Of a stretch of 64,000 nucleotides of DNA, positions 1 through 64,000 are shown in pieces. A program made the translations under genes and the position numbers. This DNA comes from Syntrophaceae bacterium (lineage in GTDB: Bacteria > Desulfobacterota > Syntrophia > Syntrophales > UBA2185): the NCBI GenBank assembly GCA_003153775.1, contig PMBI01000050.1:191325-255324 (forward strand). Reading direction: 5' to 3'. Position 1 is the stretch's first letter. Every line of letters starts with the position of its first letter. The notes beneath the pieces were generated by a model. That model did no database searches and was not told where the DNA came from. It worked only from the letters and a program-made list of their open reading frames with translations.

Positions 1-2046
<2,046 letters not shown>

Positions 2047-2143
2047 TTACGACTCTTCCTCACTGCGAGGAGGGCAGTAGCCCGGACACAGAAGTCTCCG
2101 ATATTGCCATGACGCTCCACACCTCGCGCTGATGCACCGCCAT

Positions 2144-3274
2144 TTATTGAAGCTTCAGCGGCATTACTATACACAGATAATCGTCTTTCTCGGCAGGCCT
2201 TATGACGCCCGGTTTCATGCCCGCCCCTATTTCAAAAATGACGATTTTTTCATCGATAACTTCTATGGCATCAATCAAGTATTTGACGTTATAACCTACG
2301 GAGAACTCACTATCGTGGTAGTCTACTTCAATCTCATCTTTGGCTTCTCCCACATCCGGATTAGCCGATTCCAACACCATTCTGCCATCGTCCAATTTAA
2401 TTATTACTCCACTGTACCTTTCGCTTGATATAACGCTCATCCTTTTCAAGGCATGCAGAATCGCATCCTTATCGAATTGCACGAGGACTCCCTTCTCCGT
2501 GGGTATGACCCGCTTATAATCCGGATAATCCGCATCAACCAGGCTAACCTTTAACATGGTGCTGTCTGTTTTGATAACGCACATGCCCTGCCGCACCCCG
2601 ACGAAGATATCCTCGGGTGCATTTTCTATGAGCCTTCTGATTTCACCCAATCCCTTTCTGGGAATTATAACCCCCTTTTCCATCCGCAGGAAAGCTGCCC
2701 CCTCTACATCCACATTAGCCATAGCCAGGCGATGACCATCCGTCGCGATCATGCGCAACTTATTCTTGCCACCGTCATCTATAGTTTCAAAGAATACTCC
2801 ATTTAAGTTTTTCCTCATTTCATCTGCCGACATGGCAAATGATGTCTTACGTATCAATCTCTCAATCAATTGCCCCTTAATCTTATAAAAATTCAATTCA
2901 CTGCGATCATCAACAACACTGGGGAAGTCGTCTGCCGGCAAGCCGGGTATCTTATAGATTATTTTTTTAGAGGTCAGTATTACCCTGTGGCTCTCGTTTG
3001 CTTCAAACTGAACTGTATCACCCTCAATCTCTCTGATCATTTCATATAGTTTTCTTGCAGAAACAGTAACATCGCCTTTGTTTATGATTTCTGCTTGATA
3101 GTCTGCCACCAACCCTATCTCCCTGTCGGTCGCCACAATTGTTATTTTATCTTTTTCCGCCCTGATCAAAACATTGTTGAGGATCGGCATGGTTGTTTTC
3201 TTCTCCACGATGCTGAGCGTCTTTTGGATGCCTTCCAGAAAAGAATCTCTTTGTATATTAAATTTCATGACCAT
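2144..3274 (-). CDS. dnaN: DNA polymerase III sliding clamp (beta subunit)
   Basis: 376-aa ORF between dnaA and gyrB; C-terminus YLCIVMPLKLQ typical of beta clamp. Confidence 0.96.
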   Translation of the reverse strand: MVMKFNIQRDSFLEGIQKTLSIVEKKTTMPILNNVLIRAEKDKITIVATDREIGLVADYQAEIINKGDVTVSARKLYEMIREIEGDTVQFEANESHRVILTSKKIIYKIPGLPADDFPSVVDDRSELNFYKIKGQLIERLIRKTSFAMSADEMRKNLNGVFFETIDDGGKNKLRMIATDGHRLAMANVDVEGAAFLRMEKGVIIPRKGLGEIRRLIENAPEDIFVGVRQGMCVIKTDSTMLKVSLVDADYPDYKRVIPTEKGVLVQFDKDAILHALKRMSVISSERYSGVIIKLDDGRMVLESANPDVGEAKDEIEVDYHDSEFSVGYNVKYLIDAIEVIDEKIVIFEIGAGMKPGVIRPAEKDDYLCIVMPLKLQ

Positions 3275-3281
3275 CCCCTCC

Positions 3282-3403
3282 CTATATTTAAATTTATATT
3301 ATTTAATAAATAATAGTCATAGTAATAGTCCCTGTTACGAATGTTCATATGTATACTTACTTAAATTGTCCCGCCGACATAGACCAAACATAATTGTTGA
3401 TAA
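3282..3403. other. Candidate oriC element in the dnaA-dnaN intergenic region (AT-rich stretch plus DnaA-box-like TTATCAACA)
   Basis: AT-rich tract atatttaaatttatattatttaataaataat; tgttgataa (rc TTATCAACA) at 3395-3403; second identical box at 4813-4821 upstream of dnaA. Confidence 0.45.
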
Positions 3404-3422
3404 CCTGTGAGGCCAAAAGTTG

Positions 3423-4778
3423 TTAACTTCTCTGTTGCAAAGATTCCTCAATTTCCTGGACGATTTTCTTCAGATTTTTATCGTCGTCACAGCCTTTTTT
3501 CATCTTATTGTTGGCGTAGATGACCGTCGAATGGTCCCGTCCGCCTACTTTCTCCCCGATGTCGGGGAATGATAAGGCAGTCAATTTTCTCGCAAGATAC
3601 ATGGCAATCTGTCTTGCGAATACAAGGTTTTTATTCTTCTTCTGTGATTTGATGTCCGATATCTTGACATTTAGTTTAGCGGCGATAGTTTTTATGATCT
3701 CCTCGATGGTGACTTCTTCCTTTTCAATTCTCTTCAGAATCCTTTTTAAGACCTCTTTGGTAAGGTTTATATCGATTTCCTTACCCGTAAGAGAGGAGAA
3801 AGCGGAAATCCTTATGAGATAGCCCTCGAGTTCCCTGATATTGGATTCCACCTGGGATGCTACATAATGCGCCACGTTAGTCGGCAGAGTCAGATTATTT
3901 TCCTGGGCCTTTTTTTCCAGGATGGCGATCTTTGTCTCAATCTCCGGGGGGTGAATATCGGCGATAAGGCCCCACTCGAACCGTGAACGCAACCTGTTTT
4001 CCATGTTCGGAATGTCTTTGGGAAACTTGTCACTCGAGACGACGATCTGTTTGCCGGAATCGTGCAGGGTATTAAAAGTGTGAAAAAATTCCTCCTGCGT
4101 TTTTTCCTTGCCGGCAACAAACTGAATGTCATCAATGAGAAGACAGTCAATATTTCTGTATTTCTCCCTAAACTTCGGCATTCTGTCATACCTGATTGAG
4201 TTGATCAGTTCGTTCATGAATTCTTCCGCGGAGACATACACAACGTTCATGTCCGGGTGGCGCGCGAGCGCGCGAAGCCCGATGGCGTTAAGCAGGTGTG
4301 TCTTTCCCAGGCCGACACCGCCGTAGATAAACAGGGGATTATAATTCTTGGCAGGTTGTTCCGCGACAGACACGGATGCTGCATGAGCGAATTGATTGCA
4401 CGGTCCGACTACAAATCTTTCAAAACTGTAATGAGGATTCAATGATTGATTGATCCCTGAGCGGACACGCTTGCTCTGAGAGCGCGTCTTTTCCTGATGT
4501 TCCCCGTGACGGCGAACAGATGTTTGGCCTTTTTTCATTTCCTGGCCGATTTGAAGTTCTACTTTCAGATCGAGGCCCGCCACCGTAGCGATGGCCTCCC
4601 TGATGACATATTGGTAGTTTTCTATAAGCCAGTCTTTGAAAAACTTATTGGGAACATTCAAAGTAACATTGTTCCCCTCGAGGGAAGACATTTTGATGGG
4701 CCGAATCCATGTCTCGAAGTTCTGCGGACTGACTTTTTCTTTAATGATTTGAAGACTTTTTTCCCAAAGCATGTCCAA
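3423..4778 (-). CDS. dnaA: Chromosomal replication initiator DnaA
   Basis: NPLFIYGGVGLGKTHLLNAIG Walker A, LLIDDIQFVAGK Walker B, GGRDHSTVIYA domain IV signature. Confidence 0.98.
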   Translation of the reverse strand: MDMLWEKSLQIIKEKVSPQNFETWIRPIKMSSLEGNNVTLNVPNKFFKDWLIENYQYVIREAIATVAGLDLKVELQIGQEMKKGQTSVRRHGEHQEKTRSQSKRVRSGINQSLNPHYSFERFVVGPCNQFAHAASVSVAEQPAKNYNPLFIYGGVGLGKTHLLNAIGLRALARHPDMNVVYVSAEEFMNELINSIRYDRMPKFREKYRNIDCLLIDDIQFVAGKEKTQEEFFHTFNTLHDSGKQIVVSSDKFPKDIPNMENRLRSRFEWGLIADIHPPEIETKIAILEKKAQENNLTLPTNVAHYVASQVESNIRELEGYLIRISAFSSLTGKEIDINLTKEVLKRILKRIEKEEVTIEEIIKTIAAKLNVKISDIKSQKKNKNLVFARQIAMYLARKLTALSFPDIGEKVGGRDHSTVIYANNKMKKGCDDDKNLKKIVQEIEESLQQRS

Positions 4779-4798
4779 AGCTACTCACCTTATAAACA

Positions 4799-4811
4799 AT
4801 GTTGTCAACAT
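4799..4811. repeat. Perfect palindrome ATGTTG-T-CAACAT next to a DnaA-box-like site
   Basis: atgttgtcaacat, immediately followed by ctgttgataa (TTATCAACA on the minus strand, 4813-4821). Confidence 0.5.
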
Positions 4812-4827
4812 CTGTTGATAACTCAAG

Positions 4828-5700
4828 TTACCTGGAGAATCTCTTACTCTCGACGACATTCATCAGTAATGTCACAAGCCGATTCAGTTCTTCCGCCGTC
4901 TTAAACTTGATATCTATAGACCCCTTGTTCTTGCGCTGGCGAATATGAATTTCCGTCATCAGCTTCGAAGAGAGCTGTTTTTCAAGATCGCGAAGAAGCG
5001 GGTCCTTTTTCTTGCCCTTCTTTTCCGGGGGTGTTTTTCTCAGTTTTTGAATCAGGCCTTCAGTTTCCCGGACGCTGAGAGCCTTTTTTATGATAACGTT
5101 GAGGAACCTGACCTGTTCTCCCGGCGAATCGAGCATGAGTATGGATCTTGCGTGCCCGGAACTAATGGTCTTATTGATCAGGGCCGACCTGATTTCCCGG
5201 GGCAGTTTCAGCAACCTCAAAGTGTTGGCAATGGTTGAGCGGTCCTTCCCCACCCGGGAAGAAAGCTCCTCCTGTGACAGACTGAACTGATTGATCAAGG
5301 TCTGGTAAGCTTCAGCTTCTTCAACAGGATTCAAATTTTCACGCAGAAGATTCTCTAAGAGAGACAATTCTGCCGCCGCTGCGTCGGGAGCCTCTCTTAT
5401 AATAACCGGGACTTCTTTGAGGCCTGCTTCCTGAGCGGCTCTCCATCTACGCTCCCCCGCTATGATCTCGTAGCCCGAATTGGATCTACGCACCACGATA
5501 GGCTGAATAATGCCGTTCTTCTTTATGGATGCGACAAGGCGTTTCTGTTCCTTGTCGTTGAAATCCTTGCGGGCCTGGAACCGGTTGGGGGAAAGCTCTT
5601 CGACGCCGCATACGATGTATGAAGGCCTTGTGCTGACATTGTCAAGCAGGTCGGGAAATAAAGCCCCGAGCCCCTTGCCGAGGGAACTTTTTGGCTGCAT
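4828..5700 (-). CDS. parB: Chromosome partitioning protein ParB
   Basis: IIQPIVVRRSNSGYEIIAGERRWRAAQEAG; LLENLLRENLNPVEEAEAY. Confidence 0.95.
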   Translation of the reverse strand: MQPKSSLGKGLGALFPDLLDNVSTRPSYIVCGVEELSPNRFQARKDFNDKEQKRLVASIKKNGIIQPIVVRRSNSGYEIIAGERRWRAAQEAGLKEVPVIIREAPDAAAAELSLLENLLRENLNPVEEAEAYQTLINQFSLSQEELSSRVGKDRSTIANTLRLLKLPREIRSALINKTISSGHARSILMLDSPGEQVRFLNVIIKKALSVRETEGLIQKLRKTPPEKKGKKKDPLLRDLEKQLSSKLMTEIHIRQRKNKGSIDIKFKTAEELNRLVTLLMNVVESKRFSR

Positions 5701-6471
5701 CTAAATCCTCCCGTTGACCAGGATTTCTCGAGCGAGGTCCATGTAGGAAACAGCGCCGCGGGACTTGATATCATAGAGAATGATGGGGAGACCATGACTC
5801 GGGCTTTCAGATAACCTGACATTTCTTGGTATAATCGTATTAAAAACTTTCTCCCCCAAATGCCTTCTCACATCCTCGCTCACCCTGTGGGAGAGCGAAT
5901 TTCTTGTATCAAACATGGTGAGCAGAATGCCTCCCAGGGACAGGGCTGGATTAAGCCGTGCTTTGACCAGCTTGACCGTATTGAGTAAATATCCGAGGCC
6001 CTCCATCGCAAAATATTCACACTGCAGGGGGATGATCACGGAGTCTGAAGCAACAAGGGCATTTACCGTCAAGAATCCGAGAGACGGCGGACAATCGATG
6101 ATGATGTAGTCATACGCAGTATCAAGGCTTTTCAGCAGCTCGCGGAGCTTCTTCTCCCTGTCTTCAAGATTTACGAATTCTACCTCGATCCCTATCAAAT
6201 CCTGGTTAGCAGGTGCCACATCAAGGCAGGGCAACTGAGTGCCGACAATCACCTCTTTTAAGGGAACCCTACCGATGAGGGAATGATAAAGATTTTTCTT
6301 ATTGATGGTTTCCCTGTCTATACCCATGCCGCTTGACGCATTGCCCTGAGAGTCGCAATCGATGAGCAGGGTTCTCTTTTCCGCCGCCGCCAGAGTTGCG
6401 GCAAGATTTATGGCAGTGGTTGTCTTGCCGACACCCCCTTTCTGGTTCGCTATACATATGATTTTACGCAT
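5701..6471 (-). CDS. parA: Chromosome partitioning ATPase ParA/Soj
   Basis: IANQKGGVGKTTTAINLAATLA deviant Walker A; adjacent to parB. Confidence 0.96.
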   Translation of the reverse strand: MRKIICIANQKGGVGKTTTAINLAATLAAAEKRTLLIDCDSQGNASSGMGIDRETINKKNLYHSLIGRVPLKEVIVGTQLPCLDVAPANQDLIGIEVEFVNLEDREKKLRELLKSLDTAYDYIIIDCPPSLGFLTVNALVASDSVIIPLQCEYFAMEGLGYLLNTVKLVKARLNPALSLGGILLTMFDTRNSLSHRVSEDVRRHLGEKVFNTIIPRNVRLSESPSHGLPIILYDIKSRGAVSYMDLAREILVNGRI

Positions 6472-6543
6472 GATTTAGCAGAGCACACAAACGGCATTTT
6501 GAGACGCAAACTTTGGGGAAACGTTAGCACAAAACACGAATTT

Positions 6544-7230
6544 TTAGAAGGAATATTTGCCTTGTAGAAAAAGTTTTTCATAAATTATAATTCTTCGAAA
6601 ATCACTTGTTATCGGCAACGTCAAATCATGGCTTCCGATATATTTTAGCCCCAGGCTATGATAGATCCCGGCGGCATCTGTCAGTTCTTGATCGGATATT
6701 TTCCCTTTCATTGCTATCAGGGAACCTTTCGGGGCAAGAAAGAATGCACCCATCCGGAGGAATTCTGTCAGTTTAAATGTGGCCCTCGAGGTGACAACCT
6801 GATAAAAATCTCTGCACGTTTCATCTTTCATCAGAGATTCGGCCCGGTTGTGGATGACTACGGTCTCTGCGAGGCCCAAACTGCGGATCACATGCTTAAG
6901 AAACGACGTTTTTTTGCGTGATGACTCAAGGAGGAAAACCTTTAGTGATTTTAAGGCGATCTTTAAAGGGATACCGGGGAATCCGGCTCCTGAGCCGATA
7001 TCGAGAACGCGACAGGTTTCAGACTTGATATACGGCAACAGCGTCAAAGAGTCAATGAAATGTTTTATGATGATGTCGCTTTCTGATCTCGTGGAGATCA
7101 GGCTTACCTTTTTGTTCCAGGCAAGAAGTTCACCGTAATAGGCTGCAAACAGGGAAAGCTCATCCCTTCCCAGGTCGATTCCCACTGCATTTGCAGCTTC
7201 GGAAAGTATTTGTGATGCCCGCTCTTCCAT
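6544..7230 (-). CDS. rsmG: 16S rRNA (guanine527-N7)-methyltransferase RsmG
   Basis: VLDIGSGAGFPGIPLKIA; position upstream of parAB. Confidence 0.93.
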   Translation of the reverse strand: MEERASQILSEAANAVGIDLGRDELSLFAAYYGELLAWNKKVSLISTRSESDIIIKHFIDSLTLLPYIKSETCRVLDIGSGAGFPGIPLKIALKSLKVFLLESSRKKTSFLKHVIRSLGLAETVVIHNRAESLMKDETCRDFYQVVTSRATFKLTEFLRMGAFFLAPKGSLIAMKGKISDQELTDAAGIYHSLGLKYIGSHDLTLPITSDFRRIIIYEKLFLQGKYSF

Positions 7231-7368
7231 TGGCTACTTCTTTACAGAGGTTGCCCCGCATGTCAATCTTTTCTTATCCTGTTTCGAATCGGCGGAACGG
7301 ATGTCCATGCAATTTTTTAGTAGAAATAATATCCATTATCTAATAAATGCAACAGGGCGAGATGGGAG

Positions 7369-8106
7369 GTGCCCGTGAGAGCGAAAACTGAGAACATCAC
7401 CATCGTTCTGAACAAGCCGAAATATCCGGGCAATGTCGGGTCGGTGGCGAGGTGCGCGAGGAATATGGGAGTCGAGAGGATCTCTGTTGTGGGTAACAGA
7501 GACCTTGCCCCTGAGGAGATGAAGCAACTGGCCACCCATTTTGCTGCCGGAATTGTGGACCGTATCAAGCATTTCGATACTCTCGATGAGGCCTTGGCGC
7601 GGTTTCAGTACATTGTCGGAGCCACATCTCGGCGCGGCTCCGCGAGAGGCCCGGTCGTTTCCCCCAGGGAGATGGCGGCCCGTATCGCAGATATATCCCA
7701 GGAGAATGAAGTGGCGCTGCTCATCGGACCAGAGGATACGGGATTGTCTAACGATGATCTGCGGTTCTGCCACCTGCTGGTGACCATACCCACGTCCAAG
7801 CATAACAAATCCATCAATCTCTCACACGCGGCTATGATCCTCTGCTATGAAATCTTCGTGGCCGATATGAAACATCCGGAGGCATTTACGCCCCGTCTGG
7901 CTCAATCATCAGAGCTCGAAGGGATGTATGATCATATAAGAGGGATATTGCTGAAGATCGGTTTTCTGAATCCGGAGAACCCGGATTTCTGGATGATGCA
8001 TATCCGCCGCTTCCTTTCACGGACAAATCTTTTCTCCAAGGAGGTGAAGATCATCAGGGGCATCTGCCGACAGTTAGACTGGTATCTGAAAAACAAAAAG
8101 ACTTGA
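7369..8106 (+). CDS. TrmH/SpoU-family RNA methyltransferase (TrmJ-like)
   Basis: VLNKPKYPGNVGSVARCARNMG; LLIGPEDTGLSNDDL; SINLSHAAMIL (SPOUT motifs). Confidence 0.9.
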   Translation: MPVRAKTENITIVLNKPKYPGNVGSVARCARNMGVERISVVGNRDLAPEEMKQLATHFAAGIVDRIKHFDTLDEALARFQYIVGATSRRGSARGPVVSPREMAARIADISQENEVALLIGPEDTGLSNDDLRFCHLLVTIPTSKHNKSINLSHAAMILCYEIFVADMKHPEAFTPRLAQSSELEGMYDHIRGILLKIGFLNPENPDFWMMHIRRFLSRTNLFSKEVKIIRGICRQLDWYLKNKKT

Positions 8107-8158
8107 CTTTCCATCGACAGAAACTTATTACTCATTGAAATTCCATGGGGGTGCAATC

Positions 8159-9319
8159 ATGTATAAGAATTTCTCCTTCACGGGTGCCAAGAAAATCGTC
8201 TTTGGCAACGGGGCCTTGGAGACTCTCGCAGAACATATTCATGAACTTAAGGCGAGCCGGCCCCTCATTGTCCTCGACAGGAATCTGTCCAAGACAGACC
8301 TCAAGGGTAAGGTCTTGGACATCCTCGGCGACGGCTCTCTTAAGGCGACGCTGTTCGATCAGAAGGTTGAAGCCGAGCCAAGGCTTGAGGTAGCAGATGA
8401 AGGAGTGAAGGCGGCCCAGAAGGGGAAATGTGATGTTGTAGTTGGCATCGGCGGCGGAAGCGCCATGGATGTAGCTAAGGCGATTGCCGTCCTCGCAGCT
8501 AATAACGGCAGGGCCAAGGATTATTTGGGGTTGAACAAAGTACCCGGGCCGGGGCTTCCGAAGATAATGATCCCGACAACGGCGGGAACGGGGAGCGAGG
8601 TCACGTTTACGGCTGTTTTTGTCAGGCAAAATTTAAAGAAGAAAGAAGGGATGAACAGCCCGCATCTTTATCCGGAGCTTGCCATCCTCGATCCGACCCT
8701 CACACTTTCTCTCCCCCCCGTTTCCACGGCGTCAACGGGAGTAGACGCCCTCTGTCACGCGATAGAATCATACACATCGATTAATGCCTCTCCTATGAGT
8801 GAGTTGCTTTCCCTGGAGGCCATTTATTTGATTTCGTCGAATCTCCGCACATGCGTGCATGACGGCAGTAACCTGGAGGCGAGAGGCAATATGCTCCTGG
8901 GAAGTCTCTATGCGGGCCTGGGTCTCGCCAATGCCGGGGTTGGCGCTGTTCATTCCCTGTCCTATCCTCTCGGGGGGAAATATGGTGTCTCTCATGGTCT
9001 CGCCAACACCATCATGCTGCCGCACGTGATGGCCTTCAATCTGCCGGGGGCTCTCGAAAAATTTGCCATCATCGCCGAAACTATGGGGGAGGTGATCGAT
9101 ACGCTGCCGCTGCGCGAAGCGGCGTTCATGGCCGTGGAAGCAGTACAGGCGCTGATTGAAGACTGCGGCATCTACACCACGCTGGAGGATTTGAGTATAC
9201 CCGAAGAGGCGTTGCCTGAGCTTGCCGAGGTGGCCATGACTGTACTCCGACCGCTGGAGAACAACCCCCGGAAATTGACGATAGAGGATGCGATAGACAT
9301 ATATGGAGAGGCATACTAA
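8159..9319 (+). CDS. Iron-containing alcohol dehydrogenase, candidate Kdo 8-oxidase (KdnB-like)
   Basis: VVVGIGGGSAMDVAKAIA; IPTTAGTGSEVT; GVDALCHAIESY. ATG at 8159 preferred over ORF start 8135. KdnB role inferred from adjacent KdnA-like gene and kdsB. Confidence 0.8.
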   Translation: MYKNFSFTGAKKIVFGNGALETLAEHIHELKASRPLIVLDRNLSKTDLKGKVLDILGDGSLKATLFDQKVEAEPRLEVADEGVKAAQKGKCDVVVGIGGGSAMDVAKAIAVLAANNGRAKDYLGLNKVPGPGLPKIMIPTTAGTGSEVTFTAVFVRQNLKKKEGMNSPHLYPELAILDPTLTLSLPPVSTASTGVDALCHAIESYTSINASPMSELLSLEAIYLISSNLRTCVHDGSNLEARGNMLLGSLYAGLGLANAGVGAVHSLSYPLGGKYGVSHGLANTIMLPHVMAFNLPGALEKFAIIAETMGEVIDTLPLREAAFMAVEAVQALIEDCGIYTTLEDLSIPEEALPELAEVAMTVLRPLENNPRKLTIEDAIDIYGEAY

Positions 9320-9366
9320 GCGACGGTATCTACGCGGAAGGACAATAAGGCAGTGGAGGTAGTCAT

Positions 9367-10569
9367 ATGGCTGGTGCGGAGCTGATTGGAAAAGAAGAGA
9401 TAAAAGAAATTATGGACGTCATGGAAACTGGCATCCTCATGAGATACGGATTTGACAAGGAGAGAAAGGGAGTCTTCAAGGTACGGGAATTCGAAGCCGC
9501 CTTCGCCGGCTACTGCCAGGCAAAATACGCCCTGGGTGTTACGTCCGGCTCCACGGCGCTAAAAGTGGCGCTTGCCGCGATGGATGTGGGACCGGGGGAT
9601 GAGGTGATCGTTCCGGCCTTTACTTTCATCGCGACTTATGAGGCGGTGTTGGAAGTCGGCGCGATTCCCATCGCGGCTGACATCGATGAGACCTTGAACA
9701 TGGATCCTGGTGATATAGAAAAGAGGATAACGCCTTACACGAAAGCCGTGATCCCCGTGCATATGTGCGGTGCTCCGGCGCATATCGACAGGATCATGGC
9801 TGTGGCGAGAAAGAATAAACTCCTTGTCCTCGAGGACAATGCCCAGGCCTCCGGGGGGAGCTATCGCGGGAAGAAGCTTGGGACGTTCGGTGACATGGGC
9901 ATCTTCAGTTTTGACTATTACAAGACCCTAACCACAGGGGAAGGAGGAATGGTCCTGACTGATAATAAAGATTTCTACCTTCGTGCCGATGGGTACCACG
10001 ATCACGGCCACGACCACAACCCCAATGTCAGCAGGGCACTTGAAGGGCGGACGATTCTGGGCTTTAATTACCGCATGAACGAGCTTCAGGGCGCCCTTGG
10101 TCTTGCCCAGTTGAGGAAGCTTGATACGATTATCGCCGAGCAGAAAAAAAATAAACTGGCCATCAAGGATGTCCTCAAGAAATGCAAGGGCATTAAGTTC
10201 AGGGATATTCCGGATGCAGATGGAGATACGGCAACCTTTCTCGCATTCAATCTGCCTGATGAGAATACCGCAATGCGATTTCAGAAGTCCCTCTCCGGCG
10301 AAGGAGTCGATACGGTATGCTTCAAGAAGAATCTCTGGCACTATCTTCCTAACTGGGAGCATTTTCTCGCGCGGTCAACGGCGAACTCGAAGAAGTATCC
10401 TTTCACAGATCCTTCATACAAAGGAAAGGTAAACTACGATAGGTCCACCATACCCCGGGCGGAGGATATACTTGGCCGCACGCTGGTCATGAATATACCA
10501 GTAAAGATGCCTACAGAAAGATTTGCGAAGATCAAAGAGGGTATTGAGAAGGCGGCAAAGAATCTATAG
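9367..10569 (+). CDS. kdnA: DegT/DnrJ/EryC1 aminotransferase, probable 8-amino-3,8-dideoxy-manno-octulosonate transaminase (KdnA-like)
   Basis: PLP-Lys region FSFDYYKTLTTGEGGM; DHGHDHNP and FNYRMNELQGALGLAQLRKLDTII resemble Shewanella KdnA as remembered. Confidence 0.8.
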   Translation: MAGAELIGKEEIKEIMDVMETGILMRYGFDKERKGVFKVREFEAAFAGYCQAKYALGVTSGSTALKVALAAMDVGPGDEVIVPAFTFIATYEAVLEVGAIPIAADIDETLNMDPGDIEKRITPYTKAVIPVHMCGAPAHIDRIMAVARKNKLLVLEDNAQASGGSYRGKKLGTFGDMGIFSFDYYKTLTTGEGGMVLTDNKDFYLRADGYHDHGHDHNPNVSRALEGRTILGFNYRMNELQGALGLAQLRKLDTIIAEQKKNKLAIKDVLKKCKGIKFRDIPDADGDTATFLAFNLPDENTAMRFQKSLSGEGVDTVCFKKNLWHYLPNWEHFLARSTANSKKYPFTDPSYKGKVNYDRSTIPRAEDILGRTLVMNIPVKMPTERFAKIKEGIEKAAKNL

Positions 10570-10581
10570 GAAGAGGGATCT

Positions 10582-11553
10582 ATGATTATCGTCACCGGCG
10601 GCGCCGGATTCATCGGGAGCGCCGTTGTCTGGAAACTCAATAAAGAAGGTATCGACGATATCTTAATTGTTGATGAACTCGGCGAGTCCGGTAAGTGGAA
10701 GAATCTGGTGAACCGGCGTTACGCAGAGTACATACATAAAGATGTCTTCCTCAGGATGATCCGCAATGAACAGATGCCCTTCACGCCGCGAGCAATCGTC
10801 CACATGGGGGCGTGTTCGTCCACAACGGAACGTAATGCCGACTATTTGATGGACAACAACTACCACTATACGTGCCGGCTAGCAGAGTGGGCGCTGCCGA
10901 GAAACATTCGCTTTATCTATGCAAGCTCGGCCGCCACGTATGGCGACGGCTCACAGGGATTTTCCGACGACAGTTCTGTAACGACAACGCTTCGTCCCAT
11001 GAATATGTATGGGTATTCAAAGCAGGTCTTCGACATTTGGGTTTTGCGTCAGCAGGTGGAAAAGCAGGTCGTGGGTATAAAATTTTTCAACGTCTTTGGT
11101 CCCAACGAGTACCATAAGGGCGATATGCGCAGCGTTGTCCATAAGGCCTTTGAACAGATCAGGGACACGGGCCAGGTCCGGCTCTTCAAATCTCACAAGC
11201 CCCAATACAAAGATGGCGGGCAGATGCGTGATTTTGTCTACGTCAAAGATTGCGTTGATGTCATGTGGTGGCTGCTCGAACATCCCGAGACAAACGGCAT
11301 ATTCAACTTAGGGACAGGGACGGCCCGTACGTGGAATGATCTTGTTCAGGCGCTTTTTTTGGCCATGGAAATGAAACCCAAGATAGAATATTTCGATATT
11401 CCGACGGAGATACGTGACCAGTACCAGTATCTGACGGAGGCAAAAATGGACAAACTCCGTGAGACAGGATGCCCCGTCACATTTCATCCACTGGAAGACG
11501 CTGTTAAAGATTACGTGGTGAACTATTTAAAGAAACCTGATCCGCATCTATGA
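10582..11553 (+). CDS. hldD: ADP-L-glycero-D-manno-heptose-6-epimerase
   Basis: MIIVTGGAGFIGSAVVWKLNKEGI; FFNVFGPNEYHKGDMRSVVHKA typical of HldD/RfaD. Confidence 0.93.
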   Translation: MIIVTGGAGFIGSAVVWKLNKEGIDDILIVDELGESGKWKNLVNRRYAEYIHKDVFLRMIRNEQMPFTPRAIVHMGACSSTTERNADYLMDNNYHYTCRLAEWALPRNIRFIYASSAATYGDGSQGFSDDSSVTTTLRPMNMYGYSKQVFDIWVLRQQVEKQVVGIKFFNVFGPNEYHKGDMRSVVHKAFEQIRDTGQVRLFKSHKPQYKDGGQMRDFVYVKDCVDVMWWLLEHPETNGIFNLGTGTARTWNDLVQALFLAMEMKPKIEYFDIPTEIRDQYQYLTEAKMDKLRETGCPVTFHPLEDAVKDYVVNYLKKPDPHL

Positions 11554-12296
11554 AAGTCGTCTGCATTATTCCTGCCCGTTATGCTTCCACTCGCTTTCCG
11601 GGGAAGGCCCTTGCGGATCTCTTGGGAAAGCCGATGATCCAGCACGTATACGAACGCGTGCTCGCGGCCGGCGTCGTATCCTTTGCCGCCGTGGCAACTG
11701 ATGATGAAAGAATCATTGCCGCCGTAGAGAGATTCGGGGGCCGCGCCATTATGACGGCGGCGTCGCACAGGTCGGGCACGGACCGCATAGCAGAAGCCGT
11801 TTCGCTCCTTGATATCGACGATTCCGATATTGTGGTTAATATCCAGGGCGATCAACCCCTCTTCGAGCCGTCGCAGATTGACGCAGTGGCACAGCCGCTC
11901 TTGGACGACCAGGCCATTCCCATGTCCACCCTTATATATAAAATCGTGAGGGAGGAAGAGATTGCCCATCCGAATGCGGTAAAGGTCGTCTTTGATCAGG
12001 ATCACTTTGCCATCTATTTCTCCCGTGCAACGATCCCTTATGCCAGAGACAAAGGCGCGAAGGCGTCATATTACAAACACCACGGCATTTACGCCTACAG
12101 AAGGGCGTTCCTGAAAGAGTTTACGAAGCTCCCTGAAAGTACTCTTGAGAAACTGGAAGCCCTTGAGCAGCTGAGAGCCCTTGAGCATGGATACAGGATC
12201 AAGGTTATAGAGACACCTTACGACTCTGTAGAAGTTGATACACGGGAGGAGTTGGGGAGGGTTAGGCGCCTCCTCGAAGCAAAGGGGTATTCGTAA
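11550..12296 (+). CDS. kdsB: CMP-Kdo (or Kdo8N) cytidylyltransferase
   Basis: IIPARYASTRFPGKALADLLGKPMIQHVYERV; VVNIQGDQPL. Confidence 0.95.
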   Translation: MKVVCIIPARYASTRFPGKALADLLGKPMIQHVYERVLAAGVVSFAAVATDDERIIAAVERFGGRAIMTAASHRSGTDRIAEAVSLLDIDDSDIVVNIQGDQPLFEPSQIDAVAQPLLDDQAIPMSTLIYKIVREEEIAHPNAVKVVFDQDHFAIYFSRATIPYARDKGAKASYYKHHGIYAYRRAFLKEFTKLPESTLEKLEALEQLRALEHGYRIKVIETPYDSVEVDTREELGRVRRLLEAKGYS

Positions 12297-12309
12297 ACAG
12301 GAAACATGA

Positions 12310-13245
12310 ATGATAGATATTGATTATTTGAAAAAGATCAAGCTCGCAACCTCACCCCTGGGTCAGCAGCTCGTGGCAACATTGTTGCTTTTTCCCAATT
12401 ACCGTATTTTCGCTAACGTGGATATCCAGGTCGAAAATATCGAGCGCATTCCTAAGGACGAGAATGTGATCTTTGCCATGAATCACACGGATCGCTTCAA
12501 CTACTGGCCGTTCCAGTACAAACTATGGAGCATGAAATGTTTCTCATATACCACGGTATGGGTTAAGGGTAAGTACTACAGAAATGCGCTGCTTGCCAAA
12601 GGGCTCGACTTGTGCAATCTCATTCCCGTTCCCTCCATGGGTTATTTGATCGAGGAGTTTTACAGGAAGAAATTCAAACAGCGGCTCGATAAGAACGTTT
12701 ACAGGGCTATTAGAGATATTATTGACGGCAAATATGAAAGTATCGATGCCTACCCGAGGAAGGCGGCCGAGGCGCTCAATGCATTGGGAGAACATTTTGT
12801 TGATTTTGTAACGGGCTACTATGATTCAATTATGGAACGGGTAGCGGAATTGAGCAGGACAGCCCTCTCCGAAAAGAATCTTAACCTCCTCATCTTCCCG
12901 GAAGGCACGAGGGGCGCCCAGTTGGGAGAAGGAAGAACCGGTGTTGCTCAGCTTGCATTATCGACGGGGAAGAAGATCGTTCCCGTCGGTTGCAACAACT
13001 CGGATCAGTTATATACGGGGAGCCTGCCCTTTGCGAAAAGCGGGCGGATTGTTTATCGAGTGGGGGAACCTCTCACGCTGGATAATCAATTGCGGGAATT
13101 CGCTATAGACGAACCATTCAAACTGTTTTCCAAAGAGTCGCAGAGGAAGTATAGGAGACAGTTCGAAGAGGTGACGAGGATTGTCATGGAGAATATCAAC
13201 AAGCTCCTCGATGAGAAGTACAGACGCGCCTTCACAGGGTCATGA
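12310..13245 (+). CDS. PlsC-like acyltransferase with atypical motif I
   Basis: MNHTDRFNYW and LLIFPEGTRGAQLGEGRTGVAQLA. Confidence 0.78.
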   Translation: MIDIDYLKKIKLATSPLGQQLVATLLLFPNYRIFANVDIQVENIERIPKDENVIFAMNHTDRFNYWPFQYKLWSMKCFSYTTVWVKGKYYRNALLAKGLDLCNLIPVPSMGYLIEEFYRKKFKQRLDKNVYRAIRDIIDGKYESIDAYPRKAAEALNALGEHFVDFVTGYYDSIMERVAELSRTALSEKNLNLLIFPEGTRGAQLGEGRTGVAQLALSTGKKIVPVGCNNSDQLYTGSLPFAKSGRIVYRVGEPLTLDNQLREFAIDEPFKLFSKESQRKYRRQFEEVTRIVMENINKLLDEKYRRAFTGS

Positions 13246-13298
13246 CGTCACAGCAATTCACCTCCAACCCGTTTCGCTAAGTCGCAGGGAGGCGGCAT

Positions 13299-13703
13299 AT
13301 GAGTGCCATCGCGGCGATTCAAGAACTTATCAAGCCCCTATTCCCCGGCTTAATGGGGATGCAGCTCACGGAAGTTACTCCTGAAAGAGTCATTGCGTCA
13401 ATGGAGGTTCGTCCGGATCTATGTACCGTCGGAAATATACTTCACGGCGGTGCGCTTATGGCCTTTGCGGACACGCTTGGTGGTATAGCCACGTTTATCA
13501 ACCTCGGAAGTGGCGCGCGCACAACGACCATCGAGTCGAAGACCAACTTTCTCGGAGCCATGCCCGTCGGCACTCGTATCACCGGCGAGTGCACCCCCTT
13601 GCACCGTGGCAAGACCACGATGGTGTGGCAGACGCACGTAAAGTCCGAGAACGGCAGGCTATGCGCCGTCGTTATTCAAACGCAGATGGTGCTTCCCGCC
13701 TGA
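13299..13703 (+). CDS. PaaI-family hotdog-fold thioesterase
   Basis: LCTVGNILHGGALMAFADTLGGIA signature. Confidence 0.88.
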   Translation: MSAIAAIQELIKPLFPGLMGMQLTEVTPERVIASMEVRPDLCTVGNILHGGALMAFADTLGGIATFINLGSGARTTTIESKTNFLGAMPVGTRITGECTPLHRGKTTMVWQTHVKSENGRLCAVVIQTQMVLPA

Positions 13704-13842
13704 TGTCTTTCCCATGATCCTCGGTCTCTCGGTAGCGCCTTTGAATTCGGTAGCGAGCGCATTCCCCGTAGCTTGCTGCGGAGAGCTTCAATTTTCTCCG
13801 GCGCGTCAGATGGAGAGGTATTCGTTGCAGGGCAATAAAAGG

Positions 13843-13878
13843 AAAGAGCGTCCATTCATACTAATGGACGCTCTTTTT
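13843..13878. terminator. Rho-independent (bidirectional) terminator
   Basis: aaagagcgtccat-t..cta-atggacgctcttt followed by tt; between convergent genes. Confidence 0.85.
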
Positions 13879-13915
13879 GTTCGGTTGGGACAAGATTGAG
13901 TTGAAGATAAGTTTG

Positions 13916-15577
13916 TCAGTCTCTTAAAATGGCGCCTGTACTTGCGGAAGTCACTAGTCCGGCATACCGTACGAGGTAACCGCTTTTTATTGCCGGTCGC
14001 CGCGGCCTGAATTTAGCCTGCCTCTTCTTCAATTCGACCGGACTCACATTGAGGGTGATCGTCTTTTTGGGGATGTTGATGGCGATAATATCGCCTTCCC
14101 TGACAAGACCAATGGGACCTCCCTCGGCTGCCTCCGGAGAAATGTGTCCGATAGCCGCCCCGCGGGTTCCGCCGCTGAACCGTCCATCAGTCAGGAGCGC
14201 CACCGTCGTATCGAGCCCCATACCGGCGATGACCGACGTCGGCGCCAGCATCTCGCGCATACCCGGTCCACCCTTCGGCCCCTCGTAGCGGATGACGACG
14301 ACGTCGCCTGCTTTGATCTTCCCGCCGAGGATGGAGGCAATGGCATCGTCCTCGGAGTCGAAGACCCGGGCCTTACCTTTATTGACGAGCATTCTCTCAG
14401 CAACGGCGGACTGCTTGACAACAGCGCCATCGGGGGCCAGATTACCCCGCAGGATGGCGATACCCCCTTCTTTCGAATAAGGATTGTTAAGCGGCCGGAT
14501 GACGTCACTGTTTAGCACCGCAGCTTCTTTTAGGTTGACACCGACCATCTTCCCTGTAACTGTCAAAGCCTTCAGGTCGATGACGCCAAGCTTGCTGATT
14601 TGCTTCATCACCGCCTGGACTCCGCCTGCCATGTCCAGGTCTTCCAGATGGTGCTGCCCTGCGGGACTTAGCTTGCAGAGATTAGGGGTCTTCTTGCTGA
14701 TCTCGTTAAAGAGGTCGAGATCCAGCTTAATTCCCGCTTCATGGGCAATGGCGGGGATGTGGAGGACCGTATTGGTTGAGCAGCCGAGGGCCATGTCTAC
14801 TGCGATGGCATTCTTGAAGGCCGAAAGTGTCGCGATCTTTCTCGGACGGATATCTTTTTTGAAGAGTTCCATGATCTTCATGCCGGCCTTCTTCGCGAGA
14901 CGCCTCCTGGCCGCGTGAACGGCAGGGACGGTGCCATTTCCGGGAAGGCCGAGACCGAGGGCCTCGGTTACGCAGTTCATGGAATTTGCCGTGTACATGC
15001 CTGAGCATGATCCGCAGCCGGGACAGGCACAGTCTTCCAGGGCCTTTAGATATTTTTCCTTCATCTGGCGGGATTTCACCTTTCCCACACCTTCGAAGAC
15101 GCTGATGAGATCAACCGTCTTCCCTTCCAGGGTGCCCGCCATCATGGGACCGCCGCTGATGAAGATGGTAGGGATGTTCAGGCGAAGCGCGGCCATCAAC
15201 ATTCCGGGGATGATCTTGTCGCAATTGGGGACCATGACCAGAGCATCAAAGGGATGGGCGATAGCCATGACTTCAATGGAATCGGCGATCAGCTCGCGGC
15301 TGGCAAGGGAGTATTTCATGCCTGTATGTCCCATGGCAATCCCGTCGCAGACGCCGATGACGGGGAATTCGACAGGCGTGCCGCCTGCCATGCGGATGCC
15401 CGCCTTTACGTCTTCAGTTATAAGGTCCAAGTGAATATGTCCGGGTATGATTTCATTGGCGGAATTCACGACGCCGATCAACGGCTGCGCAATTTCTTCA
15501 TCCGTATACCCCATGGCTTTGAAGAGAGATCTGTGGGGCGCCCGTTCAAGCCCCTTTTTCATCAGGTCGCTTCGCAT
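13916..15577 (-). CDS. ilvD: Dihydroxy-acid dehydratase
   Basis: [41 protein letters not shown]. Confidence 0.97.
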
Positions 15578-15652
15578 GCTTTCCTCCTTTTATTTCTTGC
15601 AATGAGCGGAATGCAGACAACCTCGTAGTGCAACTCTTCCGCTTAGTAATGC

Positions 15653-16699
15653 CTACTTTTTTCTACGCTCCGGTCTCAATGAGCGAACCACTGCGCCCGC
15701 CCGCCACATTTCGCTATTCTTTATGGCATCGAGTTCCTTTTGCAGTTTCTCTCTGTAATCTGGGGCGGAGTTTACCTCAAGGACTATGGCGGTTTCCTTG
15801 CCGGATGCCACCCTATCGTACAACTCATCGAATACAGGCGCTACAGCATCACGGAATCTGTTTTTCCAGTCCAAGGCGCCCCTCTGGGCAGTTGTGCTGC
15901 AATTGGCATACATCCAGTCCATACCATTTTGCGCTACAAGCGGCATGAGGCTCTGGGTCAATTCCTCGACAGTCTCATTGAAGGCTTCACTGGGGCTGTG
16001 TCCATGCTTGCGGAGAACATTATACTGCGCCTCCAGAACACCGGCGAGACAACCCATCAGGACGCCGCGCTCACCCGTGAGGTCGCTGTAAACTTCCTGT
16101 TCAAACGTGGTGGGGAAGAGATACCCCGATCCTATGGCAATGCCGACGGCAATGGTTCTTTCCATGGCCTTTCCCGTGGCGTTCTGGAAAACGGCGTAGC
16201 TCGAATTTATGCCACTTCCCGCAAGAAAGTTGTCGCGCACCGTGCGTCCGGCACCTTTTGGCGCTACCAGTATAACATCGATGTCAGAGGGGGGGATCAC
16301 ACCGGTCTGATCTTTATACACGATGGAGAATCCATGAGAAAAATAGAGGGCCTTTCCTTTTGTCAATTGGAGTTTTAATTCCGGCCACATGGCCTTCTGG
16401 CTGGCATCCGACATCAGGTACTGAATGATTGTGCCGCGTTTTGCAGCTTCCATTGGTGGAAACAGCGTCTCGCCCGGCTTAAAGCCTTCGTCAATGGCCT
16501 TCTGCCAGTTGAAGTCGCCTTCGCCCACGATACAACGGACACCGTTATCCCTCATGTTTAGGGCTTGACCGCGTCCCTGTACACCGTAGCCAATGACGGC
16601 AACCGTTTCATCCTTGAGCACTTTGCGCGCCTTTTCGAGGGTGAACTCCTCTGATGTGACAACCTCTTCCATGACCCCGCCGATGTTGATTTTAGGCAT
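15653..16699 (-). CDS. ilvC: Ketol-acid reductoisomerase (eukaryote/fungal-like form)
   Basis: VIGYGVQGRGQALNMRDNG; ILVAPKGAGRTVRDNF; GINSSYAVFQNATGKA; GHSPSEAFNETVEELTQSL. Confidence 0.95.
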   Translation of the reverse strand: MPKINIGGVMEEVVTSEEFTLEKARKVLKDETVAVIGYGVQGRGQALNMRDNGVRCIVGEGDFNWQKAIDEGFKPGETLFPPMEAAKRGTIIQYLMSDASQKAMWPELKLQLTKGKALYFSHGFSIVYKDQTGVIPPSDIDVILVAPKGAGRTVRDNFLAGSGINSSYAVFQNATGKAMERTIAVGIAIGSGYLFPTTFEQEVYSDLTGERGVLMGCLAGVLEAQYNVLRKHGHSPSEAFNETVEELTQSLMPLVAQNGMDWMYANCSTTAQRGALDWKNRFRDAVAPVFDELYDRVASGKETAIVLEVNSAPDYREKLQKELDAIKNSEMWRAGAVVRSLRPERRKK

Positions 16700-16778
16700 A
16701 TTAGTACCTCCTTATTATTATAAATTTAACGATCAATAGCATTGTCTGGGATGTACTCTGAACACTCTTCATTTACGA

Positions 16779-17276
16779 CTATTTCTGACGCTCCACGGCG
16801 ACAACTCCCGTTCTCGTAAAATCATCCATACCCATCTTGTCCAAAAAAGCAAGGGCGTCGTCGATGTCTTTTTTGCCGCCCGTCACTTCCAGTATGCAGG
16901 TATCAACGTCCATCTTTACAATCTTCCACTTAAGCGTGTCAACAGTCTGCATGATCTTCACTTGATTCGCATCGGTTAATTTCATCCTCACCAGGACCAT
17001 TTCCCGGCAGGCCGCATTGGCCCGCGTCAGATCCTTCACTTCAAGGACATCGATAATCTTTGTCAGCTGCTTTTCAAGTTTGATGACGGTCTCCCGGTTA
17101 CCGAGGGTGGTAATAACGATTCTGGTAATTTCAGGATTCCTCGTGATGTTTGCCGAGATGCTTTCGATATTGAACCCCCGGCCGCTGAAGGTTCCCGCGA
17201 TCCTGGCCAGAACGTCGGGCCTGTTATTTACCAAGATGGAAATGGTATTCTCCTTTACTTCCATAAGCTCATTCAC
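16779..17276 (-). CDS. ilvN: Acetolactate synthase small subunit (copy 1)
   Basis: ISILVNNRPDVLARIAGTFSGRGFNIESI ACT domain. Confidence 0.95.
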   Translation of the reverse strand: MNELMEVKENTISILVNNRPDVLARIAGTFSGRGFNIESISANITRNPEITRIVITTLGNRETVIKLEKQLTKIIDVLEVKDLTRANAACREMVLVRMKLTDANQVKIMQTVDTLKWKIVKMDVDTCILEVTGGKKDIDDALAFLDKMGMDDFTRTGVVAVERQK

Positions 17277-17308
17277 CTCACAATAGATTTGATATATTCC
17301 AGGCCATC

Positions 17309-18997
17309 CTATTTGCTCAAGACCATATCCGTCAGCGCCGCACCCGGTGAAACCATGGGGTAGACACCTTCCTCGGGTTCTACATGGAAATCCATTACGA
17401 CCGTCTTCGGAGTATCGAGACCCTTCCTTAATGTGGCCTCCACCTCTTCGGAGCGTGTCGCCCGCAGGCCGACAGCGCCATAAGCCTCGGCAAGCTTCAC
17501 AAAGTCAGGCACATTATCTATATTGCTGTGGGAATAACGCTTCCCGTAGAACAGTTCCTGCCATTGGCGGACCATGCCCAAAAATCCGTTATTGAGGATG
17601 ACGATCTTGACGGGAAGGTCATAATTGACAGCCGTCGCCAGCTCCTGAATATTCATCTGGATACTTCCATCTCCGGCAATGTCTACGACGACCTTGTCAG
17701 GACGCGCAACCTGCGCGCCGATCGCAGCCGGGAATCCATAACCCATTGTTCCCAGGCCGCCCGATGTAATGAATGAATTGGGATAATCGAAATGATAATA
17801 CTGCGCCGCCCACATCTGGTTCTGCCCCACCTCTGTCGAGATGATAGCTTTTCCTTCCGTGAGGCGATAGAGTGTTTCCACGACGTATTGAGGCTTGATC
17901 TTATCTGACTGACAGTATGTCAAGGGCGCGAACTCTTTCCACTTCTGAACTTGCTCAAGCCATGCCTTTGTTTGCTTTTCGGGCCTCGCAAAACTCTTGT
18001 CGGAAATCCATTTATTGAGCAGCTGCAACACGGGCTTGCAATCGCTTGCAATCGATAGATGCGTCTTTACAAATTTATCGATGGATGCCGGGTCAATATC
18101 TACATGAAGTACCTTGGCATGGGGCGCAAAGGCGTCAAGCTTCGACGTAACCCGATCATCAAAACGGACACCGAGCGCGATCAAGAGGTCGCAATTACTG
18201 ATTGCCATATTGGCGTAATAGGTACCGTGCATACCCGGCATGCCGAGCCAATGTGGGTCGGATGCAGGGAACGCTCCGAGCCCCATAAGGGTTGAGGTGA
18301 TGGGTACGTTGAGCAGTTTCACAAATGTTCTCAACTCGTCCCAGGCCCGCCCGAGAAGCACGCCGCCCCCCGAGATGACGAGTGGTCTTTCCGCCTGCCT
18401 GATCATGTCAAGCGCTTTAGCACAGGCATCTTCGATGGAGGCCTTCTTGTTGTTATTGGGAAGACTCAGTGTCCAGGATATGTCATTATCCTCGATAAGA
18501 GACTTCGTAATATCCTTGGGAATATCGATAAGGACGGGACCGGGGCGTCCCGAGCGGGCGATATGAAAGGCTTCCCTGACGATGCGTCCCAGGTCGTCAA
18601 TCCGCCTGACCAGAAAATTATGTTTCGTGCACGGTCTTGTAATACCGGTGATGTCCACTTCCTGAAAGGCGTCGCCGCCGATCAAGGAGGTCGCCACCTG
18701 ACCCGTCAGCACGACGACGGGAATGGAATCCATAAATGCATTCGCTATACCGGTTACCGTATTTGTCGCTCCAGGCCCTGACGTCACCAGGCATACACCA
18801 ACCTTGCCGGAAACCCGCGCATATCCGTCGGCTGCGTGGATGGCGCCCTGTTCATGCCGTACTAAAATATTTCTAATCTTTCTTCTGTACAGTTCATCAA
18901 AGATGTCGAGTACGGCTCCACCGGGAAATCCGAAGATCGTATCTGCATTCTCCTTTTGCAAGGCCTCAAAAAGGACTTGTGCTCCCGTTAACTTCAC
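17309..18997 (-). CDS. ilvB: Acetolactate synthase large subunit (copy 1)
   Basis: FGFPGGAVLDIFDELYRR; HEQGAIHAADGYARVSGKVGVCLVTSGPGATN; GDGSIQMNIQELATA. Confidence 0.97.
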   Translation of the reverse strand: MKLTGAQVLFEALQKENADTIFGFPGGAVLDIFDELYRRKIRNILVRHEQGAIHAADGYARVSGKVGVCLVTSGPGATNTVTGIANAFMDSIPVVVLTGQVATSLIGGDAFQEVDITGITRPCTKHNFLVRRIDDLGRIVREAFHIARSGRPGPVLIDIPKDITKSLIEDNDISWTLSLPNNNKKASIEDACAKALDMIRQAERPLVISGGGVLLGRAWDELRTFVKLLNVPITSTLMGLGAFPASDPHWLGMPGMHGTYYANMAISNCDLLIALGVRFDDRVTSKLDAFAPHAKVLHVDIDPASIDKFVKTHLSIASDCKPVLQLLNKWISDKSFARPEKQTKAWLEQVQKWKEFAPLTYCQSDKIKPQYVVETLYRLTEGKAIISTEVGQNQMWAAQYYHFDYPNSFITSGGLGTMGYGFPAAIGAQVARPDKVVVDIAGDGSIQMNIQELATAVNYDLPVKIVILNNGFLGMVRQWQELFYGKRYSHSNIDNVPDFVKLAEAYGAVGLRATRSEEVEATLRKGLDTPKTVVMDFHVEPEEGVYPMVSPGAALTDMVLSK

Positions 18998-19090
18998 TTT
19001 TCTCCACCCCCTTTTAAAATCCCCTCTGTCAACGCCCTCAACCGATATGGGGTTAAGGGTGGGGTCTAAGACATGCGGGGAAATTTCTCC

Positions 19091-19126
19091 AAAAAAAAAC
19101 CGTTACCTTTTGCTGGTAACGGTTTT
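19091..19126 (-). terminator. Intrinsic terminator (attenuator) downstream of Ile-rich leader peptide
   Basis: aaaaccgttacc-ttttgct-ggtaacggtttt, 12-bp stem with A-run (U-run on minus-strand transcript) at 19091-19099. Confidence 0.85.
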
Positions 19127-19156
19127 TACTGCGAACTATGTGCTAAACGCAAACCA

Positions 19157-19234
19157 TCATCCAGCCCTCCTATGGAAGGGAATGATTATCCCGATAATAA
19201 TTATGATGATGTTTGCGATACTAAACGCGTGCAT
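19157..19234 (-). CDS. ilvBN (copy 1) attenuator leader peptide MHAFSIANIIIIIIGIIIPFHRRAG
   Basis: 25-codon ORF on minus strand (ATG CAC GCG TTT AGT ATC GCA AAC ATC ATC ATA ATT ATT ATC GGG ATA ATC ATT CCC TTC CAT AGG AGG GCT GGA TGA) with 10 Ile codons, between a promoter-like site and a terminator upstream of ilvB. Confidence 0.85.
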   Translation of the reverse strand: MHAFSIANIIIIIIGIIIPFHRRAG

Positions 19235-19261
19235 GTCGTTATCAATCCTCACTATGAAATC

Positions 19262-19290
19262 TTTTTAACAGCCTCCCACGGTATTGTCAA
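19262..19290 (-). promoter_or_regulatory. Sigma70-like promoter for the Ile-leader/ilvBN copy 1 transcript
   Basis: Minus strand TTGACA-N17-TAAAAA about 25-30 nt upstream of leader ATG. Confidence 0.6.
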
Positions 19291-19309
19291 GAAGATTTAA
19301 TCGTCTTTC

Positions 19310-19822
19310 TTAGATTCTTCTCTGTGGTTTCGTTCTCTCGATGGCAATTGATCCGGTTCTATTTATTTCCTCCACACCGAATGACTGGAAGAATTTCAGG
19401 AATGCCGCCGTTTCATCCGGCTGACCCGTCAATTCGAGGATGAAATAATCCGGTGTCATGGTGACGATTCTGCAACCGAACAGTTCAATTGCCCTCAGGA
19501 TATCTGAATAGGCCCCTTCTTTGACGGTAAGGCCGATCAACATCAACTCTCTCTGAATGTAGGATTGTCCCGAGACATCGGAGACTTCGATGACATCCAC
19601 AAGTTTATCCAGTTGTTTCTTTATCTTTTCCGTAAAGTCAGGATCCGATTCGCTGGTCAGGGTGATTCTCGAAACATCCCGGTTCGTAGTTTCCGCCACG
19701 CAAAGGCTCTTGATGTTGTATCCATGGCGGCCAAACACGCCTCCCACACGGGAGAGCACGCCCGGTTGATTGTTTACGAGGATGGAAATAGTCTGTTCCT
19801 GTTCGCGTGCCTTTTTTAACAT
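19310..19822 (-). CDS. ilvN: Acetolactate synthase small subunit (copy 2)
   Basis: QTISILVNNQPGVLSRVGGVFGRHGYNIKSL ACT domain. Confidence 0.94.
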   Translation of the reverse strand: MLKKAREQEQTISILVNNQPGVLSRVGGVFGRHGYNIKSLCVAETTNRDVSRITLTSESDPDFTEKIKKQLDKLVDVIEVSDVSGQSYIQRELMLIGLTVKEGAYSDILRAIELFGCRIVTMTPDYFILELTGQPDETAAFLKFFQSFGVEEINRTGSIAIERTKPQRRI

Positions 19823-19845
19823 GATAGATCCTCCGCAATCATTTT

Positions 19846-21519
19846 TCAGTCAAGTCTGTCGTACATCATCTCGATATTCGAGCATCCCGGCGGGATGATG
19901 GGGTAGACATAGTTCTCCGGATCAACAACGGCCTCCAGGAGATAAGGGCCATCGGCCTTTACCATAGCCTCGATGCCCGCCTGCGGATCTTTATCCACGG
20001 CAATTCTGCTCCCCGGGATGCCGAAGCCCCGGGCCACCGCTACAAAATCAACCTTGCTTCCCAATTCAATGGTGTTAAAACGGGCATTGTAAAAAAGGTC
20101 CTGAATCTGGCGGATCATCCCGAGATGCCCATTATTGATGACGACTATCTTTATCGGTAAATTGTAATAGCTGATGGTGGCCAATTCCTGGATGTTCATG
20201 TAGAATCCTCCGTCGCCTGTGATAGCGACGACGGCCCTCTCCGGAGTGCCGATCTTGGCGCCGATAGCTGCGGGCAGGCTGAATCCCATAGTGCCCATGC
20301 CGCCGCTGGTGATGAGACTGCGGGGGCTCCGTGCCTGCCAGGTGCGCACTGTCCATATCTGATTCAGTCCCACATCCGCAGTCACCGTTGTTTCGACAGG
20401 CATGGCCTCCTGTACCATCCGAATAAAATCTCCCGCCAGTCCGCATCCCGTGTCCGCGACTTTTCCGGTGATGGCATCGCGCTCAGACTGTATTCTCTGT
20501 AGCCACTCCGATTTTTCCTTTGCATCTATCAGGGGCAGCAAGGCCGTCAGCGCGTCGCGAATATCCCCGACGTAAGGCAGATTAATCTTGATGCTCTTTC
20601 CGATCGAAGTAGGGTCGATATCGATCTGGGCAATTTTTGCCAGAGGCGCAAATTCTTCGATGAGTGCCGTGCTGCGGTCTGAGAAGCGTGTGCCTATGGC
20701 CAGGATAAAATCGCACTGATGCACCATACTATTTGCCAGTTCATTGCCGTGCGTTCCTATCAACCCCAGGTTGTATCCATTGATGGAGTCAACGGAGCCA
20801 ATGCCCATCATCGTAGTGACGAAAGGAATCTTCGCCTTCTCAATCAGCTCGCGTACCAGAAGAAATGCGTTGCTCAGTTTAACACCACCTCCAATGATGA
20901 GGATCGGTCTTTCGCTCTGATTCAATGTCTTGGCGATCATCTCCAGCTGTTCACGATCTTCTTCAGTCTTGTAGTTCGCCTTCAGCGCAGGGGCAGCTTT
21001 CTCTTCTGCCGCCGGGCATTTCGACGACAGGATGTCGCGGGGGAGATCCACGAGAACCGGACCCGGCCTGCCGGTCTTGGCCAGTTCAAATGCCTGCCGC
21101 AGCGTTGCTGCAAGATTATTCACATCGTGCACCTGATAACTGTGTTTTGTGATAGGCAAGGTTATCCCGATGATGTCCGTTTCCTGGAAGGCATCCTGGC
21201 CCAGGAGGCTCGTGCTCACCTGCGCCGTGAGGGCGACCATGGGCGTTGAGTCCATGAACGCCGTGGCAATGCCCGTCACCAGGTTGGTGGCACCGGGCCC
21301 GGACGTGGCGATACATACGCCTACTTTTCCCGTAGCACGCGCGTAGCCGTCAGCAGCGTGAGCTGCTGCCTGTTCGTGTCGCATGAGATAATGCCGGACC
21401 TCACTGTTTATCAACCGGTCATGGATAGGTAGGGTGTTTGCCCCCGGGTATCCGAAGATTACATCAACCCCTTCCTCCCTTAATATTTGTATGATTATAT
21501 CCGCTCCAATGGTTTCCAT
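19846..21519 (-). CDS. ilvB: Acetolactate synthase large subunit (copy 2)
   Basis: IFGYPGANTLPIHDRL; HEQAAAHAADGYARATGKVGVCIATSGPGATN; GDGGFYMNIQELATI. Confidence 0.96.
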   Translation of the reverse strand: METIGADIIIQILREEGVDVIFGYPGANTLPIHDRLINSEVRHYLMRHEQAAAHAADGYARATGKVGVCIATSGPGATNLVTGIATAFMDSTPMVALTAQVSTSLLGQDAFQETDIIGITLPITKHSYQVHDVNNLAATLRQAFELAKTGRPGPVLVDLPRDILSSKCPAAEEKAAPALKANYKTEEDREQLEMIAKTLNQSERPILIIGGGVKLSNAFLLVRELIEKAKIPFVTTMMGIGSVDSINGYNLGLIGTHGNELANSMVHQCDFILAIGTRFSDRSTALIEEFAPLAKIAQIDIDPTSIGKSIKINLPYVGDIRDALTALLPLIDAKEKSEWLQRIQSERDAITGKVADTGCGLAGDFIRMVQEAMPVETTVTADVGLNQIWTVRTWQARSPRSLITSGGMGTMGFSLPAAIGAKIGTPERAVVAITGDGGFYMNIQELATISYYNLPIKIVVINNGHLGMIRQIQDLFYNARFNTIELGSKVDFVAVARGFGIPGSRIAVDKDPQAGIEAMVKADGPYLLEAVVDPENYVYPIIPPGCSNIEMMYDRLD

Positions 21520-21552
21520 AATTGCTTCTTGCTCCTTAGCTGTTCAGAAAAT

Positions 21553-21584
21553 AAAAAGCCGCCAGTCCATCTGCACAGCGGCTT
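21553..21584 (-). terminator. Second terminator-like hairpin downstream of Val-rich leader
   Basis: aagccgc ... gcggctt stem with A-run (aaaaa) on + strand, i.e. U-run on minus transcript. Confidence 0.65.
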
Positions 21585-21593
21585 GTAAGGCAT

Positions 21594-21624
21594 AAAAAAG
21601 CCGCGGGCTTTAGGGGCCCGCGGC
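21594..21624 (-). terminator. Intrinsic terminator (attenuator) downstream of Val-rich leader peptide
   Basis: aaaaaa-gccgcgggc-tttaggg-gcccgcggc; perfect 9-bp GC stem plus U-run on minus transcript. Confidence 0.88.
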
Positions 21625-21645
21625 TCTTCGTTCTATGTCATTCCG

Positions 21646-21735
21646 TCACAGAAACCGAGCAGCGGTCCCCCGAAGTACAGATACTACTACTACGGCTACG
21701 TTAAGGGTGCTGGTGCTCAGGCTGCAACGGGTCAT
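21646..21735 (-). CDS. ilvBN (copy 2) attenuator leader peptide MTRCSLSTSTLNVAVVVVSVLRGTAARFL
   Basis: 29-codon ORF with Val run (VAVVVVSVL, all six Val codons GTA); RBS AAGG 7 nt upstream; terminator follows; directly upstream of ilvB. Confidence 0.88.
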   Translation of the reverse strand: MTRCSLSTSTLNVAVVVVSVLRGTAARFL

Positions 21736-21768
21736 CTGCTTACCTTTGTTCGTTAATCTTGACCTAAT

Positions 21769-21796
21769 CTTATATATAAAAAATCAGATTTGTCAA
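21769..21796 (-). promoter_or_regulatory. Sigma70-like promoter for the Val-leader/ilvBN copy 2 transcript
   Basis: Minus strand TTGACA-N16-TATAAG. Confidence 0.65.
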
Positions 21797-21814
21797 GCAA
21801 TTTTTAGGCTTTCG

Positions 21815-23860
21815 TCATTCACGGGGACCGTCCTTATTGAGATTGCTGGTTTCCTCCTGCGTTTCCTTGATCTCTATAGGTACAGCACGAGTCCCTGTCG
21901 TACCCTCGAGAAAGCTCTCGAATATGGCATCCTGGGTAGAGCGTGTAGCCGGAATGCCCGTGTGAGGTTCCACCTTGATGAAAACGATTCCGTCCGGCAC
22001 GGGAAAAACTTCCCTGGGCCTTCCTTGCAGGGCCTTTTCCATAAAATAGAGCCAAATGGGAGCAGCCGCCCTGCCTCCTACTTCTTCTCTGCCGAGTGAG
22101 GTTTCCTGGTCAAAGCCAACCCATACCCCGGCCACGAGAGACGGTGTAAAGCCTATGAACCAGGCATCCCTCGTATCATCTGTCGTTCCCGTCTTGGCTG
22201 CCACGGGCCTGCCGATGCTCTTTACCCTTCTGCCTGTGCCGCTTTCCACGACATCCTGCATGACATAGGACGTCATGAATGCTATGCGCGGGTCAATCAC
22301 ATCCTCACTTCTTACCTGGGTCTCTTCAAAGACATGACCCGTCCGATCAACGATCTTCTTGATGAAAAAAGGAACGACCCTCTTGCCTTGATTTGCCAGG
22401 ACACCGTATCCCCTTATCATTTCCTGCAGGGTGACCCCCGACGTACCCAGGGCCAGAGAGAGGTTCTTTGACAGGGGAGAAGTTATCCCCATATTCGTGG
22501 CATAAGCAGCGGCATAGTCGACACCGATCTCCTGGAGAATCTTTATCGTAATGATATTTCGTGACTGCACGAGGGCGTTTCTAAGCGTGGTCGGCCCATT
22601 AAATTTACCATCGAAATTTCTCGGTTTCCAGAAACCGTCAGGAGATGATCTGTCTTCATACACAATGGGGGCGTCCAGTATGCGCGTTGACGGTGTCATC
22701 CCCTTGTCGAAAGCGGCCGTGTATATGAATGGCTTAAATGCCGATCCCGGCTGCCTCCGCGACTGGGTGGCACGGTTGAATTCACTCTTTTTGAAATCCC
22801 TGCCTCCCACCATAGCTGTGATAGCACCGGTCTTCACCTCCATACAGAGAAGAGCCCCCTGAACGAGCCCCTTCTCATACTTCTCGCGGTCTTCCAATTC
22901 TTGAAGACCCCTTTCTACTGCGTCCCGTGCCGCCTTCTGCATTTCTATGTTAAGGGTCGTGTAGACCTCAAGGCCTTCCCTGTACAACACGTCGCTCCCG
23001 TATTTTTCCAGAATGTATTTCCGGATGTTTTCGACAAAATAAGGGGCGATTTTTTCTTTAGGTCTGATGGACTTGAGGGCTATAGGCGCTGCAAGTGCCC
23101 GCTCTTTCTCTGCTGCGGTGATGTATTCGTCTTCTACCATCCTCTCAAGCACGTATGCCTGTCTCTGGCGGGCACGGTCGAAATGAAGGAAAGGAGAATA
23201 GCTGCTCGGCGCCTTGGGAAGACCGGCCAGGAGTGAGGCTTCCGCGAGGTTCAGATGTCTCGCGCTTTTTCCAAAATATCCTTGTGATGCCGCCTCAATG
23301 CCGTAAGTGCCGTGTCCTAAATATATGTGGTTGAGGTATAAGTTCATGATTTCGTCTTTGGAAAGATACTTGTCAATCTTATAGGCTAAGATGGCCTCCT
23401 TGATTTTTCTCACGTAGCTTCTTTCCGAAGACAGATAAAGGGACTTAGCCACCTGCTGTGTTATCGTGCTTCCGCCCTGAACTATGCGACCGGCTTCGAT
23501 ATTCTTATAGAAAGCCCTTGTCATGCTCACCAAATCAAAGCCGGTATGCTGATAAAATCTCGCGTCTTCCGCGGCGACAAAGGCCTGAACGACCACCTTT
23601 GGAACGTCGGAGAGCTTAATGATTTTTCTATCTTCCATGAAGAATTCATCGATTAATTCATTATTGTCTGCGTACACCCGCGTGGCGATGCTGGGACGGT
23701 AATCCTTTAAGGCGGCTATGCTGGGCAATTCCTGGTGAAGCACGTAGTACAAGATACTGCTTACGATGATTGCCAGAACAACAAGGCACAGTGTGGCTAC
23801 CAGCAATACTGTGCCAAGGCGTGAGCGTTTAGGTTGCGTTTTCTTGTCCCTTGGTCTCAT
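21815..23860 (-). CDS. mrcA: Penicillin-binding protein 1A
   Basis: EDARFYQHTGFD, GGSTITQQVAKSLYLS (transglycosylase); RQPGSAFKPFIY, AAKTGTTDDTRDAWFIGFTP (transpeptidase). Confidence 0.95.
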   Translation of the reverse strand: MRPRDKKTQPKRSRLGTVLLVATLCLVVLAIIVSSILYYVLHQELPSIAALKDYRPSIATRVYADNNELIDEFFMEDRKIIKLSDVPKVVVQAFVAAEDARFYQHTGFDLVSMTRAFYKNIEAGRIVQGGSTITQQVAKSLYLSSERSYVRKIKEAILAYKIDKYLSKDEIMNLYLNHIYLGHGTYGIEAASQGYFGKSARHLNLAEASLLAGLPKAPSSYSPFLHFDRARQRQAYVLERMVEDEYITAAEKERALAAPIALKSIRPKEKIAPYFVENIRKYILEKYGSDVLYREGLEVYTTLNIEMQKAARDAVERGLQELEDREKYEKGLVQGALLCMEVKTGAITAMVGGRDFKKSEFNRATQSRRQPGSAFKPFIYTAAFDKGMTPSTRILDAPIVYEDRSSPDGFWKPRNFDGKFNGPTTLRNALVQSRNIITIKILQEIGVDYAAAYATNMGITSPLSKNLSLALGTSGVTLQEMIRGYGVLANQGKRVVPFFIKKIVDRTGHVFEETQVRSEDVIDPRIAFMTSYVMQDVVESGTGRRVKSIGRPVAAKTGTTDDTRDAWFIGFTPSLVAGVWVGFDQETSLGREEVGGRAAAPIWLYFMEKALQGRPREVFPVPDGIVFIKVEPHTGIPATRSTQDAIFESFLEGTTGTRAVPIEIKETQEETSNLNKDGPRE

Positions 23861-24627
23861 ATTTCCTTTTGATCGTCTTTCAAATCTTCCTCCTTGGGGC
23901 GCTTCTTCTCGGCGAGCTTGGCTACGATTATACCAATCTCATAAAGGCCCATCAAGGGCACAGCCATGATGATCTGGGTGATCGCATCAGGGGAAGGCGT
24001 CAGGATTGCAGCGGCGATAAATATTATGAGTATGGCGTAACGCCTGTTTCGCGACAACATTTTTGAATTTACAACGCCGATTTTGGCCAAGAAGAAGATA
24101 ACGACAGGGAGTTCAAAGGACAAACCAAACGCAAGCAGCAGCTTCAGGGAGAAAGAAAGATACTCCCGCAGTGAAAGCATGGGCCTGAGAAAGTCCGATG
24201 AAAATTCCACAAAGAAACCGAATGCCGGAGGAAGGGCAAGGTAATATCCGAATAGTATGCCGCAAATAAACAGAGTGGTGGAAGAGATAACGAAGGGAAG
24301 CATATATTTCTTCTCTGTCTTATAAAGGCCGGGTGAGATGAATTTCCACAGTTGGTAAAGGATGTAGGGGCTTGTAAGAAAAAGGGACGCATAGAAAGAG
24401 ATTTTCATGTAGTTGAAAAACGCCTCGGGCAGGCTGGTGTATATCATGTAGCTGTTCGGAGGCAGGACCCGGTGCAGAGGTCTTGTAATAATCTGGAACA
24501 GCCATTCCTTAAAATACCAACAGACGCCGAAACCGATAGCTGCTGCAATCATTATGCGGATGATTCTGGTCCGCAATTCCTCGAGATGAGCGGTAAACGG
24601 CATTTTTTCTTCTACAGGGTCTTCCAT
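23857..24627 (-). CDS. tatC: Sec-independent protein translocase TatC
   Basis: MPFTAHLEELRTRIIR; GLSFELPVVIFFLAKIGVV. Confidence 0.96.
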   Translation of the reverse strand: MEDPVEEKMPFTAHLEELRTRIIRIMIAAAIGFGVCWYFKEWLFQIITRPLHRVLPPNSYMIYTSLPEAFFNYMKISFYASLFLTSPYILYQLWKFISPGLYKTEKKYMLPFVISSTTLFICGILFGYYLALPPAFGFFVEFSSDFLRPMLSLREYLSFSLKLLLAFGLSFELPVVIFFLAKIGVVNSKMLSRNRRYAILIIFIAAAILTPSPDAITQIIMAVPLMGLYEIGIIVAKLAEKKRPKEEDLKDDQKEI

Positions 24628-24684
24628 AGATTAAGTATCAGCGTCTCCTTTTATAATAAATTGATTCTAAGTTGATTTGTGAAT

Positions 24685-25002
24685 TCAAGATTGAGCTTTA
24701 AAAGTGGAATCTTTTTGGGGGGGTTCTCTTCTATCGTCTCTACCATGCGGCGACGACTTATGATCATCATGATCGCTTTCCTTACCAAAGAGCAGTGAAT
24801 CTTTAAAGTCATTTACTTCTTTCTTGACATCATCGGGCTTGAGGGTGTCCTTGATGTTGTCCGTCACATCGTCGGCCGCCCGACGAAATTCGGAGAGACC
24901 TTTGCCGAGGGATTTGGCAAGATCCGGCAGCTTCTTGGGACCCACGACGATCAATGCGATAACTGCTATTACGATGAGCTCAGGCAAACCGATCCCGAAC
25001 AT
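24685..25002 (-). CDS. Tat translocase TatA/TatB
   Basis: [42 protein letters not shown]. Confidence 0.94.
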
Positions 25003-25178
25003 GATTTCAACCTCTTATTCGCTTAATCGCCTTGAATATATATCTATTTGTACATTTGTCAATGTTTTTCCAAGGACAGATAACGCCGTCTTCGCGCTTG
25101 GAAAATTTTTGCGTTCTCATTGCTTTTGTGCTAAAAGCTTGTGCCTGTGTAGAAAAACCCTTGCAGGGATGGTGACCA

Positions 25179-26234
25179 ATGTCTCGAAAAACGGGTATTG
25201 TTAGGGATGAAAGGTATTTGAGGCATGACGCCGGATTCGGACATCCCGAATCGCCAGAGAGGCTTGGAGCGACCTACGCGATGCTTGATGCCCCTGATAT
25301 GGCCGGACAGTTTGTCGAAATTGAGCCGCGTTATGCCACCCATGAAGAGATTGGGATGATTCATTCTCTTTCTTACATAAGTCTTGTCGCCTCCACTGCG
25401 GGGAAGATATTTGTTCCCCTTGATCCCGATACGGCTGCCACACCGGAATCATATGATGTTGCGAAGCTGGCGGTGGGAGGGCTGTTTAACGCCATTGACA
25501 GCGTTGTATCGGGTGAAGTCGACAATGCCTTTGCCTTTGTCAGACCTCCCGGACATCACGCGGGAGTATCCAATGCTGCCGGCTTCTGCCTCTTCAATAA
25601 TATTGCCATAGGCGCCATGCATGCTATTGCCAAGCACAAGATGGAGAGGATTCTGGTAGTCGACTGGGATCTTCACCACGGGAACGGCACCCAGGCGCAG
25701 TTCTATGAGGACCCGAGGGTTTTGTATTTCTCAACGCATCAGTATCCATATTATCCGGGTACAGGCGCCATAGAAGAAATCGGACGGGGGAAGGGTATCG
25801 GCTACAATATCAATATACCCTTGAGACCAGGCACAGACAGCGCTCAGTACGTCAAGATTTTTAAAAAGATTATCTATCCCGTCTCCGTGAAGTTTAAGCC
25901 CGAGCTGGTTCTCATCTCAGCCGGTTTCGATCCTTATTATAAGGACCCTCTCGGAGGAATGAAGGTTACGCCCGCCGGATTTGCCTGTCTGACGCGTATT
26001 CTCATGGATATTGCCGATAAGTGCTGCGGTGGAAAAGTGGTTGCAACCCTTGAAGGCGGATATCATATCAGTGGGCTCGCAGAGTCGATAAAAGCGGTAC
26101 TTATCGAAATGAGGGACGGTACGCATGTGAAGGATGATGAGCTGGAGCGAATTGCAAATGAGGCAGACAGCAATACGGATCCCGTCATCAAGAAAGTGAT
26201 TGATCAGATAAATCCTTACTGGCGGCTGTCATGA
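25179..26234 (+). CDS. Histone deacetylase/AcuC/AphA superfamily hydrolase
   Basis: RPPGHHAG; VDWDLHHGNGTQAQFYEDPRVLYFSTHQYPYYPGTG; SAGFDPYYKDPLGG. Confidence 0.93.
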   Translation: MSRKTGIVRDERYLRHDAGFGHPESPERLGATYAMLDAPDMAGQFVEIEPRYATHEEIGMIHSLSYISLVASTAGKIFVPLDPDTAATPESYDVAKLAVGGLFNAIDSVVSGEVDNAFAFVRPPGHHAGVSNAAGFCLFNNIAIGAMHAIAKHKMERILVVDWDLHHGNGTQAQFYEDPRVLYFSTHQYPYYPGTGAIEEIGRGKGIGYNINIPLRPGTDSAQYVKIFKKIIYPVSVKFKPELVLISAGFDPYYKDPLGGMKVTPAGFACLTRILMDIADKCCGGKVVATLEGGYHISGLAESIKAVLIEMRDGTHVKDDELERIANEADSNTDPVIKKVIDQINPYWRLS

Positions 26235-26264
26235 GTTCATTCTTGCGGTTATGAGGATGCGGCG

Positions 26265-26552
26265 TTGAAAATCACAAAAGAAGAAGTTGAATACGTTGCT
26301 CATCTGGCGAGGCTTGATTTCAGAGAAGAAGAGAAGGTGAAATTTACCTCACAGCTAAATGATATCCTGATGTATATGGATAAGTTGAATGAAGCAGACA
26401 CAGCCGGCATTGAACCGATGAGTCATGCCATTGCCCTTCAGAATGCCTTCAGAGAAGATACTGTCAAAGATTCCCTCAGCCATGAACTCTCCCTGTCCAA
26501 CGCACCCGAAGCAAGGGGCCCGTTTTTCCGGGTGCCGAAAGTCATAGAATAG
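26265..26552 (+). CDS. gatC: Asp/Glu-tRNA(Asn/Gln) amidotransferase subunit C (TTG start)
   Basis: VEYVAHLARLDFREEEKVKFTSQLNDIL; followed by gatA, gatB. Confidence 0.93.
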   Translation: MKITKEEVEYVAHLARLDFREEEKVKFTSQLNDILMYMDKLNEADTAGIEPMSHAIALQNAFREDTVKDSLSHELSLSNAPEARGPFFRVPKVIE

Positions 26553-26561
26553 CGGGGCGGC

Positions 26562-28019
26562 ATGGAACTCCATCAGTTGACAATTCACGAGTTGCAGAAA
26601 TTGATCAGGTCGAAAGAGGTAAATTCCTCGGATATAGTCAAATCCGTATTCAAGAGGATTGACGCCGTAGAAGGCAGTGTTCATGCATATATCACCCTGA
26701 TGAAGGAACATGCATTTGAAGAGGCCGCCAAAGCAGACCGCTGTATCAGGGAAGGAAACATCCGTGCGCTGACGGGAATACCCGTAGCCCTCAAAGATAT
26801 CGTCTGTACGAAAGGTTTCTTGACGACCTGCGGGTCCCGCATCCTGCATAACTTTATCCCGCCTTACGATGCCACGGTGGTGGAGAAATTGAAGGAAGCC
26901 GGCGCAGTGTTCACAGGCAAGACGAATATGGATGAATTTGCCATGGGTTCATCCACGGAGACCTCATATTTTGGGATAACGAAAAATCCCTGGGCCCTCG
27001 ACAGGATACCCGGCGGGTCGAGCGGCGGGTCCGCCGCCGCCGTGGCCGCTGACCTTTGCATTGCCTCCATCGGTTCCGATACAGGCGGCTCCATCAGGCA
27101 GCCCGCAGCTTTATGCGGTGTGGTGGGAATGAAACCGACCTACGGAAGGGTATCCAGGTACGGACTCATTGCCTTTGCCTCCTCCCTGGATCAGATTGGT
27201 CCTTTTACAAAAGATGTTGAAGACTGCGCCATCATGATGAATGTTATCGCCGGCCATGACCCGAGAGAGTCTACATCTGTGCCCCTGGACGTGCCTGATT
27301 ACACGGCATTCCTCTCACGGGGGATTGACGGCTTCAAAGTGGGGATTCCGAAGGAGTACTTCATCGAAGGCATTGACCCGGAGATAACGGAGGCCATGAG
27401 AGGGGCCATGAAGGCCATCGAGGGCTTGGGAGCAACTTGTGTCGAGATATCCCTTCCCCATACGGAATATTGCCTGGCCGTGTATTACATCATTGCCCCC
27501 GCAGAGGCCAGTTCCAATCTGGCCCGGTATGACGGTGTGAAGTACGGATTCCGGGCGGACGACTGCAAAGACCTTTTGGATATGTATAAGAAGACACGTT
27601 CCGCAGGTTTCGGGGCCGAGGTAAAAAGGCGGATAATGATAGGGACGTACGCGCTGTCTTCCGGCTATTACGATGCCTACTATAAGAAGGCTTCCCAGGT
27701 GCGGGCGTTGATTAAGCGGGATTTTGAAGAGGCATGGAAACATTGTGACGTAATCCTTACGCCGACAACCCCCACGCCTGCATTCAAGATCGGCGAGAAG
27801 ATTGATGATCCCCTGCAAATGTACCTCTCCGATATATTCACCATATCAACAAACCTGGCTGGTATACCGGGCATATCCGTGCCGTGCGGGTTTACACGGC
27901 AAGGACTCCCTATAGGAGCCCAGTTCCTGGCAGGGCATTTTGAAGAAGGAAAATTGATTCAAATTGCCGCTGCATTTGAAAAGCAGGCAAACCTAAAGCA
28001 GAGGAGACCGAATCTCTGA
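26562..28019 (+). CDS. gatA: Asp/Glu-tRNA(Asn/Gln) amidotransferase subunit A
   Basis: Amidase signature [36 protein letters not shown]. Confidence 0.97.
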
Positions 28020-29452
28020 TGGCATATGAACCGGTAATAGGGCTGGAAATACATGCCCAGCTTCTTACTAAATCAAAAATATTCTGCAGCTGCTCAACAT
28101 TGTTCGGGGCGGAGCCCAATACCCACACCTGTGCCATATGCCTGGGGATGCCCGGTGTCCTTCCCGTCTTGAATAGGACTGTGGTTGAGTATACGATTAA
28201 AATGGCGCTCGCGACCAACTGCGCCATAAACGAGTCATGTAATTTCGCGAGGAAGAACTATTTCTATCCCGACCTTCCCAAAGGGTATCAGATATCCCAG
28301 TACGCCCAGCCTCTTTCCGAACACGGATATGTCGATATTGAACAGAACGAAGGAAAAAAGAGGATCGGCATAACGCGGATCCACATGGAGGAAGATGCAG
28401 GCAAAATGATTCACGATGAGCATCTGCCGTCGAGTTACATTGATCTTAACAGGACAGGGGTGCCGCTCATTGAGATTGTCAGTGAGCCGGATATGAGAAG
28501 CTCCGAGGAGGCCTCTGCCTATTTGAAAAGACTGCACGAAATACTCGTTTATCTGGAGATCTGTGACGGGAATATGGAAGAGGGGAGCTTCCGCTGTGAC
28601 GCCAATGTATCCATCAGGCCAAGAGGAGAAAACGCCTTCGGTACACGCACAGAACTGAAAAATATGAATTCCTTCAGAAATGTTCAGCGTGCCCTGGACT
28701 ATGAAATCAAACGGCAGCAGTATATCCTGGAGAGCGGCCAGGCGGTGATCCAGGAAACCAGGCTGTGGGATGATTCACAAGGGGTTACCCTATCCATGCG
28801 GGGAAAAGAAGAGGCCCACGATTACCGATATTTTCCCGATCCCGATCTGGTTCCTATAGTAATCGATGAGTCATGGGTGGCGGAAGTCAGAAAGAACCTT
28901 CCTGAACTTCCTCTGGCGAAACGGGAGCGGTTTATGAGAGATTATCAACTCCCTTCCTATGACGCCGGTGTATTAACGTCAAGCCGAGTACTCGCTGATT
29001 ACTTTGAAGATGTGGCCAACCTTTCCGGAAAGCCGAAAGCTGCGAGCAACTGGGTAATGGGGGACATCCTCCGATTCCTCAATGAGGAAAAGCGCGATAT
29101 AAAAGATTGTCCCATTCTTCCACAGTCACTCGCGGAAATGATTCAGCTCATTGAAAATGGGACCATCAGCGGGAAGATGGCCAAGGATATTATTGAAGAG
29201 ATGTACAGGACAGGCAAGCCGCCCACGACGATCATTGAAGAGAAGGGTATGGTTCAGATTACCGATGAGGCTGCGCTTGCTAAAACTATCGCCGAGATCC
29301 TGGCGGCAAATACGGCGCAGGTTGAACAGTACCGGGGCGGGAAAGAGAAGGTCTTTGGCTATTTTGTGGGTCAGGTAATGAAAGCGACCAAGGGAAAGGC
29401 CAATCCCCAGCTCATCAATGACCTTCTGAAAAAGATGTTAACAGCGTCGTAA
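28019..29452 (+). CDS. gatB: Asp/Glu-tRNA(Asn/Gln) amidotransferase subunit B
   Basis: [36 protein letters not shown]. Confidence 0.97.
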
Positions 29453-29564
29453 TCATCCGGAGCCTTGGTGATAATATTTCTCAGAATGGTTATTTTATCG
29501 TTGCGAGGCTACATAGAGCAGACGAAGCAATCTTCTTTTCATCTCAAGAGGGAAAACTTATAAG

Positions 29565-30620
29565 ATGGGCAGTGCCGTCAGGACGATTTTCTGGAAAGAT
29601 GATGCGGTCGTAATGATCGACCAGAAGGCCCTTCCCCATGAAGAGCGCCACCTGACGCTTACTGACTACAAGGATGTCATCGCGGCAATCAAGGACCTGA
29701 CCGTCCGCGGCGCCCCGGCAATCGGGGTGGCTGCGGCAATGGGCATTGCGCTCGGCACGCTCCATCTTGCCGACTCATCAAGAGAAGACTTCAAGCGCGC
29801 GTTCCACAAAATCTGTGATCAGTTTTCGCAAACCCGCCCCACGGCAAGGAATCTCTTCTGGGCCATAGAGAGGATGAAAGCGCGTTTCAGCGAAGCGTTC
29901 TTAGCACCTACGGATCAGATCAAGAGGATTCTTGTAGAAGAAGCTATGCGCATCTGTGAGCAAGATATCGCTATAAATGAGAGAATCAGCATGAACGGAA
30001 GGTCGCTGATACAGGACGGCGATAATATCCTCACCCACTGCAATGCAGGCGCCTTGGCTACAGCGGGTTGCGGGACGGCACTCGGTGTCGTCAGTGCCGC
30101 CTGGGAGGAAGGGAAAAAGATACATGTCTTTGTCGATGAAACGCGACCCGTCCTCCAGGGAGCGCGACTCACAGCCTGGGAACTTATGAAAGAGAAGATA
30201 CCCGCCACGCTGATCACCGACAACATGGCAGGGTTCTTGATGAAGCAGGGAAGGGTCAGCAAGGTCATTGTCGGGGCGGACCGGATCGCCGCCAACGGTG
30301 ATGTGGCAAACAAGATCGGCACATATTCCCTCGCTGTCCTGGCAAAAGAACATGACATTCCTTTTTATGTGGCAGCGCCGTTATCTACCGTAGACGTGTC
30401 ACTGCAAAATGGTGATAAGATTCCCATCGAGGAAAGAGACGCGGAAGAGATCACGATGATTCGAGGAACAAGAGTGGCGCCTGAGGGCATGCATGTTTAT
30501 AATCCGGCCTTTGATGTTACTCCAAGCCGGTACATCACCGCTATTATAACCGAAGCAGGTGTTGTCTTTCCTCCTTATCGGGAAGGCATTGGAAAAATAG
30601 CACAGCGCCCTAAAAAATGA
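29565..30620 (+). CDS. mtnA: S-methyl-5-thioribose-1-phosphate isomerase
   Basis: [56 protein letters not shown]. Confidence 0.95.
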
Positions 30621-30857
30621 TGAAAGAAGCCAAAAGGTCCTATAAGCGGTCTTACACATTTCACTCATGGTCTAAGGACATTTACGATAAATAAGAGAAA
30701 CATAGATGCAGCAAATGCTGAATAGCCGCCACCGTGATGAGCTGAATTCTAGGGGTTGTATCATACCAGAAATGTATTGAGTCCAATCACATAGCCGAAG
30801 ATTAAGATCATTAACTCTGTTCAAGAAACGTTTGTATATTGAAAGATAAAATAGATC

Positions 30858-30886
30858 TTGACTTTCAGCTTTGACCATACTAAAAT
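30858..30886 (+). promoter_or_regulatory. Sigma70-like promoter upstream of csp
   Basis: TTGACT-N17-TAAAAT. Confidence 0.55.
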
Positions 30887-30962
30887 AATTTCAACATTTG
30901 CGCCCCGTAGAAATGATAGGGTGCAGTAGAAGTTGGATCAGACATATTGAAGTGCAAAGGTT

Positions 30963-30997
30963 GGCCACCATGCCCTTTAGGTCTTGGTGGCCTTTTT
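30963..30997 (+). terminator. Terminator-like hairpin inside the csp 5' leader
   Basis: ggccacca-...-tggtggcc followed by ttttt, about 60 nt upstream of the csp start codon. Confidence 0.65.
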
Positions 30998-31056
30998 CTT
31001 TCTGTCAAAACTGCAATCCGACTTTGAGAAAATTTTGAGAAAGGAGGATTTAAGCG

Positions 31057-31257
31057 ATGGCAGAAGGTAAAGTAAAGTGGTTTAATGAGCAGAAGGGCTT
31101 CGGTTTCATCGAAAAGGATGACGGCGGTGATGTGTTTGTTCATCACAGCGCCATTCAGGGCGAGGGCTTCAAGACGTTATATGAAGGTCAGCGAGTGAGC
31201 TTCGACGTTCAGCAGGGCAAGAAAGGCCCGGCAGCAGACAACGTGAAGGCCCTGTAA
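31057..31257 (+). CDS. Cold-shock domain protein
   Basis: [30 protein letters not shown] (RNP1/RNP2). Confidence 0.97.
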
Positions 31258-31282
31258 GAGCACGATTGCCAGGAAACAAAAG

Positions 31283-31324
31283 AGGCACTCAAATATATAG
31301 GCAACTATAGACGAGTGCCTTTTG
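31283..31324 (+). terminator. Terminator downstream of csp
   Basis: aggcactc ... gagtgcct-ttt. Confidence 0.7.
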
Positions 31325-31441
31325 CTTTGTATAAGCTACACGTATTATCGTCCCATTTTGACTTATTTCAGTTACGAGTTGGGAGCTTCACAACCGACAA
31401 GTCCGGCTCCTTAGGCGGGCGGCTCAGATGCAGGAGATTAA

Positions 31442-32023
31442 ATGATGCACAAACTTTCAATTTCTCTTTTCGCGGCTGTCACTATTATTTTCATGATAGC
31501 CCTGAACTACGAATACAGATTTGTATTTGCAGGGGAAACCTCTTTATATCAAGAAGCCCGTGACAACAGAATAGACAAGGCCATAGTGAAATCCATAGTA
31601 TGGGCCACCGATGAAGAGATTCGCAGATTCGCCGAGATTATAGAGAAGAAATATGGCAGCCAAATCGCGCAGATTTCAAGAAAGTATTACGCTTCCCCGG
31701 AAGATATCAAGGCTATTGCTATTGTCGAATCTTTGACTGATGAGAATGCCGAGTCCAGTGCCGGCGCTGTAGGCCTGATGGGAGTCAAGCGAACGACAGG
31801 CAAGGAAATGGGTTTTGATGATGTCGAGGGTCCCCTAAATAACCTTAAGGCCGGAACAAAATACTACAAGATGTTGCTCAAAAAATTTAAGGACCGGGAA
31901 CTGGCCCTGGCAGCCTATAACCTTGGTCCGGGTGAAGTTGGAAACAGATTGAACAACGGATTTGACCCTGAAACAATCGCCTATATCTGGAAAATCAGAA
32001 GAGTGAGCCGCCTCGTTATTTAA
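31442..32023 (+). CDS. Lytic transglycosylase (SLT domain), N-terminal signal anchor
   Basis: IKAIAIVESLTDENAESSAGAVGLMGVKRTTGKEMG; ALAAYNLGPGEV. Confidence 0.85.
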   Translation: MMHKLSISLFAAVTIIFMIALNYEYRFVFAGETSLYQEARDNRIDKAIVKSIVWATDEEIRRFAEIIEKKYGSQIAQISRKYYASPEDIKAIAIVESLTDENAESSAGAVGLMGVKRTTGKEMGFDDVEGPLNNLKAGTKYYKMLLKKFKDRELALAAYNLGPGEVGNRLNNGFDPETIAYIWKIRRVSRLVI

Positions 32024-32086
32024 GATGTGATGGCGTCCCTTGCCCCAACTTTCTTCGGTCCCTTAACCATTTCCTTTTGATTTCAG

Positions 32087-35000
32087 TTAGCACTTGATTT
32101 CCGTGTGGTAAGCTTGCAGGGATTTTGCACGGCTATGCCGCTCGCGGTTTGCCGCTATTCCCTTGGCAGCTGCAACAGCCGCCGCCACGGTGGTAATGTA
32201 AGGGATCTTGTGTTTGATGGCGTTTTTTCGGATATATGAATCATCGTGCTTTCCCACTCTTCCATTCGGCGTGTTGATCACCAACTGTATTTCCCTGTTC
32301 TTGATGCCATCGACGATATCGGGCCTCCCCTCATGCATCTTGAGAATGGGCTCCGTCGTGATACCGCTTCGCAGAAGGTACTTGTGGGTTCCCTCCGTGG
32401 ACTTGATGTGGAAGCCGAGTCTTTGGAATTCCCTTGCCACCTCGAGCACACCCCCCTTATCCTTATCGTCCACAGTGATCAGGACCGTCCCCTCATTGGG
32501 AAGAACCTGCTGCGCGGCCTCCTCCGCCTTATAGAAGGCAAGGCCGAAGGAATCGGCAAGGCCTAAGACCTCCCCCGTAGATCGCATCTCCGGCCCAAGT
32601 ACCGGGTCTACCTCAGGGAACATGTTGAAGGGGAAGACCGCTTCCTTCACGCCGAAGTGTCTGAACGACCTCTCCTTGAGATTCAGGTCAGCAATCTTCT
32701 TCCCTAACATGATCTGGGTGGCAATGCGCGCCATGGAAATATTGCAGACCTTGGACACGAGGGGTACGGTTCTGGATGCCCTGGGGTTGGCTTCCAGGAT
32801 GTAGACCACATCGTCTGCAATGGCGTACTGTATATTCATAAGGCCTACGACGTTGAACTCCACGGCGATCTTCCTCGTGTAGTCGCAGATGGTATCAACA
32901 TGACGGACGGGAATACTTATGGGCGGGATCACGCAGGCCGAATCGCCCGAGTGTATGCCGGCAAGCTCGATGTGCTCCATCACTGCGGGAACAAAGGCAT
33001 CGGTCCCGTCAGAAATTGCGTCCGCCTCGGCCTCGATGGCATTCTCCAGAAATTTATCTATGAGGATGGGACGTTCCGGCGTTACTCCCACAGCTGCGGC
33101 CAAGTAGCGCTTCAGCATCTGTTCGTCGTGAACCACTTCCATGCCGCGACCGCCAAGAACATAGGAGGGACGCACCATGAGGGGATAGCCGATTTTCGCG
33201 GCAATCCGGATAGCGTCTTCCAGAGTGCTCGCCATTCCTGACTCCGGCATAGGGATACCGAGCTTCTTCATCATCTGGCGAAAACGATCGCGGTCTTCTG
33301 CAAGATCTATTGTCTCGGGAGAAGTGCCGATTATCTTAACGCCCGCTTGATGGAGTTCGTTCGCAATATTCAGGGGCGTCTGTCCCCCGAATTGAACGAT
33401 AACTCCCTCGGGTTTTTCCTTCTCGTAAATAGAGAGTACATCCTCCACTGTGAGGGGCTCGAAGTAAAGTTTATCCGAGGTATCGTAGTCTGTGGATACG
33501 GTCTCCGGATTGCAATTCACCATGATAGACTCGTAGCCCTCGTCGCGCAGGGCAAATGCTGCATGAACGCAGCAGTAATCGAACTCGATCCCCTGGCCGA
33601 TTCGATTAGGCCCGCCCCCCAGGACCATAATCTTCCTGCGGTCGCTTACACCAACTTTATCCGGGGCATTATAGGTTGAATAATAATAAGCAGCGTCTTC
33701 CACTCCGCTCACCGGTACGGCGTCCCATCTCTGGCCAAGTCCCAGTTTCAGGCGCCGCTGCCGTATCGTCTTCTCAGGAACCTTGAATAGCATAGCGAGG
33801 TAACGGTCTGAAAAGCCGTCCCTCTTAGCCTGCAGCAGAAGGTCGTCGGGCAGGTTCTCCATACTGTACTGGCTGATCTTCTCTTCAAGCTCCACAAGCT
33901 CCTTCATCTGTTCTATGAACCAGGGCTTGATATAGGTTCTCTTGTAGAGATCTTCCACCGGGGCTCCTTTCCGCAGGGCCTCGTACATGATAAACTGACG
34001 CTCGCTCGATGGTTCATAGAGGAGGTCCATGAGTTCTTCGAGTGTCTTCTGGTGGAAGTTCTTCACGAAACCAAGGCCGTAACGACTCTTCTCCAGGGAG
34101 CGGATGGACTTCTGAAAGGCCTCTTTATATGTCTTGCCGATGCTCATGACCTCACCGACGGCGCGCATCTGGGTGCCGAGTTTATCCTCAGCGCCGGGGA
34201 ACTTCTCGAAATCCCAGCGGGAGAATTTGACTACTACATAATCGCCCCAGGGTATGTATTTATCGAGAGTGCCTTCGCGCCAGTAAGGGATCTCATCAAG
34301 TGTGAGGCCGCCCGCAAGAAGCGATGATACATAGGCAATGGGGAATCCTGTTGCCTTTGAGGCGAGGGCGGATGAGCGTGAGGTTCTCGGGTTTATTTCG
34401 ATGACGACTACACGTCCGGTTTCAGGGTCGTGGGCAAACTGGATATTTGTGCCGCCGATAACCTGGATGGCCTCGACAATGTCATAAGAATGCTTCTGGA
34501 GGCGCTTCTGGAGATCGGAATCGATGGTGAGCATGGGGGCCGTGCAGTAGGAATCACCCGTGTGTACACCCATGGCATCCACGTTCTCGATGAAGCAGAC
34601 GGTTATCATCTGATTCTTCGCGTCGCGGACTACCTCAAGTTCCAACTCCTCCCAGCCGAGGACCGATTCCTCTATCAGAATCTGTCCCACAAGGCTCGCC
34701 GATATGCCGCGGCTCGCCACTGTGCGGAGCTCTTCAAGGTTGTAAACCAGTCCTCCCCCCGTTCCTCCCATGGTATACGCAGGGCGGATAACCACAGGGT
34801 AACCGATTCTTGCAGCGACCTCCTTGGCCTCCTCAACGGTGTAAGCCGGTTCGCTCCGCGGCATCTCGATTCCAAGTTTATTCATCGTTTCCTTGAAGGC
34901 AATACGGTCCTCGCCTCTTTCGATGGCATCAACCTGGACACCGATGACCTTGACGCCGTATTTCTCGAGGACACCCGCGCGGTGCAGTTCTGAGGTAAGA

Positions 35001-35290
35001 TTGAGGCCGTTCTGCCCACCAAGGTTGGGCAGGATCGCATCGGGTCGTTCGTTTTCTATGATCTCTGTCAGGTGCTGGAGGTTTAATGGTTCCACATATG
35101 TGACATCGGCCATGCCCGGGTCTGTCATGATCGTGGCCGGGTTGGAATTTACCAGCACGATCTTGTAGCCGAGCTTGCGTAAGGCCTTGCATGCCTGAGT
35201 ACCCGAATAATCGAATTCGCATGCCTGGCCTATAACAATGGGACCCGATCCTACGATCAACACTTTGTTAATATCAGGGCGTTTCGGCAT
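32087..35290 (-). CDS. carB: Carbamoyl-phosphate synthase large subunit
   Basis: 1067 aa; KVLIVGSGPIVIGQACEFDYSGTQACKAL; duplicated ATP-grasp halves; C-terminal MGS-like domain. Confidence 0.98.
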   Translation of the reverse strand: MPKRPDINKVLIVGSGPIVIGQACEFDYSGTQACKALRKLGYKIVLVNSNPATIMTDPGMADVTYVEPLNLQHLTEIIENERPDAILPNLGGQNGLNLTSELHRAGVLEKYGVKVIGVQVDAIERGEDRIAFKETMNKLGIEMPRSEPAYTVEEAKEVAARIGYPVVIRPAYTMGGTGGGLVYNLEELRTVASRGISASLVGQILIEESVLGWEELELEVVRDAKNQMITVCFIENVDAMGVHTGDSYCTAPMLTIDSDLQKRLQKHSYDIVEAIQVIGGTNIQFAHDPETGRVVVIEINPRTSRSSALASKATGFPIAYVSSLLAGGLTLDEIPYWREGTLDKYIPWGDYVVVKFSRWDFEKFPGAEDKLGTQMRAVGEVMSIGKTYKEAFQKSIRSLEKSRYGLGFVKNFHQKTLEELMDLLYEPSSERQFIMYEALRKGAPVEDLYKRTYIKPWFIEQMKELVELEEKISQYSMENLPDDLLLQAKRDGFSDRYLAMLFKVPEKTIRQRRLKLGLGQRWDAVPVSGVEDAAYYYSTYNAPDKVGVSDRRKIMVLGGGPNRIGQGIEFDYCCVHAAFALRDEGYESIMVNCNPETVSTDYDTSDKLYFEPLTVEDVLSIYEKEKPEGVIVQFGGQTPLNIANELHQAGVKIIGTSPETIDLAEDRDRFRQMMKKLGIPMPESGMASTLEDAIRIAAKIGYPLMVRPSYVLGGRGMEVVHDEQMLKRYLAAAVGVTPERPILIDKFLENAIEAEADAISDGTDAFVPAVMEHIELAGIHSGDSACVIPPISIPVRHVDTICDYTRKIAVEFNVVGLMNIQYAIADDVVYILEANPRASRTVPLVSKVCNISMARIATQIMLGKKIADLNLKERSFRHFGVKEAVFPFNMFPEVDPVLGPEMRSTGEVLGLADSFGLAFYKAEEAAQQVLPNEGTVLITVDDKDKGGVLEVAREFQRLGFHIKSTEGTHKYLLRSGITTEPILKMHEGRPDIVDGIKNREIQLVINTPNGRVGKHDDSYIRKNAIKHKIPYITTVAAAVAAAKGIAANRERHSRAKSLQAYHTEIKC

Positions 35291-35652
35291 AAAATTATCC
35301 TTTGAATATAATTGAAGATTAAAATTTCTTATGCAGCCTCACAGACATTGAAGATAGAGGGAGAAGGAAGCCACAAATTTTCTTACAAACCCATACAATC
35401 AGTGATATTTAACTTCATTTTAGTTTTCGTCCAAAAGCAACTTGGCGGGTCATTCCGGAGTGGAATTAGCATGCAAAAATGTTAAATTTCAGCGTATCTT
35501 AATTACATAAATGTATCAAATGGCGCCGTGAATATAAGGGAGTCATATCTTGATGTCAAGACAAAAAAAGAAAAGACACGACAAGAGTGATCATGTGAAA
35601 CCTGATACAACGAAAAGGAGAGATCTACGGAGAGAGGACTATTTCCCTGGTG

Positions 35653-35681
35653 TTGACAGTCTCGATCTTTTTTTCTATACT
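35653..35681 (+). promoter_or_regulatory. Sigma70 promoter upstream of the ABC-F gene
   Basis: TTGACA-N17-TATACT. Confidence 0.7.
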
Positions 35682-35715
35682 TCCCCACTTTAAGAAATCA
35701 AGATTCGGCGTTTAA

Positions 35716-37722
35716 TTGATGATTTATCTAAACAACATCTCTCTCGCCTTCGCTGACAACACGATCTTCGATAACATTACCTGGATGATTCCGGAGAAAA
35801 GCAGGATCGGTCTCGTCGGGGATAACGGCACCGGGAAGACCACCCTTTTCAGGGCTATCCTCGGGATGGTCGATGTCGATGAAGGCAGCATAGAGATTCC
35901 GAACAGAAAAAACAGGACGATAGGCTATCTGCCCCAGGACCTGGTGGAACTTGAGCCCTTTCCCCTCATGGAATATCTGAGGAAGAGGAGCGGTATAGAA
36001 GATATTGAACGGACGCTGAAAGATCATGAAGTACGTATGTCCCGGTCTGATTCGGGCTCGGCCGAGTATCAGGAGATAATGAAGGCATACGAAGCCGCGA
36101 CTGCCCGTTTTCAGGCCGCCGAGGGTTATCGCTTTGATGCAAAGGCAAAGCAGATACTAAACGGCTTCGGGTTTCGTGAAAAGGATTTCGGGAAGAACTG
36201 CACTGAATTTTCCGGCGGCTGGAAGATGCGCATCCTGATTGCGCTGATCTTGCTGTCCGCACCGGATATCATGCTCCTCGACGAACCAACCAATCACCTC
36301 GATACGGAGAGTATGGAATGGCTGGAGAGCTATCTGAAAAATTACCACGGCACCCTGCTTGCAATTGCCCATGACCGTGTGTTCCTCGACAAAATGGTCA
36401 ATCAGATAGTGGCGCTCGCCAATCATCGGCTCACCGTCTACAAGGGAAACTACTCCTACTATCTCGCGGAAAAGGACCGGCGTCTCGAAGCCCTGAAAAA
36501 GCAGATGGCCCTTCAGCGTGGAGAGATCAAGAAGACGCAGGAATTCATCGAGCGGTTCCGGTATAAGGCCACCAAGGCCAAGCAGGTCCAGAGCCGCATC
36601 AAGATGCTCGAACGGTTTGAAGTCATTGAAAGCGAAAGAAGCAGGAGGCAGGTTCACATCAGATTTCCCGAAGCGCCGAAAAGCGGCAGGGAAGTTGTAT
36701 CTGCAAGACAGGTCGGGAAAAGCTATGGGGACCTCCGCGTTTTCAATCCATTTGACCTCACAATCTGGAGGGGTGAAAAGATCGCTCTCGTCGGCGTCAA
36801 CGGGGCCGGTAAATCCACCCTGGCCAGGATTCTCGCCGGTACGGAAGATCCGTCTTCCGGGAAGGTGACCTACGGCCTCAACGTGAGCATGGCCTTCTTC
36901 TCTCAGGAAAGCGCCGAGAATCTCGACTATGGGCGCACCATCTGGGACGATGTCTCCCTGACCGGCCTTCGCAGCAATGATCAGGAAAAAAGGAACCTCC
37001 TCGGAACTTTTCTTTTCTCCGGAAATGACGTCTATAAGGAGATTTCCGTGCTCTCCGGCGGAGAGAAGTCGCGTCTTGCCCTGCTGAAAATTCTTCTCCA
37101 GGATTCCAACCTCCTGATCCTTGACGAACCTACCAATCATCTCGACCTCAAGACGAAAGAGATCCTCCAGAATGCCCTGCTCGGGTACACAGGCACGGTG
37201 GTAATAGTATCCCACGATCGTTTCTTCCTGGATCGCCTCGTCACCAGGGTGATAGAGATTCGCGACGGGTGGTGCTATGAATATCTTGGCAACTACTCCT
37301 ACTTCATCCAGAAACGCGGTGAAATGGCCGCGGCGACAATCGGCGCATCAGTGGCCGGCAATCCGTCTGTAACAGCAACACCGCCTGAAGTGAGTGAGAC
37401 GACGCCCGGACGCAGGCCTTTCAAAACGAAGGACGAAAAGCGGATCGAGGCTGAGGAAAGAAACCGGCTCTCGCGCATCATGAGCGAGTTTAAGACGAAA
37501 CTGAAAGTACTGGAGAATCAAATTGTCCGTCTCGAAGAGAAAAAGGCGGATAATGAAAAGATTCTCTGCGAGCCGGATATTCACCGGGATCCGCAGAAGA
37601 TCAAAAGCCTGAGTCAGGAGCTGCATGATATTACCAGGGAACTTGAAAATCTATACGCTTCATGGGAGACGCTTACCCAGGAAATTGAAGCCCACGAAGC
37701 CGGGAATAGCGCCGGAATTTAA
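35716..37722 (+). CDS. ABC-F family ATPase (Uup/YheS-like)
   Basis: Two NBDs: GDNGTGKTTLFRAIL and GVNGAGKSTLARIL; signatures EFSGGWKMR and VLSGGEKSRLAL; no transmembrane domain. Confidence 0.94.
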   Translation: MMIYLNNISLAFADNTIFDNITWMIPEKSRIGLVGDNGTGKTTLFRAILGMVDVDEGSIEIPNRKNRTIGYLPQDLVELEPFPLMEYLRKRSGIEDIERTLKDHEVRMSRSDSGSAEYQEIMKAYEAATARFQAAEGYRFDAKAKQILNGFGFREKDFGKNCTEFSGGWKMRILIALILLSAPDIMLLDEPTNHLDTESMEWLESYLKNYHGTLLAIAHDRVFLDKMVNQIVALANHRLTVYKGNYSYYLAEKDRRLEALKKQMALQRGEIKKTQEFIERFRYKATKAKQVQSRIKMLERFEVIESERSRRQVHIRFPEAPKSGREVVSARQVGKSYGDLRVFNPFDLTIWRGEKIALVGVNGAGKSTLARILAGTEDPSSGKVTYGLNVSMAFFSQESAENLDYGRTIWDDVSLTGLRSNDQEKRNLLGTFLFSGNDVYKEISVLSGGEKSRLALLKILLQDSNLLILDEPTNHLDLKTKEILQNALLGYTGTVVIVSHDRFFLDRLVTRVIEIRDGWCYEYLGNYSYFIQKRGEMAAATIGASVAGNPSVTATPPEVSETTPGRRPFKTKDEKRIEAEERNRLSRIMSEFKTKLKVLENQIVRLEEKKADNEKILCEPDIHRDPQKIKSLSQELHDITRELENLYASWETLTQEIEAHEAGNSAGI

Positions 37723-37724
37723 AT

Positions 37725-37821
37725 AGCAGACCTGAGGGTCTGCACTACATTCATCTTGTCATTCCCGCGCACGCGGGAATCCAGATTGTATTCTTATGTA
37801 GTGCAGGACTTTAGTCCTGCT
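37725..37821. repeat. Composite palindromic repeat: ~25-nt imperfect terminal inverted repeats flanking a TCATTCCCGCG...CGGGAATCCAGA unit
   Basis: agcagacctgagggtctgcactaca (37725-37749) / tgtagtgcaggactttagtcctgct (37797-37821); inner gtcattcccgcgcacgcgggaatccaga. Confidence 0.7.
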
Positions 37822-37838
37822 CGCATAGTGAATTTCTT

Positions 37839-38222
37839 ATGAAGACATTGAAGCTGAGCGAGACGGAAATCGATCGGGCCGTGAAGAAGGCGATTGCGCG
37901 CATCCCGGTGGAGATACGGCATCATCTGAAGAATATCGTCATCTCCATCCAGAAGCGTCCTTCGAAGGAGATTCGCGCGGAGATGGGTCTCGACCGGCAT
38001 GAAACCCTGCTCGGCGTGTACAGGGGTACATCGCTCCAAGAGCGCACTGCGCTTTATCCGCCCCTTTACCCGGACACCATCATCCTGTTCCAGGAGCCTC
38101 TCGAAGAGATGTGCCGGACGACGAAAGAACTCGAGGAGCAAATCGAAATTACACTGGTGCACGAAGTTGCCCATTTTCTCGGGATGAGCGAGGAAAGGCT
38201 TGCGGAGCTCGGCTACGACTGA
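37839..38222 (+). CDS. Metallopeptidase family protein (MinP/DUF1025-like zincin)
   Basis: LVHEVAHFLGMSEERLAELGYD (HExxH). Confidence 0.82.
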   Translation: MKTLKLSETEIDRAVKKAIARIPVEIRHHLKNIVISIQKRPSKEIRAEMGLDRHETLLGVYRGTSLQERTALYPPLYPDTIILFQEPLEEMCRTTKELEEQIEITLVHEVAHFLGMSEERLAELGYD

Positions 38223-38253
38223 CCCGTGTCATCTGTGCTGTCAGGGTGGAATG

Positions 38254-38292
38254 CAAAAAAGAAAGGGCGGTTGAAGAAACCTCCGACCGCCC
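38254..38292 (-). terminator. Terminator of the OsmC-family gene
   Basis: gggcggt...accgccc hairpin with A-run on + strand at 38254-38260. Confidence 0.6.
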
Positions 38293-38323
38293 ATGAAATC
38301 ATTCAATCACTTCGTTCTGAAAA

Positions 38324-38761
38324 TTACGCCAGCTCAACTTTGATGGGAGTTACACAGGAGAGATTATCCGAAACAGGACACCTGCTTTCTATTTCATGCA
38401 CGAAGGCCTCTTTTTCCTCCTTCGTCATCTCCGCATCGAGGCTTAACGTAACGTGTATGCCCTCGACTCCGGGCCTGTTCTCCTTGCTTTTGCCGAGAAG
38501 TGTCTCCACATCGAATGCCCCCTCGACCCTCATCTGCATGCCGTTCAATTTGTATCTCTTCTGGATGGCAATGATTCTTGCCACCGTGGCGATGCAGCCC
38601 GCAAGGGACGTGAACATGTATTCGACTGGGTTCGGTCCCGCATCTTTCCCGCCGCCTGTTGTCGGCTGGTCGACATAGAGCGTATGGTTTCCCGCCTTTA
38701 CTTCGACCTTGAATCTATCATCAGACTTTGCCTCAATGCTTACTGTTTTCATCTTTGCCAT
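38324..38761 (-). CDS. OsmC/Ohr family protein
   Basis: GGGKDAGPNPVEYMFTSLAGCIATVARIIA; SRCPVSDNL. Confidence 0.9.
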   Translation of the reverse strand: MAKMKTVSIEAKSDDRFKVEVKAGNHTLYVDQPTTGGGKDAGPNPVEYMFTSLAGCIATVARIIAIQKRYKLNGMQMRVEGAFDVETLLGKSKENRPGVEGIHVTLSLDAEMTKEEKEAFVHEIESRCPVSDNLSCVTPIKVELA

Positions 38762-38809
38762 GGTATCTTCTCCTGACGTTATTTTTTTATGTCGAGCCCG
38801 GTCGTTCGA

Positions 38810-39733
38810 TCAGAACGATCCCTTGAGCCTCTCTGCAAATTCCTCAGGACCGAAGCTGTAGTCCTGTGTCCCATAACTCTCCACGGCAAAGGAGGCGCAA
38901 ACGCTCCCCATCCTCGCGCACTCTTCGATATCCTTGCCCTGGATCAGTCCTCTTATCAGCCCGCCCCTGTAAGCATCGCCGGCGCCTGTCGGGTCTTCCA
39001 CCTTCCTCGGCGTAACGGCGGGAATGTTTATCTCACCTCCCGCCGTGAGAACCTGCGAACCTTTCTCCCCTAAGGTGACAATGACAGTCCCGGCCCGCCG
39101 TATCAAATCCTTCTTGTCTAAGGCGGTCTTCTTCATGATCAGGTCCAGTTCATAATCATTGGATATCAGTATCCGGCAACCATCTATGGCATTTGCTATA
39201 TCCGCGGCAGCAAGCACGGGCAGAGATTGTCCGGGATCAAAGATATATCCGATTCCCCTTTGCTTGCAGATGCGCGGATACTTCACCATATCTTCAAGAT
39301 TACCTGGAGAGATGATGGCGATGGTATCCCCGGGATTTAGCTTGTCGAAATCGAGAGACGAAGAATGCTTCATGGCGCCGGGGTTGAAGCCGGTGATCTG
39401 GTTGTCGGCAAGGTCGGTGGTTATGTAAGCGCATGCGGTGAATTCGTCTTCGATGATTTTGATGCCATCCGTAGAAATCCCGTTCTTCGCCATCCAGTCG
39501 AGGTACCTGTGATGATCATGACCGATAGCGGCTGAGATCATCGGCTTTTCGCCTACGAGAGACAGAGCGTAGGCAATATTTCCCGCTGTGCCGCCGAATT
39601 TCTCCCTCATGCCGTTGACCTGGAAGCAGACGTTCAGGACGTGTATCTTGCCGGGGAGGATGTGATCCGAGAAGTGTCCTGGAAAATCCATGATCCTGTC
39701 GTACGCCAGCGACCCGGAAACGATTATCTTCAT
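38810..39733 (-). CDS. PfkB-family carbohydrate/adenosine kinase
   Basis: FGGTAGNIAYALSLVG; VEDPTGAGDAYRGGLIRG. Confidence 0.9.
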   Translation of the reverse strand: MKIIVSGSLAYDRIMDFPGHFSDHILPGKIHVLNVCFQVNGMREKFGGTAGNIAYALSLVGEKPMISAAIGHDHHRYLDWMAKNGISTDGIKIIEDEFTACAYITTDLADNQITGFNPGAMKHSSSLDFDKLNPGDTIAIISPGNLEDMVKYPRICKQRGIGYIFDPGQSLPVLAAADIANAIDGCRILISNDYELDLIMKKTALDKKDLIRRAGTVIVTLGEKGSQVLTAGGEINIPAVTPRKVEDPTGAGDAYRGGLIRGLIQGKDIEECARMGSVCASFAVESYGTQDYSFGPEEFAERLKGSF

Positions 39734-40496
39734 ATTCGTGGGCCTCTCAAATCAAGTCGAACTCGCCGTCATTGATGCAGCGCAGCCAATCGCGGGCGCT
39801 TGGTTCGGCAGATGGAAACGGCGACATGTGGGAATCGTCGATGACTTGAGCGGCGGTGATGATACACACAGGCCAGCCGGGAAAACCGTGAGGGACATGA
39901 CAGTTATCGTTTATCCGATAGGCAAGGAATTTTTTCCTGCTGCAGAATATCCGGTACCTCCTGTCACGGCGCCTGATGCGGACCGTCTCGTTGAGCCATC
40001 CTTTACTTTCTAAAGACGCCAACGAGGTTCTGGAGCACTTCCTGCGATCTAATTTCTCCAGAATCGCGAGGCGGCTTATTTGTAGTTATCATGTCGCCTG
40101 TCCGGTTCTTTTGGTTATTCAGGTCTGCCGAAAGAACTAAATAAAATACATTGGAATGTCAAGGGCTATTAATTCCAAACACAATTGACCGTCTATAAAA
40201 AAAGTGATAGCCTTCTTCACTCTCAGTACACTGGTTCATAAATTCGGTTATTAATTGTTGTGCCACGGTTAGAAAATTTCCATGTACTATTGTCATCTCG
40301 GTGAGCCGAAGCCCTGAGATCGCGAAGGGGCAGCGAGAAATCCTTGTCCCGAGCAGAGCGAGGGATCTTAAAGATATCTCCCGGAGTTTACCCCGAGTAA
40401 ACCGAGGGGGTCGATATGACACCGTAGTAATGAAATGACGTACTTAGTATTTGCGGGCGGAATAGTTCAGACAAAAGCGGGAGGCATGCGTCATCC

Positions 40497-41183
40497 ATGA
40501 CAGGAAAGAAAGCAATCTTTGACGAATGGCCTGAAAAATATGACCAATGGTTCACAACCCCCATCGGTTCGCTCGTAAAAAAATATGAAAGCGAACTCAT
40601 ATTGGACTTCTTGAAACCGGCTCCTGGAGAAATGATTTTTGATGCGGGCTGTGGGACAGGGGTGTTTACGGGCGATGTCGTTTCGAGGGGATCGCAGGTC
40701 ATAGGCTTCGATATATCTCATCCCATGCTGAAGAGGGCAGCGAAAAAGTTTGGAGGGTCTCCCTTCCGTGCAGTGCAGGGCGACATATCAACCCTGCCCT
40801 TCCGTGAAGAATCATTCAACAAGGTCGTTTCGGTCACCGCCCTCGAGTTCATCACCGACGCCAGGAGCGCCGTGGCCGAATTGTTTCGCGTTACGAGAAG
40901 AGGTGGTGTCGTTGTCGTGGCAACCCTGAACAGCCGGAGCCCCTGGGCAGAGCGGAGAAGGGAGGAGGCGAGAAAGGGACATTCCATCTTTAGCAAGGCC
41001 GTCTTGATATCCCCCGATGACATGCTTGCCCTTGCACCTGTCCATGGCGTGGTGAGAACGGCCATTCATTTTCATAAAGACGATTCACCTGAAAAAGCGG
41101 TGGAGCTGGAGCGTGAAGGTCAGGCCATGGGATCGATGACAGGCGCTTTTGCTGCGGTGCGATGGTTGAAGCCTCAGGAATAG
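40497..41183 (+). CDS. Class I SAM-dependent methyltransferase
   Basis: MIFDAGCGTGVFTGDVVSRGSQVIGFDISHPML. Confidence 0.9.
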   Translation: MTGKKAIFDEWPEKYDQWFTTPIGSLVKKYESELILDFLKPAPGEMIFDAGCGTGVFTGDVVSRGSQVIGFDISHPMLKRAAKKFGGSPFRAVQGDISTLPFREESFNKVVSVTALEFITDARSAVAELFRVTRRGGVVVVATLNSRSPWAERRREEARKGHSIFSKAVLISPDDMLALAPVHGVVRTAIHFHKDDSPEKAVELEREGQAMGSMTGAFAAVRWLKPQE

Positions 41184-41337
41184 TGCGTATTCCCGCGCGG
41201 CGCGGATTTTTTATACGGTCATCATTTTTTTGTATACCGTGTAAATAAAAAGAAGTATGTATAAGCCCGCGACGGAAGGAGAAAAAACGTCGCACAAATT
41301 ACGGCTTGCCCCAAAGCAATGGAAAGTGAGTTTATAA

Positions 41338-43428
41338 ATGCAGAAATTTCTTGACCCCTCTTCAGTGGCTCTCATCGGTGTCCCCCGCAACACCGGCAGC
41401 GGTACCTTCAACAATGCGGAAGTAATGATGCGTTATGGCTATGAAGGGAAGATATTCCCCATAAATCCAAACGCCGGGGAGATCTGCGGACTCAGAGCTT
41501 ATCCTTCCATAAGCGATGTCCCGGAAGCCGTAGACCTCGCGGTGATTTCTGTCGGCAGGGAACGGGTCATTCCGATGCTGGATCAGTGCATTGCCACGGG
41601 TGTAAGTCGGATCATCATAATTACCCAGGGCTTTGCCGATGCGGACCAAAAAGGGAAGGAGATGCAGGAGGAAATCCAAAGAAGGGCCAAGGCAAACGGC
41701 GTGCACATTCTGGGCCCCAATACAATGGGTGTTCTCAACAATTTCAAAAAATTTACAACCTCTTTTATCGATGTGGTCCGTCCCGAGACGTTTTCGCCTG
41801 TCTCATTGATTGCCCAGACGGGACTCTTCCAGGTTGCATCGCAGGACATGGCATATAAACATTGGGGCAAGGCAGTTGATATAGGCAACGGTTGCGACAT
41901 CGATGGGGTGGATGTCCTCTCATATCTCGCTGACGACCCGGAAACCAAATTCATCGTCATTCATATGGAAGGGATTAAACGCGGCGCCGAATTCCTGAAA
42001 CTCGCAGCACAGACGACCAGCAAGAAGCCGGTTATCGTATTCAAGACAGGCCGCAGCCATGCCGGCGCAAAAGCGGCGCTCTCTCATACAGGGTCATTGG
42101 TGGGGGAAGACCATGTCTTTGACGCCGTCTGCAAGAGGGCTGGTTTGATCCGGGTAAAAAGCAGCGCTGAATTGAAAGATGCGATTCGAGCCCTCGTTCA
42201 GATGGGAGAGATGGAAGGCCCGCGGCTCGGCGTGGTGACGGCTTCCGGAGCGGTCGGTATAATGACGGCGGACGCATGCGAAGATGACGGCCTGAAGGTG
42301 GCGAGCCTTCCCGACGGCCTGGCAGACAAACTTTTAACAGGCTTGCCGGACTGGATCTCTGTGAGCATGCCTATAGATATCTGGCCCATCGGCATGATAG
42401 GCGGCAACTATACCGGGGCATACGGCACAGCGCTGACGGAACTGCTTCGTTCCGGGGACGTTGATGGAGTCCTGGGTGTACTTCCAGTGCCGGACTCTCC
42501 ACTCCATCGGAATCTCAACATGGTCGAATGTATAAAGGATGCAAGAAACAACTCAGGCAATATGAAGCCCCTGGCACTTTGGCCATATCTGGATGTTTCC
42601 TCTTTCATCGATAAATTTGAGAGCGTTCCGGGTGTGGCCTGTTTTGACACCGTAGAGCAGGCGGTCAAAGGGCTTGCATTCTGCTACAGGTATCACCAGG
42701 CGAAGATGCGCAAGACTCCCGCCCAGAGGCAGTTTCCCGTCGATCTAGATAAGGTGCGGCCTCTCGCGGAGAAGGGAAGAAAAGAGAAGCTCCTGGTCGG
42801 AGATGAGGCGCTGATGCTGTTGGACATGTTCGGCATCCCCGTTGTAAAGAGCGACATCGCAAGAAGTCGCAAGGATTTGGAAAATATTGCGTCATCAATG
42901 ACCTACCCGCTTGTACTAAAGTTAACCGGGGCCGCATTCCTGCACAAGACGGAGTGGGGCGGCGTTGTCACGGGGAACAGGGATTTGAAAGATCTCCACC
43001 GTGCGTTTGACCGGATCGTTCATAATGTCAGCACGCGTCAACCGGATGTGAAAGTTGAATCCGTTCTGGTTCAGGAACATGTCCAGGGGCATGAATTGCT
43101 CTTGGGTTTGAAGAGAGACCCCGAATTCGGCCACGTTATCGCCTGCGGACTCGGCGGTATCTATACGGAAGTTTTCAAGGACATCAATCGGGCAATTGTC
43201 CCCATCGACCGGGAAGAGGCGGATGGTATGCTCGCATCTCTCAAGATAGCGCCCATACTGAAAGGCCTGAGGGGTGAGGCAGGGATTGACTGGACGGGTC
43301 TTGTGGAAATCCTGGAAAGACTGTCGTTCCTTGCAAGCACACTGTCGGATATCTCGGAGCTGGACATAAATCCCGTTATAGCGACGAGCAGCAAATGTAT
43401 TGCCGTGGACGCCCGGATATTGTGGTAA
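41338..43428 (+). CDS. Acetyl/acyl-CoA synthetase (NDP-forming; CoA-binding + ligase + ATP-grasp)
   Basis: LDPSSVALIGVPRNTGSGTFNN; ILGPNTMGVLNNF; SHTGSLVGEDHVFDAVCKRAGLIRV; YPLVLKLTGAAFLHKTEWGGV. Confidence 0.93.
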   Translation: MQKFLDPSSVALIGVPRNTGSGTFNNAEVMMRYGYEGKIFPINPNAGEICGLRAYPSISDVPEAVDLAVISVGRERVIPMLDQCIATGVSRIIIITQGFADADQKGKEMQEEIQRRAKANGVHILGPNTMGVLNNFKKFTTSFIDVVRPETFSPVSLIAQTGLFQVASQDMAYKHWGKAVDIGNGCDIDGVDVLSYLADDPETKFIVIHMEGIKRGAEFLKLAAQTTSKKPVIVFKTGRSHAGAKAALSHTGSLVGEDHVFDAVCKRAGLIRVKSSAELKDAIRALVQMGEMEGPRLGVVTASGAVGIMTADACEDDGLKVASLPDGLADKLLTGLPDWISVSMPIDIWPIGMIGGNYTGAYGTALTELLRSGDVDGVLGVLPVPDSPLHRNLNMVECIKDARNNSGNMKPLALWPYLDVSSFIDKFESVPGVACFDTVEQAVKGLAFCYRYHQAKMRKTPAQRQFPVDLDKVRPLAEKGRKEKLLVGDEALMLLDMFGIPVVKSDIARSRKDLENIASSMTYPLVLKLTGAAFLHKTEWGGVVTGNRDLKDLHRAFDRIVHNVSTRQPDVKVESVLVQEHVQGHELLLGLKRDPEFGHVIACGLGGIYTEVFKDINRAIVPIDREEADGMLASLKIAPILKGLRGEAGIDWTGLVEILERLSFLASTLSDISELDINPVIATSSKCIAVDARILW

Positions 43429-43447
43429 ATAGAAAAATCTTCTCTTT

Positions 43448-43474
43448 GTCATTTCGACCGCAGGGAGAAATCTT
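43448..43474 (+). repeat. Dispersed repeat copy (GTCATTTCGANNGNAGNGAGAAATCTT)
   Basis: gtcatttcgaccgcagggagaaatctt, immediately before the aaggagg RBS of the PPIase gene. Confidence 0.7.
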
Positions 43475-43489
43475 AAGGAGGAATAAATA

Positions 43490-43978
43490 ATGAAAAATCT
43501 GGAATGGAAAAATCCACCCGCAATGCAGATTGACGCGGCCAAGAAATATAAGGCCGTCATTGAAATGGGAAGAGGCGTCATTGAATTGGATCTGTATCCG
43601 CAACATGCGCCGAAAACCGTCAACAACTTCGTCTTTCTCGCGAAAGAGGGTTTCTATGACGACGTAACCTTTCACCGGGTGATAAAAAATTTCATGATAC
43701 AGGGTGGAGACCCGACAGGCACAGGAAGAGGCGGCCCCGGCTACAAGTTTGAGGATGAGTTGAAGGAGAATCCCCTGAAGCATGAAACAGGGGTGCTCTC
43801 AATGGCGAATTCCGGGCCGAACACGAACGGAAGCCAGTTCTTCATCACCCATTCCCCGCAGCCGCATCTGAACGGCAGGCATACGGTCTTCGGTAAAGTG
43901 GTGAGCGGCCAGGATGTAGTCGATGCAATTCAGCAGGGAGACAAGATGCTGCGCGTCGAAATCAAGGAAGGTGCATAA
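43490..43978 (+). CDS. Cyclophilin-type peptidyl-prolyl cis-trans isomerase
   Basis: [54 protein letters not shown]. Confidence 0.96.
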
Positions 43979-44063
43979 GCGAAACTCAAATCCTGCACCA
44001 CAATGTCATTCCCGCCCCCGACAAGGGCTTACGAGGGCAGGCTTCGGCGGGAATCCAGAGTTA

Positions 44064-44137
44064 CTGTTATTTCGAACGCAGTGAGAAATCTTTTTCCTGC
44101 GGCAGATTTCTCAGTCGCTCCGCTCCTTCGAAATGAC
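44064..44137. repeat. Inverted pair of dispersed repeats forming a long imperfect hairpin
   Basis: ctgttatttcgaacgcagtgagaaatctt ... agatttctcagtcgctccgctccttcgaaatgac. Confidence 0.7.
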
Positions 44138-44190
44138 AAGAAAGAAAAGACCGCCATTCCCGTGCAGAGACTGCGCCGCAATTTTCCTTA

Positions 44191-44219
44191 TTGTCATTTC
44201 GAGTGGAACGAGAAATCTT
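44191..44219 (+). repeat. Dispersed repeat copy
   Basis: ttgtcatttcgagtggaacgagaaatctt. Confidence 0.7.
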
Positions 44220-44265
44220 GTCTCAACCTTACGGGAATCATGCAGCACTTTCCTACAGACAGATT

Positions 44266-44859
44266 ATGCTTTTCAAGAAAAAAGACAGGATGACCAGAGA
44301 CGCGGGCATTGCGGATATCTCCGGCATGCAGGAAAAATATGGAATCAGGATAGCAACCATTGTCGATGATAACGATTGGGTGAAAACCAGGGCGCGGGAA
44401 ATAGATCTCGATCGCGAACTGTATTTGGCCAAAGACCTCGATAGAATCATGAGGCACATGAGAGACCTGCATAAATTTGTCGGCGTCAGCTCCAACAATA
44501 TATACTGGAGCCTGACACAGACGCCGATCAGGCAGATACTCATTCCGACGACGGAAAGAAAATATATCTCCGTCGTAAACCCGGAAATTCTGAAGCTGGA
44601 AGGGCAGGAGAACAAGTACGTCGAGGCCTGCGGTTCGATACCCAAGAAGGTCTACATAGTCAAAAGAAGGCCGTACGTATCTATCTCCGGCTATACTTTA
44701 GATAAGAAGTATATCGAACTCGAATACGGATCAAAGGATTTTTATGCAGGGGAGGATCCTATATATTCCTCATACGTCAATCCGGAATGGGTTGTACAGC
44801 ACGAGATGGATCACCTTGACGGAATAACAATACAAGACAAAGGAGACGCATTGATCTGA
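44266..44859 (+). CDS. Divergent peptide deformylase-like protein
   Basis: VVQHEMDHLDGI (HExxH) and EACGSIP in place of EGCLS; motif I altered (GVSSNNIYW). ORF track start 44191 lies in a repeat; ATG 44266 preferred. Confidence 0.78.
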   Translation: MLFKKKDRMTRDAGIADISGMQEKYGIRIATIVDDNDWVKTRAREIDLDRELYLAKDLDRIMRHMRDLHKFVGVSSNNIYWSLTQTPIRQILIPTTERKYISVVNPEILKLEGQENKYVEACGSIPKKVYIVKRRPYVSISGYTLDKKYIELEYGSKDFYAGEDPIYSSYVNPEWVVQHEMDHLDGITIQDKGDALI

Positions 44860-44925
44860 ACAGTTTTTATCTGATATGGCCCGAGAAATCTTTTTATCCG
44901 ACGTCTATCCTTCTTGTATATTCGC
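44811..44925 (+). repeat. Direct repeat copy A (3' end of deformylase gene and downstream)
   Basis: tcaccttgacggaataacaatacaagacaa identical (30 nt) at 44811 and 46201, then diverged similarity. Confidence 0.85.
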
Positions 44926-44946
44926 AATCACCTCACAAAAAACAGC

Positions 44947-44975
44947 TTGACATCGGTATCAATATTGATACTATA
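44947..44975 (+). promoter_or_regulatory. hicAB promoter with perfect 16-bp palindromic operator GTATCAATATTGATAC (44956-44971)
   Basis: TTGACA (44947-44952) with AT-rich -10 region (tactata); palindrome fills the spacer; ATG at 44982. Confidence 0.7.
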
Positions 44976-44981
44976 TAAAAC

Positions 44982-45242
44982 ATGGCCGGAATCGAAGACA
45001 TCATTGTGCAGATGAAGAACAATCCCGCAGATATTCGGTTCGCTGATTTGAGCAAGGTCTGCAATTATTATTTCGGTAAAGCGCGACAGAAGAAAGGAAG
45101 TCACCAGACTTACAAGACGCCGTGGAAAGGAGATCCGCGGATCAATATTCAAAATCATAAAGGAAAAGCCAAAGCATACCAGGTAAAGCAGGTGCTGTTG
45201 GCTATTGAGAAGCTGGAGGTTGAATATGCCGCTGAAGAATGA
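44982..45242 (+). CDS. hicA: Type II toxin HicA-like mRNA interferase
   Basis: GKARQKKGSHQTYKTPWKGDPRINIQNHKGKAKAYQVKQVLLAIEKL. Confidence 0.82.
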   Translation: MAGIEDIIVQMKNNPADIRFADLSKVCNYYFGKARQKKGSHQTYKTPWKGDPRINIQNHKGKAKAYQVKQVLLAIEKLEVEYAAEE

Positions 45243-45555
45243 TCGTTATACCTATCGTGTAACTTGGTCTGAAGATGACCAGGAATATGTAGGCTTATGT
45301 GCTGAATTTCCCAGCTTGAGCTGGCTTGCCAAAACGCCCGAATTGGCTCTGAAGGGTATACGCGAAATTGTCAAGAGTGTTATCGAAGATATGAGGCGTA
45401 CCGGCGAAGAGATTCCTCAACCGATTGCATCTAAGAGATACAGCGGTAAATTTATGGTGCGCGTCCCTCCTGAGGTTCACAGACATCTTGCTATTCAGGC
45501 GTCGGAATCAGGAGTCAGTCTGAACCGGATTGCCGGAGCGAAACTAAGCCGATAG
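45226..45555 (+). CDS. hicB: Antitoxin HicB
   Basis: YTYRVTWSEDDQEYVGLCAEFPSLSWLAKTPELALKGI; C-terminal RHH-like VPPEVHRHLAIQASESGVSLNRIAGAKLS. Confidence 0.88.
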   Translation: MPLKNDRYTYRVTWSEDDQEYVGLCAEFPSLSWLAKTPELALKGIREIVKSVIEDMRRTGEEIPQPIASKRYSGKFMVRVPPEVHRHLAIQASESGVSLNRIAGAKLSR

Positions 45556-45558
45556 CGC

Positions 45559-45588
45559 TTGACACACGGGGACACCTTCAAATATACT
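45559..45588 (+). promoter_or_regulatory. Sigma70-like promoter
   Basis: TTGACA-N18-TATACT upstream of the exported protein gene. Confidence 0.5.
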
Positions 45589-45655
45589 CCGCCTATCCAC
45601 AACAAAGCTCCTGTCAAATCTGATGGCGGCATCATTCAACCAGTAGGAGTCACCC

Positions 45656-46114
45656 ATGAAAAAACACAGCCACCTTTGTCTTGCAGTATTGCTATGTTCA
45701 ATCCTGTCCGCAGCCGCAGTGGTTCACGCCGCCGCGGATGGCGGAATGCTTCTCGCGCAGAGGTCGAAAGCGCAGCCTGCAGGGCAGAGAATTATGCCCG
45801 CTGTCACACCTGAGCCGACGGTTCAGGTGCTGATGCTTAATCCAAATATGTTATCTCCCGGCCAGACGTCTTCTGGGACAGTGATGCTGTCGGGCGCGGC
45901 GGGCGCGGCGGGTACCACGGTGAGCCTCACCAGCAGCAGTCTCGATGCCGCCATTCCATCCAGTGTAACAGTTCCCTCCGGAGAGACATCTGCTTCCTTC
46001 ATGGTGACGGTCCAGAAAAATGCACAGGGCAGCGTCACTATCAGCGCTCAGAATGCCACAGGCGCCGGCATGACGAAACAGGTCACCCTGGTGATTACGT
46101 CCGATGTGCGGTGA
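45656..46114 (+). CDS. Secreted protein with a single Ig-like domain
   Basis: Signal peptide MKKHSHLCLAVLLCSILSAAAVVHAAA; LSPGQTSSGTVMLSGAAGAAGTTVSLTSSS...VTVPSGETSASFMVTV. Confidence 0.7.
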   Translation: MKKHSHLCLAVLLCSILSAAAVVHAAADGGMLLAQRSKAQPAGQRIMPAVTPEPTVQVLMLNPNMLSPGQTSSGTVMLSGAAGAAGTTVSLTSSSLDAAIPSSVTVPSGETSASFMVTVQKNAQGSVTISAQNATGAGMTKQVTLVITSDVR

Positions 46115-46200
46115 AGTCTCTGCAAATTATCAACGATGACCCTCGTAGTATGCAGATCAGGCCGGTCCGGCAAATAGCCGTCCTTTATCACGCACCGGAA

Positions 46201-46310
46201 TCACCTTGACGGAATAACAATACAAGACAAGGGTGCTGCATTGATCTGACAAAATAGCTATCTAATATGTCCTGAGACGTCCTTTCATCCAACGTTCATT
46301 GTGTTACCTA
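46201..46310 (+). repeat. Direct repeat copy B (duplicated deformylase 3' end)
   Basis: tcaccttgacggaataacaatacaagacaagggtgctgcattgatctga versus 44811-44860. Confidence 0.85.
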
Positions 46311-46448
46311 TAACTTCCTAAAAGTCTTAACCACACGTTTGCCATCGTCATAGCTTTCCTATCAAAATCGTGATAGCGAAAATCTATAGGCATGTGATAT
46401 TAAAAAAATCCCATGTCCCTTAAACAGCCCTGAAAATAAAATGAGTTG

Positions 46449-48362
46449 ATGCTGTTGATGACAAAGAAAAAATCCAGAAAAAGTAAGACAAAAACAAAAT
46501 CAACGAAATTTTTTGGCGGGGATTCAGTTCCATCAAATCTTCCTAGAAATTCCAAAATAATGATTTTAGAATACTATCAGAAAGCCTTTGCTCTTTTTCA
46601 TAATGAATATTGTAATCGTCCAGATTATTTTCGGGGTCCTCATCCCATACGAAATAGATATTGGCAATTTATGCGAGAAGGTACTTATGATCTTTATCAA
46701 GCCCGTCAACTTCTGGGTCAATATTTGTCAGTATTAGAAAGGGAAATGTCGGAAATAATCCAGAAGCACTCCTTGGCATATTGGTTACACATTTATAGAA
46801 GATTATTTCCCGGAACAGCTGGGAGAGATGAGCAGCCCGGTACTATAATGCTTACAAGAGCCGTGCTCGAAGCTGCAATTCAGAAGTACGCGAAGTTTGC
46901 TTTATGCGACGGAATTGCTTTAAGTAAAGATGTCCGTATGGAAGATATCTTGTGCGGCTTGTTGATGGCACCCGAGTTTGAAATGGAAAGAGAACTTATT
47001 ATGGAGGGTCCCAATCAACTTGTGCTTACAAATTTCTCCACGGATGAGTTTATAGAGTTTTATCAGGTTGAGAAGCTTGCTTATGAAGTATGGAGAGCCG
47101 CGGCAATGTTGAGATCTATTGGCAAAGGTGCAAAGTTCGTAATTGAAAACAGTTCAACTCGATTTGACGACGAAAGGTCTGAGGAACTCAATTTTTTGAT
47201 AGTCTCGCATGATGAAAGGTTGTCAGGCGCATTTTCTGTTTCAGCAAGTGGAACGGTATTTGAGAGCATTGGAGAGGATACGACTGGATGTATTTTCATA
47301 CCCGTCTACAATGCTGGAGCTATAAATATAGACCGTCTTCGAGAGGGGATCGGAGAATTTTGTGGAATGACTTTCGCTGAGGGATTTGTACCAAACTTTA
47401 TTTGGTTGCCTCACAACCTAAGAAATTTTCGAAGGGTGCATTTACCGTTAGCAGATAGTTTTCGTAAGAAGCATGGTGTCAACTTTGATGCTGTATTGTC
47501 TGTAATAGTGGGTATGTGTGATTATGTATTTTACCGGTGGATTGCAAGTAAGGGATTAAGGATGATACACTTTTGGCAACGTGGATATGAAGGTCCAGAA
47601 AGAAGAAGAACCATCAGCGAAGTAATTAGAAACAATATTCCTGCGGTGGCAAGGATTTTAGATATTCCAGTAGAGAAACTGCAGAGTATTGATTTTGATG
47701 CGGCTATTGATTTTTGGACGCTTGATACTGCATCTCAAAGCAAAATAGATTTGTCATACTCTGGACCTCATTCAATTTTTCTGCCCGCTGGGGGGAATCA
47801 CATATTTGTTGATTACGCATGGATGGTACGGCGACTATATGATTTGTTCTATGGAGTAAAAATTGACGATCAGAACTTCAAAGGAGAGGCTCTCGAATGC
47901 GTTATGCGAGAAGGTCCCTCAGTACTTCCGAGTGGTCCCTGCCTATCTCTTCCTGGGGAAAAACGGCAAATAGATTATGCCTATGCCAAGGGCGAGTTTC
48001 TCATCATAGCAGAATGCAAAGCTGTCGCGAGGTCAATCGGCTACGATAGAGGACATCCTTTAGCAATATCATATAGACGGGAGCAAGTTATTGAAAGATC
48101 ACTTCATGAAATTGATGGAAAGGCTCAATGGCTTGCGCAAAACCCAATAGGCAGAAACTATGATATTACAAAATTTAAGTATATTTTGCCTGTGGGTATA
48201 AGCCCTTTTGTCGAATTTATTCCAAGTCTTTCTTCTCGTTTCTGGATTTCGGAAAAGATACCGAGGGTTCTCACGCCCTCAGAATTCGAGGAATTGTGTA
48301 ACGATTCAGAAATAATTTTCATAACAGATAATATAGTAAGCATCTCCTGTCAAAGTCAATGA
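46449..48362 (+). CDS. Uncharacterised ~637-aa protein with C-terminal PD-(D/E)XK-like nuclease motif
   Basis: GEKRQIDYAYAKGEFLIIAECKA matches D...ExK core; AT-rich gene; ORF track start is TTG 46446. Confidence 0.75.
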   Translation: MLLMTKKKSRKSKTKTKSTKFFGGDSVPSNLPRNSKIMILEYYQKAFALFHNEYCNRPDYFRGPHPIRNRYWQFMREGTYDLYQARQLLGQYLSVLEREMSEIIQKHSLAYWLHIYRRLFPGTAGRDEQPGTIMLTRAVLEAAIQKYAKFALCDGIALSKDVRMEDILCGLLMAPEFEMERELIMEGPNQLVLTNFSTDEFIEFYQVEKLAYEVWRAAAMLRSIGKGAKFVIENSSTRFDDERSEELNFLIVSHDERLSGAFSVSASGTVFESIGEDTTGCIFIPVYNAGAINIDRLREGIGEFCGMTFAEGFVPNFIWLPHNLRNFRRVHLPLADSFRKKHGVNFDAVLSVIVGMCDYVFYRWIASKGLRMIHFWQRGYEGPERRRTISEVIRNNIPAVARILDIPVEKLQSIDFDAAIDFWTLDTASQSKIDLSYSGPHSIFLPAGGNHIFVDYAWMVRRLYDLFYGVKIDDQNFKGEALECVMREGPSVLPSGPCLSLPGEKRQIDYAYAKGEFLIIAECKAVARSIGYDRGHPLAISYRREQVIERSLHEIDGKAQWLAQNPIGRNYDITKFKYILPVGISPFVEFIPSLSSRFWISEKIPRVLTPSEFEELCNDSEIIFITDNIVSISCQSQ

Positions 48363-48490
48363 CTGTAATTATTATTTGTAAGTGAACAGTAGTAGGTATA
48401 AGAAATAATCACTTCACAATTATGCATCACTATCCCTGTCGTGAGAGATAAGAAATATGCGAAGGGCGGTACAGAAAGAGCGTCATGTAT

Positions 48491-50353
48491 TTATATCGTG
48501 AATAGCTCTTCCGCCATTTCAATGGGCGTCCTGTCTCCGACCTTTATCGCCTCGCACCTGGCCTTGACAGTAGAAAGAATGTTCAGCGCGAAGAATCTGG
48601 CAGCGGCGATCTTCCCGTTATAGAAGGCAACGTCCTTATTTTCGTGGATGAGCGCCCGCTGTTTTGGCTTCGATCCCTTTGCATCTTTATCCGTATAGAT
48701 GGTGTTCAGCTTTTCATTGGCAATCGTAGCCGCCTGCATCAGGAGCGATCCGACGGCGACGTCGCCAAAGAGTTCGAGATATGGAGACGCGTTAAGGACC
48801 GGGATCAGGAAGCTTGCACCTCTGCCCAGACGGTAGAAATGTGTAGTCAGGTCGGAGAAGGCCTTCAGGGCCTCTTCCAGGTAGTTACACGGCACGGTCA
48901 GATCTTCAAACCCCTTGCTCCTTGTTATGACGCTGTAAACTTCACTGTAGAGGCTCATCATAAACTCGCCTCTTCTCTGCGCGAGTTTTCTCCCGACAAG
49001 GTCAAGGGCCTGAACCGCGTTCGTTCCCTCATAGATGGTCGTGATCTTGCAGTCGCGCATGTACTGCTCCACGGGATATTCACTGCAGTAGCCGTAGCCG
49101 CCATATACGTCGATGGCCTTTGAACATACCAGCATGGCCTTGTCCGAGGAATAGGCCTTGCAGATCGGAATCAACAGTTCCGCCAATCCCTGCCATTTTG
49201 TCTTGTCTATCTTGGTTTCCGAGACATCCGCCATATCAACGCAGTAGGCCGTATAATAGAGCAGTACCCTTATCCCTTCCACATGGGCCTTCATCCAGAG
49301 AAGCGTTCGTTTGATATCGGGATGCTGGATGATGGGCACGGGTTTGGCATCGGGATTCTTCATATCCCATATGGCAACGCCCTGAATTCTTTCCTTGGCA
49401 TACGCCACGGCATGTTCGAAGGCCGCCGTTGCCACGCCGAGGGCCTGTATGCCGACCTCAAGGCGGGCGTCGTTCATCATCTCGAACATGATTGCCATGC
49501 CGGACCTCTCTTTTCCGAGGAGCTCGCCGATACATTTTCCGTCGTCACCGAAGTTGAGGGTACAGGTGGCGGAGCCTTTGATCCCCATCTTGTGCTCGAT
49601 GTTTCCCGTGCGCACGTCATTGAACTCGCCCATACTCCCGTCGTCGTTGACACGGTACTTGGGGACGATGAAGATGGAGATGCCCTTCGTTCCCGGCACA
49701 TCCCCTTCGATTCTCGCAAGAACGGGATGGACGATATTCGGGCAGAGGTCATGGTCTCCTCCGGAGATGAAGATCTTGGTCCCTGTGATGCTGAATCTTC
49801 CGTCGGGCAATCTTTTCGCCGTTGTCTTCAGTGCGCCAACGTCGGTTCCCGCTCCGGACTCGGTGAGACACATCGTTCCGCCCCACTCGCCGGCAAACAT
49901 CTTGTACATGTATTTGTTCTTCTGCTCCTCAGTGCCGTAATTCTCTATAAGGGAGGCGGCTCCGATTGTGAGGAGGGGATACATGAGGAGGGGGTAGTTT
50001 GCTGCCTGAAAAAGTTCAAAGCATGCGGTGGAAACACTTACCGGCATCCCCTGTCCACCCACCGCAGGGTCTTTCGCCGCGCACTGCCAGCCTGCTTCAA
50101 CGAACTTCTTGTATGCGGCATGGAAGCTCTTCGGCACGGAGACCTTTCCGTCCTTGAACGTGCATCCTTCCCTGTCGCCATCCACATACGTAGGCAGGAT
50201 CACGTCGACGGCCATTTTCTCCGCTTCCGTAAGCATCATGTCCACCAACTCTTTCGCATAATCCGCGTACTTACCTTTGAAGCTATCCTCTATGCCGAGC
50301 TGCTCATAAAGGACGAATTGCTGATCTCTGGTATTTACCAATAAGTTGCTCAT
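48491..50353 (-). CDS. Acyl-CoA dehydrogenase (long, ~600-aa type)
   Basis: MCLTESGAGTDVGALKTTAKRLPDGRFSITGTKIFISGGDHDL; IYEGTNAVQALDLVGRKL. Confidence 0.93.
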   Translation of the reverse strand: MSNLLVNTRDQQFVLYEQLGIEDSFKGKYADYAKELVDMMLTEAEKMAVDVILPTYVDGDREGCTFKDGKVSVPKSFHAAYKKFVEAGWQCAAKDPAVGGQGMPVSVSTACFELFQAANYPLLMYPLLTIGAASLIENYGTEEQKNKYMYKMFAGEWGGTMCLTESGAGTDVGALKTTAKRLPDGRFSITGTKIFISGGDHDLCPNIVHPVLARIEGDVPGTKGISIFIVPKYRVNDDGSMGEFNDVRTGNIEHKMGIKGSATCTLNFGDDGKCIGELLGKERSGMAIMFEMMNDARLEVGIQALGVATAAFEHAVAYAKERIQGVAIWDMKNPDAKPVPIIQHPDIKRTLLWMKAHVEGIRVLLYYTAYCVDMADVSETKIDKTKWQGLAELLIPICKAYSSDKAMLVCSKAIDVYGGYGYCSEYPVEQYMRDCKITTIYEGTNAVQALDLVGRKLAQRRGEFMMSLYSEVYSVITRSKGFEDLTVPCNYLEEALKAFSDLTTHFYRLGRGASFLIPVLNASPYLELFGDVAVGSLLMQAATIANEKLNTIYTDKDAKGSKPKQRALIHENKDVAFYNGKIAAARFFALNILSTVKARCEAIKVGDRTPIEMAEELFTI

Positions 50354-50630
50354 AAAGACCTCCTGAAAAACGGTGGATTAAAGACCCGGGAAATTTTGAA
50401 ACGCAAGGCCTGGATGAAGGCCGGTACTTTGCCAATATACGTCTGACAGATTAAGTCTGTTTTTATACATAACAAGGGCGGGCTTTGCAAGGATTCCTTT
50501 GGGAATAGTCAATTTCCCTGCGGTATTGATTTTTCGATTCTGACTGTTATTGAAAATTTATGCAATTTATGCAATTAAGATGATACAGAAAACTTTGCCG
50601 ACATTGCCTAAGATAGAGGAGAAGATTGAT

Positions 50631-51743
50631 ATGAAAAATCTACTGGAAAATATCGAAGAAATCCTGCTCATGGGTCCCGGCCCTTCCTGTGTGCCCCCGC
50701 AGGTCTACAAGGCCCTGAGCCGGAAGACCTTAGGACATCTGGACCCCTATTTCCTGAAGATCATGGATGAGCTTATGGAGATGCTCCGTAGGATTTTGAA
50801 TACGAAGAACAAGCTCACGATCCCGATATCGGGAACGGGTTCCGCGGGCATGGAGGCGTGCTTCGTAAATCTCGTGGAGCCGGGCGACAAGGTTCTCATC
50901 ATTACCAACGGCGTCTTCGGCATGCGGATGCAGGACGTGGCGGGCCGGCTCGGAGCCAAGGTCGACGCCCTCGAGTTCCCCTGGGGAACACCGGTTGTGC
51001 CGGAGGCAGTGGAAAAGAAGATCAAACAGGATTCGTACAAAATAATCGCCGTGGTCCATGCCGAGACCTCGACGGGCGTGATGAATCCGGTTGCTGAAAT
51101 CGGTGCGCTTCTCAAAGGCAGTGAAGCCATCTATCTGGTGGATACCGTTACCAGCCTGGGCGGCATAGAGGTCAGAATGGACGACTGGAACATCGACGCC
51201 CTTTACAGCGGCACACAGAAGTGCCTCTCCTGCCCTCCGGGACTTGCGCCCCTTTCATTTTCCGAAAAAGCAATGGCCAAGCTGAACGGACGGAAGACGA
51301 AGGTGCCCAACTGGTATCTCGATCTCACCATGATCGCCAACTATTGGGGGACGAACCGCGTTTACCATCATACTGCGCCTGTGAACATGATCTATGGTCT
51401 GTACGAGGCGCTGTACGTGATCTTCGAGGAGAAGCTGGAGAATGTGTTTAAGAGGCACATGGAAAGCCACCGCGCCCTGGTTGACGGGTTAAAGAATATG
51501 GGCCTGAAGATGCTGGTGGAGGAGCCTTACCGCCTGCCGATGCTGAATGCCGTAAGTGTGCCCGAAGGTGTGGATGAAAAAGCAGTGAGGCAGCGCCTGC
51601 GAAGCGAATTCAAGATCGAGATCGGCGCCGGACTGGGACCGCTCGCGGGGAAAATATGGCGCGTCGGGCTAATGGGGCACACGGCGAGAAGAGAAAACGT
51701 TGAGAGGTTCCTTGCGGCGTTGAAGAAGGTGCTGGGGAAATAA
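50631..51743 (+). CDS. Class V aminotransferase (alanine/serine-glyoxylate aminotransferase-like)
   Basis: LMGPGPSCVPPQVYKAL; VDTVTSLGGIEVRMDDWNIDALYSGTQKCLSCPPGL (PLP Lys). ORF track start 50550; ATG 50631 preferred. Confidence 0.9.
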   Translation: MKNLLENIEEILLMGPGPSCVPPQVYKALSRKTLGHLDPYFLKIMDELMEMLRRILNTKNKLTIPISGTGSAGMEACFVNLVEPGDKVLIITNGVFGMRMQDVAGRLGAKVDALEFPWGTPVVPEAVEKKIKQDSYKIIAVVHAETSTGVMNPVAEIGALLKGSEAIYLVDTVTSLGGIEVRMDDWNIDALYSGTQKCLSCPPGLAPLSFSEKAMAKLNGRKTKVPNWYLDLTMIANYWGTNRVYHHTAPVNMIYGLYEALYVIFEEKLENVFKRHMESHRALVDGLKNMGLKMLVEEPYRLPMLNAVSVPEGVDEKAVRQRLRSEFKIEIGAGLGPLAGKIWRVGLMGHTARRENVERFLAALKKVLGK

Positions 51744-51810
51744 CTTTTAGAACGCCCCTCCTATGAAAGGGAGAACCTCCAGCATGGCACTCCTACGGAG
51801 GGACCTTGCT

Positions 51811-51887
51811 GTCATTTCGAGTGAAACGAGAAATCTTAATAATTATAATATTAACCTCTAAGATTCCTCACATGCGTTCGGAATGAC
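51811..51887. repeat. Inverted pair of dispersed repeats
   Basis: gtcatttcgagtgaaacgagaaatctta ... taagattcctcacatgcgttcggaatgac. Confidence 0.7.
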
Positions 51888-51944
51888 GAATTCTAAAATC
51901 CCCCTCAATCCCCCTTTACGAAAGGGGGAGCAATTAAGATGATG

Positions 51945-51972
51945 TCTGGATTCCCGCCTGCGCGGGAATGAC
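51945..51972. repeat. Dispersed palindromic repeat (TCTGGATTCCCGCCTGCGCGGGAATGAC)
   Basis: Same family as the unit at 37758-37784 in opposite orientation. Confidence 0.7.
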
Positions 51973-52053
51973 GTGGACAGGATTCTCTCTCCCTGTGCCA
52001 GTCCGTTATTGACAACCTTTGTTTGCCTGCATTATTTCGATCAGGAACTAAGT

Positions 52054-52344
52054 TCAGCGCGCTGCCCCGGCAGCGGCCCTCTTGCGTCCGTTCTTCTTGA
52101 CGTCCTTGAAAGGCGCCTTACCGCGGGAAGGGCGCAGCTCTTTTTCCGAAAGGTCTTCTTCGAGAGGTACTTCTTCCCCGACTTCAAGGACCCGCATCAT
52201 GGGTTCCTCGTCTTCATAATCGCCGAGGTCCGAGATCGTATCATCGAGGTCCCTGTCGCCGTATCTATCCCTCCCGCTTTCAAATTCCCTCGTAATGTCG
52301 GTGAGAAATGTGTCAAGCGGTTTCACTCTTTCGTAATATGCCAT
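52054..52344 (-). CDS. Small hypothetical protein with acidic middle and basic C-terminus
   Basis: 96-aa ORF MAYYERVKPLDTFLTDITREFESGRDRYGDRDLDD...GRKRAAAGAAR; aggag RBS upstream of ATG. Confidence 0.6.
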   Translation of the reverse strand: MAYYERVKPLDTFLTDITREFESGRDRYGDRDLDDTISDLGDYEDEEPMMRVLEVGEEVPLEEDLSEKELRPSRGKAPFKDVKKNGRKRAAAGAAR

Positions 52345-52616
52345 TTTCTCCTCCTTGGTATTTTCGAATTACAGCTAAAATCTAAGTCGGATAAGAAATT
52401 TCATCCATCATAAAATTCATAAAATCCAGTCGTGAAAAACCTGAATTTGAGATCAGGGAATGGATGAGATGAGGGGCTTATTTAAGCAGTTTATCCGGCC
52501 TCTCTTCCTACGGCGCCATTCTTACCCATTGACACACCCACCCGTTATCTCTTATGCTCCTTGTCCGGACTCTCTTGCGCAGGAAGAGACAACTCTTTTT
52601 GAAGGCAACTACAGTT

Positions 52617-55600
52617 ATGCGGGGAAAAGCAGAAACAGAAGAAGGCCGTTTGCGGGCGGAGTGTATAGAGGAGCTCGTCCGCAGGAAGGGGCTGGACGAG
52701 GGGGAAGCGCTGGTAATCGACGAACGCCTGCTCGCGCTGATGCAGGTTATCTCTACGGGATTAGGAGATGATATTCATCTTAAGATTAGCCCCGGCGGCA
52801 ATTGGAGATATAACAGACAGACAAACGAAATTATATTCCCTGTAGGATTGTTGTTGTCCTCTTCCGTGGAAGAGGTGGTCGCCTTCTGCGCTCACGAGGC
52901 GGGGCACAGGCAAATATCCCGGCGAAGCTTGAGAAAAGCGGTATTCAAGACATTCTCCGCGAAGGAATCCACGAGGCTTCTCTTGAATGCCTTCGAAGAC
53001 AGCCGTGTGGATAACTGGCTGATAAGCATTTTCAAGGGGATCAAACACTACCTGGACATTGCCTACGACGAAATGCTCCCCCGGAATCTATCCAGGTCGT
53101 CGTACGTCGATCATCTGAAGGGTGAAATCTCTGAGAGGGCGAGCACATCCTGCCATCCATATCTCCTCTATCCGCACCTCGAATACCTGCTGGGCATGCG
53201 CTATTACTGGCTCTATGGCCGTCTTCCTTCCCGGATGATGAATCCGGAAGTCGGCGCTGCCCTGGCGCGGACACACGGGGATTTTGCCGCGATCTTCAAT
53301 CACTATCCTCCCGGGCGGGTCTCGGAAAAAGAAAAGCTGAGGTTTGCGGAGGAGACGGCCCTGATGGTGAGGGACAAAATCCTTCCGGAGTATGAAGACC
53401 TCGTCCGGATCGCAATCGCCAAACTCGCAGAGGCCATAAAAGACGGCCAGCTCCAGGTTAAGGATAGAAAATGCGCTCCCGAGGATTTGAGCCCGGATGA
53501 GATCGAGGAAGAGGCGAGAAAATTATTAGAGTTCAAAGCCAGGGAAATGGCGGACAAGTTATCCCCCAAGACGGAAAAGCACCCCAGTAAGACAGAGGAA
53601 TACAGAAGGGAAACCCCTGAAGAAACGCATGCGCGCTTGGCAGGCGGGAAATCCGCCGCGGAAAGAACAGCGCCGCTGCCCGCAGAGACTCTCCGCGACC
53701 TCATCAAGAAGCAGCGAAGGATAAACCGCGAACAGGAGGCAAAGATCGGCGAGTACGAGCGGGTATACAGGGTGATATCGAACCAGGTCCAGGCCTTAAG
53801 CGGAGTTTTGGAAAATCACTTCGCGAAAAATAAAAGGCCTTCCTTCAAGGGCTATTTCCCTTCCGGCCAGAAGCCGGATCTGCGGAGGGCCATGGAGCTT
53901 TCCCGGAAATTGGGCGAGGGTATCCCCGTGCAGGATAAGGATCTCAAGGTCTTTCTGAAGAGGAGACTCCCGACACAGAGGGACCACAAGATAATCCTCG
54001 CTCTCGATGAATCGGGTTCCATGGATGAGCCCAAGAGGACGTCCGCGCTCGCAGGGCTTCTCGTCTTTATGGAGGCTCTCGATCATATCGGCATCGATTA
54101 CGGGGTAATCGGATTTTCCGACAGCCCTATAATGCACAAAGAGTTGGGCGTGAAGCTGGATAATGCAGGCCGGCGGGTATTGTTTGATGAGGTCTCCCTG
54201 TGCATACCGGGAGGCTCCACCGCCGATGCGGATGCGCTCCAGTTAGCGACAAATATATTAAAGGATCAACCCGAGGATTCATCGAGGTGGATCATCATGG
54301 TAACGGATGGAGAAGGAAACGTGAACACAACCGGTAAGACGTTTGTCGAGCTCCAGAAGGAGGCACTCGACAAAAAGATAGAAGTGCTCGGTGTAGGTCT
54401 GGGCGAAGAGGTGACGGAGGTCATAAAGAGATACGCAAGCGGCATGCAGATTGACAACGTGGAAGAGCTGCCGTCGGTGCTCTCCGGCATACTGGAGGAA
54501 AAACTTGTTACGCAGGATGCATACTGGGACAGTTTTCTCACGCCCCGGCATGAGGCCCGCATTGACAGAGAACAACCGGAGGCATCGCTGCCGCAGGATT
54601 TATCGGAGCTCCTGGCGTCTCTCTATCTTTATCTGAAAGAGAACATTCCCGCTTTCAATGTCAGGCATCTGAAGAGGGCATCGGAGCTCCTGGGATTTTT
54701 GCTGAACCGCGGTTATCCGGGAAAAGAAGCGTTCGGAAGGAGCCTGAAATACGCCTTTATAGATACCCAGGAACAATCCCAGAGGGTGAGAGAGCTTATC
54801 CTCGAAAGGATTGAGGAGATGAGGAAGATATTTCCGGACATCACCCGGGAGGATCTGCCCCAGGAATTTCACTCGGCGTCATCACAGGTGGATGTCCCTG
54901 TGTCTGCGATCCCTCACGACCTGGTCTCTGTCCTGGATATTTTGATGAAGAATAATACTCATCCTCAGATCGAGAAGGCCCTCTCGTTGTTGAAAGAGCT
55001 CGTCGATTCTTCTGACATGGCTTTCGTGAACATACCCGGACTGGAAGCGGGTTTCCGGGTCATTGATGATGAACTTCTGAAAGGGATAACGATAGAGGAA
55101 CTGGAGAAAAAGGCAGAGGACAAGAGCTGGGCTGTCCGCCAGCCCGCAGCCTTAGCCCTGGGCCGGGTTTATCTCGCACTGATCAAACTGGGAAAAGATT
55201 GTGACTTGAGTCCGCTCGAAGAAATGCTGAAGGATGAAGATCCGTCCGTCTGCCGCGCCGCCGCCCAGGCTTTAAGCCGTATCTGGTATCATTATTACGG
55301 CAAGAGACATATAACGCTGGAGGCATTGGAGCGTAGACTTAAAGACGAGAACTGGGCCGCCCGCCAGGCTGCGGCAAGGGCTCTCGGAAAGATATATCCT
55401 CCCCTTATGGAACAGGGAATAAATGTGGACATCGGCAAGCTGGAAGAAGGGTTGTGGAATAAGAATTGGTTTGTACGTCAGGCCGAGGCTGAGGCATTGG
55501 GAGAAACCTACCGCGCTCTTATCAGGAAGGGAGTAGAGATCAACCTCGAGGGATTAGAAGAAAGATTGAAAGATAAAAATGTATTGACCCGTCAAACCGC

Positions 55601-58031
55601 AGCCCTGGCCTTGGGACAGGTCTATCCGCCCCTCATAAAGCGAGGGCGAGATGTTAATTTGGGCAAATTGGAAGAAAGGCTCGACGACGATGACTGGTCT
55701 GTCCGCCAGGCCGCTGCCGTGGCCTTGGGCCGGATATGGTTTCACAGCTATTACCATGGGAAGATGGTCTTGAAAGATTTGGAAAAGAGACTCGAAGACC
55801 CAAGCTGGCCTGTCCGCCAGTCTGCATGCCAGGCCCTCGGGCAGATCTATCCGACGCTTATCAGGCAGGGGAAAAATGTGAACTTAGAGAAATTGGAAGA
55901 CAGGTTAAGAGACGCCGATGTAGACAGGTCCGTCTGCCAGGCCGCAGCCCAGGCCCTGGGCCGGATCTGGCCTCAGAGCTATCATCGGAAGAAGATAACC
56001 TTAAAAGAGTTGGAAGAGAGGCTGAAGGACGAAAACTGGTTTGCGCACCAGGCTGCCGCACTCGCCTTGGTCCGGATACAGCATGCCCTTGTCAAGAAGG
56101 GGAATAAGGCCGAATTAAACAAACTGGAAAAAAGATTGAAGGATAAGATCTGGTCTGTCCGCCAGGCCGCGGCACGGGCTTCAATAAAAATCTTTTCGGA
56201 TATAATCTCGAGCACGAAGAAAGAATTTAGGAAGGTGCTCGCTTCCTTCAATGAGATGCTAAGTAAACCTATGGGAAATACCATAGCAGGCACACATGCG
56301 GGCCAGGTGCAGATAGGTGAAGAGACCTTAGTCGTGGGAGATATGATCTTAGACAGGGGATCGAGCAAGAGTGATATACCCGACTGCGTGATGACGGAAT
56401 CCGGCTATCATATTTTAGAGACGTTATGTATCGGCTATCTATTAAGACACTCCGTCCTGCTGCTGGGACCTACGTCAACGGGAAAAAGCTTCCTGATCAA
56501 ATGGCTCGCATGTGTGTTGGGCTATGAGCACCTCTCGTATTCCATCAACCCCTACACATCCAAGTTTGAGATAATCGGGGGCATTAAACCCGACAGGGAA
56601 GGTCGGTTCGTCTGGCAGGACGGCATCCTTCTGAATGCGGCGCGAGACGGCCTGTGGCTGACTCTCGAAGAGATAAACCTCGCGTCTTCCGAAGTGGTCG
56701 AGATAATGAATGACTATCTCATTACGGGAAGGATATCCTACTCGGCAAACGGGGAGCAGAAGGAATTGTATCCCCATCCCGCATTCAGGCTCTTTGCCAC
56801 AGGGAACCCGGAAAGTTACAGCCAGAGGCAGAAACTCTCCGAGGTATTTCTATCCAGGTTCAAGATCCTCTATCAAAAAGAACTTTCGGAAGAGGAACTG
56901 TCACAGATACTAAGTTCTTTATTCGAGATTACTTCCTCCTCGGCCCTTCCCATTGCGAGATTCCACACTACTTTGCAGAATCAGGCAGACAGCCGCATCA
57001 TTGGCAAGGGGGAAAAGGACCCGTATATATTTACCCTCAGGGACATAATAAGACTGGGGAGGAGGTTGGAGCCGCTCCTCGAGAATAGACCAGCCGATAA
57101 GGAATATTTCAAAAAGTTTTTCCTCGAGTTCTTCAGCGTCTATATAGGGAGGCTCAGAGACAGCTCCGAAAGGGAGGCAGTTGTCAGTCTCTTGGATGCG
57201 CATTTCGGTTTCCGGGCTGAAGGCTTAGATCTGGAAGAAGTACTCAGATCCGCTTCGCTGGACATGGATTCCCTCCTCGCAGCCCTGACATCTTCAAAGG
57301 GAGATAAATTGATTCCCAGACAGGATGCAGCGATTGTGCCCACGCCGACGCAAAAAATAACGCTCTATCTCCTCCTCACGGCCCTGATAAATAACGAACC
57401 TCTTCTTGTAGCGGGAAATCCTGCCTCAGGAAAGACGACTCTCATCAGATATCTCGCCTACCAAAAAGAGACGAACCTCTACTATGTCAACCTCTCCTCC
57501 GATACGGGCTTGGAAGAGCTTCTCGGCGGCTACATCCAGGATAAGAAAGGAAAATGGCATTACACGAAGGGCCTGCTGTTCATGGCAATGGAGAAGGGAA
57601 GCTGGCTTCTCATAGATGAAGCGAATCTGTCTCCTCTGTCCGAATACCTAAATACGCTGCTCGACTTTGGCTACGTCATCGATGGAGAGGAGAACGTGTG
57701 TCACGCCCATCCTAATTTCAGGATATTTCTCTCGATGAATCCTCCTTCCGTGCATCAATCAAGAAACCTGCTCTCGCCTGCCCTGAGGTCCAGGTTTACC
57801 GAGGTCTGGGTTGAGGAGTTGACCGATCTGGGAGAACTGGCCGGTCTAATAGATACCTGGAGCTACGCGCACGGAGAAGCGCGTGCGTCTCGCAAAGGAA
57901 AGAAGGCAAAAAAGAGGAGAGATGCACGTGATAAAAAAATCTCAGGTGATAAAAAACCGGTAAAAACCGACGCAAAAAAAGAGGGTGAAAAATTTGCATC
58001 ATACAAACGATTTACCCATTATTCGACGTGA
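52617..58031 (+). CDS. Giant multidomain protein: CobT/NorD-like N-terminus (HEAGH) + vWA + HEAT repeats + two AAA+ (MoxR/AAA_5-like) domains
   Basis: VVAFCAHEAGHRQIS...FEDSRVDNW; vWA MIDAS ILALDESGSMDEP; about 10 HEAT-like repeats; Walker A GPTSTGKS with WLTLEEINLA and FATGNP; Walker A GNPASGKT with WLLIDEANLS and FLSMNPP. ORF open from 52554; ATG 52617 preferred. Confidence 0.9.
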   Translation: MRGKAETEEGRLRAECIEELVRRKGLDEGEALVIDERLLALMQVISTGLGDDIHLKISPGGNWRYNRQTNEIIFPVGLLLSSSVEEVVAFCAHEAGHRQISRRSLRKAVFKTFSAKESTRLLLNAFEDSRVDNWLISIFKGIKHYLDIAYDEMLPRNLSRSSYVDHLKGEISERASTSCHPYLLYPHLEYLLGMRYYWLYGRLPSRMMNPEVGAALARTHGDFAAIFNHYPPGRVSEKEKLRFAEETALMVRDKILPEYEDLVRIAIAKLAEAIKDGQLQVKDRKCAPEDLSPDEIEEEARKLLEFKAREMADKLSPKTEKHPSKTEEYRRETPEETHARLAGGKSAAERTAPLPAETLRDLIKKQRRINREQEAKIGEYERVYRVISNQVQALSGVLENHFAKNKRPSFKGYFPSGQKPDLRRAMELSRKLGEGIPVQDKDLKVFLKRRLPTQRDHKIILALDESGSMDEPKRTSALAGLLVFMEALDHIGIDYGVIGFSDSPIMHKELGVKLDNAGRRVLFDEVSLCIPGGSTADADALQLATNILKDQPEDSSRWIIMVTDGEGNVNTTGKTFVELQKEALDKKIEVLGVGLGEEVTEVIKRYASGMQIDNVEELPSVLSGILEEKLVTQDAYWDSFLTPRHEARIDREQPEASLPQDLSELLASLYLYLKENIPAFNVRHLKRASELLGFLLNRGYPGKEAFGRSLKYAFIDTQEQSQRVRELILERIEEMRKIFPDITREDLPQEFHSASSQVDVPVSAIPHDLVSVLDILMKNNTHPQIEKALSLLKELVDSSDMAFVNIPGLEAGFRVIDDELLKGITIEELEKKAEDKSWAVRQPAALALGRVYLALIKLGKDCDLSPLEEMLKDEDPSVCRAAAQALSRIWYHYYGKRHITLEALERRLKDENWAARQAAARALGKIYPPLMEQGINVDIGKLEEGLWNKNWFVRQAEAEALGETYRALIRKGVEINLEGLEERLKDKNVLTRQTAALALGQVYPPLIKRGRDVNLGKLEERLDDDDWSVRQAAAVALGRIWFHSYYHGKMVLKDLEKRLEDPSWPVRQSACQALGQIYPTLIRQGKNVNLEKLEDRLRDADVDRSVCQAAAQALGRIWPQSYHRKKITLKELEERLKDENWFAHQAAALALVRIQHALVKKGNKAELNKLEKRLKDKIWSVRQAAARASIKIFSDIISSTKKEFRKVLASFNEMLSKPMGNTIAGTHAGQVQIGEETLVVGDMILDRGSSKSDIPDCVMTESGYHILETLCIGYLLRHSVLLLGPTSTGKSFLIKWLACVLGYEHLSYSINPYTSKFEIIGGIKPDREGRFVWQDGILLNAARDGLWLTLEEINLASSEVVEIMNDYLITGRISYSANGEQKELYPHPAFRLFATGNPESYSQRQKLSEVFLSRFKILYQKELSEEELSQILSSLFEITSSSALPIARFHTTLQNQADSRIIGKGEKDPYIFTLRDIIRLGRRLEPLLENRPADKEYFKKFFLEFFSVYIGRLRDSSEREAVVSLLDAHFGFRAEGLDLEEVLRSASLDMDSLLAALTSSKGDKLIPRQDAAIVPTPTQKITLYLLLTALINNEPLLVAGNPASGKTTLIRYLAYQKETNLYYVNLSSDTGLEELLGGYIQDKKGKWHYTKGLLFMAMEKGSWLLIDEANLSPLSEYLNTLLDFGYVIDGEENVCHAHPNFRIFLSMNPPSVHQSRNLLSPALRSRFTEVWVEELTDLGELAGLIDTWSYAHGEARASRKGKKAKKRRDARDKKISGDKKPVKTDAKKEGEKFASYKRFTHYST
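55099..56215 (+). repeat. About ten tandem HEAT/PBS-lyase-like repeats (37-39 aa) within the giant protein
   Basis: Repeats of consensus LEERLKDxxWxVRQAAAxALGxIYxxLIxxGxxVNLxK. Confidence 0.88.
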
Positions 58032-58795
58032 GCACCATGCTCTCTGCAGGTGAAATAGCCAGGCGTCTCTTTGACAGTGTATTCCATAGAGGGGAAAACG
58101 CCGTCATCGAAGAGGTTCGCATCGGCCTCGGCTATGTGGGGGTAAGGTTGGATGAAGGGCGCGTGGGGCTGGCGGCCGTGCTGCTCCACGACCTGCCGTC
58201 GGGCTGTTCCGTATTTCCCGATGCCGGAAGATTGGCCGGATCAAAGACAGCCTCTCTCCTCGTAAACCTCATAGAAAGACGGGAGCCCCTGGAAAAAGCC
58301 TTAGGACTTGCTGCTGCGAATGCCGTTCTTCATACAGCATTCGGTGAAGATGAAAGAGACTCCCTCTCGATCATGCAATTGACGCCTGAAGACCACGTCG
58401 CCATGGTCGGTCTCTTCACACCGATGGTTCGGAAGATCGAAGCAACGGGAGCGAAGCTCACCGTCATTGAACGAAATCCCGCCCGCCTGGCCGTCCTCGA
58501 TAAAAAAGAAAGTGATAGGATATTGAAGGAATGCACTGTCGCGATTATTACGGCAACGACTATCCTTAACGACACCCTGGAAGAAGTTCTGAACGGCTTG
58601 GGGAATCCAAGGCATGTAGCCATCCTCGGCCCCTCGACACCCCTCTGCCCAGACATATTTTATGACACACCGGTCAACCACCTGGGAGGCGCCGTAGTCC
58701 GGGATACGGGGAAAGTCATGCAGATCATCTCCGAAGGCGGCGGCACCCCGGCCATGCGCCCCTATCTGCGATTCATCAACCTGCTCGTTAAATAA
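58028..58795 (+). CDS. DUF364/DUF4213-like protein (putative heavy-metal chelation domain)
   Basis: VRIGLGYVGVRL; VAMVGLFTPMVRKIEATGAKLTVIERNP; ILGPSTPLCPDIFYDTPVNHLGG; GTG start overlaps stop of giant gene (GTGA). Confidence 0.82.
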   Translation: MSTMLSAGEIARRLFDSVFHRGENAVIEEVRIGLGYVGVRLDEGRVGLAAVLLHDLPSGCSVFPDAGRLAGSKTASLLVNLIERREPLEKALGLAAANAVLHTAFGEDERDSLSIMQLTPEDHVAMVGLFTPMVRKIEATGAKLTVIERNPARLAVLDKKESDRILKECTVAIITATTILNDTLEEVLNGLGNPRHVAILGPSTPLCPDIFYDTPVNHLGGAVVRDTGKVMQIISEGGGTPAMRPYLRFINLLVK

Positions 58796-58895
58796 TAATC
58801 CAGTCAGAAAGATACATCTTTCTATTTGAAATAAAGGAGCAGGAGGGTTAAATAGGAGTTGTTGGAAATGAGCGTTATCGACAAAGGATTAGATC

Positions 58896-59330
58896 ATGCC
58901 TGATTTCTCGACCTATCTCCGGCGGTTTCAAGCGGGCGAAAAGAACCTGAACCCCTACCTCGATTATTTTGAAATAACCCTCGAAGAAGTACGTGAAGGA
59001 TATGCGCGTTTCCGGATGCCTTTCCGCCCGGAATACCTGCAGGTGGGCGGATTCCTGCAGGGGGGGCTTATCGTGGCCCTGGCAGATGAAGCCATTGCCC
59101 ATGCCGCCATGACGGTCCTGGAACCTGCTTCCGGAATTACGACCGTGGAATTGAAATGTAATTTCCTGGCCCCGGTCACAAAAGGTGAACTGACTGCAGA
59201 GGCAACCATCTTCAAGAAAGGGCGTACGCTGATTATCGGTGATTCTCTGGTCAAGGATGAAAATGGCAAAGACGTGCTCCGCTGCACTGCGACATTCTTG
59301 ATGTTTCCTGACAAGAAGGGTTCCGAATGA
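58896..59330 (+). CDS. Hotdog-fold thioesterase (PaaI-like)
   Basis: EYLQVGGFLQGGLIVALADEAIAHAAMTV. Confidence 0.85.
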   Translation: MPDFSTYLRRFQAGEKNLNPYLDYFEITLEEVREGYARFRMPFRPEYLQVGGFLQGGLIVALADEAIAHAAMTVLEPASGITTVELKCNFLAPVTKGELTAEATIFKKGRTLIIGDSLVKDENGKDVLRCTATFLMFPDKKGSE

Positions 59331-59833
59331 CGAGCGATCATGAGATCCGTCCTTGCGGGGAAAGGGACATTGAAATTATCTATGAGATCATTAATGACGC
59401 TGCACAGGCTTACAGAGGCATCATTCCCGCGGATAGATGGAAGGACCCGTATATGTCGGCAGATGAACTCCGGCATGAGATCGACGAAGGAGTAAAATTC
59501 TGGTGTTATACAGAGGACGGGGAGGTTCTCGGAGTCATGGGCATGCAGGACGTTGAGGATGTAACGTTGATGAGACATGCATATGTGCGTACCGTGAGGC
59601 GACGTCAGGGTATCGGCGGCAGGCTGCTGTCTCTGCTCCGGCAGAAGACGTCCCGTCCGATCCTGATCGGCACGTGGGCGGCGGCAGCGTGGGCGGCGCG
59701 CTTCTATGAGGCGCATGGCTTTTATCTCGTCTCTCCGGAGGAAAAGGATCGCCTGCTGAAACGATACTGGTCAATACCGGAACGTCAGGTCGAAACATCA
59801 GTCGTTCTTGCGGAACGCGGTCGTTCGCTGTGA
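59327..59833 (+). CDS. GNAT family N-acetyltransferase
   Basis: TLMRHAYVRTVRRRQGIGGRLLSLLRQKT (acetyl-CoA motif A). Confidence 0.88.
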   Translation: MTSDHEIRPCGERDIEIIYEIINDAAQAYRGIIPADRWKDPYMSADELRHEIDEGVKFWCYTEDGEVLGVMGMQDVEDVTLMRHAYVRTVRRRQGIGGRLLSLLRQKTSRPILIGTWAAAAWAARFYEAHGFYLVSPEEKDRLLKRYWSIPERQVETSVVLAERGRSL

Positions 59834-60350
59834 GGGGGAAAAACACTTGATACCTATCGTGTCCATAGTCGGTCGGTCTAATACCGGGAAGACGACGTTG
59901 ATCGAAAAACTGATACCCGAATTGAGGAGAAGGGGATATCGGGTGGCTACGATCAAACACAACATCCACGGCTTCGCGATAGACCACGAGGGCAAAGACA
60001 GCTGGCGCCATAAAAAGGCGGGTGCGCGCCTTACGGTCATCGCATCACCGCATAGCGTCGCCCTCATTGAGGATGTAGACAGGGATTTCGAATTGGCGGA
60101 ATTGAGTGATCGCTACATACGGGATGTTGACGTCATCCTTTCCGAGGGCTTTAAACGAAACCCGCATCCAAAGATTGAAGTGGTCCGATCGGAGATGAAA
60201 CACGACCCCATCTGTTCCCCGGAAGATAATCTTATGGCCGTTGTGACTGACAAGCCCGTAGACAGAGGCGTGCCCTGCCTGGATATCGATGATATCCGGG
60301 GCATTGCCGATCTCATAGAAGATAGATTTCTGAAAGGGAAGACAGTGTAG
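59808..60350 (+). CDS. mobB: Molybdopterin-guanine dinucleotide biosynthesis protein B
   Basis: IVSIVGRSNTGKTTLIEKLIPELRRRGYRVATIKHNIHGFAIDHEGKDSWRHKKAGA. Confidence 0.92.
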   Translation: MRNAVVRCEGEKHLIPIVSIVGRSNTGKTTLIEKLIPELRRRGYRVATIKHNIHGFAIDHEGKDSWRHKKAGARLTVIASPHSVALIEDVDRDFELAELSDRYIRDVDVILSEGFKRNPHPKIEVVRSEMKHDPICSPEDNLMAVVTDKPVDRGVPCLDIDDIRGIADLIEDRFLKGKTV

Positions 60351-60353
60351 GGC

Positions 60354-61010
60354 TCATGCGCTTGCGGCAAAGGCATAGGCTGCAAAGAGACCGTCATGAC
60401 TAAGACTGACATCAATCGCTGCGGGCATGCCGTTTATAGAGACGAACGGCGGTCCCAGACCATAGGAACTCTCGACCCGCCTGATTTCGATATTTTCCGG
60501 AGATTCATCATAAGATTGTGAGAGGTGGAGCTTAAGGGCTTTACGGACAAAAGCTGATTCGTAATCAGGCGAAGCTTGTGAATCAGGGCTGATGCGAACG
60601 ACATGCCAGACGAGTGCGTCCATCTCATCGGGCGCCGATGCAGTTCCGGTGCAATGGACGTAGTCGGAGGTTATGAAGACCTTGATCTCAATCCTGCCAT
60701 ACGGCGTATCGACGAATCCGGTAAGGGTATCGCTTCCGGGAGAAAGTTGAACTGATTCCTCCGCGCAATTCAGGCTTACTTCATATAACCGGGGAACGGA
60801 AGTGGCGGACGGTTCATACTTCTTGACAAGCTTGTACGCCGCCTCCTTGCCGGCCCAGAGCGCCCACAAGACGGCGTCCTGGTTATCAGCACGGGATATC
60901 AACTCTTGTTCACGGGGCGTGAAGACGCGTTTAATGAATCGCGTATCCCGACTCTTCCCCATATTGTGCGGATCGGTCAGATCCACAATATCGTTGCCGA
61001 TGCGAATCAA
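60354..61010 (-). CDS. Holo-ACP synthase/4'-phosphopantetheinyl transferase (AcpS-like; probable TTG start)
   Basis: RIGNDIVDLTDPHNMGK...RFIKRVFTPREQELI; WALWAGKEAAYKLVKK; ORF in track extends to 61106. Confidence 0.85.
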   Translation of the reverse strand: MIRIGNDIVDLTDPHNMGKSRDTRFIKRVFTPREQELISRADNQDAVLWALWAGKEAAYKLVKKYEPSATSVPRLYEVSLNCAEESVQLSPGSDTLTGFVDTPYGRIEIKVFITSDYVHCTGTASAPDEMDALVWHVVRISPDSQASPDYESAFVRKALKLHLSQSYDESPENIEIRRVESSYGLGPPFVSINGMPAAIDVSLSHDGLFAAYAFAASA

Positions 61011-61740
61011 AATAACCTTTCTCCATTTGTGCCATGTGTTTGATGATCTGCTCCGCATAATGACGCTGAGCCCTGAGTCCGTTTTCTTGTATCGGTTCGG
61101 GATCAAAGACTTCCACGTTCACCGTAAAACGCTCGCGAAATCTGGGAATGAAGCCGTAAGAATGCTGGCTGTCACCCCGCAGATAGATACACATTACCTT
61201 GCAGGTTTCAAAATCCTTGATGAACCGGCCCACACCGTAGGAAAAACTCTCGGTATTCACATGTCCTGTCCGGGAGCGCCCTCCTTCCGGAAAAATCAGC
61301 AATGGCTGTTTCCATTCGAGAAGGGATGTGCATTTATCCAGCGTCTTTTTCATCTCTTCGCGATTGCCGCCCCTGTTGATGGGGACGCACTTGGCGAGGT
61401 AACAAAGGACTGCCGTGAGGATATTCCGCTGGAAGTTGTTTCTCTCCGGCAAATTCCAGGGCAGCTCACGGTAATGCAGTAAATTACGCGTGAAGGAAAA
61501 TGCCGCATATGTAATGATCATGGAATCGATCATGGTGAGGTGATTCGCGCAGATGATCCACGGCCCTTCGTAATTCCTGAAATGACGTGCGCATTCCTCT
61601 CTGACCTTCAGTATATCCCTCACTCTGTAGCCCATGAGCCAGATGATTCCAAAATAAAGTGGGGCAATAAGGAAGATCGCAATCCGACCAAGCGTGTATT
61701 GAATCAGCAGGGGGCCTTGGAGCATCAACTTCTTTTTCAT
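60931..61740 (-). CDS. 1-acyl-sn-glycerol-3-phosphate acyltransferase-like protein (PlsC)
   Basis: ICANHLTMIDS (NHX4D), LIFPEGGRSRTG. Confidence 0.88.
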   Translation of the reverse strand: MKKKLMLQGPLLIQYTLGRIAIFLIAPLYFGIIWLMGYRVRDILKVREECARHFRNYEGPWIICANHLTMIDSMIITYAAFSFTRNLLHYRELPWNLPERNNFQRNILTAVLCYLAKCVPINRGGNREEMKKTLDKCTSLLEWKQPLLIFPEGGRSRTGHVNTESFSYGVGRFIKDFETCKVMCIYLRGDSQHSYGFIPRFRERFTVNVEVFDPEPIQENGLRAQRHYAEQIIKHMAQMEKGYFDSHRQRYCGSDRSAQYGEESGYAIH

Positions 61741-61748
61741 GACTGATC

Positions 61749-61997
61749 TTATCCTAATTTGCTTTTGATGATAGCCACAGCGTCTCCGACTGTCCCGATC
61801 TTATCGGCCTCGTCATCTTCGACGGTGATGCCGAATGTGTCTTCACACTTTATAATGACATCCACCAGCCTCGCGGAATTGACTTTCAGGTCATTCAGAA
61901 TATGGGTATCCATTGTCGCCTTGTCCAGCAGGCTCGGGTCCTTTGTGTAGCCCCTGAGGATATCGATCATTTTGTTAAAGATTGTCTGTTCGTCCAT
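61749..61997 (-). CDS. Acyl carrier protein
   Basis: DTHILNDLKVNSARLVDVIIKCEDTFGITVEDDEADKIGTVGDAVAII (DLxxxS variant of DSLD site). Confidence 0.88.
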   Translation of the reverse strand: MDEQTIFNKMIDILRGYTKDPSLLDKATMDTHILNDLKVNSARLVDVIIKCEDTFGITVEDDEADKIGTVGDAVAIIKSKLG

Positions 61998-62000
61998 TTC

Positions 62001-63293
62001 TTAATAGCTCCTTTGATTATTATTCCATCTCTTAAAGATGAGACAGCTGTTAACATCGCCGAAGCCGAAACCGGCTTTGGCGATAATATTTAATTCAGGA
62101 TAGTCCATGCACTTCTGCGGTACCTTTGCTCCGAATTCAGCGATATCGGGGTGTATATCCTCACAATTGATGGAAGGATGGAGGAAACCCTTGTATAACT
62201 GCAGTACGACGGCAACGCTCTCTATGGCGCCCGCTGCGCCGAGACAATGCCCCACCATCGATTTTGTGGAATTGATGTAGGGAAAATTGGCGGGGCCGCG
62301 CCCGAGCGCTGCCGACCAGTTCTTCACTTCATAAGGGTCGGCAAAGGTGGCCGTTAAATGGCCGTTAATTGAATCGATATCATCAGCCACAATACAAGCG
62401 TCAGATACGGCGGCTTTGATGCATCGTTTGACGCCCTCGGGATTCGGCGCGGTAATAGAGCCGCCCATACGATGCCCTCCACAATTGACGGCGCCTCCGA
62501 GAACTTCGGCATAAATCTTCGCCCCGCGTTTGACGGCGGATTCCAGGTCTTCAAGCACGAGGATTCCGGCGCCGGAGCCGGGGACAAAACCGCATGCCGT
62601 GGCGCTCATCGGGCGTGAGGCAGCCTCCGGGCGATCATTAAATTTCTTGCAGATGACGCGCATGGCCTCGAATCCGGCCCAGATAAAAGGGGATTGGCCT
62701 TCAGAACCACCGGCTAAAATCCTTTTCGCAAGACCATTCCGAATTCTCCACATCCCTTCAACAATGGCTTCATTCCCCGTGCTGCAGGCGGATGAATTTG
62801 AAGTCACCTGATTTCCGAGGGCCAGGAGGCCCGCAATACTTGCGCTTGTGCCGCTGTTCATGACCTGCTCGACTACCCGGCTTCCCATGCGGCGCACTTT
62901 TCCCTGGGAGACCATGGGCACGAGGATGGTTGTAATTGTATCCATGCCGCCTATGCCGGAGCCGACAATCACGCCCGTATCCCAGTCCACAATATCATCG
63001 TGGACGTCAGGCATCTTGAAACCTGCGTCGGTCCATGCGTCTACTGCGCAAACGGCGGCGTATCCGATGTTTTCGTTCATCGACATCAGCGTATCTTCAT
63101 TAAAATAACCCTTGCGGATATTTTCAAAATCCTGGGGGGCGCCTCCGACCTGGCAGGTAAAATTCAATTCCTTAAGTTCAGGAAAGAACCGGATGCCGGA
63201 GCGGCCTTTCCGCAGAGCCTCTTCAAAATCAGCCAAGCCATGGGCATTGGGGGCTGCTATCCCCATCCCCGTTATGACGACTCTTCTTTTCAA
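62001..63293 (-). CDS. Beta-ketoacyl-ACP synthase (FabF-like)
   Basis: SSACSTGNEAIVEG (Cys), INGHLTATFADPYEVKNW, KSMVGHCLGAAGAIE. Confidence 0.92.
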   Translation of the reverse strand: MKRRVVITGMGIAAPNAHGLADFEEALRKGRSGIRFFPELKELNFTCQVGGAPQDFENIRKGYFNEDTLMSMNENIGYAAVCAVDAWTDAGFKMPDVHDDIVDWDTGVIVGSGIGGMDTITTILVPMVSQGKVRRMGSRVVEQVMNSGTSASIAGLLALGNQVTSNSSACSTGNEAIVEGMWRIRNGLAKRILAGGSEGQSPFIWAGFEAMRVICKKFNDRPEAASRPMSATACGFVPGSGAGILVLEDLESAVKRGAKIYAEVLGGAVNCGGHRMGGSITAPNPEGVKRCIKAAVSDACIVADDIDSINGHLTATFADPYEVKNWSAALGRGPANFPYINSTKSMVGHCLGAAGAIESVAVVLQLYKGFLHPSINCEDIHPDIAEFGAKVPQKCMDYPELNIIAKAGFGFGDVNSCLIFKRWNNNQRSY

Positions 63294-63325
63294 CTAAAGT
63301 AGACCTCCATAGAAATCAATAAGTA

Positions 63326-63814
63326 CTAAATCCGGGAAGGTACTCCCCGCCCGGCAAGTGTCCCGGAACTCACGGTCTCGCCATTTCCTCTTTCCATCGT
63401 AACCTTCGTTTTCAGGCTTCCCATACGGAAATAAACTTTGTGGCCTTTAACGATCACCCGCTCACCGGGATGCACGACCCCTGTAAACTCCACTCCTTCA
63501 ATGAGGGTAAAAAGTGTGGTCAACTTCTTTGCGTCCTCCGCAGTCGCATGCGTCTGCCTCATGTGAAGATAAAGGCCGAAGGCAACAACCCCCGTCTGTG
63601 CCATGGCTTCAATAAGAATGACGCCCGGGGTGATTGGCTGGCCGGGGAAGTGCCCCTTATAAAAATACTCATCCTCACGAAACCGGTATGCGCCGACGAT
63701 GTGCTCATCATCGAGCTCCAGGATATCGTCGATAAAACGAAACGGATGCTGCTGGGGAACACTATTTAAAATTCGTGTCATCGTTTCCTGATCAGCCGCC
63801 ATAAAGCCCCCCAT
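63326..63814 (-). CDS. 3-hydroxyacyl-ACP dehydratase (FabZ/FabA-like)
   Basis: QQHPFRFIDDILELDDEHIVGAYRFREDEYFYKGHFPGQPITPGVILIEAMAQ. Confidence 0.92.
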   Translation of the reverse strand: MGGFMAADQETMTRILNSVPQQHPFRFIDDILELDDEHIVGAYRFREDEYFYKGHFPGQPITPGVILIEAMAQTGVVAFGLYLHMRQTHATAEDAKKLTTLFTLIEGVEFTGVVHPGERVIVKGHKVYFRMGSLKTKVTMERGNGETVSSGTLAGRGVPSRI

Positions 63815-64000
63815 TCACATGGATGACGCTTCCTGATATGTAGGATCCCTTTACTGCGAGAAAGGCCACCACCTCGGCCACCTCCTCGGGGCGTCCTATG
63901 CGGCCGAGGGTAATATTTGCGAGAATTCTCTTCTGCACCTCTTCGGGGAGATCCTGTGTCATCTCCGTCTCGATGAGTCCCGGGGCCACGGAATTGACGA
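63792..64000 (-). CDS. 3-oxoacyl-ACP reductase (SDR, FabG-like), 5' end beyond window
   Basis: VAPGLIETEMTQDLPEEVQKRILANITLGRIGRPEEVAEVVAFLAVKGSYISGSVIHVNGGLYGG. Confidence 0.92.
   Translation of the reverse strand, partial: VNSVAPGLIETEMTQDLPEEVQKRILANITLGRIGRPEEVAEVVAFLAVKGSYISGSVIHVNGGLYGG

Follow-up and report, generated by a model that had tools for sequence, protein, structure and literature searches.

A probable valine-sensing transcription attenuator with tandem terminators upstream of ilvB2N2 in Syntrophales

The leader preceding the acetolactate synthase genes ilvB2N2 of a Syntrophaceae bacterium is very probably a ribosome-mediated transcription attenuator sensing charged tRNA-Val. 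This reading follows from sequence comparison, namely from a short ORF and its codon bias, the alternative pairings of segments 2:3 and 3:4, a second terminator (T2) and the complementarity of segments 4 and 5. The short leader ORF abounds in codons for the regulated amino acid and is separated from the first structural gene by an intrinsic terminator predicted from sequence and fold. The downstream genes, i.e. ilvB2N2 and ilvB1N1, then ilvC and ilvD, make the amino acid that would be sensed. An antiterminator shares the 5' arm of the terminator and is so placed that a ribosome at the leader stop codon would block it.

Architecture of the valine leader

The window, i.e. the whole stretch of DNA that was analysed, spans 64,000 nt. 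The leader lies on its minus strand, as do all the features located below, in the 295 nt that separate the end of the PBP1A gene (21815) from the ilvB2 start (ATG at 21519). Its promoter (21767-21796), predicted from the sequence and a promoter scan, combines TTGACA (21796-21791) with a -10 element that may be either TATAAG (21774-21769, 16-nt spacer) or TAAGAT (21772-21767, 18-nt spacer). On sequence comparison, relatives also carry TTGACA upstream of the leader. A Shine-Dalgarno-like AAAGG (21743-21747) stands 7 nt 5' of the leader ATG. The ORF (21646-21735) comprises 29 codons encoding MTRCSLSTSTLNVAVVVVSVLRGTAARFL and is kept in 27/27 relatives found by protein. Its control region (21676-21699, codons 13-20) contains six GTA codons, which are all the Val codons of the ORF.

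Downstream of the ORF, terminator T1 (21626-21594, pairing 3:4) is a perfect GC-rich stem, GCCGCGGGC...GCCCGCGGC, with a fold energy of -22.9 kcal/mol and a U-run of six T. It is followed by T2 (21584-21553, pairing 5:6; -14.8 kcal/mol), in which AAGCCGC...GCGGCTT precedes a T-run and segment 5 covers 21584-21578. The promoter and terminator scan listed no minus-strand terminators here, both T1 and T2 being read directly from the sequence. The Val run is not a chance product: when the intergenic region was dinucleotide-shuffled, a short ORF with six Val per eight residues arose in 0/5000 cases, and 0/2000 shuffles gave a perfect stem with a T-run like that of T1. The promoter, ribosome-binding site, 29-residue ORF with six GTA codons, perfect terminator and second hairpin before ilvB announced in the original prediction are thus all present in the sequence.

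Alternative pairings and the tandem terminators

Segment 2 (GGGGACCGCTGCTC, 21670-21657), located within the leader ORF, is the 5' arm of an antiterminator whose other arm is segment 3 (GAGCCGCGGGCCCC, 21626-21613). Segment 3 is also the 5' arm of T1, so the two hairpins exclude each other; in the window, the folding energy of the antiterminator is -29.6 kcal/mol, against -22.9 for T1. An apical stem, TTCTGTG/CATAGAA (21653-21631), places the leader stop codon at the loop, and a ribosome there should therefore open the antiterminator. Segment 3 starts about 20 nt past the stop codon and, from general ribosome dimensions, should be free for T1 under these circumstances.

The same long hairpin was recovered when each relative was folded singly. 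In an alignment of 28 leaders made from sequence alone, i.e. not fitted to structure, pairing of the antiterminator stem reaches 95.2%, three of its pairs have changed on both sides, and its covariation score was matched by 0/500 shuffles. In a model-fitted alignment of 71 leaders, 95.9% of the stem cells are paired and six pairs show changes on both sides. When the apical stem is included, the number of pairs with both-side changes rises to 12, with 68 such cells (0/500 shuffles); in relatives this stem stays paired, with compensatory changes and a shifted register. Both antiterminator arms are altered together in L027 (GAGGGTTGC with GCGACCCTC) and in L021 (GGGGGACGCGGCT with AGCCGCGGCCCCC). 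T1 itself keeps its pairing in 96.1% of cells of the 71 leaders. The layout of ribosome-mediated attenuation put forward in the original prediction is supported by these compensatory changes and by the Val codons retained in the leaders of relatives, and the mutually exclusive structures that it implied were found. Beyond that prediction, the comparison identified the antiterminator itself, a possible role for T2 and a second leader at 19234-19091.

When valine is scarce, the ribosome would stall on the GTA codons and leave segment 2 free to pair with the emerging segment 3, by which T1 would be blocked. Segment 4 (GCGGCTT, 21604-21598), the 3' arm of T1, would then be freed and might pair with segment 5, its proposed alternative partner, so that T2 would be blocked too. 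With both terminators blocked, RNA polymerase would arrive at ilvB2N2. With valine in good supply, the ribosome would sit at the stop codon in the apical loop and cover segment 2; T1 and T2 would both form, with termination expected at both.

In this tandem relay, 2:3 with 4:5 would constitute the ON state and 3:4 with 5:6 the OFF state, and a relay function of 4:5 is modestly favoured. The complementarity between the T1 3' arm and the T2 5' arm is retained across relatives, in 99.4% of cells, and the pairing is possible in 71/71 aligned leaders; in the folding model, 4:5 is formed in all 71 before the T2 3' arm is synthesized. A doubtful but serious alternative keeps the same Val attenuator without any relay; T2 would then act on its own, as a fail-safe terminator, a partial terminator or a stabilising hairpin. 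Within the order, co-variation of 4:5 amounts essentially to one event (L016/L028/L161), which, together with the stem motif common to T1 and T2, means that 4:5 complementarity could stem from shared stem sequence. This GCCGC/GCGGC motif is nevertheless rare in unrelated terminator-like sites of the same loci (1/80). Moreover, the 4:5 arms of a given leader pair better with each other than with species-swapped arms, both within the order (p 2e-4, by permutation with kinship ignored) and in 22 distant leaders (-18.65 versus -16.78 kcal/mol, p 1.5e-4, by permutation with kinship ignored and on hand-picked arms). Energetically, 4:5 and T2 are nearly equal on average in the folding model (-15.4 versus -16.4 over 71 leaders), and the equilibrium somewhat favours T2 (median P(4:5) of 0.38). 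In the window leader, T2 is clearly favoured (-14.8 versus -10.2), as a terminator acting without a relay would have it. Against such a terminator stands the conservation of T2, paired in 99.6% of cells of the 71 leaders, since an efficient constitutive T2 would silence the operon despite antitermination at T1. As a strong constitutive T2 would defeat derepression in this way, T2 should have its own release.

Two further readings dispense with attenuation. The conserved ORF could encode a functional small hydrophobic protein to which the RNA structure is secondary; the peptide is indeed hydrophobic, and close relatives retain GTAAR(F/R)L at the C-terminus. This is very improbable, however, because the C-terminus follows the RNA pairing: L021, L017 and L027 alter the peptide and the partner arm together, and L177, L179 and L190 terminate directly after GTAA. 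The N-terminus and the length are variable as well, and a bias of Val codons towards a rare synonym is unexpected from protein function. It is hardly credible, finally, that ordinary terminators of the PBP1A gene, which ends just upstream, stand beside a Val-rich ORF of chance origin. The predicted promoter lies between that gene and the leader, the leader still precedes ilvB where no PBP1A gene is found upstream (L014-L016, L021), the shuffles gave 0/5000 and the antiterminator carries compensatory changes. A chance ORF followed by ordinary read-through terminators is ruled out by the shuffles and, more strongly, by conservation.

Codon preference, distribution and known attenuators

GTA is rare in the ilvB genes and dominant in their Val leaders. 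It accounts for 114/154 Val codons in 28 leaders versus 69/1075 in their ilvB genes. Among 71 leaders it represents 223/342 Val codons of the control regions and 69/71 final Val codons, whereas its share in the downstream genes is 9.4%. In 65/68 cases, the share in the leader exceeds that in the leader's own downstream gene. Overall, GTA makes up 65-74% of leader Val codons versus 6-9% in ilvB genes. Under standard decoding, GTA is read by tRNA-Val UAC only. In the window's own genome, the tRNAs examined include one tRNA-Val each with anticodons UAC, GAC and CAC, in a survey where 30/35 tRNA matches lay in the fetched loci as the match itself. The original prediction had read exclusive GTA usage as sensing of one tRNA-Val species; this is consistent with the three tRNA-Val. 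Across the order, GTA is strongly preferred rather than exclusive, and GTC is the second-commonest leader Val codon. The preference agrees with the proposal (PMC1183508) that a leader employs codons of the isoacceptor that is first to lose its charge. A structural role for GTA in the leader is conceivable. With one of three tRNA-Val that should read GTA, the Val leader offers a clean test case for synonymous-codon preference.

The ilvB loci of relatives were gathered from GTDB genomes via the IlvB protein, and a leader of the same plan precedes ilvB in 27/27 Syntrophales loci so found. This plan consists of a Val/Leu/Ile-rich peptide, mostly ending with G(T/A)AA and a few residues, followed by T1 and then T2. 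A covariance model built from the Syntrophales leaders matches 136/156 genomes of the class, in 45/54 genera, and in further loci of more distant families a Val-rich leader again precedes ilvB. In L027, attenuator and ilvB are set apart by repeat-like sequence (TGTCATTCCCGAATG...) some hundreds of bases long, at about 2670-3000. The genome to which the window belongs gave one match of the model to a Val leader and no further copies, a match at E=0.026 being a Trp leader. The Rfam copy searched gave no window match at gathering score; the best leader family for the Val leader was Thr_leader, with 17.8 bits and thus below the cut-off of 55. Membership of a known Rfam leader family (Thr, Leu, Trp, His, others) is rejected, as the gathering cut-off is not reached. 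The Val leader would be an order-wide regulatory RNA, unmatched in this Rfam copy, in mostly uncultured anaerobes.

The leaders of E. coli ilvBN (ivbL) and ilvGMEDA consist of a short ORF rich in branched-chain codons and of alternative antiterminator and terminator structures. The Val leader resembles them in having a short codon-rich ORF and alternative structures before acetolactate synthase genes. It differs in belonging to another phylum, in lacking an Rfam match at gathering score, in preferring the rare GTA and in carrying two conserved tandem terminators. The enteric his operon leader alternates between stems A:B, C:D, E:F and B:C, D:E, with only the last stem a terminator. A chain of alternative stems governed by ribosome position is common to both, whereas in the Val leader 3:4 and 5:6 both have U-runs.

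Attenuation of E. coli ilvBN and ilvGMEDA is cited in PMC1183508. In some Gammaproteobacteria, the rimP-leader also contains two tandem terminators, and a potential antiterminator accompanies the first of them; as presented in the corresponding part of PMC2965389, it is an inverse motif with neither an amino-acid leader peptide nor a strand relay. The Corynebacterium ilvBNC attenuator, or ilvB-II motif, likewise places attenuator hairpins and a uORF 5' of ilvB. It differs by its occurrence in Actinobacteria and by its three-hairpin model, which as outlined in the abstracts of PMC11857589 and PMC10272879 includes no T1/T2 relay. The literature searched yielded no Desulfobacterota attenuators or tandem-terminator relays, an earlier mention being possible. 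Attenuation is already known, and the conserved tandem relay, as proposed from sequence, is likely a new variant. If real, this relay would be a simple route to a tighter RNA switch.

The isoleucine leader and other proposed attenuators of Desulfobacterota

In the window, the operon order is ilvB2-ilvN2-ilvB1-ilvN1, followed by ORFs read as ilvC and ilvD. NCBIfam assigns ilvB2 (19846-21519) and ilvB1 (17309-18997) to acetolactate synthase large subunits, and ilvN2 (19310-19822) and ilvN1 (16779-17276) to small subunits. The genes ilvC (15653-16699) and ilvD (13916-15577), spanning 13916-16699, were named from their sequences by eye only; a homologue of the ilvC ORF lies downstream of ilvN in relatives. 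A second predicted attenuator, of Ile type (19091-19290), separates ilvN2 from ilvB1. It comprises a promoter-like TTGACA (19290-19285), a leader ORF encoding MHAFSIANIIIIIIGIIIPFHRRAG (19234-19157) and a single terminator (about 19127-19091; -16.5). The antiterminator arms (about 19165-19147 and 19133-19112; -18.9) are exclusive with this terminator. The window differs from E. coli ilv in that a single cluster holds both isozymes, and a separate leader precedes each of them.

The Ile-leader model R2 matches 55/156 genomes of the class. Nearly all of its 30 best loci lie directly 5' of an ilvB1-type gene, either by themselves or following ilvB2N2; in most of these loci the leader is Ile-rich. 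The Ile leader is thereby conserved in front of ilvB1-type genes in many Syntrophales. In L007, an assembly gap (NN) falls in the middle of an Ile leader (5195-5440).

The two isozymes differ at the position of a Trp reported as the key site of 2-ketobutyrate binding; in AHAS I, Gln takes its place (PMC5727371). By alignment of this position with E. coli isozyme 1, ilvB1 has Trp (MVRQWQ, 17558-17575), whereas ilvB2 has Ile (MIRQIQ, 20101-20118). Relatives of ilvB1 retain Trp in MVRQWQ, while those of ilvB2 have Ile, Met, Leu or Tyr there. From this difference, a Val leader would suit a valine-directed ilvB2 and an Ile leader an isoleucine-directed ilvB1, so that control by each leader fits the specificity predicted for its isozyme. 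Leader specificity may thereby be linked to enzyme specificity, with a Val leader on the Trp-less ilvB2 and an Ile leader on the Trp-bearing ilvB1. The pairing is not universal, since in some other families a Val leader precedes a Trp-type ilvB.

Such leaders might form a new class of Desulfobacterota attenuators whose control codons (Val, Trp, Leu, Tyr/Phe) are interchangeable and in which a single decision of the ribosome would be handed by strand exchange from T1 to T2 as a low-leak double lock. In part of the Syntrophales it would be paired with an Ile leader tuning the two isozymes separately. The chances of this broader view are about even. Weak matches of the Val model in other Desulfobacterota (L191-L212) correspond to leaders of tandem plan with Trp, Leu or Phe/Tyr codons, although the tandem T1 and T2 of these distant leaders partly reflect selection, as the search model includes both. 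Where the next gene was identified, the control codons match it, which speaks for the attenuator reading: Trp with trpE, Leu with leuA or leuB, Tyr/Phe with a gene for 2-amino-3,7-dideoxy-D-threo-hept-6-ulosonate synthase, and Ile/Leu/Val with ilvB. This matching leaves out L191, L199, L205, L207, L208 and L210, and for L200 the next gene is named only as an aminotransferase.

The window's own genome holds three more leaders. A Trp leader (L146, C37:187465-187545, minus strand; ..INWWWQNPMQGFVHR, TTG start) with tandem terminators lies before trpE. An Ile-containing leader (L243, C65:17815-17923; MRSTYTIRPISIEGIIRLIT) with a terminator and an alternative pairing precedes the citramalate synthase gene cimA of the Ile route, and a Leu leader (L246, C95; MKKALVNLNSDATLLLLALLRLLPNGRRPSFLGNP) with one terminator is found upstream of leuA.
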